A DNA stretch of 32,665 nt from a filamentous cyanobacterium CCT1 (GTDB taxonomy: Bacteria > Cyanobacteriota > Cyanobacteriia > Phormidesmidales > Phormidesmidaceae): assembly GCA_003017855.1 (NCBI GenBank), contig PYER01000038.1, positions 1 to 32,665 on the forward strand. Direction: 5' to 3'. The notes beneath the pieces are model-generated. The model was not told the origin of the DNA and did not search any database. It saw nothing but the letters and a program-made list of their open reading frames with translations. Every line of letters begins with the position of its first letter. Position 1 is the stretch's first letter. The position numbers and the translations under genes were made by a program. Shown here in pieces: positions 1-32,665 of the stretch.

Positions 1-2
1 GG

Positions 3-479
3 TTGCAAGAGAAACAGGTGATTTTTCCGATTTCGCAGCGGGTGGCGGCGCTGCTCGAAGCCCAGGGCATCGTGGTGGTCATGACGCGGCAGGAGGATAC
101 CACCCTCGATCTGCAAACCAGGGCCGATATTGCCAACCGAGCCCAGGCCAACCTGTTTGTCAGCATTCACGCCAACGCCATTAGCCTCAGCCGCCCCGAT
201 GTCAACGGCATTGAGACCTACCACGCGTCAGAGAGCGGGCGACGACTGGCGGCAGCCCTCCAGGCCAGTATGCTGGCGGCGACAGGAATGCGCGATCGCG
301 GCGTCAAGCAGGCCCGTTTCTACGTGCTGCGGGCCACCACTATGCCCTCTGCCCTGGTCGAGGTGGGCTTTGTCACCGGCGCTCAGGATGCCCCCCGCCT
401 GGCCGATCCAGCCTGGCGCGAAACCATGGCTCAAGCGATCGCCAACGGCATTCTGCAATATATTCAGCAGGGGCTTTAG
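3..479 (+). CDS. N-acetylmuramoyl-L-alanine amidase (Amidase_3), 3' part
   Basis: This is the C-terminal 158 residues of a zinc-dependent cell-wall amidase that cleaves the bond between N-acetylmuramic acid and L-alanine in peptidoglycan, acting in the periplasm. The frame is open to the left edge, and the first in-frame start is an internal TTG, so the N-terminus lies outside the window. Visible family motifs are the TRQED strand-turn, the metal-binding and core segment FVSIHANA (about residues 52-59) and the catalytic-Glu block ALVEVGFVT (about 117-125). The order and spacing fit AmiC/CwlD-type Amidase_3 domains. The stop is 7 nt before the next gene, so the two are probably co-transcribed. 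The family call is firm; the cellular subtype cannot be told without the N-terminal domains. Confidence 0.9.
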   Translation: MQEKQVIFPISQRVAALLEAQGIVVVMTRQEDTTLDLQTRADIANRAQANLFVSIHANAISLSRPDVNGIETYHASESGRRLAAALQASMLAATGMRDRGVKQARFYVLRATTMPSALVEVGFVTGAQDAPRLADPAWRETMAQAIANGILQYIQQGL

Positions 480-486
480 GGGGCAG

Positions 487-1287
487 ATGGCCTACTGGTT
501 CGACGGACAGCTTTATTCAGGAACTGAGATTTCCCTGGCCGTTGACAATCCCGCCTTTCTCTACGGCGCTACGGTTTTCACCACCCTGCGGGTCTACAGC
601 AGCTGTCTCGACCATCCCCTCACCCTCTGGGCCGCCCACAAAACCCGTTTAACCCAGGCGCTACAAAGCTTTAGCTGGCTTGCCCCCGACTGGCATCAGG
701 TGCGCCAGGGCGCAGAGCTGGTGCTAAAGAACTATTCGATCCTGCGCATCACCTGTCTCCCCGATGGTCGGGCGCTGATAACTGGACGCAACCTACCCGC
801 CGATTTGGACCAGATGCAGACCCACGGCATTACCGCCTGGGTGGCTCAGGGAGACCTGTACCAGCGCCCCCTGCCCGCCTACAAAACCGGCAATTACCTC
901 GGGGCGTGGCTGGCTCTACAGGCGGCCCAGCAGCACGGGGCTCGCGAAGCCATTTTGGTCGATGCTCGAGGTCAGTGGCTCGAGACCAGCACCGGCAACC
1001 TCTGGGGCTGGGCCAACGATCAGTGGCACACTCCCGGCCTGGGGGCAGGGCTACTGCCCGGTATTGCTCGCCTGCATATTCTCAGTCATCTCAAGCAGCA
1101 GGGACAGCGGGTGAATCAATCCCCCTGGCCGCCGGGCATTGTTCAACGCTTTGAGGCCCTGGCCTACAGCAACTCAGGGGTGCAGGTGGTGCCGATTCAC
1201 ACAGTTTTGAGCGATCGCAGTAGACTGGAAATTAACCCACAGCACCCGGCCCTAGAAGCTTTGCGGGCTGCATTTTGGGAAAATTAG
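487..1287 (+). CDS. pabC: Class IV aminotransferase, aminodeoxychorismate lyase-like (PabC)
   Basis: This is a PLP-dependent fold-type IV enzyme of 266 residues. Members include 4-amino-4-deoxychorismate lyase (p-aminobenzoate/folate synthesis), branched-chain aminotransferase and D-amino-acid aminotransferase. The expected PLP lysine is in YKTGNY (Lys about 133), and the conserved glutamate is in WLETSTGNLWG (Glu about 166). The N-terminus FDGQLY and the short length suit PabC-like proteins. The frame is open back to 130, but the upstream part only overlaps the amidase, so the ATG at 487, 7 nt after the amidase stop, is chosen. The PabC assignment is by family resemblance, and another class IV specificity cannot be excluded. 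Confidence 0.82.
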   Translation: MAYWFDGQLYSGTEISLAVDNPAFLYGATVFTTLRVYSSCLDHPLTLWAAHKTRLTQALQSFSWLAPDWHQVRQGAELVLKNYSILRITCLPDGRALITGRNLPADLDQMQTHGITAWVAQGDLYQRPLPAYKTGNYLGAWLALQAAQQHGAREAILVDARGQWLETSTGNLWGWANDQWHTPGLGAGLLPGIARLHILSHLKQQGQRVNQSPWPPGIVQRFEALAYSNSGVQVVPIHTVLSDRSRLEINPQHPALEALRAAFWEN

Positions 1288-1437
1288 CGTCCAGCATCAG
1301 GAGCAGCCAATGTCCTACCGGCAAAACTCCCGTCTGGGCCCAACTCAGGTTTAGTTGGTCCATTCCGACAGATGACGTTAACATAAGTTAATATCCTTCT
1401 AATTAATACGGCTTGTTTAAGATTCAGCCTTAAAGAG

Positions 1438-1454
1438 CCGTTTCTTAGAAACGG
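1438..1454 (+). promoter_or_regulatory. Palindrome in the ftsH3 leader
   Basis: An 8-bp perfect inverted repeat (ccgtttct / agaaacgg) around a single central T lies 35 nt before the GTG start of the FtsH3-like gene. A purine-rich ribosome site (tggagg, 1473-1478) follows it. It could be an operator or a 5' UTR hairpin. It has no T-tract, so it is not a terminator. The function is inferred only. Confidence 0.4.
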
Positions 1455-1488
1455 TTCATCCCAAGAAGTTAGTGGAGGCAATAGCCCG

Positions 1489-3330
1489 GTGAACAAACGG
1501 TGGAGAAATGCAGGTTTATACGCCCTGCTGGTCGTAGTAGTAATTGCGCTAGCGACCGCTATTTTTGATGGTTCTGGTCCCGAAACCCAGACCTGGCGTT
1601 ACAGCCAGTTTCTAGACGCGGTACAAAACAACCAGATTGAGCGCGTCAGCATTAGCGCCGATCGCACCCGCGCGCGCTTTACCGACCCCGAAGGCACTGG
1701 TCAGGTGATCGTCAACCTGCCCAACGACCAGGAGCTAATCAGCACCCTGGAAACCAACAACGTCGACATCGTCGTCACGCCCCAGAGCGACGACAGCGTT
1801 TGGGTAAGGGCCTTTAGCACCCTGCTGATCCCAATTTTGCTGCTGGGGGTGCTGTTCTTTGTGCTGCGCCGGGCTCAGAGCGGCCCTGGCAACCAGGCCA
1901 TGAACTTTGGCAAGTCAAAGGCGCGGGTGCAGATGGAGCCCCAGACCCAGGTCACCTTTGGCGATGTGGCCGGTATTGAGCAGGCCAAGCTAGAGCTGAC
2001 TGAGGTCGTTGACTTCCTCAAGAATGCCGATCGCTTTACCGCTGTCGGTGCCAAAATTCCTAAGGGCGTGCTGCTAGTCGGCCCTCCCGGTACCGGTAAA
2101 ACCCTGCTGGCCAAGGCCGTTGCGGGCGAAGCGGGCGTGCCCTTCTTCTCCATCTCTGGTTCTGAGTTTGTTGAAATGTTTGTGGGTGTTGGTGCCTCGC
2201 GGGTGCGCGACTTGTTCGAGCAGGCCAAGGCCAACGCTCCCTGTATTGTGTTTATCGACGAGATTGACGCCGTGGGTCGTCAGCGGGGTGCAGGCCTCGG
2301 CGGCGGCAACGACGAGCGCGAGCAGACCCTCAACCAGCTGCTGACCGAGATGGATGGTTTTGAGGGCAATACCGGCATCATTATTATTGCGGCCACCAAC
2401 CGTCCTGACGTACTCGATGCAGCCCTGCTGCGCCCTGGTCGTTTTGACCGCCAGGTAGTGGTCGATCGCCCTGACTACGCTGGTCGCCTCGAAATTCTCA
2501 ACGTTCACTCCCGCGGCAAAACCTTCTCTAAAGATGTCGATCTGCAGAAGATTGCCCGTCGTACCCCTGGCTTTACCGGGGCCGACCTGTCGAACCTGCT
2601 GAATGAGGCCGCTATTCTCGCCGCTCGACGCAACCTGACCGAAATCTCAATGGACGAGGTCAACGATGCGATCGATCGCGTTTTGGCCGGCCCTGAGAAG
2701 AAAGACCGCGTCATGAGCGAAAAGCGCAAAGAGCTGGTTGCTTACCACGAAGCTGGTCACGCCTTGGTCGGTGCGCTTATGCCTGACTACGACCCAGTGC
2801 AGAAAATCAGCATCATCCCTCGCGGTCGTGCCGGTGGTTTGACCTGGTTCACGCCCAGCGAAGATCGCCTAGAGTCGGGTTTGTACTCCCGTTCCTACCT
2901 GCAGAATCAGATGGCTGTCGCCCTCGGTGGCCGCATCGCCGAAGAGATCATCTTTGGTGAGGAAGAAGTTACAACTGGCGCATCCAACGACCTGCAGCAG
3001 GTGGCTCGCGTCGCCCGCCAGATGGTCACCCGCTTTGGCATGAGCGACAAGCTCGGGCCGGTGGCCCTCGGTCGTCAGCAGGGCAACATGTTCCTGGGCC
3101 GCGATATTGCCGCCGAGCGCGACTTCTCTGAAGAAACCGCCGCCACCATCGACGCCGAAGTGCGTGGACTGGTTGATCAGGCCTACACCCGCGCCAAGCA
3201 GGTGCTGACCAAGAACCGCCACGTGCTCGATCAGCTAGCTACGATGCTGGTTGACAAAGAAACCGTGGATTCGGAAGAGCTGCAACAACTGCTGGCCACC
3301 AACGATGTCAGCATGGCGTCGATTGTGTAG
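1489..3330 (+). CDS. ftsH3: FtsH3-like membrane AAA+ zinc protease
   Basis: This is an ATP-dependent membrane metalloprotease that extracts and degrades membrane proteins. In cyanobacteria the FtsH3 type pairs with FtsH2 in photosystem II repair or with FtsH1 in the cytoplasmic membrane. It has 613 residues: a first membrane segment at about 9-26, an extracytoplasmic domain to about 105, a second segment at about 108-127, Walker A GPPGTGKT at 198-205, Walker B IVFIDEID at 253-260, an SRH region with RPGRFDRQ near 315, and the zinc site HEAGH at 420-424. The N-terminus ([14 protein letters not shown]) and the overall sequence closely resemble Synechocystis Slr1604 (FtsH3) as I recall it. The GTG start is supported by ggagg about 10 nt upstream and by this N-terminal match. 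It ends at a strong hairpin. Confidence 0.95.
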
Positions 3331-3355
3331 TTCAGATTAGAACCTGCTTTGTCCA

Positions 3356-3392
3356 CGAAAAAGGGGATGTCTACTGGGCATCCCCTTTTTCG
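3356..3392. terminator. Bidirectional terminator between ftsH3 and the Nif3 gene
   Basis: A perfect 14-bp stem (arms 3356-3369 and 3379-3392) with a 9-nt loop ends in T5 read on the plus strand and in the equivalent T5 on the minus strand. It lies 26 nt after the ftsH3 stop and 23 nt from the stop of the convergent Nif3-family gene, so it can serve both. Confidence 0.9.
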
Positions 3393-3414
3393 TAAGTAGG
3401 AGTTGTAGGCGACC

Positions 3415-4224
3415 TCAGCCCCAAAACTGGCGAAAGTCTTCATCCTGGTCGCTGAGCTGCGCCCAGGGGGCACCCCACTGCCGCACAATCTCAACCAGGC
3501 GATCGCAGGCGGGGCGTTCGGTAGCGTAGTGGCCCGCATCAATGAGCACGATACCGCGATCGCGCCCTTCCTGAAACTGGTGAAACTTGCAGTCGGAGGT
3601 CAGGTAGGCCTGGGCTCCAGTCTTGGCTACCGCCGCCATAAAGCTGGCTCCAGCCCCGCCTAAAACCGCCAGTCGATCAATTTTTTGGCTCAGGTCAGCC
3701 GCAGGCGAGTAGATCACGCGCGGCGGCGAGAGCTTGGCCTGAATGAGATCTAGCAGCTCTTTTAGACTCATTGCCGGGGTCAGGTCGCCCACCCGCCCGT
3801 AGCCCAACCCGGCCTGGGTCGGCACCACGGGTTCTGAATTTTGCAGGTGCAGCACCTGAGCCAGCAGGTCGGCGGTGCCGTCTTGCACCTGGTCAAAATT
3901 GGTGTGGGCAGTGTAGATGCCAATGCCGTGGGCGATCGCCTGCTGCACCATATCCCCCACCGGGTCGCCCTGGGTGACGGCCTTAAGCGGGCTGAAAATC
4001 AGCGGGTGGTGGGCCAAAATCAGGTTGACGCCTGTGCCCTGCTCGCGCAGTTTGAGGGCTTCGGCCATGACTGTCAGGGTTGGGGTGAGGCAGACCAGCA
4101 CCTGGGCAGGCTGGTCAAGAATGCCGGGCTGCACCTGCCAGCCGCAGTTGTCCCAGCTTTCCTGCCAGGCAGGGTTGGCCCAGGCTTCAAGTTTGGAGAT
4201 GAGGTCTGCGATCGCAAGTGCCAT
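3415..4224 (-). CDS. Nif3-like dinuclear metal centre protein
   Basis: This 269-residue protein belongs to the NIF3/YbgI family (often labelled GTP cyclohydrolase I type 2). These proteins form a hexameric toroid with a two-metal site in each subunit, and their cellular role is still unsettled. Family marks are the N-terminal SWDNCGWQV, the metal-binding LAHHPLIFSPLK (about 70-81), TAHTNFD, and the C-terminal LIDAGHYATE, which supplies the remaining His and Glu ligands. This is the short form, without the inserted PII-like domain found in some bacteria. The ATG at 4222-4224 gives the expected N-terminus. It is convergent to ftsH3, and its own promoter must lie in 4225-4460, where I see no clear box. 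Confidence 0.9.
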   Translation of the reverse strand: MALAIADLISKLEAWANPAWQESWDNCGWQVQPGILDQPAQVLVCLTPTLTVMAEALKLREQGTGVNLILAHHPLIFSPLKAVTQGDPVGDMVQQAIAHGIGIYTAHTNFDQVQDGTADLLAQVLHLQNSEPVVPTQAGLGYGRVGDLTPAMSLKELLDLIQAKLSPPRVIYSPAADLSQKIDRLAVLGGAGASFMAAVAKTGAQAYLTSDCKFHQFQEGRDRGIVLIDAGHYATERPACDRLVEIVRQWGAPWAQLSDQDEDFRQFWG

Positions 4225-4460
4225 AGAAAAAGAAAATACCGCTGGACAGAGCAGCTAAGGTTGAGAGAAAACTCTCTTAGTGTACCGTGCTACCCCCGGC
4301 CAACGGCATGGGTCAGTTTTGTTTTAGGCGTCGCCGGTTATACGGTCTTCATTAGAAACCCCTGGGCGATAGCTACATACCAGTTCACTAGCCTAGTCTT
4401 GGCTAAAGACAAAAAGTATTGCCTTCAGCGAATTGGCCAGCGCTCTAAAAGGTCAGCCTC

Positions 4461-4802
4461 TTAGTTGACGATGTTGCTGAGGGCGTCCTTGATTTTATCC
4501 ATGGGTGCCGTAGCCTGGTCGGAGTTTTCCGGCCGATTCATCTGGTGGGTATCGGCATTCTGCTGTACTTCGTTTAGGCCTTTGTTAGCGCGATCGATCA
4601 TCTTGTCGCCATCAAGGGCATTTTCGGGCCGTACAGACTTTTCAGCTTCACTGTAGATGCCGTTGAGCGGTGCGGTACCTTCGTCTGGACGGCTAGGGGT
4701 GCTGCTGTTAGCCAGAGCCGCAGGGGTGGCAGTTAACAAGACCAGTACGCAGGCCAACGCGATCGCAGCCTTACGAACCCAAGACAAAGCAAAAGATTTC
4801 AT
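4461..4802 (-). CDS. Small exported protein of unknown function
   Basis: I do not recognise a named family with certainty. The 113-residue product begins with a basic, then hydrophobic, Sec-type signal (KAAIALACVLVLLTATPAALA), with a likely cleavage after ALA near residue 30. The mature part is short, hydrophilic and rich in Asn, Asp, Glu and Lys. It has two similar blocks, EGTAPLNGIYSEAEKS and QATAPMDKIKDALSN. It resembles small cyanobacterial lumenal or periplasmic proteins sometimes labelled low-temperature-induced, but that is memory-based. Two adjacent ATGs at 4805 and 4802 follow aggaga (4809-4814); the second has better spacing. An open frame continues to 4883 but would bury the signal peptide. 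Confidence 0.65.
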   Translation of the reverse strand: MKSFALSWVRKAAIALACVLVLLTATPAALANSSTPSRPDEGTAPLNGIYSEAEKSVRPENALDGDKMIDRANKGLNEVQQNADTHQMNRPENSDQATAPMDKIKDALSNIVN

Positions 4803-5010
4803 CATCAGTCTCCTAATCGGAAGAGAAGTTGGCCCTGATAGAGGCAAGCGTTGTGTAGCAACGGCTGCGGGCCAGAGCTTCACCTTTTTACCGGTTTTTC
4901 CCCCGGTCGTGAATCGTTCTTCAGAAGTAGAAGCAGGGTATAGATTTTGAAGAGATGGGTCTTTCTAAGGAGAGAGAGGCCCGCAAAATAGGGGGTTTAC
5001 GCGAAACGTA
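4803..5010. other. Gene-free stretch upstream of the small exported protein
   Basis: Together with the hairpin at 5011-5046 and the following bases, this forms a gap of about 375 nt before the second ftsH stop. It must contain the promoter of the small exported-protein gene on the minus strand. I see no convincing -35/-10 pair, open frame or RNA gene. Confidence 0.5.
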
Positions 5011-5046
5011 ACAGCACCGCCTACGTTAGATCGTAAGCGGTGCTGT
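5011..5046 (-). terminator. Terminator-like inverted repeat after the second ftsH
   Basis: Arms 5011-5025 and 5032-5046 pair over 15 bp with one mismatch around a 6-nt loop. It lies about 130 nt beyond the ftsH stop on the minus strand. The flanking T content is poor, so it may be a processed 3' end or a weak terminator rather than a classical one. Confidence 0.5.
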
Positions 5047-5178
5047 CAACCACAGCGGCTGAGATTAGCAACAGACAGCAGGGTTCTACAGCCAAAGTGG
5101 CAGCCTAGACTTCTCGGGATGCATTGCGGCGCGTTGGATAACACCCTACGACAGCTAATGCTTAGCTTTGACGCTGCA

Positions 5179-7083
5179 CTAGCCAGCTTTGACAAGGAAC
5201 TTTTCAGGAATCTGAGTGTACTGACTGACAATCTGGCGAAACTCTTCGCCATCGACCGTTTCGCGCTCCAGCAGCACATCCACCAGGTGATCCATCAAAA
5301 CCCGATGTTCGCGCAGCAGGGTGCGGGCGCGATCGAGGCAATTCAGGGCAATACCGCGCACCTGAGCGTCAATTTTGCTGGCCATTTCCTCCGATACCTC
5401 GTTGCGGGGCATCAGGTTGCGGCCCAGGAAGACCTGGTTATCCATGCTCTCCAGGGCCACGGGGCCAAGCTCAGACATGCCGTAGAGGGTCACCATCTGA
5501 CGGGCCAGGTTGGTGACCTGCTGAATGTCGCCACTGGCTCCGGTGGAGGTTTCGTCGTCGCCAAAGACTTCGGCCTCGGCGGCAAAGCCCCCCAGCGCTA
5601 CAGTAATGCGATCGATCAGCCAGTTGCGGGTGTAGAGACCGCTGTCGATGATGTCTTCATTGGGCAGCGACTGGGTAAAGCCTTCTACCCCGCCCGATCG
5701 CGGAATAATCGTCACCTTGTTCAGCTCGTCGGAGTGGGTGAGCAGGGTGGTGAGCAGGGCGTGGCCGACCTCATGGTAAGCGGTCATGCGCTTGCGGCTG
5801 CTGTCGAGCAGCGGAGTGAGGCTGAGACCAATGGTAATGCGATCGATCGCATCTTCAATCTCGACCATGCCCATCGCGTCTTTGCGGCGACGGGCGGTGA
5901 GAATGGCGGCCTCATTCAGCAGGTTGGCCAGCTCTGCCCCCGAAAATCCAGGAGTGCGGCGCGCCACGGCGGCCAGTGAAACCTCGGGCTCAATCTTCTT
6001 GTTGCGGGCGTGAACCTCTAAAATCGACAGCCGCCCTTTGTAAGTGGGCAAATCAACCACCACCTGGCGGTCAAACCGGCCCGGCCGCAGCAGCGCCATG
6101 TCCAGCACATCGACCCGGTTGGTGGCCGCAATCACGATAATGCCGCTGTTGCCCTCAAAGCCATCCATCTCGGTGAGCAGCTGGTTGAGGGTCTGCTCAC
6201 GCTCGTCGTTGCCGCCGCCAATGCCCGCACCCCGCTGGCGACCGACGGCATCAATTTCATCGATAAAGACAATACAGGGGGCGTTCTCTTTAGCTTTACG
6301 AAATAGGTCGCGCACGCGGGAAGCGCCGACGCCGACAAACATTTCGACAAATTCTGAGCCCGAAATGCTGAAGAAGGGAACGCTGGCTTCACCCGCGATC
6401 GCCTTAGCCAGCAGGGTTTTACCCGTACCGGGCTGACCAATCAGCAGCACGCCTTTGGGAATGCGGGCGCCAATGGCGGTAAATTTCTCCGGACTTTTCA
6501 GAAAGGACACTACCTCTTGCAGTTCTTCCTTCGCCTCTTCGATGCCCGCCACATCGTCAAACACAACGCCAGTCTTGGCTTCCATTTGAAAGCGTGCCTT
6601 TGACTTGCCAAAGCTCATGGCGTTACCGGCCCCCGACGCCGATCGCCGCAGCAGCATCAGCAAACCAAAGATCAAAATGAGGGCCAGCAGCGAGTTGGTG
6701 GCTAACCAGGCCAGCGCTCCACTGCCCGACGAATCGCGAATTTCAACATCGACATCGTTGGCCCGCAGGCGGCGAATCAACTCGGCATTGCGCTCGCCCG
6801 AAAATAGGGCCACCTGCTGGGGTTCGGCGTCTTCGGCATCGCCCTCTAGCGTCACGTAGGCAATGCCCCGCGTTTCGTCTAGGTCAACCTGCTCCACCTC
6901 GCCCTGCTCAATTTTTTCTAAAAACTGACCGTAGGTGAGCCCTTCAGCTTCAGTCCCAGCTTGGGCCAGGGCAGGGGGCAGCGGCATCAGGCTTTGCAGC
7001 AGAACCCAGCCAACCGTTACCAAACCGGTGGCGGCGGCACCAGCGCGAGGGGACTTTTGCTGACTAAAAAAACGTGGGGACAT
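5179..7083 (-). CDS. ftsH: FtsH protease of the FtsH2/FtsH4 type
   Basis: This is a second membrane-bound AAA+ zinc protease, of 634 residues. The N-terminus has a membrane or signal-like stretch (about 17-40, ending ALAQA), then an extracytoplasmic domain and a second membrane segment at about 126-146. Walker A reads GQPGTGKT (216-223), with Gln where almost all FtsH have Pro. Walker B IVFIDEID is at 271-278 and the zinc motif HEVGH at 437-441, with the third-ligand Asp in TGASGD near 519. HEVGH and [19 protein letters not shown] suggest the FtsH2/FtsH4 clade, more likely FtsH4, but this needs a tree. FtsH2 works with FtsH3 in photosystem II repair, while FtsH4 acts in photosystem biogenesis. 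The ATG at 7083 is the only sensible start. Confidence 0.92.
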
Positions 7084-7193
7084 AGACGGTTAACTCGGCG
7101 AGACTATACCCAGGGCTAGTATCTTCAGATACCGGATAGGCTTTTCATTAGTCTAACCCTCCGGTTCTGAAATGACCGCCCTGCCTAAAAACT

Positions 7194-7238
7194 AAACTAT
7201 TGAGGCCAGGATAACTATCCTGGCCTCAATAGTTTTTT
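7194..7238. terminator. Strong terminator between tRNA-Asp and ftsH
   Basis: A perfect 19-bp stem (arms 7194-7212 and 7217-7235, 4-nt loop) runs into T6 on the plus strand (7233-7238) and into a T-rich run on the minus strand. No plus-strand gene precedes it. It most likely ends the minus-strand tRNA-Asp transcript and keeps it out of ftsH. Confidence 0.85.
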
Positions 7239-7247
7239 AATTTATCA

Positions 7248-7328
7248 ACGGGCCTGACGGGATTCGTAGGCGCAGCCTGGGCGTTGCCCATACCCGCAAC
7301 TACCGACGGAACGACGGAAGTTGCGGGT
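7248..7328 (-). pseudogene. Decayed copy of the tRNA-Asp 3' half
   Basis: The 19 bases at 7248-7266 are identical to 7344-7362, the 3' end of the real tRNA-Asp including its T loop. A 24-nt insertion (7267-7290) contains a small hairpin at 7278-7290. After it, homology resumes at acccgcaact (7292-7301), matching the T-stem and variable region. A further 14-nt exact copy in opposite orientation lies at 7315-7328 and matches the complement of 7364-7377. This is a rearranged fragment, not a functional tRNA. It may be an old tandem duplication or an attachment-site remnant. Confidence 0.65.
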
Positions 7329-7344
7329 GGACTTGGAACTAAAA

Positions 7345-7418
7345 CGGGCCTGACGGGATTCGAACCCGCAACTTCCGCCGTGACAGGGCGGTGCTCTAAC
7401 CAATTGAACTACAGGCCC
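7345..7418 (-). tRNA. trnD-GTC: tRNA-Asp (anticodon GTC)
   Basis: The 74-nt cloverleaf is read on the minus strand. The acceptor stem is gggcctg/caggccc with discriminator G. The D arm is gttc...gagc, the anticodon stem ccgcc/ggcgg with loop ctGTCac (anticodon at 7382-7384), and the T arm gcggg-ttcgaat-cccgt. No CCA is encoded. Anticodon GTC reads GAC/GAT aspartate codons. It stands alone, with a TTGACA promoter box upstream and a strong terminator downstream. Confidence 0.97.
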
Positions 7419-7433
7419 TTGCGTTGGGCGATC

Positions 7434-7465
7434 TCTATATTGCGTCCTGGGGGGGCTTTTGTCAA
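7434..7465 (-). promoter_or_regulatory. Probable tRNA-Asp promoter
   Basis: On the minus strand a perfect TTGACA lies at 7465-7460. It is followed after 18-20 nt by an A+T patch (AATATAGA, 7441-7434) suitable as a -10 region, about 16 nt before the tRNA 5' end. The spacing is slightly long and the -10 is weak, so the boundaries are approximate. Confidence 0.45.
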
Positions 7466-7494
7466 TCAAACAACAATTTTTTTCTCAGCCCCAA

Positions 7495-7782
7495 TTATTC
7501 CAAAAACTGAAGCACCGTCACTGTGGGGGAGGGCAGGTGCTCATAGCGGCTGGCGGTGGCTTCAATCTGGCGTAGCTGCCCCAAAGCCAGGCCGCAGGGC
7601 ATACCGTACTTCGCCTGCACGCGATCGCTGGCAATGGTCAGAACGGTGCGCGATCGCGCCACAAAGTCAGTCAGGGGATAGGTCGTAGCCGGGGCGAAGT
7701 AGTCCTTGACCACCAGGGAGGGGGAGTAGCAGGTGTCTTGGCTGCCATCAGGCCACTGGATTTGGAAGCGAATTTCGGGCAT
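7495..7782 (-). CDS. MSMEG_0570-family nitrogen starvation response protein
   Basis: This 95-residue cytosolic protein has the pattern of the MSMEG_0570 family: MPE(I/M)RFxxxWPDGS at the start, then CYSPSLVVKDYF, a middle segment FVARSRTVLTIASDRVQAKYG, and a C-terminal TVTVLQFLE. Family members usually sit in a nitrilase-centred gene cluster (Nit1-type) and have been linked to nitrogen starvation in mycobacteria. Their biochemical role is unknown. Here no nitrilase or other cluster member is in view. It begins 2 nt after the stop of the upstream binding-protein gene, so the two should be co-transcribed. The ATG at 7782 matches the usual family N-terminus. Confidence 0.8.
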   Translation of the reverse strand: MPEIRFQIQWPDGSQDTCYSPSLVVKDYFAPATTYPLTDFVARSRTVLTIASDRVQAKYGMPCGLALGQLRQIEATASRYEHLPSPTVTVLQFLE

Positions 7783-7784
7783 GG

Positions 7785-9515
7785 CTAGGGGCGGCTCCAG
7801 TCAGCAATGTTCCAGGTGCCGAGATCCCAGGGGGTGAGGTCAATGCCGGTGAGACGGTTGCTAACGCCAGAGGCATCAGCGCGGTGCACTATGGGCAGTA
7901 CTGCGGCTTCGTTAATCAACAGATCATTCATTTGAATGAACAGGTCTTCCCGTTCTTCAGGGTCTAAGGTGGCTGCCGCCTGCTGCCAGAGGGCGTCAAA
8001 CTCGGGGTTGCAGTAGCGGGCGTAGTTGCTGCCAGACCAGTTGTTGGCCTTTTGGGCAATCTCGTCGCAGGTGTAGGTTTGCAGGTAGCTGCCGGGGTCG
8101 GGGTTGGTATTGCCGGTGGCAAACATTTGCAGATCGGCTGAGAAGCGTTCGAGGGTTTCGCGGCTGGCGGGGTCACCCGAAAAGTACACGCTGGCATCAA
8201 TGCTCTTTAGCTCGACACCAATGCCGATTTGCTCCAGAGATTGCTTGACAATTTCCTGAGTTTTCTGGCGGACCGGGTTCACGGAGGTTTGAAACACAAC
8301 CTGCAATTCTTGTCCGTCCTTGTCGCGGGTACCATCGCTGTTGCTATCGACCCAGCCAGCGGCATCTAGTAGCTGGGCCGCGGCATCGGGGTCGTAGTCA
8401 TAGCTGGTATTGTCGGAGACAAAGGGGCTAGGGGCGACCAGAAAATTGGTCGTGGGCTTTCCGGTGGGGCCGTAGAGCTGATTGGTAATAGTGTCGCGAT
8501 CGATGGCCAAATTGACCGCTTGGCGCACCTGCGGGTCGCTAAAGAACGGGTGCGGAAACTCGACGCTGGAGGTTTCTCCGTCAGCAGTGGCCTGATTGGG
8601 GTCAGTGAAGTTAAAGATAATCCGCTCGACGAGAGAACCAAAGTTGGTGACCACCTCTCCCTGTCCAGCGGCCTCCAGCTGTTCAAGCACAGCGGCCTCG
8701 ACCTGGAGGTTGTAGGCGTAGTCGACATCGCCGGTTTGCAGCACCGCCCGCGCCGCCGAAGTGGCATCGCCGCCGCCCTTGAGTTCGACCCGGCTGAAGG
8801 CCAGCTGGTCGGCGGCGCGGTAGTTGGGGTTGGCCTCGTAGACAATTACATCGCCAGGGGTAAAGCTGGTGACTCGGTAGGGGCCAGTGCCCACGGGCAT
8901 GAGGTTGGCGGGGGCTTCGCGGCCATTAGGGCCGTTGTAGGCTTCAAACATGTGCTTAGGCAGCACCATTCCCTCGGTACCGGTAAAGACCAGATACCAG
9001 GCCGGGTTGGGCTCCTTGAAGGTGATTCGAACGGTGGTGTCATCCACAGCTTCTACGCTTTCCACCAGCTCATAGGTGCCCGCATTAACGGTGGCCACAT
9101 CGGGGTTAACGATGAATTCGTAGGTAAAGGCCACATCCTCGGCGGTGAAGGGGGTGCCGTCTGACCAGGTAATGCCCTCTTTGAGCTTCCAGGTGACGGA
9201 GGTGCCGTCGGCGGCGACGCCACCGTTGTCGAGGCTGGGTTCTTCGGCGGCCAAAAACAGCACCATGTTGCCGTCGGCGTCAAAGCTAGCCAGGGGCTCT
9301 AGGGTAATGCGGCTGGCCTCGGAGTCTTTGAAGCCGCTCGAAAAGTGGGGGTTGAGAATGGTGGGAGCCTGCCAGTAGAGCAGGCGTAGCGTGTCGTCGC
9401 TGGCGGCTGTCTCGGTTTCGGCGCCGGTCTCGGTTTGGGGCGGGCTCTGGGCCGAACGACACCCGGTAAATAGCAGCAGACATAGACCAGCGGCGGCGAC
9501 GGCGCGAGCGTTCAT
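7785..9515 (-). CDS. Peptide/oligopeptide-type ABC substrate-binding lipoprotein (family 5)
   Basis: This is an extracytoplasmic binding protein of the SBP_bac_5 family (DppA/OppA-like), which usually captures peptides, nickel or opines for an ABC importer. The ATG at 9515 places a lipobox (LLLFTGC) at about residues 12-18, so the mature protein would be lipid-anchored. An upstream TTG at 9554 adds 13 residues and is less likely. Family features include LRLLYWQAPTILNPHF near the mature start, WSDGTPFTAEDVAFTYEFI, GTGPYRVTSF and the C-terminal VLPIVHRADA. The product is 576 residues, normal for the family. No permease or ATPase genes adjoin, so it is an orphan binding protein or uses components coded elsewhere. 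The substrate cannot be read from sequence. Confidence 0.9.
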   Translation of the reverse strand: MNARAVAAAGLCLLLFTGCRSAQSPPQTETGAETETAASDDTLRLLYWQAPTILNPHFSSGFKDSEASRITLEPLASFDADGNMVLFLAAEEPSLDNGGVAADGTSVTWKLKEGITWSDGTPFTAEDVAFTYEFIVNPDVATVNAGTYELVESVEAVDDTTVRITFKEPNPAWYLVFTGTEGMVLPKHMFEAYNGPNGREAPANLMPVGTGPYRVTSFTPGDVIVYEANPNYRAADQLAFSRVELKGGGDATSAARAVLQTGDVDYAYNLQVEAAVLEQLEAAGQGEVVTNFGSLVERIIFNFTDPNQATADGETSSVEFPHPFFSDPQVRQAVNLAIDRDTITNQLYGPTGKPTTNFLVAPSPFVSDNTSYDYDPDAAAQLLDAAGWVDSNSDGTRDKDGQELQVVFQTSVNPVRQKTQEIVKQSLEQIGIGVELKSIDASVYFSGDPASRETLERFSADLQMFATGNTNPDPGSYLQTYTCDEIAQKANNWSGSNYARYCNPEFDALWQQAAATLDPEEREDLFIQMNDLLINEAAVLPIVHRADASGVSNRLTGIDLTPWDLGTWNIADWSRP

Positions 9516-9591
9516 AGCAAACCCAATAACGTTTTGAGGTGGTGCGAACCCCAAAGCGGCTAGCCCTGGACAACTCCGCGATCCCCAGGCA

Positions 9592-10131
9592 TTAGCGTAG
9601 CGGGTCGGAGGATGAAAAGAGTGATTTAGGATACGAACTTGGCTGCAAAATCAGAACCTGATCGACCCCTTCGGCGACCGACGGTGGTGCGCCCTGGAGT
9701 TGGCGATGCATAGTCGCGACGATATCAATGGGCACCTGGCGCGGTCGCTCCCGGTTGCGCTCCAAAGCCAGACTCAGCGGCACATCAAACCAACCTAGAA
9801 CAATGGGGGCAAAGCCGATCTGGCGGGCGACGGCGATCGCCTCTCGCCGGTTTCGCCGCCGCGCATTGGTGGCATCGTAGATCACCCCGTCCAGCTCGCC
9901 CCGCTGGATAGCCGCAATACTCTCGTGCCACTGGGCCAAAACCTGGTACCAGACCTGCCGCCATTCGCCCTGAATGGTCTCGTTGCCGTAGAGGGTTGCC
10001 CTGATACTGTCCGTAGAGACAATACGGTAGCGAGGATAAACCATGACAAAATCCCTGGCCCAGGTTGACTTGCCGCTGCCGGGAACACCCACCAGCATCA
10101 ACAAGGGCACAGGAATTGGAGCGTGCGTCAC
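9592..10131 (-). CDS. P-loop AAA_33 / polynucleotide-kinase-like ATPase
   Basis: This 179-residue cytosolic P-loop protein has Walker A GVPGSGKST at residues 15-23, followed by the ISTDSIR-like motif (IVSTDSIRATLYG, about 37-49) and YDATNARRRNR (about 85-95). These are typical of the AAA_33/Pnkp-like kinase group (polynucleotide kinase 5' domain, gluconate-kinase-like relatives). The C-terminal LERNRERPRQVP supplies the lid arginines. The substrate is unknown and could be a nucleic-acid 5' end, a small molecule or a tRNA. It starts 13 nt after the glgC stop on the same strand, so it is probably translated from the glgC transcript. A functional link to glycogen is not shown by that alone. Confidence 0.82.
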   Translation of the reverse strand: MTHAPIPVPLLMLVGVPGSGKSTWARDFVMVYPRYRIVSTDSIRATLYGNETIQGEWRQVWYQVLAQWHESIAAIQRGELDGVIYDATNARRRNRREAIAVARQIGFAPIVLGWFDVPLSLALERNRERPRQVPIDIVATMHRQLQGAPPSVAEGVDQVLILQPSSYPKSLFSSSDPLR

Positions 10132-10144
10132 CGCATACCCGGCA

Positions 10145-11434
10145 TTAGATAATCATGCCGTCAGGGATCACCGCATTCTTCAGCACGACCACAATGCCGC
10201 TGCGAATATAAAAGCCCAGGTCTTCGCGCTCGGCCTCCTGCACGTTCTCTTTGTTGACGATCTGCACGTTGCGACCGATGCGGGCATTTTTGTCGATGAT
10301 GGCACGACGAATCACCGAGCCTTCGCCAATGCCCATCGGAATTTTGCCTCGGGTCAGGTGCTGGCTGCTCTCGGACAGGGGCTCGTAGTAGTCGGCCCCC
10401 ATCAGTAGCGAGTCTTCGATTACGCAGTCGGCATTGATGCGCTGGCGCAGGCCCACCACCGAATGGTGCACGCGACAGTTTTTAAGAATGCAGCCCTCGG
10501 TAATACTTGACTGAGTAATGTGGCAGTCCTGCAGCTTGTTGGGCGGCAGGTAGCGGGCGCGGGTGTAGATGGGCGCGTCTTCGTGGTAGAAGCTGAAGTC
10601 GGGGTGGGGCTGCTGGGTCAGGGCCAGATTGGCCTCGTAGAAGGCTTCGATGGTACCGATGTCTTCCCAGTAGCCGTCGAAGAGGTACGCCTGCACGTTG
10701 TAGTCTTTCGATGAGGCCGGAATAATCTCTTTGCCGAAGTCGGTCTGGTCAAGGTTTTTGCGCAGCAGATCGATTAAGACCTGCTTTTTGAAGACGTAGA
10801 TGCCCATTGATGCAATAAAGGGCTTCTCATTCGCCTGTTCAGGACTGAGCCCCAGGGAGGTGGTGTCGACCTTCATTTGCTCCAGCGCTTCGCCCTTGGG
10901 CTTTTCGCTGAAGTCAACCACGCGTCCGGTGCCGTCGACTTTCATCAGGCCAAAGTCAGACGCCATCTTGTAGCCAATCGGCACCACTGACAGGGTGATG
11001 TCGGCATTGGTGGCTCGGTGACGCTGCACGAACAGGCTGTAGTCCATGCGGTAGAGGTGATCCCCAGACAGAATGATGAAATCTTCTACATTCCAGGAGT
11101 CAAACAGCCACAGGTACTTGCGCACGGCGTCGGCGGTGCCCTGAAACCAGCTGGGGCTCTCGGGCGTTTGCTGGGCGGCCAGGACTTCGACAAAACCTTC
11201 GGTAAACTGCGAAAATTGGTACGCGCGGCTAATGTGCCGGTTCAACGAGGCGGAGTTGAACTGGGTTAGCACATAGATCTTATTGATGTCTGAGTTGATG
11301 CAATTGCTAACGGGAATATCAATTAGACGGTATTTGCCTGCCAGAGAAACCGCTGGCTTAGCCCGAAATTTAGTTAATGGATAGAGGCGGGTGCCGGCAC
11401 CGCCACCGAGAATGATAGCCAGAACTGATTTCAC
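10145..11434 (-). CDS. glgC: Glucose-1-phosphate adenylyltransferase
   Basis: ADP-glucose pyrophosphorylase makes ADP-glucose and pyrophosphate from ATP and glucose-1-phosphate. This is the committed, 3-phosphoglycerate-activated step of cyanobacterial glycogen synthesis in the cytosol. The 429-residue length is exact for the cyanobacterial enzyme. The nucleotide loop [12 protein letters not shown] is at about residues 10-21, the glucose-1-phosphate site region includes FSEKPKG near 190, and a C-terminal left-handed beta-helix carries repeated hexapeptides ([14 protein letters not shown]). The final [17 protein letters not shown] is characteristic. The start is GTG at 11434, preceded by gagg with 8-nt spacing. 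No other glycogen genes are adjacent. Confidence 0.97.
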
Positions 11435-11760
11435 AAGTTTTCCTCGATAAGCCCCACAAACTGGCCTGTTTTACACCACTCTGTTGCACATTTACAGTGT
11501 GAGCCTGAGGGTACCGCTTGACAAGGGGGATCAGGAAAGTTTGTGACGGAATGTGACTTGCAACACGATAGTAGTTTTTGATGATCCCCATAGGCTGGGC
11601 TTAACGCTCAGATCTCCGCTGCTCAATTGGAAGCAGGGGGGGTAGCCCTGAGCAGTGGGAAGGTTTGAACGGCCTAAGCGCCTGGCGCTGCGATCGCATC
11701 TTTAAAGCTGTCAACCCACAGCCGAATGACCGACAGGGCAACAACGCCCTGGTTCTAAAA
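11435..11760. other. Gene-free stretch between glgC and the parM-like operon
   Basis: This is the outer part of a 480-nt divergent intergenic region. It must hold the glgC promoter on the minus strand. A plus-strand TTGACA occurs at 11518-11523 but lacks a clear -10 at the right distance. I see no small gene or RNA here. Confidence 0.5.
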
Positions 11761-11767
11761 CACGCTC

Positions 11768-11804
11768 TTGCCAGAACAGTACAGGTGCATTAGTATTGGT
11801 GCAT
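11768..11804 (+). promoter_or_regulatory. parM promoter with flanking direct repeats
   Basis: TTGCCA (11768-11773), a 17-nt spacer and TAGTAT (11791-11796) form a plausible sigma-70 promoter about 110 nt before the ParM-like start. A 7-bp direct repeat ggtgcat occurs inside the spacer (11784-11790) and just after the -10 box (11798-11804). Outer agtac/gtact arms at 11778-11782 and 11807-11811 enclose both. In ParMRC plasmid systems ParR binds direct repeats around the parM promoter, which serve as centromere and operator. By analogy this may be such a site. The function is inferred. Confidence 0.5.
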
Positions 11805-11914
11805 GCGTACTTATGGGTACAACCGTTCCCGATCGCCCTATCTCTGACGCCTGGGCCACGGTCAAAACGGTAACCCAAAACCCCGCTGTCCTGATACCCC
11901 CACGAGAGTTTCCT

Positions 11915-12970
11915 ATGACCACGACTACCGCCCCCCGCAGCCGCTCCGCCGCTGGTGCGACTCGGTCTTCGGCCAAGGCTCGCGGCAACCAAACGGCAAG
12001 CACTACCCCCGTGCTCGCCCTCGATGCCGGCAACTATGACCTCAAATTTTTTACCGGCAGCGGTCATCCCAAGGCCATTCGCTCGGTGCGCTACCAGCTC
12101 CCCCAGGGGCGCGATGCCGTCAGCTTCTCCGAGGCTTCTCCTCTAATCGAGCTGCCCGATGGCCGTCGCTACCACTTCGGTGCCCAGGCCTATAAGTATC
12201 GCCGTCAGCAGCAAACCGTGATTGAAAACAAAGTGGAACTGGCCAAGCTGCACCTCTATGCCTGCCTGGAACCCCTGCCCGGCGACGTAGCCGACTACAG
12301 CCTCAATCTTCACGTTTCTACCCCCGACCCGGCCCGCAACGGCGAAGACATTCAGGCTCAGCTGCTTGGCGTCCACGAGTTCGTCCGCAACGAAGTTGAG
12401 TTTCGCGTCAATGTGGAATCGGTCGAGGTGGACCGCGAAGGCATGGGCGCCTACCACTATGCCAAGGCCCAGGGCATTATCCCCAGTCAGGGCTACACCA
12501 TTGTGGTCGATATCGGCGGCGGCACCTGGCTCACCCGACTGGTAGATGCCGACGGCGAAGTAATTGACGAAAACATCATGGATCGCGGCGGCACCTACGA
12601 ACTGGCCACCGCCATTAGCTTCGACCACCGCCTCACCGATCACTTGGGTAGCAGCGCCGACCCCTGCATCGTCATGGATGGCTTTCGCTTTGACCACGCC
12701 TATGCCGACACCGGCTTGGCCTGGGCCGACTGGCTCGACGAGTACCTCGATCCGTGGTTTAAGGGCATTTTCCAAACCGTAAAAGCCCAGTACACCCCCT
12801 ACATGCCGAGGGTCACTCGCTTTTTGGTGACCGGCGGCGGTTCCCACCTGATTGCCGATCGCCTTCAGGGGCATGACCTGTTCGCCGTCATGGGCGACCC
12901 TCAGTTTGCCAACGTTCGTGGCTTGTTTTTGATGACCGGGGATACTCAACTATGCATGACCACCAAGTGA
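11915..12970 (+). CDS. parM: ParM/StbA-like actin-fold ATPase
   Basis: This is an actin-like protein of 351 residues. Relatives (ParM, Alp) polymerise with ATP to push DNA copies apart, with a small DNA-binding adaptor. The phosphate-1 loop is LALDAGNYDLKFF (about 34-46), preceded by a low-complexity Ser/Thr/Ala/Arg tail. The phosphate-2 loop is VVDIGGGTWLTRLVD (about 199-213), and the adenosine motif VTGGGSHL is near 309. The frame is open back to 11768, but the ATG at 11915, after gagag, gives a normal start. The last 19 nt overlap the next gene, a typical parM-parR coupling. Genome partition is not proven: the neighbours are chromosomal housekeeping genes, and some cyanobacterial ParM-like proteins have unknown roles. 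Confidence 0.85.
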   Translation: MTTTTAPRSRSAAGATRSSAKARGNQTASTTPVLALDAGNYDLKFFTGSGHPKAIRSVRYQLPQGRDAVSFSEASPLIELPDGRRYHFGAQAYKYRRQQQTVIENKVELAKLHLYACLEPLPGDVADYSLNLHVSTPDPARNGEDIQAQLLGVHEFVRNEVEFRVNVESVEVDREGMGAYHYAKAQGIIPSQGYTIVVDIGGGTWLTRLVDADGEVIDENIMDRGGTYELATAISFDHRLTDHLGSSADPCIVMDGFRFDHAYADTGLAWADWLDEYLDPWFKGIFQTVKAQYTPYMPRVTRFLVTGGGSHLIADRLQGHDLFAVMGDPQFANVRGLFLMTGDTQLCMTTK

Positions 12971-13281
12971 AATCCGGTACGACCCGGCAGGACAACAAAG
13001 TTCGCCTCAGCCAGGATGTGCTCGAAAAAGCCGATCGCATCGCCGCCGAGTGGGGCCTTAAAAACGCCCGCGCCGCTGTTGAGGCCGTGTTTCGCCGCTA
13101 CTGCGACGACTACCTCTACAGTCGTCCTGCTGACATGGGTGAATTTGTCGCTCACGCAAGCGCTCCGCAGGGCTACGGCAGAACTCTGCCTGCCCCAGGC
13201 GGTCGCTCAGAGAGGCGATCGCCCCCCCCATCGCCCAAGTGTGAAGCGCTAGACGCCCTAGATCAGCTCCTGGCACTCTGA
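12952..13281 (+). CDS. Small ParR-like putative DNA-binding adaptor
   Basis: This 109-residue partner of the ParM-like gene starts inside its last codons (19-nt overlap, ggggat ribosome site at 12936-12941). The first 60 residues, notably KVRLSQDVLEKADRIAAEWGLKNARAAVEAVFRRYCDDYL, read as a beta strand followed by two helices. That fits ribbon-helix-helix or similar ParR/CopG-type folds. Residues about 66-95 are Pro/Arg/Ser-rich and are coded by DNA that looks like an inserted repeat with a HIP1 site. The tail then ends in a short acidic, leucine-rich segment (CEALDALDQLLAL). ParR proteins contact ParM through the C-terminus, which would suit that tail. Assignment rests on gene order and the helical pattern, not on strong motifs. 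Confidence 0.6.
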   Translation: MHDHQVKSGTTRQDNKVRLSQDVLEKADRIAAEWGLKNARAAVEAVFRRYCDDYLYSRPADMGEFVAHASAPQGYGRTLPAPGGRSERRSPPPSPKCEALDALDQLLAL

Positions 13282-13329
13282 TCCCGCCGTGCGTTCCCTT
13301 TACCTAAGGGGAACGCACGCGAAATTATC
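13282..13329 (+). terminator. Hairpin after the parM-like operon
   Basis: An 11-bp stem (13288-13298 with 13309-13319 region) reading cgtgcgttccc/gggaacgcacg closes a short A+T loop, about 7 nt after the stop of the small adaptor gene. It lacks a T-run, so it may only stabilise the 3' end. It begins the repeat-rich gap before chlI. Confidence 0.4.
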
Positions 13330-13425
13330 GGCTGAGTAGAACCGTTGGCTAAGTGAAGTCGAAGCACGGAGTCTGTGGCCGAGCGGAGTCGAAGCGCAAA
13401 ACTGGTGGCTGAGCGGAGTCGTTCG
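13330..13425. repeat. Degenerate 30-nt repeat array (ggctgagcggagtcgaagc)
   Basis: Copies with the core ggc(t/c)(g/a)ag(c/t)g(g/a)agtcgaagc begin at about 13344, 13375 and 13405, spaced 31 and 30 nt. A truncated copy lies at 13330. The unit resembles a dispersed intergenic repeat common in cyanobacterial genomes. It is not CRISPR-like, because the spacers are shorter than the repeats and the copies are degenerate. Confidence 0.75.
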
Positions 13426-13620
13426 CCCTGCGTCTCCCAAAGGGAGAAAGCCACGCCCCAGCCTTATGAACCCCATTCAACAGCAAGGGAAACCTACGGC
13501 GCGATCGCCCCTAACCTTGCCTGTAGAATCCTCTCTTTAACCAGCTTCAGCCAAAGGACGGTAAGGACTATGGCACAATGGAATTTACTCTAAAATTTTG
13601 CCGTCATCTTTGAAACGCCT
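13426..13620. other. chlI leader region
   Basis: This completes the 339-nt gap before chlI. It holds a HIP1 site and a possible seven-codon reading frame (13570-13593, product MAQWNLL) preceded by purine-rich aaggacggtaagga. I see no definite promoter. Confidence 0.4.
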
Positions 13621-14727
13621 GTGAATTCTACTGTTGCGACCTCCTCGGCCACCTTTGCCCCCGCCCGCCGCGCGGTATTTCCCTTCACCGCCGTGATTGG
13701 CCAAGACGATATGAAGCTGGCCCTGCTGCTGAACGTCATCGACCCCAAAATTGGCGGGGTGATGATCATGGGCGATCGCGGCACCGGCAAATCCACTACT
13801 ATTCGCGCCCTGGCCGATCTGCTGCCCGAAATTGAGGTCGTGGCCGATGACCCCTTCAGCCGTTCACCCCAGGATCGCGATGTGTGGGCCGAGCGCGGCA
13901 CGGATGACCTGCCCGTAGCGCTCAAAAAAGTGCCCATGGTCGACCTGCCCCTGGGGGCCACCGAAGACCGGGTCTGCGGCACCATTGATATTGAAAAAGC
14001 TCTGTCTGAGGGCGTTAAAGCCTTTGAGCCGGGCCTGCTGGCCAAGGCCAATCGCGGCATTCTCTACGTCGATGAGGTCAACCTGCTCGACGACCACCTG
14101 GTGGATGTGCTGCTCGACTCCGCCGCCTCGGGCTGGAACACCGTCGAGCGCGAGGGCATCTCTATTCGCCACCCGGCCCAGTTTGTGCTGGTGGGCTCCG
14201 GCAACCCTGAGGAGGGCGAACTGCGGCCCCAGCTGCTCGATCGCTTTGGTATGCACGCTGAAATTCGCACCGTGCGCGACCCCGAGCTGCGGGTGCAAAT
14301 TGTGGAGCAGCGCTCGGAGTTTGACGCTAACCCCGCCACTTACTTGGCCAATCACCAGGCCGAGCAGGAAGCCCTCCAGGCCAAGCTGGTCGAGGCCCAA
14401 AAGCGCCTGCCCTCGGTCACCCTCGACTATGAGGACCGGGTACGCATATCCGAAGTCTGCGCCGAACTGGATGTGGACGGGCTGCGGGGCGATATTGTCA
14501 CCAATCGGGCTGCCAAGGCGATCGCCGCCTACGAGGGCCGCACCGAAGTCACCCTCGACGACATCAAGCGGGTGATTGTGCTCTGCCTGCGCCACCGCCT
14601 GCGCAAAGACCCGCTGGAGAGCATCGACTCGGGCTACAAAGTCGAAAAAGTATTCTGCAAAGTGTTTGGCCTGGCCGACCCCGACGAAGCGGCGGTCAAC
14701 GGTCGTCAGCCGGTGGGGGCACGCTAA
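13621..14727 (+). CDS. chlI: Magnesium chelatase subunit I
   Basis: ChlI is the AAA+ motor subunit of magnesium chelatase (ChlI-ChlD-ChlH), which inserts Mg2+ into protoporphyrin IX as the first step committed to chlorophyll. The 368-residue product has Walker [10 protein letters not shown] at 51-59, the segment [12 protein letters not shown] at about 24-35, Walker [12 protein letters not shown] near 145-155, and sensor regions [20 protein letters not shown]. The closing [15 protein letters not shown] is typical of ChlI. Translation begins at a GTG with only a weak upstream ribosome site. The length is close to that of the Synechocystis protein. It is followed after 8 nt by ruvC on the same strand. 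This gene is strong evidence for a chlorophyll-making organism. Confidence 0.97.
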
Positions 14728-14735
14728 GCATTCCT

Positions 14736-15236
14736 GTGGGTCAGCGCATTCTCGGGCTTGACCCAGGGCTTGCCATTCTGGGGTTTGGGGTGATTGACGG
14801 GGCCGATCTCTCGGCCCCTCCGGCCTCTGGTACCCATGCTGAAGCCTCAGTGGTCGATTTTGGGGTGATTGAAACGCCCGCCAAAACTCCGGTGGGCGAT
14901 CGCCTTTGCACCATCTACACCGATCTGCACAACCTGCTGGAGCTGTACAAGCCCGATTTGGTCGCGATCGAGAAGTTCTTTTTTTACCGCATGGGTAACA
15001 CTATATTGGTGGCCCAGGCGCGGGGGGTGGTGATGCTGGTGCTGGCCCAGCACAGCCTGCCCTTTGTAGAGTTTACCCCAGCCCAGGTGAAGCAGGCGCT
15101 GACCGGCTACGGCAACGCCGACAAGGCAGAGGTGCAGCAGGCGGTGGCCCGAGAGCTGAGTCTAGAGCGCATTCCCCGCCCTGACGATGCGGCGGATGGA
15201 CTAGCCCTGGCGCTGGCGGCCTGGTATCAGCGCTAG
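14736..15236 (+). CDS. ruvC: Crossover junction endodeoxyribonuclease RuvC
   Basis: RuvC is the Holliday-junction resolvase that cuts two strands of like polarity after branch migration by RuvAB. The 166-residue product carries the first catalytic Asp in ILGLDPGLA (near residue 8), the Glu in VAIEKFFF (near 78), and the C-terminal acidic pair in [16 protein letters not shown]. It contains a short insertion (about 26-44) relative to compact bacterial RuvC. The GTG start at 14736 lies 8 nt after chlI, so ruvC is probably read from the chlI transcript. The spread of this gene order was not checked. Confidence 0.96.
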
Positions 15237-15243
15237 AGGGATG

Positions 15244-15306
15244 TTGGATTTGCGATTTTAGATTTGCAGCGCCAGTGCTGATCTCAATCCAAAATCGGCA
15301 ATCCAA
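15244..15306. repeat. Inverted repeat between ruvC and the PstS-like gene
   Basis: Arms 15244-15259 and 15291-15306 (ttggatttgcgatttt against its near-complement) match at 14 of 16 positions around a 31-nt loop. The sequence resembles the gattttggattt-type dispersed cyanobacterial repeats. Its position between convergent genes would let it act as a terminator. Confidence 0.5.
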
Positions 15307-15321
15307 TATCCAAAGTTGACC

Positions 15322-16257
15322 TCAGCTGCCCGCAGTGGCGATCGCCTGCTGGCCCTGGGGCGATAGCGCGTAGCCCAAAAACGACTGCACCTCTGGGGCA
15401 TTGGCGTCGCGATAGACGTAGTAGAGCTGGCGCTGGAAGGGGTAGTTAGGCGCTTCTGGCGTCAGCCCGTCGATGGGGACGACCCGTACGGTCTGCTGGT
15501 CAGCTACCTGGGCAAAGGTGGCGTAGCCAATGCCGTCGGTGCCGAGCTGTTGCAGCATAGGCGTCGTGGCATCGCGGGCCAGGGTGGTGATATTGGGGGT
15601 GGTGCCAAACTCGCCGCCGCCCAGCACCATTTCTCTGAAAGAGACGTGGGTGCCACTCACCGAGGGGCGATTGAGCACCCGAATGGTTGCATCGGCGCCG
15701 CCCAGGGTGGCCCAGTTGGTGAGCTGCCCCTGAAAAATTTGGGCGGCCTGCCCGGTCGATAGCCCACGTTTATAGGGGTTGTTGTTACCAACGACCAGCG
15801 CCAGGCGATCGTCAGTTACGGGCACGGCCACCAGTCCCTGGCTCTGCTCCTGGGCCGTCAGCGGGCGCGACGAGGCGGCCACATCCACCGCCCCCACGAG
15901 CAGAGCCTGAATGCCATTCTCTGAGCCAGCGGCGGCCACGTTGACTACTGAACCGGGGTACTGTTGCTCAAACCCAGCCTTGAGCGCGGCGTTCAGCTGG
16001 GCCATGCTGGTAGAGCCGTCAATGGTGACGACTGTACCCGCCGGCACGCTGGGCTGGAGCGAAAAGTTGGCGGCTGTCCCCGCTGAGGCATCCAGGGTAC
16101 CTGGCTGGGGTGCTTCGACGCCGGGAGGGGCTACCGTAGCCGATTGGGGCCGTCGCACAAAGAACCAGTAGGCGCCGCCAATCAGACCTAGCAGCAGCAA
16201 AATAAACACAATCGGCGGCGGCCCGCTGCGCTTTACGGAAGGGTTGTCGTTTGTCAT
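15322..16257 (-). CDS. Membrane-anchored PstS-like substrate-binding protein
   Basis: This 311-residue protein has an N-terminal cytosolic tail of about 14 residues and a single membrane segment (about 15-33: IVFILLLLGLIGGAYWFFV). A Pro/Ala-rich linker to about 65 and a PBP-like (phosphate-binding type) domain follow. That domain has the usual IDGSTSMAQLNAALKAGFEQ, AAAGSENGIQALLVGAVDVAASSRPLT, LALVVGNNNPY and RPSVSGTH motifs. The signal anchor is uncleaved, unlike exported PstS. It begins 3 nt after the upstream PspA-like gene, so the pair is one operon. No pst permease or ATPase genes are nearby. It may sense or bind an anion at the membrane rather than transport it. The fold call is firm; the role is inferred. 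Confidence 0.85.
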   Translation of the reverse strand: MTNDNPSVKRSGPPPIVFILLLLGLIGGAYWFFVRRPQSATVAPPGVEAPQPGTLDASAGTAANFSLQPSVPAGTVVTIDGSTSMAQLNAALKAGFEQQYPGSVVNVAAAGSENGIQALLVGAVDVAASSRPLTAQEQSQGLVAVPVTDDRLALVVGNNNPYKRGLSTGQAAQIFQGQLTNWATLGGADATIRVLNRPSVSGTHVSFREMVLGGGEFGTTPNITTLARDATTPMLQQLGTDGIGYATFAQVADQQTVRVVPIDGLTPEAPNYPFQRQLYYVYRDANAPEVQSFLGYALSPQGQQAIATAGS

Positions 16258-16260
16258 ACG

Positions 16261-16974
16261 CTACTCCGCCAGTTCTTTAGGGGTGGTGCCTTCGAGCATT
16301 TGCAGGCGGCGCGAGACCTCGTCGTCGATGGTCATCTGATCGAGGTCGGCGGCCAGCTTTTCGTTGGGGTTTTCCGACATTTCGGCCAGGGCGTTGCTGC
16401 GCAGGTGACGACCCTCTACCGCGCTCTTGGCGGCCTCAAAGGAGGAACGGGCCGAGCCGATGTCGAACTCGTTGTTGACTTTTGCGATCGATTCGAGCGC
16501 GCTGTTGATTTCGGCCAGGTCCTTCATGTTTTGCATGTCGGTCTTGTACTGCTCGATTTTGAGCCGCTCACGGTTGAGCTTGTCTTTAGAGGCGTTGACA
16601 AACTTCTCGGCCTGCTGCACCTGGCTTTCGAGCTGGGGTAAGAGTTGCTCAATTTGAATGGCTCGGGTCATCGCCAGGCGAGCGGCGTCTTCGTTGCCCG
16701 ACTTTTGGGCCAGGGCTGCCTGCTGCTCACACTTTCTCAATTCCTGGGCTTTTTCTTCGTACTTTTTCTTGGCCCGCTCGTAAGACCCTACCTGCATCGC
16801 CACGGCCCCGGCCAGCTTTTGCACTGACTCCTGCATTGACTGGAGCGACTCTTCGGCTACTGACACGGCTACCTTGCCGCCCGACTCGACAGGAATACCC
16901 CACAGCCAGTTCCAGGTGCCGACAATGGTGCGGCCAGCTTTTTCACCCATCAACCAGTAGATGGCTTTCTTCAT
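16261..16974 (-). CDS. PspA/IM30-family membrane-associated coiled-coil protein
   Basis: This 237-residue protein is mostly alpha-helical coiled coil (about 45-175), as in phage-shock protein A and Vipp1/IM30, which assemble on membranes under stress. The N-terminus (MKKAIYWLMGEKAGRTIVGTWNWLWG) is Trp-rich and hydrophobic and replaces the usual amphipathic helix of PspA. Downstream come AVAMQVGSYERAKKKYEEKAQELRK and a conserved C-terminal part with LAADLDQMTIDDEVSRRLQML. The ATG at 16974 follows ggagag; an upstream in-frame start at 17037 has no such site. It is the first gene of a two-gene operon with the PstS-like protein. It is not the canonical Vipp1 and looks like a divergent paralogue. 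Confidence 0.75.
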   Translation of the reverse strand: MKKAIYWLMGEKAGRTIVGTWNWLWGIPVESGGKVAVSVAEESLQSMQESVQKLAGAVAMQVGSYERAKKKYEEKAQELRKCEQQAALAQKSGNEDAARLAMTRAIQIEQLLPQLESQVQQAEKFVNASKDKLNRERLKIEQYKTDMQNMKDLAEINSALESIAKVNNEFDIGSARSSFEAAKSAVEGRHLRSNALAEMSENPNEKLAADLDQMTIDDEVSRRLQMLEGTTPKELAE

Positions 16975-17346
16975 AAGGCTCTCCAACCTTTGAGCGACGG
17001 TGCGATTTAGTTCTAACCTACCCAGGGTGCCCGCCAAATTCCGGAATCTTTACCGTCGGCACATAGCGATGGTGGTCTCTAGGGATCCTGGCAGACTAAA
17101 ACTCGGAAATTGTCTCAATTGCACCCGGCTGTTAACCCCAGAGAGCACCGCTGTACTGGGGTGTAAGCCTATAGTGGCTTTGAAAGATTAAAGTTGGATA
17201 ACCCCTTAACCGACCGTTACATGGTGGAGGCTCTTTTGCCTGGGGGAAAACTGGAGTAAGCGCGATCGCGACCTTACTTAATACAAAGCGGGCATGATGC
17301 TGGGTGAAAGGCGTTTCAAGCTCTCCCACGGTAGAGGAATAGTGCT
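16975..17346. other. Gene-free stretch between the PspA-like and TPR genes
   Basis: This divergent 372-nt region must hold promoters for both neighbours. One HIP1 site is present, and a purine-rich agaggaa precedes the TPR start. Base composition drops towards A+T near the right end. I see no RNA gene, clear operator or repeat. Confidence 0.45.
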
Positions 17347-17799
17347 ATGGGTAGTGATGAAGCTACTAATGATGAGATTGACAATGATATTTATAAAAAT
17401 ATTTGTGAGTTGTCGGAGATAGGCGATAGTCATTTAAAGAGAGGGGAATATTTGAAGGCTATTGAGCAGTATCACAAAGCATTTGATTTAATCCCTGAAC
17501 CCTTTGAGGACTATAAAGCCTCCACTTGGTTACTAACGGCAGTTGGAGACACGTATTTCCTTGCGAAAGACTATACAAATGCTTTACATGCGTTAGAAGA
17601 GGCAATGTATTGTCCAGAAGCAATTGGCAATCCATTTATACATTTAAGATTAGGACAAGTATTATTTGAGCTAAGCAATCTTGACAGAGCAAGAGATGAA
17701 CTGGCAAGAGCATATCTAGGTGGAGGCCAAGAAATCTTTGAAGGCGAAAATCCTAAATACTATGAGTACCTCAAAACCTTCATGCGCAGCATTGAATGA
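17347..17799 (+). CDS. TPR protein, immunity-like, in an A+T-rich islet
   Basis: This 150-residue protein has about three tetratricopeptide-like helical pairs: LSEIGDSHLKRGEYLKAIEQYHKAF (about 23-47), WLLTAVGDTYFLAKDYTNALHALEEAM (about 61-87) and FIHLRLGQVLFELSNLDRARDELARAY (about 97-123). The stretch GNPFIHLRLGQ...AYLGGGQEIFEGE is a pattern I associate with small TPR proteins next to polymorphic toxins, where they may act as immunity proteins. That link is inference, and no toxin is visible here. The ribosome site agaggaa is good. Codon use is clearly A/T-biased compared with its neighbours, which suggests acquisition by transfer. Confidence 0.7.
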   Translation: MGSDEATNDEIDNDIYKNICELSEIGDSHLKRGEYLKAIEQYHKAFDLIPEPFEDYKASTWLLTAVGDTYFLAKDYTNALHALEEAMYCPEAIGNPFIHLRLGQVLFELSNLDRARDELARAYLGGGQEIFEGENPKYYEYLKTFMRSIE

Positions 17800-17901
17800 C
17801 GAAACACGAATGAATACGAATCCAAACCACTGCATGATAAACGCCTTGCTATTGGGTAAGTCTTGCGATCGCTGTTCCATCAGCATAATTGAGCAAAAAT
17901 A

Positions 17902-18315
17902 GTGAAATTTCTGGCAGCTTCAGCAATTTTTATGTCAGCGATCATTGTACTAAGATGTGACGCTCCAATGGTGCTAATGAGCGATTCTGAAAGAGGAATG
18001 TGGAAATCGCAGATGGGCATATCGGATAAAGAAGCTAGCTTATTGCGAGTTAAGCACCTAAGTCGTGATCTTGAATACTGTTCGAGTAATAATGGCGGCT
18101 ATTCCTTGTCTTCTAAAGACTTTGAAATTCTGTCAAAACAGCTCAATGAAGAATTCAATGACCAATTATTCCAATTAATCCCTTCCTGTAGGTCAATCAT
18201 TAGTCATCTAATTAAAAATGTTGACCTAGCTCGCAAAACTGGAAATTCTCGTCAGAAAATACGGCAGGCTTTGATAGAAGGGCAATTATCAATAGCTGAG
18301 GAACCCAATTTCTAG
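17902..18315 (+). CDS. Hypothetical A+T-rich protein with an N-terminal hydrophobic segment
   Basis: I do not recognise this 137-residue product. It starts at a GTG with a poor ribosome site. Its first 20 residues (FLAASAIFMSAIIVL) form a hydrophobic stretch that could be a signal or an anchor. The rest is charged, with three cysteines and mainly helical character. Codon use is A/T-rich like the TPR gene 100 nt upstream, so both probably arrived together. It might be coding remnant rather than an active gene. It could also be the partner of the TPR protein. Confidence 0.5.
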   Translation: MKFLAASAIFMSAIIVLRCDAPMVLMSDSERGMWKSQMGISDKEASLLRVKHLSRDLEYCSSNNGGYSLSSKDFEILSKQLNEEFNDQLFQLIPSCRSIISHLIKNVDLARKTGNSRQKIRQALIEGQLSIAEEPNF

Positions 18316-18336
18316 CCCAAAAAAGTAAATCAAGCT

Positions 18337-18702
18337 CTAGCTGTAGCGATCGAAAAGATCGCCAAGCAGGTCTTCAAAGCGACCAAAGCGGCCAAATTCC
18401 ATATCGTCAAAGTCGTCCTGCTGTCTGTTGCTAGGGTAGCTGGTGGTCGTGTACCCTTTCTCGGCCTTTTTCCAATCGGCACCGTAGCGATCGTATTGAC
18501 GGCGTTTTGCTGGGTCTGAGAGCACTTCGTAAGCTTCGTTGAGGGCTTTAAACTGCTCTGCCGCTGTCGCATTGTTGGGGTTGAGGTCGGGGTGAAGCTG
18601 GCGGGCTAACTTGCGATAAGCCTGTTTGATGGTTAGCAGGCTGGCCTGTCGATTGACCTTCAGAACGGCATAGTAATCTGTGGCGTCTTGGGGAGTTGGC
18701 AT
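18337..18702 (-). CDS. Short J-domain co-chaperone (DnaJ-like)
   Basis: This 121-residue protein has an N-terminal J domain (about 8-75): [33 protein letters not shown], with the HPD motif at 37-39 that stimulates DnaK ATPase. [24 protein letters not shown] follows. The tail is acidic and Phe/Gly/Arg-rich ([19 protein letters not shown]), like a trimmed Gly/Phe region. There is no zinc-finger or substrate-binding domain, so it is a type III or CbpA-derived short form. The ATG at 18702 is chosen because it gives the usual TDYYAVL start; a frame opening at 18768 adds 22 unlike residues. Confidence 0.88.
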
Positions 18703-18916
18703 CCTGGTGCTATCCAATTGCCTGCTGGTGAAAGTCAGCTTTATCTTTTTCACTATACTGGACGGCACGGTTGATGCAGGCCAGAAAGCGCTAGAAAAAA
18801 GGCCATTTCATGCCTGCGGCTGAGGCGATCGCCAGCCAAATTTCATACCTTAGAACTCTGAGCCACAAAAGCGATCAGCGCCTCTGAACTACACCTCTCA
18901 CACTGGAGGTTTAACC

Positions 18917-19906
18917 ATGAACTATGTTGCTCGACCGTCTATGGCCCCAGCCCAGCCTGGGTTAACTGAGACACCCGCTGGTATGGCCAAATCGCCGAGC
19001 GATCGCCCGCAATGGCTAGCCGGAACCGCCGATGGGCTGGTGTGGCTCAGCCCCGAGCCGCAGGTAGTACTAGAGGGCCACAACATTACGGCCCTGGTGG
19101 TTGGCCCCAACCGCTGCTGGGCTATTGTCGATCGCCGATCGATCTGGCAGCAAGCCGCCGGTCAGCCGTGGCGCAAAGTCGCTGCGATGGATGATCTGGA
19201 GCTAAACTGCCTGCTTCCCCTCGACGATGGGGTTTTAGTTGGCACATCAGGAGCCTGCTTGATTCGCCTAGAGAATGGCGACCTGGAGCGGCTCAACTGC
19301 TTTGAATCGGTTGAGGGGCACGACGAGTGGTATACGCCCTGGGGTGACCCGCCCGATGTGCGATCGCTAGCTGTCAGTCCCTCCGGCGGTCTCTACGTCA
19401 ACGTGCACGTGGGTGGCATTCTGCGCTCTAGCGATCGCGGCCAGACCTGGCAACCAACCATTGACTTTCACGCCGATGTGCACGAGGTTCGCACCCTGGC
19501 CGAGCGGCCCGACTGGGTGCTGGCGGCTACCGCCGAGGGGCTCGCCATCAGCGAAGATCGGGGGCAATCCTGGCGCTTCGATCGCGCCCAGCTGCACGCG
19601 CCTTACGCTCGCGCGATCGCCCTCTGTGGTGAGACCATTTTGATGTCGGCCTCGACCGGCCCGCGCACCAGCAAAGCCGCTCTTTACCGCCGCCCCCTGC
19701 ACCAGCCGGGCGGGTTTGAAAAGTGTGAGCAGGGGCTACCCGAGTGGTTGTCTAGCAATATCAACACGGGCACCCTGGCTACTAAGGGGCATTACGTGGC
19801 CTTTGGTACCAGCGAGGGCGAGATTTTTGGCTCTGAGGACGCGGGTTTGAGCTGGCGGCGGCTGGCTACAGGGCTGGCCCCGGTGCGCTGCCTCACCGTT
19901 CTTTAG
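18917..19906 (+). CDS. BNR/Ycf48-like beta-propeller protein
   Basis: This 329-residue protein contains at least three BNR (Asp-box) motifs: SSDRGQTW (about 174-181), SEDRGQSW (about 214-221) and SEDAGLSW (about 308-315). They are spaced as in sialidase-like or VPS10/Ycf48-like beta propellers. No signal peptide is seen, so it is probably cytosolic. It lacks obvious catalytic residues of sialidases. A very good ribosome site (ggagg) is placed before the ATG. Ycf48 assists photosystem II assembly, but this protein does not show the Ycf48 signal or arginine patch clearly, so its role is unknown. Confidence 0.75.
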   Translation: MNYVARPSMAPAQPGLTETPAGMAKSPSDRPQWLAGTADGLVWLSPEPQVVLEGHNITALVVGPNRCWAIVDRRSIWQQAAGQPWRKVAAMDDLELNCLLPLDDGVLVGTSGACLIRLENGDLERLNCFESVEGHDEWYTPWGDPPDVRSLAVSPSGGLYVNVHVGGILRSSDRGQTWQPTIDFHADVHEVRTLAERPDWVLAATAEGLAISEDRGQSWRFDRAQLHAPYARAIALCGETILMSASTGPRTSKAALYRRPLHQPGGFEKCEQGLPEWLSSNINTGTLATKGHYVAFGTSEGEIFGSEDAGLSWRRLATGLAPVRCLTVL

Positions 19907-19952
19907 CGCCGTTCTCTAGCCCGCATTATTCACGAAATCGGCAATCAATGAT

Positions 19953-20027
19953 TGTCATTCCCGTGGCCACGGGAATCCATAGGAAACAGCTACTCCAGAG
20001 TAGATTCCCGCCTCCGCGGGAATGACA
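19953..20027. repeat. Double palindrome resembling dRS3/BIME repeats
   Basis: Two 20-bp units of form ATTCCC-N8-GGGAAT lie at 19957-19976 and 20004-20023. The outer flanks tgtcattcccg (19953-19963) and cgggaatgaca (20017-20027) are exact reverse complements, so the units face each other like a BIME. The form is that of neisserial dRS3 elements and of similar repeats in other phyla. It lies between the BNR gene (plus) and the Rossmann gene (minus), where it could terminate both. Confidence 0.8.
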
Positions 20028-20083
20028 GACTTTTCAGTTGGCTCATGAATAAAACAGGCTAGGGCGATCGCTGGCCAGGATTG

Positions 20084-20704
20084 TTAGTAAGATACGCCGG
20101 GGGTTTTCTTCAGGCAGGCGTCGTCGGTGACCTGCTTCAGCATGAAGTCGGCCACATCGGCACGGGCAATTTTGGCCCCAAAATCGATCGTTTCGCCAGA
20201 GCGATATTCGCCCGTATGTTCGCCATTGGTAAGCCCAGCAGGGCGCACAATTACCCAATCAAGATTGCTCTGCTTGATAATGCGCTCTTTATCTTCGTGG
20301 TCAGCGATCGCGTTGCGCAGCACCAGCGGGATGATGATGTATCGCACCAAAAACCCGACCTGCTTGCGGCTCTCGCCCACCCCCAGCGAAGACTGGTAAA
20401 CCAACCGGCGCACGTTGTACTGCTCCATGGCCTCGACAATGTTTCTCACGCCTGTCGTCAGGGCCGGGCTGCGCTTCAGGCTCGACGACCCCAGGGCAGA
20501 CAACACGGCATCTTGCCCCTGCACAGCCTTCTCCACGGTGGCCTTATCGGTCACATCCCCCTCGATTGTCTTTATGGTAGGAAAGTCGGCGGTTAGCTCA
20601 TCGGCATGGCGAGAAAAGGCAGTGACGGTGTGCCCCTGGGCCAATGCTTGCTTGACTAGCTCGCGACCCGTATCGCCCGTTGCGCCAAAAATTAGCAGGT
20701 TCAT
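20084..20704 (-). CDS. NAD(P)-binding atypical SDR (NmrA/NAD(P)H-binding family)
   Basis: This 206-residue Rossmann-fold protein begins MNLLIFGATGDTGRELVKQAL, carrying the glycine-rich GATGxTG dinucleotide motif at residues 7-13. The sequence VYQSSLGVG (about 101-109) takes the place of the catalytic Ser-Tyr region, and IIKQSNLDWVIVRPAGLTNG (about 142-161) is typical of NmrA/biliverdin-reductase-B-like proteins. It is short and cytosolic and probably acts as an oxidoreductase or redox sensor; the substrate is unknown. The ATG at 20704 is the natural start. The next gene is divergent. Confidence 0.85.
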   Translation of the reverse strand: MNLLIFGATGDTGRELVKQALAQGHTVTAFSRHADELTADFPTIKTIEGDVTDKATVEKAVQGQDAVLSALGSSSLKRSPALTTGVRNIVEAMEQYNVRRLVYQSSLGVGESRKQVGFLVRYIIIPLVLRNAIADHEDKERIIKQSNLDWVIVRPAGLTNGEHTGEYRSGETIDFGAKIARADVADFMLKQVTDDACLKKTPGVSY

Positions 20705-20872
20705 CCTGTCGTCTCCATCGTCGCCATAATTTCTTTAGGGTGGCAGAAAGGGCGATCGCTGGCTTCTACCCTTTGAAATGGATTGTGAGGTTAGAACGGA
20801 TATGTTGCCCGTGCAGAGGAGACGCTTGCCTCGCGTTTTTCCCAATTCAGGCAGGATTGTTGTATCACTTAC

Positions 20873-21415
20873 GTGGTTACTAAAAACTATATTCAGGCGG
20901 CATCTGACTGGTTTCCCATGGCTATTGAACTTCGTCTACTGGTAGAAAACGCCGTATTTTTTGGGATTGCCACCGCGTTTTTGGCCATTACAGGCTGGGC
21001 CTGGCGCCATATTGCCCCCTTTGATCTACCCAAACCGCTGCCGGGCTGGTTTAAATACTGGTTTGGTTCCGTTCAGGTGCTGGGCATTGTGCCGCCTTTG
21101 GGGGCTTTGGTTTGGGCGATTTGGCACAATGAACCAGCGGTATGGATGGTATTTGCGGCCTACTTTGTGCTTCTGGGGCTGCAGATTTTGTCAGAACTTT
21201 TAACCTTGAAACAGCTGCACTCCGTCGTGTGGGTGATGGTGCCCTACCTCTACGTGCCCTATCGCCTGTGGCAGCTCTACGAAGGGATTGACCTGACCGC
21301 AGGCAGGCCTGAGCTGGCGTGGATACAGCTAATTTTGGCGGCAGAAATTGTCGTTTGGGGCATTAACTACCTGCTGGATTTAGCGCAGCTACCCAGGCTT
21401 TTCAGATGGCAATAG
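20873..21415 (+). CDS. Multi-pass membrane protein of unknown function
   Basis: This 180-residue hydrophobic protein has four to five likely membrane helices: about 22-44, 64-86, 91-113, 117-134 and 150-170. I do not recognise the family, and it shows no charged or metal-binding motif that would suggest transport or catalysis. The start is uncertain: GTG at 20873 gives 180 residues, while ATG at 20918 gives 165 beginning MAIELRLLVENAV. The upstream bases favour neither. It is divergent from the Rossmann oxidoreductase. Confidence 0.7.
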   Translation: MVTKNYIQAASDWFPMAIELRLLVENAVFFGIATAFLAITGWAWRHIAPFDLPKPLPGWFKYWFGSVQVLGIVPPLGALVWAIWHNEPAVWMVFAAYFVLLGLQILSELLTLKQLHSVVWVMVPYLYVPYRLWQLYEGIDLTAGRPELAWIQLILAAEIVVWGINYLLDLAQLPRLFRWQ

Positions 21416-21479
21416 CGATCGCCCTCATTCGCAGGTCAGGCAATAAATCGACCAATCTCTGAGTTATAACGGTGGCTAT

Positions 21480-21531
21480 GGCTTAGAGATTAAATTCGCC
21501 ATAAGAAATCTGCAACAAAAAGCTCTAAGCC
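21480..21531. repeat. 9-bp inverted repeat before the aldo/keto reductase
   Basis: Arms ggcttagag (21480-21488) and ctctaagcc (21523-21531) are perfect complements across a 34-nt loop in the 209-nt gap between the membrane-protein and aldo/keto-reductase genes. It could be an operator or a weak terminator. Confidence 0.3.
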
Positions 21532-21624
21532 CAGGGATAGACGCCTTCTCTAACTTAAGGGGTCTATGCTGACCGTAGTTAGCCCTCTTCTGGCTAGCTT
21601 GACTGATGCAGAAATGGTCTGACT

Positions 21625-22533
21625 ATGCTTTACAGAACCCTCGGCAGTACCCAGGAAACGGTCTCGGCCATTGGCCTCGGCGGTTTTCATATCGGTATGC
21701 AAAAAGACGAGCGGGAAAGCCTTCGTATCATTCGCAGCGCGATCGATCGCGGCATTACCTTTATGGACAACTGCTGGGATTATAACGAGGGCCTCAGCGA
21801 AATTCGGATGGGAAATGCGCTGCGGGACGGCTACCGCGATCGCGTCTTTTTAATGACCAAAGCCGATGGCCGCACCAAAGCCTCAGCGGCACAGCAAATT
21901 GACGAGTCGCTAAAGCGGCTGCAAACCGACCACATTGATCTCCTGCAGTTCCACGAGGTGATTCGGCTGGAAGATCCAGACCGTATTTTTGCCGAAGAGG
22001 GCGCGATCGCCGCGTTTCGAGACGCCAAGCAGGCCGGAAAAATTCGCTACATTGGCTTTACCGGCCACAAAGATCCGCTGGTGCATTTACGCATGTTAGA
22101 AATCGCCCGACAGCACGATTTTCACTTCGACACGGTGCAGATGCCTTTGAACGTAATGGATGCCCACTTCCGCAGTTTTCAACACTACGTTTTACCGGTG
22201 CTGCTGGAGCGCAGTATCGGTGTTTTAGGGATGAAATCGATGGCAGATGGGCATATTCTCAAAAGTCATGTGGTCTCTGCCATAGAGTGCCTTCACTATG
22301 CCCTCAACCTGCCGACTTCGGTCGTCATCACGGGCATTGACAGCATGGAGATTTTAGATCAGGCCATTCGGGCCGCTGAGTCGTTCAATCCCCTGAGCGC
22401 TGAGGAGGTGACGGAGCTGCTGTCGCGCACGAGGGCGGTGGCAGACTCAGGTCAGTACGAACCGTTTAAGACCGACAATATATTTGATGCCACCGCCATG
22501 AATCCAGAATGGTTGGGCGTTTCAGCCGCCTGA
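21625..22533 (+). CDS. Aldo/keto reductase
   Basis: This 302-residue NADPH-dependent oxidoreductase of the AKR superfamily (TIM barrel, cytosolic) reduces carbonyls. It starts MLYRTLGSTQETVSAIGLGGFHIG, typical of YghZ/AKR-like members. The catalytic tetrad can be traced: Asp in FMDNCWDY (near 48), Tyr in WDYNEG (near 53), Lys in LMTKADG (near 78) and His in LLQFHE (near 112). SVVITGIDSMEILDQAIRA is the C-terminal cofactor region. The substrate is unknown. It stands before the polyol locus on the opposite strand; its involvement in polyol metabolism is possible but not supported by operon structure. Confidence 0.92.
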   Translation: MLYRTLGSTQETVSAIGLGGFHIGMQKDERESLRIIRSAIDRGITFMDNCWDYNEGLSEIRMGNALRDGYRDRVFLMTKADGRTKASAAQQIDESLKRLQTDHIDLLQFHEVIRLEDPDRIFAEEGAIAAFRDAKQAGKIRYIGFTGHKDPLVHLRMLEIARQHDFHFDTVQMPLNVMDAHFRSFQHYVLPVLLERSIGVLGMKSMADGHILKSHVVSAIECLHYALNLPTSVVITGIDSMEILDQAIRAAESFNPLSAEEVTELLSRTRAVADSGQYEPFKTDNIFDATAMNPEWLGVSAA

Positions 22534-22944
22534 GCGAAATCATTGAGGCACAGACTCCGCATCCTGATTGCATGTTGCAAACCTGGTTAGGACAGGTCAG
22601 ATGTAGGAACATTGCAGTGCAATGCCACTACAAGAGAATTCTGCCTTTTGGAATGTCGTAACTCGATCGACTGCTGCAATACCTTCAACCGGTAGGGGCA
22701 AACGGTCGCTTGCCTTGACGAATCTCGGCTTTGGTCAGGGGTTTTTGAATTCGGTACAAACCTCAGCTCAACTTATACGGAATCCGTCTTGGCTACCCCC
22801 CGGTTGGGTGGGACAAACGCCGTTTGCCCCTACGCAATTCGCCTGTTTGAAATCGGGGTTATGCAATTCGGGTTTGGTATTGCAGCCTCTCCGGCTCCCC
22901 TAAATCTAGGGAAACCGGAGGGACTAGTTCTATAGGCTAAGACC
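22534..22944. other. Repeat-bearing gap between the aldo/keto reductase and mtlD
   Basis: The 411-nt gap between convergent genes has no credible coding frame. A perfect 14-nt inverted pair, gtaggggcaaacgg (22692-22705) and ccgtttgcccctac (22820-22833), matches a widespread cyanobacterial intergenic repeat. The octamer gcaattcg occurs at 22834 and 22862. A hairpin with arms ctccgg/ccggag (22889-22894, 22915-22920) follows just beyond the mannitol-dehydrogenase stop and may help end that operon. Confidence 0.6.
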
Positions 22945-24438
22945 CTAAAGCAGCTTGGCCAGGGTGGCTTTGGTGCCAGCCTCATAGAGCTGGTGCAGAT
23001 ACTCCGTCACCGTCTCCACGAACCGCAACGACTGGGGCAGGTCGCCAAAGATTTCAGTCAGGTTGAGCAACGGAGTCGGATCTTCGCGGCCCGATCGCGC
23101 CCGTTCTGTCAGCGTATCGGCCATAGGGTCATCGATCGCCATCGCCTGGCCCTGATCATCCGTGCCGTTGAGGTAGCGGAACCAGGCGGCAATGGTGAGA
23201 CTCAGGTAGTCGATGGAGCCCTGCTGCTCCAGCTTGTCGCGCACGGAACCCAGCGCCCACTTGGGTAGTTTGGCGGAACTGTTGAGGCAGAGCCGGGCCA
23301 GCTGGTCGCGAATCTTGGGGTTCGAGAACCGTTCCACCAGGGTTTGCTTGTACTGGCTGACGTCGATGCCGGGAACCGGTTGCAGGGTGGGGGTGACTTC
23401 ATCCATCAGGTGTGCGATCGCCTGGCGGATCTGGTCGTCGGCCATCGCCTCGTGGGCATAGGTGTAGCCCTTGAGCGAGCCGAGATAGCCCAGCAGCAGG
23501 TGGCTGGTGTTGAGCAGCCGAATCTTCATCATCTCGTAGGGGTGCACGTCGTCGGTCATCTGCACGCCGACGCTTTCCAGGTCAGGGCGATCGTTGCAGA
23601 AGCGGTCTTCCACTACCCACTGGGTGAAGGGTTCGGCCACCACGGGCCAGGCATCGTCGACCTCAAACTGGTCGGCCACCATTTCCAGATCGCCGGGGGT
23701 AGTCGCCGGGGTAATCCGGTCCACCATGCAGTTGGGGAAAGCGACGTTCTCCTCGATCCACTGGCCCAGGTCGGGGTTTTGGTGTTTGGCGAAGGTGGTC
23801 AGCATGCGGCCCACCATGTCGCCGTTGCCCTGGATGTTGTCGCAGGAGAGCAGGGTAAAGGGCGCGATGCCCTGCTGCCGCCGCCGATCTAGCGCTGCGG
23901 TGAGGAAGCCGTAGACGCCGTAGGGCTGCTCGGGATTTTGCAAATCGTGCTGAATTGTCGGGTGGTTGATGTCGAACTCGCCCGTGCCCTCGACCACGTA
24001 GTAGCCGCCTTCGGTGATAGTCAGGGTGACGATGCGGCACTGGGGGTCGGCCAGGGTGGCGATTACGGCCTCGCGATCGTCCGGCGCGAACAGGTACTGG
24101 GTGATGGAGCCGATCACGCGGGCATCGTCCCCTGCCGGGGAGCGCTCCACCAGGGTATAAAGACAGTCCTGGGAATGCAGGGCATCGCGCATTTTCTGGT
24201 CAAATTCCAGCAGGCCGACGCCGCAGATGGCCCAGTCGCTGCCGGGGTTTTGCTCCAGGTAGTTGTCCATATAGAGGGCCTGGTGCGCCCGGTGAAAGCC
24301 GCCCACGCCAATGTGGACGATGCCGTGGGTGACGGCGCTGCGATCGTACCGGGGCACTCGCACCGAGTCGGGCAGCTGGGAGAGGTTGCGCTCATTCAGC
24401 TTGACGAGGGATTTGGTGGGGTTGGTTTTGCTGTTCAT
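22945..24438 (-). CDS. mtlD: Mannitol 2-dehydrogenase (long-chain polyol dehydrogenase)
   Basis: This NAD-dependent enzyme oxidises D-mannitol to D-fructose. Relatives use arabitol, sorbitol, fructuronate or altronate. The 497 residues carry the Rossmann motif IVHIGVGGFHRAHQALYMDNY (about 40-60), then LTITEGGYYV and the catalytic block KIRLLNTSHLLLGYLG, with the Lys, Asn and His of the polyol-specific long-chain dehydrogenase family. The ATG at 24438 follows a GAGAG ribosome site. It is the last gene of the minus-strand polyol operon and overlaps the ATPase gene by 47 nt. The sequence cannot separate mannitol from arabitol or sorbitol specificity. Operon context with a fructokinase favours mannitol. 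Confidence 0.92.
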   Translation of the reverse strand: MNSKTNPTKSLVKLNERNLSQLPDSVRVPRYDRSAVTHGIVHIGVGGFHRAHQALYMDNYLEQNPGSDWAICGVGLLEFDQKMRDALHSQDCLYTLVERSPAGDDARVIGSITQYLFAPDDREAVIATLADPQCRIVTLTITEGGYYVVEGTGEFDINHPTIQHDLQNPEQPYGVYGFLTAALDRRRQQGIAPFTLLSCDNIQGNGDMVGRMLTTFAKHQNPDLGQWIEENVAFPNCMVDRITPATTPGDLEMVADQFEVDDAWPVVAEPFTQWVVEDRFCNDRPDLESVGVQMTDDVHPYEMMKIRLLNTSHLLLGYLGSLKGYTYAHEAMADDQIRQAIAHLMDEVTPTLQPVPGIDVSQYKQTLVERFSNPKIRDQLARLCLNSSAKLPKWALGSVRDKLEQQGSIDYLSLTIAAWFRYLNGTDDQGQAMAIDDPMADTLTERARSGREDPTPLLNLTEIFGDLPQSLRFVETVTEYLHQLYEAGTKATLAKLL

Positions 24439-25600
24439 AGGTCTGCTCTCGCGGTGCTTCGGTTTGCTTTAGCGATACTTCAGGGTGGTGCTGCACAGTG
24501 ATGAGGTGGTGACGCTCGGCCTTGGGAATCGCCAGCCCTGAGGGGTCGAACAGGTGGCACAGGCTGCCATCGATGGCGACGGGGACGCGATCGCGCACTT
24601 TGGCCCGACTGTCGCCATCGGTCTGCACGATGAAGGTGTCGCCCCCGGCAATCTTGACGTAGAGGTAGGTCTCGCCGCCCAGCCGCTCAACCACCAGCAC
24701 TTCGCCCATCAGGGTGGGGTTGTTGGCATCGATGCGGAGGTGTTCGGGGCGCACGCCCAGGGTGGCGCGATCGCCTGCCGACAGGGATCTGGGCTGCACC
24801 GGCACGGTCACGGTGGCATCCCCAGGCAGCCGCACGGTGGTACCCGAATCCTGCACGCCGACGGTCTGCACCGACATGAAGTTCATCTTGGGCGAGCCGA
24901 TGAACCCGGCCACAAACAGGTTGCGGGGATGGTGGTACAGCTCTAGAGGTGAGCCCACCTGCTCGACTACGCCCCCCTGCAGCACCACGATTTTGTCGGC
25001 CAGGGTCATGGCTTCCACCTGGTCGTGGGTGACATAGATCATGGTGGATTGCAGGCTTTCGTGCAGGCCCGACAGCTCGATCCGCATCTGCACCCGCAGG
25101 GCCGCATCCAGGTTGGACAGCGGTTCATCAAACAGGAATACTTTGGGATTGCGGACGAGGGCACGACCGATCGCCACCCGCTGCCGCTGTCCACCCGAGA
25201 GAGCCTTGGGCTTGCGATCGAGCAGGGGCTCTAGCTGTAGAATGCGTCCGACTTCCCGCGCCCGCTCCATCCGCCGCTCTTTGGAAACCCCCGCCAGGCG
25301 CAGGCTGAAGGCCATGTTTTCGGCCACGGTCATGTGCGGGTACAGGGCGTAGGTCTGGAACACCATCGCCAGTCCCCGCTTGTCGGGGGGCACATCGTTC
25401 ATGCGCTCGCCATCGACGAGCAGGTCGCCGGAGGTGATGTCTTCCAGCCCCGCAATCATGCGCAGCAGAGTCGATTTGCCGCAGCCGGAGGGGCCGACGA
25501 AGACGACGAATTCCTGGTCGTTGATATCTAGGTCAACGCCTTTGATCACCTCGTGATCGACGTAGGTTTTATGGATGTCTCTTAACGTGACGGTTGCCAT
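24392..25600 (-). CDS. mtlK: Polyol ABC transporter ATPase (MalK/SmoK/MtlK type)
   Basis: This 402-residue cytosolic ATPase powers import through the two adjacent permeases. It has Walker A GPSGCGKST (about 36-44), ABC signature LSGGQRQR (about 134-141), Walker B VFLFDEP and the switch His in VTHDQVEAMTLADK. The C-terminal MalK-type TOBE domain contains RPEHLRID. The last 40 residues after DPSGLAIPKAE are Gln/His/Pro-rich and run 47 nt into the mannitol-dehydrogenase gene. Most MalK proteins end near residue 360-370, so a recent extension or loss of the normal stop is possible. The gap from the permease gene is 166 nt and filled by a dispersed repeat. Confidence 0.94.
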   Translation of the reverse strand: MATVTLRDIHKTYVDHEVIKGVDLDINDQEFVVFVGPSGCGKSTLLRMIAGLEDITSGDLLVDGERMNDVPPDKRGLAMVFQTYALYPHMTVAENMAFSLRLAGVSKERRMERAREVGRILQLEPLLDRKPKALSGGQRQRVAIGRALVRNPKVFLFDEPLSNLDAALRVQMRIELSGLHESLQSTMIYVTHDQVEAMTLADKIVVLQGGVVEQVGSPLELYHHPRNLFVAGFIGSPKMNFMSVQTVGVQDSGTTVRLPGDATVTVPVQPRSLSAGDRATLGVRPEHLRIDANNPTLMGEVLVVERLGGETYLYVKIAGGDTFIVQTDGDSRAKVRDRVPVAIDGSLCHLFDPSGLAIPKAERHHLITVQHHPEVSLKQTEAPREQTYEQQNQPHQIPRQAE

Positions 25601-25644
25601 GGGATGCTCACCTTGAAAAATTCAGCGAAGTTAAGTGGATTCCT

Positions 25645-25755
25645 GTAGGTTGGGTGGAACGGAGTGGAACCCAACGCTGGCCTGGGTTTGTTGGGTTACG
25701 CTGGTGCTTCACCAACCTACGAAGTTAAATGGTGGGCAGTGCCCACCCTACGGGG
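25645..25755. repeat. Dispersed cyanobacterial palindromic repeat inside the polyol operon
   Basis: The arms gtaggttggg (25645-25654) and its near-complement accaacctac (25711-25720) bracket inner copies of aacccaac/gttgggtt. A second small palindrome gtgggcagtgcccac lies near 25732-25746 before ccctacgg. Such gtaggttgggtgg...caacctac units are widely scattered in cyanobacterial genomes. Here one separates the inner permease gene from the ATPase gene, which are otherwise in one operon. Confidence 0.7.
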
Positions 25756-25766
25756 ATTGAATTGAT

Positions 25767-26588
25767 TTACTTGACGGCCCCAAAGGTGAGACCTCGGACC
25801 AGCTGTCGCTGGCTGACCCAGCCAAAGATCAGGATGGGCGCGATCGCCATTGTCGAGGCGGCAGATAATTTGGCCCAAAACAAACCTTGGGGGCTAGAGA
25901 ATGACGCGATAAAGGCCGTCAGCGGCGCGGCGTCAAACGTCGTCAAATTCAGGCTCCAGAAGGCTTCATTCCAGGACAGGATGATCGACAGCAGCGCCGT
26001 GGAGGCAATCCCCGGCAGGGCCAGGGGTAGAAGCACGTGCCGCAGTTCCTGGAATGTGGAGGCACCATCCATGCGATCAGCCTCCAGAATTTCTTTCGGC
26101 ACTTCTTTGAAGAAGCTGTAGATCATCCACACCACAATCGGCAGGTTGATCAGGGTGTAAATAATGATCAACCCAATGCGGGTATCGAGCAGCCCCGTCT
26201 CCCGCGCCAGGATGTAGATGGGCACCAGCACGCCGACCGCAGGCAGCATTTTGGTCGAAAGCATCCACAGCAGCGTGCCCTTGGTGCCCTTGGTGGGGAA
26301 GAACGACATGGCGTAGGCCGCCGGAATCGCCAGCAGCAGAGCCAAAATCGTTGCGCCCAGGGAAATCACGACGCTATTCCAGGCAAAGGTGAAATAAGAG
26401 GCTCGCTCCTGAATGGCGACGTAGTTCTCCAGGGTGGGCTGGAAGAAGAGCTGGGGCGGGGTGGCCACCGCCGCCACTTCCGTTTTGAAGCTGGTGATGA
26501 ACATCCAAAAAATCGGGAAGAACAGTAGGCAGGCCACCAGCCAGCCCAGTAGCGGGATCCACCAGCGAGTAGAGGTATTACTTGCCAT
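25767..26588 (-). CDS. mtlG: Polyol ABC transporter permease (MalG/MtlG type)
   Basis: This 273-residue inner-membrane permease is the second of a pair. It has six likely helices, starting WWIPLLGWLVACLLFFPIFWMFITSF, and the EAA-loop coupling motif EADRMDGASTFQELRHVLLPLALPGIAS (about 182-209), which binds the ATPase. The ATG at 26588 lies 1 nt after the stop of the partner permease, so translational coupling is likely; an upstream in-frame start at 26615 would overlap that gene. The relation to sorbitol/mannitol (SmoG/MtlG) permeases is inferred from the dehydrogenase and kinase neighbours. Confidence 0.9.
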   Translation of the reverse strand: MASNTSTRWWIPLLGWLVACLLFFPIFWMFITSFKTEVAAVATPPQLFFQPTLENYVAIQERASYFTFAWNSVVISLGATILALLLAIPAAYAMSFFPTKGTKGTLLWMLSTKMLPAVGVLVPIYILARETGLLDTRIGLIIIYTLINLPIVVWMIYSFFKEVPKEILEADRMDGASTFQELRHVLLPLALPGIASTALLSIILSWNEAFWSLNLTTFDAAPLTAFIASFSSPQGLFWAKLSAASTMAIAPILIFGWVSQRQLVRGLTFGAVK

Positions 26589-26589
26589 A

Positions 26590-27510
26590 TCAGGTGTCCA
26601 AATTACGAGCAACACTGCGCATCAAGAAAATCGCCACGATGTTGGCCAGCACGACGGCAATTAGACCGCCCGCTGACGCCCCGCCGACGTCAAATTCCAG
26701 CAGCGCTTTCAGGTAGATGTAGTAAGCCAGGTTGGTGGTGGCGAGACCCGGGCCGCCCCCGGTGGTGACGAAGATTTCCGCAAAGATGGTGAGGAAAAAG
26801 ATGGTCTCGATCATGGCGACCACCGCGATCGCCCGACTTAGGTGCGGCAGCACCACAAAGCGAAACAGCTGCGTAGCACTAGCGCCATCCATGCGGGCCG
26901 CTTCCATCTGGTCAGCATCCAGCGACTGAATCGCCGTCAGCAGAATTAGCAGGGCAAAGGGCATCCACTCCCACGACACGATGATGATGATCGCCAGCAG
27001 CGGAAAGTCGGCAAACCAGTCGATCGCCCCCAGGCCCAGCCCCCGCGTGATCTGGGCAAACAGCCCATTCACCGGGTGCATCAGCATGTTTTTCCAGATC
27101 AGGGCGCTGACCGTGGGCATGACAAAAAACGGCGAAATCGCCAGCACCCGCGCTATGCCGCGCCCAGCAAAATCTTGGTTAAACAGCACCGCACACAGGG
27201 TGCCGAGGCCAATCGTAATCGCCAGCACCGACACCACCAGCACCAGCGTGATGCCGATGGAAATCCACAGGGCCGGGTCGGTGAGAATGTAGGCAAAGTT
27301 GGCGAAACCAACGAACTCGCGATTGTCGGGAATCAGCAGGTTGTAGCGCTGGAAGGCAAACCAGATCGCCATCGCCAGCGGCACCACCATCCAGAGCACC
27401 AGCGCGATCACAGAAGGAGCCACCAGCAGGCGGGCGGGGACAGAGCGATGCGATCGCGCCCGTGTTTTGGGTGGCGGTGAATGGGAGGGAGTTGCGATAG
27501 AGGAAGTCAT
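26590..27510 (-). CDS. mtlF: Polyol ABC transporter permease (MalF/MtlF type)
   Basis: This 306-residue inner-membrane permease has six helices after a basic, Pro/Ser-rich cytosolic tail of about 25 residues. The first helix is LLVAPSVIALVLWMVVPLAMAIW. The EAA-type loop EAARMDGASATQLFRFVVLPHLSRA (about 206-230) contacts the ATPase. The chosen ATG at 27510 has a GAGA ribosome site and follows the binding-protein stop by 11 nt; a GTG at 27522 overlaps that stop. It works with the neighbouring MtlG-like permease as a heterodimer. Specificity is inferred from context. Confidence 0.9.
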   Translation of the reverse strand: MTSSIATPSHSPPPKTRARSHRSVPARLLVAPSVIALVLWMVVPLAMAIWFAFQRYNLLIPDNREFVGFANFAYILTDPALWISIGITLVLVVSVLAITIGLGTLCAVLFNQDFAGRGIARVLAISPFFVMPTVSALIWKNMLMHPVNGLFAQITRGLGLGAIDWFADFPLLAIIIIVSWEWMPFALLILLTAIQSLDADQMEAARMDGASATQLFRFVVLPHLSRAIAVVAMIETIFFLTIFAEIFVTTGGGPGLATTNLAYYIYLKALLEFDVGGASAGGLIAVVLANIVAIFLMRSVARNLDT

Positions 27511-27521
27511 GGTTGTTCTCA

Positions 27522-28883
27522 CTACTCGATGTAACCCGTATGCCGCATGAACCGTTCGGCGACATTCTGCGATCGCGCGATCGCCTGCTCGACCGTCAGG
27601 TTGTCCGCCAAAGCAGCGGCCATGCGCTGACCGACTTGAGTGCCGATCGCCTGAAATTCAGGAATATCGACGTACTGCACGCCTTTGTAGGGAGTCGGTT
27701 CGGGGGAGGGGTTGGTGATATCGGCAGACTGAATCGAGTTCAGCACGATTTCGGCGAAGGGGGCCGCTGCCTGGTAGTTGGGGTTGGCGTAGGTGGATTT
27801 GCGAGTGCCCGGTGGCACGGCGACCCAGCCATACTCTTCCGCAACCAGCTGGACGTACTCCTTGGAGGTGGCCCAGGCGACGAAGCGCTCGGCGGCTTCG
27901 GGCGACTGAGAGGTTTCAGGAATCGCTAATGCCCAGGACCACAGCCAGTTCGAGCCGTTGGGGTAAGACTCGACCGGGGCGCGGGCGAACCCGACCACAT
28001 CGGCCACCTGAGATTCGTCTGGGTTGGAGAGCAGGCCAGCGGCGACGGTGGCGTCAATCCACATGCCGCACTTGCCCGTGGAGAACAGAGCCAGGTTTTC
28101 GTTGAACCCGTTGGAGCTAGCTCCGGGTGGGCCGTACTGGTTCATCACGTTCACGTAGTAATTGACGGCGTTTTGCCACTCGGGGGTGTCAATGGTGGGG
28201 TTCCAATCCATATCGAACCAACGCCCGCCAAAGGTGTTGACCAGGGTGGTAAGAAAGGCCATGTTCTCGCCCCAGCCCGGTTTGCCCCGCAGGCACATGC
28301 CGTAGACCCCGTTTTCTGGATCGTGAACCTGCTCGGCCCACTCAGCCACCTGGTCGTAGGTCGGATTTTGGGGCACCGTAATGCCCGCCTCATCAAACAG
28401 GTCGGTGCGGTAGTAGAGCATCGAGCTTTCGCCGTAGAAGGGCACCGCGTAGAGGGTGTCTTCGTAGGAAAGCCCGGTGCGAATGGGGTCGAGCAGGTCG
28501 TCTACGTCGTAGTCGGCGGGCAGCCCGTCGAGCGATCGCAGCCAGCCCCGCCTGGCCCAAATCGGCGCTTCGTAAGACCCAATCGTCAAGACATCGAACT
28601 GACCGCCCTGGCTGGCCACATCGGTGGTGGTGCGCTGGCGCAGAATGTTTTCCTCCAGCACGACCCAGCGCAGCTCGATATCGGGGTTATCGGCCTCGAA
28701 ATGGCTCGACAGATCCTGCATCACCACCATGTCGCCGTTGTTGACGGTGGCAATGGTTAAGCGGGTTTTGCCGCCCGCTTGCGGCCCTGCCGAGCAGGCA
28801 TTGACAAGCTGCACCAGCAGGAGGCCAATCAGAAAGGCCACCAGCCCTCTGGCACGCCTACTAGCACGGCGAAAAAGGTGCAT
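27522..28883 (-). CDS. mtlE: Polyol ABC transporter binding lipoprotein (family 1)
   Basis: This 453-residue lipid-anchored binding protein captures the transported sugar or polyol outside the membrane. A basic N-terminus and a hydrophobic helix end in a lipobox LVNAC at residues 26-30. The mature part follows the SBP_bac_1 pattern: TRLTIATVNNGDMVVMQDLSSHFEADNP, then FDVLTIGSYEAPIWARRGWL, LYAVPFYGESSMLYYRTDLFDEAG and GKCGMWIDATVAAG. These resemble SmoE/MtlE polyol receptors. It begins the minus-strand operon, with a strong GAGGAG site 7 nt before ATG 28883. Divergent promoters toward the SDR gene are expected at 28884-29049. Confidence 0.92.
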   Translation of the reverse strand: MHLFRRASRRARGLVAFLIGLLLVQLVNACSAGPQAGGKTRLTIATVNNGDMVVMQDLSSHFEADNPDIELRWVVLEENILRQRTTTDVASQGGQFDVLTIGSYEAPIWARRGWLRSLDGLPADYDVDDLLDPIRTGLSYEDTLYAVPFYGESSMLYYRTDLFDEAGITVPQNPTYDQVAEWAEQVHDPENGVYGMCLRGKPGWGENMAFLTTLVNTFGGRWFDMDWNPTIDTPEWQNAVNYYVNVMNQYGPPGASSNGFNENLALFSTGKCGMWIDATVAAGLLSNPDESQVADVVGFARAPVESYPNGSNWLWSWALAIPETSQSPEAAERFVAWATSKEYVQLVAEEYGWVAVPPGTRKSTYANPNYQAAAPFAEIVLNSIQSADITNPSPEPTPYKGVQYVDIPEFQAIGTQVGQRMAAALADNLTVEQAIARSQNVAERFMRHTGYIE

Positions 28884-29049
28884 CGCACGGCTCCTCGAAT
28901 TTCAAAAAGATAAACTAAATTGAATTTATGCCCTAGTAATGGGCAAAAGCCCAATAATGGAATCATACTGATGTCGCTTCCCAAGGGTGAGACGTTCAGT
29001 AGTATTCGCAACAATTCTTGATTGCAGTTCTCACACTAAGGCCAGCTTT
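28884..29049. promoter_or_regulatory. Divergent control region of the polyol locus
   Basis: This 166-nt gap separates the start of the ABC operon (minus) from the SDR gene (plus). It contains an A+T-rich palindrome aaattgaattt (28917-28927). A loose direct repeat, ccctagtaatgg (28931-28942) and cccaataatgg (28950-28960), is spaced about two helical turns. A small hairpin gggcaaaagccc lies between. These are candidate operator sites for the SorC-family regulator coded downstream. No binding motif for that protein is known to me. Confidence 0.45.
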
Positions 29050-29850
29050 ATGAGCGCGACGGCAACCTATGCTTTCCAAGGTAAAACCATCTTGATCACA
29101 GGCGGGGCGGGAGAAATCGGTAAGGCCACCGCCCACCGATTTGCTGCTAATGGGGCAGCCATTGTGTTGCTGGATATTAACGAAACTAAGCTGACCGAGG
29201 TGGCCCAGGGGTTAAAAGACTGCGGCAGTCCGGTTCATACCTTTCGCTGCGATGTGACGAGTGCTGATGAGGTGAAACAGGTGTTCGCGGCAGCGGTTGA
29301 GCGGACGGGACAGCTGCACTATGTCTTTAACAACGCAGGTTACCAGGGGGCGTTCGCCAAAACTGACGAGTACCCTGAGCAGGATTTTCAAAAAGTGATC
29401 GACATCAACGTGGTAGGCGTTTTTCACGTGCTCAAAGCCGCTGCCCAAACCCTGCGCGATGGCGGCGGGGCAATCGTCAATATGGCCAGCCACGCTGGGG
29501 TAGACGGGCCGCCCAACATGCTGGCCTACGCCGCTTCTAAATTTGCGGTGATCGGCATGACTCAGACCGCCGCCAAAGACCTGGCCCCCTACAGCATTCG
29601 CGTCAACGCCCTGTCGCCGTCGCTGATTGGCCCTGGCTTTATGTGGACTCGGCAGACGGAACTGCAGGCGGGGGTGGGGTCGCAGTATTTTGATAGCGAC
29701 CCCAAAGTAGTTGAGCAGCAAATGATCAACTCGGTGCCGCTGCGGCGGTTGGGGAAGCTGGAAGAGGTCGCTAACGGCGTCGCCTTTTTGATGAGCGATG
29801 AGGCCAGCTACATCACCGGGTTCAATTTGGATGTGACGGGAGGGCAGTAG
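29050..29850 (+). CDS. Short-chain dehydrogenase, polyol-dehydrogenase-like
   Basis: This classical SDR of 266 residues has the cofactor motif TGGAGEIG (about 17-24), the acidic residue after the second strand (LLDINE), which favours NAD, the NNAG motif near 98, Ser in NMASHAG and the YAASK active site (about 164-168). The closing YITGFNLDVTGGQ is standard. Relatives in polyol operons (SmoS, arabitol or sorbitol dehydrogenases) make ketoses, and that is the likely role here. The ATG at 29050 with aagg eight bases upstream gives a normal N-terminus; the frame from 28987 is longer but unlike SDRs. It is followed after 107 nt by the regulator gene. Confidence 0.88.
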   Translation: MSATATYAFQGKTILITGGAGEIGKATAHRFAANGAAIVLLDINETKLTEVAQGLKDCGSPVHTFRCDVTSADEVKQVFAAAVERTGQLHYVFNNAGYQGAFAKTDEYPEQDFQKVIDINVVGVFHVLKAAAQTLRDGGGAIVNMASHAGVDGPPNMLAYAASKFAVIGMTQTAAKDLAPYSIRVNALSPSLIGPGFMWTRQTELQAGVGSQYFDSDPKVVEQQMINSVPLRRLGKLEEVANGVAFLMSDEASYITGFNLDVTGGQ

Positions 29851-29901
29851 GTGTGAGCAATTATTCTCTGACGGCTACAATGCTCAATCTGTCTTTAGGC
29901 A

Positions 29902-29922
29902 GATCTTTAATCGCCTAAGATC
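29902..29922. promoter_or_regulatory. Inverted repeat upstream of the SorC-family gene
   Basis: Arms gatctt (29902-29907) and aagatc (29917-29922) are separated by 9 nt, 36 nt before the regulator start. The size suits a dimer operator, possibly for autoregulation. The evidence is the symmetry alone. Confidence 0.3.
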
Positions 29923-29957
29923 CTTCTTGAGGCAGTGGTGGGTTTTTGAGGTGAGCG

Positions 29958-30917
29958 ATGGGAGATATTTATCCAGAAAAGCGCGACCGCAAACTTGACC
30001 TGGCGGCCCATGCGGCCTGGCTGTACTACATCGCTGGTAACACTCAGGAAGAAATTGCCTGCAAGCTGAACGTGTCGCGGCAGTCGGCCCAGCGGCTGGT
30101 GGCGCTCGCCGTCAGCGAAAAGCTGATCAAGTTTCGCCTCGACCATCCCCTCAGTCACTGCATTGCCCTGGCCGAGGCCCTGCGGGACAAGTTTGCGCTC
30201 TCCCTGTGCGAAGTCGTCCCCAATTCCGCTGACGGCAGCGACCTCTACAACGGCTTGGGGGTATGCGCGGCCACCCACCTGGAGACCTATCTGGTGGCAA
30301 AATCGCCCTCTGTTCTGGCTTTTAGCTCGGGCCGTACCCTGCGGGCCATGGTCGATCAAATCCCGGCGATGGATCAGCCCCAGCACAAGATCGTCTCGAT
30401 TGTGGGCAACATGTCGCACTACGGGTTAGCGGGTCGCCACGAGGTGGTCATGCACCTGTCCGACCGGGTGGGGTCGCAAACCTACCCGGTGCCCACGCCA
30501 GCGGTGGCCACCAGTGTAGAAGAGCGCGACCTGCTGCAGACCCAGCGATCGTTCACGGCCGTCAAAGCGCTGGCGGAGCAGGCCAAAGTTACCTTCGTCG
30601 GCGTCAGCCACATCGCCTGGAACGCCCCCCTGCACGAGGATGGCTTTATCAACGAGGCCGAACTGACCGAGCTGATTGAGCTGGGGGCGGTGGGCGAAAT
30701 TGCCGGCTGGGCCTTCGACGCCCAGGGCATGTTGCTGCGCCAGGGCACCAACACCCGCGTGGCTGGCGTGCCCCTACAGCAGCCGGTCCAGCGCCTGGTG
30801 ATCGGCGTCGCTGGTGGGCCGCGTAAAACCGAAGCCATTCTCGCCGCCCTAAAGGGCCAGTTGATCAGCGGGCTGATTACCGACGAAGCGGTGGCCACAG
30901 CCATTTTGGCCAAATGA
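29958..30917 (+). CDS. SorC/DeoR-type sugar-responsive transcription regulator
   Basis: This 319-residue regulator has an N-terminal helix-turn-helix (about 14-55, AAHAAWLYYIAGNTQEEIACKLNVSRQSAQRLVALA). A sugar-binding effector domain of the SorC family (NagB/RpiA-like fold) follows, with LAFSSGRTLRAMVDQIP (about 115-131), VGNMSHYG and VIGVAGGPRKTEAILAALKGQLISGLITDEAVA at the C-terminus. SorC proteins respond to phosphorylated sugars or polyols and often control their own operon. In Rhodobacter a related protein controls the smo operon. The gene lies between the SDR and fructokinase genes on the same strand. The effector is unknown but should be a product of this pathway. Confidence 0.93.
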   Translation: MGDIYPEKRDRKLDLAAHAAWLYYIAGNTQEEIACKLNVSRQSAQRLVALAVSEKLIKFRLDHPLSHCIALAEALRDKFALSLCEVVPNSADGSDLYNGLGVCAATHLETYLVAKSPSVLAFSSGRTLRAMVDQIPAMDQPQHKIVSIVGNMSHYGLAGRHEVVMHLSDRVGSQTYPVPTPAVATSVEERDLLQTQRSFTAVKALAEQAKVTFVGVSHIAWNAPLHEDGFINEAELTELIELGAVGEIAGWAFDAQGMLLRQGTNTRVAGVPLQQPVQRLVIGVAGGPRKTEAILAALKGQLISGLITDEAVATAILAK

Positions 30918-30970
30918 TGAGCCCCTTCCCCCAGGTCAACTGAGGCCTGCTAACCTATTTGGAGAAAACT

Positions 30971-31939
30971 ATGACTGAACCCGTTATTTGCCTGGGAGAG
31001 TGTTTAGTCGATCGCCTGTTTGAGGTCGGCAAAAACCGCCAGCATTCCTCAACGGAATGGACGGACTACCCCGGCGGTGCGCCCGCCAATGTCGCCGCCG
31101 CGATCGCAAAACTCGGCACCCCCACCCGCATGGTTAGCTGTCTGGGCCAGGACGACGTGGGCGACTGGCTGATTCAGGTGTTGCAGGAGCAGGGAGTTGC
31201 CTGCCAAATTCAGCGCTACGCCGATGCCCCCACTCGCATTGTGCTGGTGGAGCGGGATGAAACGGGCGATCGCAACTTCATCGGCTTTAGCGCCCCCGAC
31301 CCGGCTGCCTTTGCCGATGCCCACCTGGCTCCTGAGTGGATTGACGGCGTCGATTTTGCGGGAGTGAAGTATCTGGTGATGGGCACGCTGGGGCTGGCCT
31401 ACCCCACCACCGCCAGCGCTATGGAGCGGGCACTCGATAAAGCTAAGCAGGCCGGAACCAAGATAGTGATTGACCTGAACTGGCGTCCGGTGTTCTGGTC
31501 TGACGTGGAGCTGGCGCCGCCCACGATTCATGAGTTCTTGAAAGCCGCCGACCTGCTCAAGCTCTCCCGCGAAGAGGCCCTGTGGCTGCTCGATACCGAC
31601 TCTGCCTCTGAGATTTGCCAGCTGTTCCCCCACTGTGAAGCTGTGCTGCTCACCGACGGTGGCCACGGCAGCACCTGCGCCACCAAGCAGCACAGCCTTT
31701 CGCTGCCCGCCTTTGCCGTTGACAGCATTGATACCACCGGGGCCGGGGACGCGTTTCTGGCGGGATTTTTGCATCAGCTCTGTCAGCGGGGTTGGGAGAG
31801 CCTGCAAACGGCTGACGCGATTGAGGAGATTCTGCGTTACGCCAGCGCTGTAGGGGCACTGACGACACTGAAACCGGGCGCGATCGCGGCCCAGCCCACC
31901 CCTCAAGACGTCAATCAATTTTTGGCGGCTCATCCGTAG
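30971..31939 (+). CDS. mtlZ: PfkB-family fructokinase
   Basis: This 322-residue cytosolic ribokinase-family sugar kinase is expected to phosphorylate the fructose produced by the mannitol dehydrogenase. The N-terminal PfkB signature is TDYPGGAPANVAAAIAKLG (about 32-50), and the C-terminal signature DTTGAGDAFLAGFL (about 258-271) holds the catalytic Asp and anion hole. VICLGECLVDRL opens the protein as in fructokinases. The ATG at 30971 follows ggaga; an upstream TTG at 30959 overlaps that ribosome site. It lies 53 nt after the regulator gene. Pseudomonas mtlZ has the same role, so that symbol is used by analogy. Confidence 0.93.
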   Translation: MTEPVICLGECLVDRLFEVGKNRQHSSTEWTDYPGGAPANVAAAIAKLGTPTRMVSCLGQDDVGDWLIQVLQEQGVACQIQRYADAPTRIVLVERDETGDRNFIGFSAPDPAAFADAHLAPEWIDGVDFAGVKYLVMGTLGLAYPTTASAMERALDKAKQAGTKIVIDLNWRPVFWSDVELAPPTIHEFLKAADLLKLSREEALWLLDTDSASEICQLFPHCEAVLLTDGGHGSTCATKQHSLSLPAFAVDSIDTTGAGDAFLAGFLHQLCQRGWESLQTADAIEEILRYASAVGALTTLKPGAIAAQPTPQDVNQFLAAHP

Positions 31940-32059
31940 CGTTGCTTGGGTAGCGACACTGTGCGATCGCCAGTTTTCTTTCTCTAACTTCAAACGTTAA
32001 GTTTTGAAGTAACTTAAGGTCATATTGGCTTATTCATAGCCAGCAAAACGAGCGATGGC

Positions 32060-32509
32060 ATGATTACCTGGGTTTGGAAACCTTTTGAGGCCCTTTCCAC
32101 TGCAGAACTCTACGAAATCATGAAAGCTCGGCAGCAGGTGTTCATCATAGAACAGAGCTGCATCTACGCCGACATCGACGGTGCTGATCCACAGAGCTGG
32201 CACTTGCTAGGACTAACACCCAATCACGAATTGGTTGCCTATCTGCGCGTTCTCCCTCCTACCCATGACCGAGCTACGCCAGCCATTGGCCGCGTTTTGA
32301 TTTTGCCTGCAATGCGTGGTCAGGGGCTGGGACGGCAGGTGATAGCGGAAGGACTAAGACAGACACAGCAACAATTTCCTGGGCAAGACATTGTGCTTTC
32401 AGCCCAGCACCATCTGGAGAAACTCTATCGAGAGTTTGGTTTTCAAAGCATTAGCGAGCCTTACCTGGAAGATGGCATTGCTCACATTAATATGCGGTGG
32501 ATAAGTTGA
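32060..32509 (+). CDS. elaA: ElaA-family GNAT acetyltransferase
   Basis: This 149-residue cytosolic N-acetyltransferase of the ElaA group has the opening WVWKPFEALSTAELYEIMKARQQVFIIEQSCIYADID, the strand LVAYLRVL, the CoA-binding RVLILPAMRGQGLGRQVI (about 74-91, with the R/Q-x-x-G-x-G/A core) and the tail YREFGF. The acceptor is unknown in ElaA proteins. It lies 120 nt after the fructokinase gene on the same strand and may be only a passenger of the polyol locus. Confidence 0.88.
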   Translation: MITWVWKPFEALSTAELYEIMKARQQVFIIEQSCIYADIDGADPQSWHLLGLTPNHELVAYLRVLPPTHDRATPAIGRVLILPAMRGQGLGRQVIAEGLRQTQQQFPGQDIVLSAQHHLEKLYREFGFQSISEPYLEDGIAHINMRWIS

Positions 32510-32537
32510 ACCGCAGGGTGCATACCGAACACATCTT

Positions 32538-32665
32538 CTACCGGACAACCTTTAGCGACTCGTAGAGCGGGGTGTAGCGCTCAAAGGCCGCCTCATAAGC
32601 CTCTCGTTGCTGTGGCTGTACCGCCTCGATCGCCTCCGGCAGCATCTCAAAGGCCTCTTCCAGGG
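32538..32665 (-). CDS. FGGY-family carbohydrate kinase, C-terminal end (partial)
   Basis: Only the last 41 residues are inside the window, ending at a TAG (32540-32538), with the frame open to the right edge. The segment QPQQREAYEAAFERYTPLYESLK matches the shape of the C-terminal helix of FGGY kinases such as xylulokinase, where a charged helix with YxxxFxxYxxLYxxLK closes the protein. In Pseudomonas and Rhodobacter polyol operons a xylulokinase (mtlY/xylB) is part of the locus, which raises the likelihood. The identification is tentative because no catalytic motif is in view. Confidence 0.5.
   Translation of the reverse strand, partial: LEEAFEMLPEAIEAVQPQQREAYEAAFERYTPLYESLKVVR

Follow-up and report, generated by a model that had tools for sequence, protein, structure and literature searches.

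The locus described here raises the question of whether a pair of genes resembling a plasmid partition operon, found in a filamentous cyanobacterium, serves as a centromere system of the chromosome, is a leftover of a plasmid or mobile element, or works for the host in some other way. We consider it probable that a ParMR-type operon was captured by a cyanobacterial chromosome and is kept by host selection, with a ParR-like repressor that docks on a filament with a host function. The pair lies in a 32,665-nucleotide stretch of DNA, referred to as the window, and its features are as follows:

11768–11773, forward strand: −35 element TTGCCA (all 25 of the Nodosilinea-type rows have TTGCCA or TTGTCA, some genomes being counted twice)
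11778–11811, no strand: putative operator region, with outer arms AGTAC (11778–11782) and GTACT (11807–11811)
11778–11791 and 11792–11805, forward strand: two-copy 14-nt direct repeat, 79% alike, containing both GGTGCAT copies
11784–11790 and 11798–11804, forward strand: GGTGCAT copies, part of the 14-nt direct repeat
11791–11796, forward strand: −10 element TAGTAT, with a 17-nt spacer from the −35 element
11812–11830, forward strand: conserved leader element TATGGGTACAACCGTTCCC, by eye an imperfect inverted repeat
11915–12970, forward strand: actin-like ATPase (ALP) of the ParM type, 351 aa, of which the ~34 N-terminal residues form a basic tail
12952–13281, forward strand: small ParR-like gene, 109 aa, with a putative ribbon-helix-helix (RHH)-like core at about residues 14–58, a variable linker and the C-terminal helix CEALDALDQLLAL

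The ORF pair was read from the window sequence, and the positions of the actin-fold ATPase, the small gene and the 19 nt that they share (12952–12970) were as claimed in an earlier, sequence-only reading of this DNA, as was the sigma-70-type promoter TTGCCA-17-TAGTAT. An alternative ALP frame of 400 aa, starting with TTG at 11768, would begin inside this promoter. The window ALP matched Pfam ALP_N (E 5.1e-8; 33.7 bits, with a cut-off of 26.3) and the PHROG 691 partition protein (E 6.8e-21), and its structure was matched by Foldseek to Ta0583, pSK41 ParM, CorM and R1 ParM. The ParM-type ATPase of ParMRC systems was thus found by Pfam, PHROGs and Foldseek. The proposal of a chromosomal ParM–ParR-type operon akin to plasmid partition genes is supported. 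(A search for PF06406 gave zero matches, controls included, and was uninformative.) The proposed neighbors ChlI and RuvC were confirmed by Pfam; a third, putatively glgC, was named by a motif in its sequence. Elsewhere in the window genome, two more genes encode actin-like proteins, and both have a small gene after them; one (L049, at G000:C524) matches ALP_N, and the other (L048, at G000:C218) has no Pfam family.

The pair was found at 63 loci with 51 distinct small proteins, in Nodosilinea/Leptolyngbya-type cyanobacteria; the 63 include the same genomes from two collections, and distinctness was judged by the small protein. A scan of contigs gave 46 loci with ALPs 68–98% identical to that of the window, and a small ORF directly followed the ALP in 45 of them. 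At the 46th (L040), the contig ends with the ALP and was left out as having too little DNA, so that the small gene was present at all 45 loci where there was DNA enough to see it. With the start codons that we chose, the 19-nt overlap occurred at 57 of the 63 loci, and a 58th (L046) differs by the choice of start only. In a sample of 57 genomes of the family, an ALP of at least 73% identity was present in 25, at one place each, and 17 of the 20 genomes of the same genus carried the ALP. An ALP of at least 70% identity was absent from 3 of the 20 same-genus and 32 of the 57 family genomes, some of which are incomplete, and the gene therefore appears to be dispensable in some relatives. In the phylum sample, the ALP was found in 6 of 386 genomes at E 1e-60. 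Strong purifying selection acts on the ALP: compared with L001, dN/dS was 0.018–0.059 in six of eight pairs, the other two being saturated. The corresponding values for the small protein were 0.10–0.22 in five of eight pairs, and the remainder were saturated.

The contig of the window spans just 32.7 kb, so that we infer the chromosomal place of the window pair from its housekeeping neighbors and from the relatives. Contigs of 6.10 Mb (L008), 5.53 Mb (G011) and 3.84 Mb (G200) carry the pair, and these members are taken to be chromosomal because of the size of their contigs. Upstream of the pair, glgC was present at 15 of 48 loci (1.4–3.1 kb away in seven of them), and chlI was present downstream at 13 of 48. 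Five loci (L031, L032, L033, L038 and L041) have a different upstream neighbor in common, at a distance of about 1.0–1.4 kb. The neighbors thus differ between groups, which places the pair at a few group-specific sites. Conservation at this locus therefore stood in part: the glgC/chlI context recurs at some of the loci, but elsewhere the pair and its operator lie in other contexts.

The GGTGCAT direct repeats that had been reported in the promoter are present, one in the spacer and one after the −10 element, but among the 51 distinct loci the exact arrangement GGTGCAT-N7-GGTGCAT was confined to one, that of the window itself, and was rejected as a conserved signal. (Of 2000 dinucleotide shuffles, 27.85% contained a direct repeat of some 7-mer within 40 nt.) An upstream element is nevertheless kept in the relatives, in most of them as an inverted repeat that the GGTGCAT pair overlaps in the window, and we read this element over the promoter as a putative operator. 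Among the 25 Nodosilinea-type rows, the block from TTGCCA to GTTCCC (11768–11830) was far more alike than the preceding DNA, and the stretch adjoining the start codon was likewise conserved. Many more distant loci have a core of TATAGTAC-N4-GTACT followed by GGGGACAA, and in many distant relatives the −10 element is TATAGT and overlaps the operator. Within 300 nt upstream, the family site AGTAC-N4-GTACT was found with 0, 1, 2, 3 and 4 mismatches at 14, 18, 17, 1 and 1 of the 51 loci, respectively. With at most one mismatch, it was present at 32 of the 51 distinct loci, among which related rows lack independence, versus 0.67% of 2550 shuffles; of the comparison loci, 0 of 21 with other ALPs and 1 of 12 with CorM had it. 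The window copy is degenerate, with two mismatches, a level reached by ~9% of the shuffles. The count includes L013, which had only 68 nt upstream, and L026, L031 and L050, in which the best sites were far from the expected place; L050 is among the 32, and the chosen start of L031 cut off its operator site. The comparison set of 21 ALP loci does not consist of plasmid genes throughout: named plasmids carry just L092–L094, and L113 comes from an 8.16-Mb contig. One protein is encoded at both L052 and L093. One GGG(G/T)ACA was found within 300 nt upstream at 44 of the 51 loci. By eye, the arms of the GGGGAC...GTCCCC inverted repeat in the leader (11812–11830 in the window, and upstream of L012, L018 and L026) seem to covary, and this repeat might act as a further operator or fold into an RNA hairpin.

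The small protein, previously described as strand-helix-helix, was left unmatched by Pfam and NCBIfam searches at E 1 and by a PHROGs search at E 0.1, and its profile matched only an archaeal histone in the PDB, at E 0.23. The two alignments made for the structure work, A1 and A2, took in 42 and 38 of the 51, respectively. Residues S20, W34–N38, R40–A42, E44–R48, C97, A99, L103 and L107 were invariant in the 42 aligned proteins, and N15, K16, R18 and L19 were nearly so; both the core surrounding KVRLS...WGLKNARAAVEAVFR and the C-E/D-A-L..L..LL tail were near-invariant, and the linker was variable. The AlphaFold model of the single chain was poor (mean pLDDT 60.6) and had helices at residues 21–34, 39–56 and 98–107, with the strand absent. 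A ribbon that is formed in the dimer alone would account for this strand-less model. Foldseek found nothing significant for the model (best match, E 2.3). In a second structure comparison, made with 79 chains only, CopG, NikR and antitoxins had Z scores of 2.7–4.5, with CopG at 4.1 over a 43-residue alignment of 26% identity. Chains of HU and of homeodomains scored 2.0–2.6. The top score of 4.6 belonged to a plant transcription factor, outside the bacterial RHH repressors. Because the structure matches are weak, the RHH reading comes mainly from the sequence pattern and the context, which weakly suggest an RHH-like core; the architecture that had been proposed is retained at that strength, but its strand is missing from the predicted model. 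The tail helix is acidic, and no basic or coiled-coil part was seen in the small protein.

By eye, ALDALDQLLAL-like tails are also present in partner proteins of related ALPs (pMIC7113.05, NALDALLSA; L108, AMALDDVL; L109, AAAALDAVLAFD), and other partners, those of L113 and L052 among them, have different C-terminal ends. Together with the structure of R1 ParM with the ParR C-terminal peptide (PDB 4a62), these similar tails suggest that the conserved tail docks on the ALP.

In cyanobacteria, one chromosomal system of this kind has a known role, that of CorM of Anabaena, for which there is a filament structure (PDB 9rmi), and FcmB. The FcmB of a relative of the window genome matched 9rmi at E 2.6e-179, and CorM and FcmB were therefore taken as one family. 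Membership of the window ALP in this family was rejected by its score against the CorM/FcmB profile NF052678 (10.9 bits, E 0.15, with a cut-off of 300); in the window genome, this profile gave only 46- and 34-bit matches, at other genes. (In relatives, multi-megabase contigs carry similar NF052678 matches, at G200:C2 and G147:C5.) Conversely, the profile of the window-family ALP gave 12 CorM proteins 10.7–18.3 bits, versus 387 bits for L092, which is on a named plasmid; L108 and L109 scored 296 and 180 bits. The small protein of the window also differs from the ORF that follows CorM genes in relatives, called FcmC here by position alone, which is 139–184 aa long, does not overlap the preceding gene and ends like DPVLSRLSGLIDDF. 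At the level of sequence, the window ALP family is thus distinct from CorMR/FcmBC. In a free tree, the window family grouped with L092 and the long-branched L112 (96/96), and in a tree of a smaller set it grouped with L092 (80/82). The family was not recovered as a single clade in free trees, but the AU test was compatible with one clade (p 0.268); a joint clade of the window family and CorM, with long branches present, was not rejected either (p 0.107). A chromosomal capture separate from that of CorM seems likely.

The two families do not appear to replace each other. In the 57 family genomes, the window ALP was present in 25 and CorM, above the cut-off, in 15 (both in 7, the window ALP only in 18, CorM only in 8 and neither in 24; Fisher p 1.0), and phylum-wide they were present in 6 and 61 of 386 genomes, with an overlap of 0 (p 0.60). 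Neither distribution differs from chance, and the idea that one replaces the other was rejected. At G197:C108, in a genome that has kept the window family, CorM/FcmB is in several adjoining pieces and is probably a broken gene. In genus g79, where 0 of 8 sampled genomes had the window family at high identity, the sequence TATAGTACAnTTGAAC(C/T) upstream of corM/fcmB at two CorM loci (L075 and L076) resembles the window-family operator.

From these observations, we propose that the chromosome of Nodosilinea/Leptolyngbya-type filamentous cyanobacteria captured a ParMR-type operon, which host selection has retained. An RHH dimer of the small protein would bind the operator over −10/+1 and repress its own operon, as the fold and the site suggest. 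The ALP would polymerize into an ATP-driven actin-like filament in the service of the host, and the acidic end helix, on its flexible linker, would dock on the end of this filament as the ParR C-terminal peptide does on ParM. The basic N-terminal tail of the ALP, with a net charge above zero in 50 of 51 proteins, is a candidate contact to the membrane or nucleoid. Since the search turned up a short operator but no array, a structural or positioning role is somewhat likelier than DNA segregation. More tentatively, filamentous cyanobacteria may have captured plasmid ParMR more than once, with the window family, which coexists with CorMR in some genomes, arising independently of it and its filament linking to the chromosome or envelope.

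The operator might instead be a minimal parC, and the filaments might tether or separate copies of the chromosome. We regard such a centromere system as unlikely. In its favor, conservation extends to the operator and to the residues that would face DNA, the ParR-like tail is retained, the window has two copies of the 14-nt repeat, and there is a precedent in Clostridium botulinum, where, according to the available portion of PMC12270681, a chromosomal cparC of three palindromes binds cParR. However, a longer repeat array was not found in the window or in four other stretches, and a related longer pattern showed no excess over a reversed control in 10 genomes, in a scan that is too strict for copies as degenerate as that of the window and that picked up the site of the pair itself in just two genomes, G060 and G157. 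An origin-proximal centromere was unsupported, since the pair lies 1.0–2.2 Mb from dnaN, the assumed origin marker, in three genomes (those of the six pair-bearing genomes that have the pair and dnaN on one contig). The promoter is thus at most a candidate for the centromere-like element that had been suggested. A leftover of a plasmid or mobile element without use to the host would explain the plasmid-borne kin and the variation of gene context between groups, but it is very improbable given the ALP dN/dS of 0.02–0.06, the ALP identity of at least 68% across genera and the neighbors common within groups.

A cytoskeletal system with another cargo, which the sequence-only reading had offered beside a domesticated partition cassette, is possible by analogy with CorMR/FcmBC. 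A narrower form, in which the pair is a second membrane cytoskeleton that acts like CorMR/FcmBC and controls cell shape, seems to us conceivable but rather doubtful. Most of the genera named among the hosts are filamentous, although one metagenome-assembled genome (L026) is labelled Cyanothece, a unicellular genus. The basic ALP tail would fit a membrane contact, and FcmBC is itself a captured ParMR in such a role in a filamentous cyanobacterium, as the available part of PMC12645912 describes. The unlikeness of the small protein to the ORF downstream of CorM genes argues against it, as does the lack of mutual exclusion with CorM, since the 7 of 57 genomes with both are close to our own expectation of 6.6. 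We prefer the reading of a captured, host-selected operon with a docking repressor.

In the literature searched (without preprints and most subscription journals), no account of the window ALP family was found. Its nearest plasmid kin is pMIC7113.05 of Allocoleopsis franciscana PCC 7113, with an ALP identity of 48.6%, a 109-aa partner whose gene overlaps the ALP gene by 4 nt, and the ALDALL tail in common. It differs in being plasmid-borne, in the N-terminal part and core of the partner, in the absence of a matching operator and in an ALP without the N-terminal tail. At L108, on a contig of 24 kb, the ALP is 46% identical and the partner matches the core of the small protein (47% over 38 residues). 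The cParMR systems of Desulfitobacterium and Clostridium, as far as described in the available portion of PMC12270681, are likewise ParMR on chromosomes and conserved in their lineage, one of them with a palindromic cparC. They belong to Firmicutes, however, and Dh-cParM1 (PDB 8x1i) is only 16% identical to the window ALP and ranks below Ta0583, pSK41 ParM and CorM in Foldseek. CorMR/FcmBC shares with the window pair a chromosomal actin-like gene with a small downstream partner, derived from partition genes, in filamentous cyanobacteria; in Nostoc punctiforme, the chromosomal, partition-derived FcmB/FcmC pair is needed for rod shape (available part of PMC12645912). CorMR/FcmBC is thus one partition machine turned cytoskeleton, and the window family, which may represent an intermediate on the way from plasmid segregation to a host cytoskeleton, is a natural comparison beside it.
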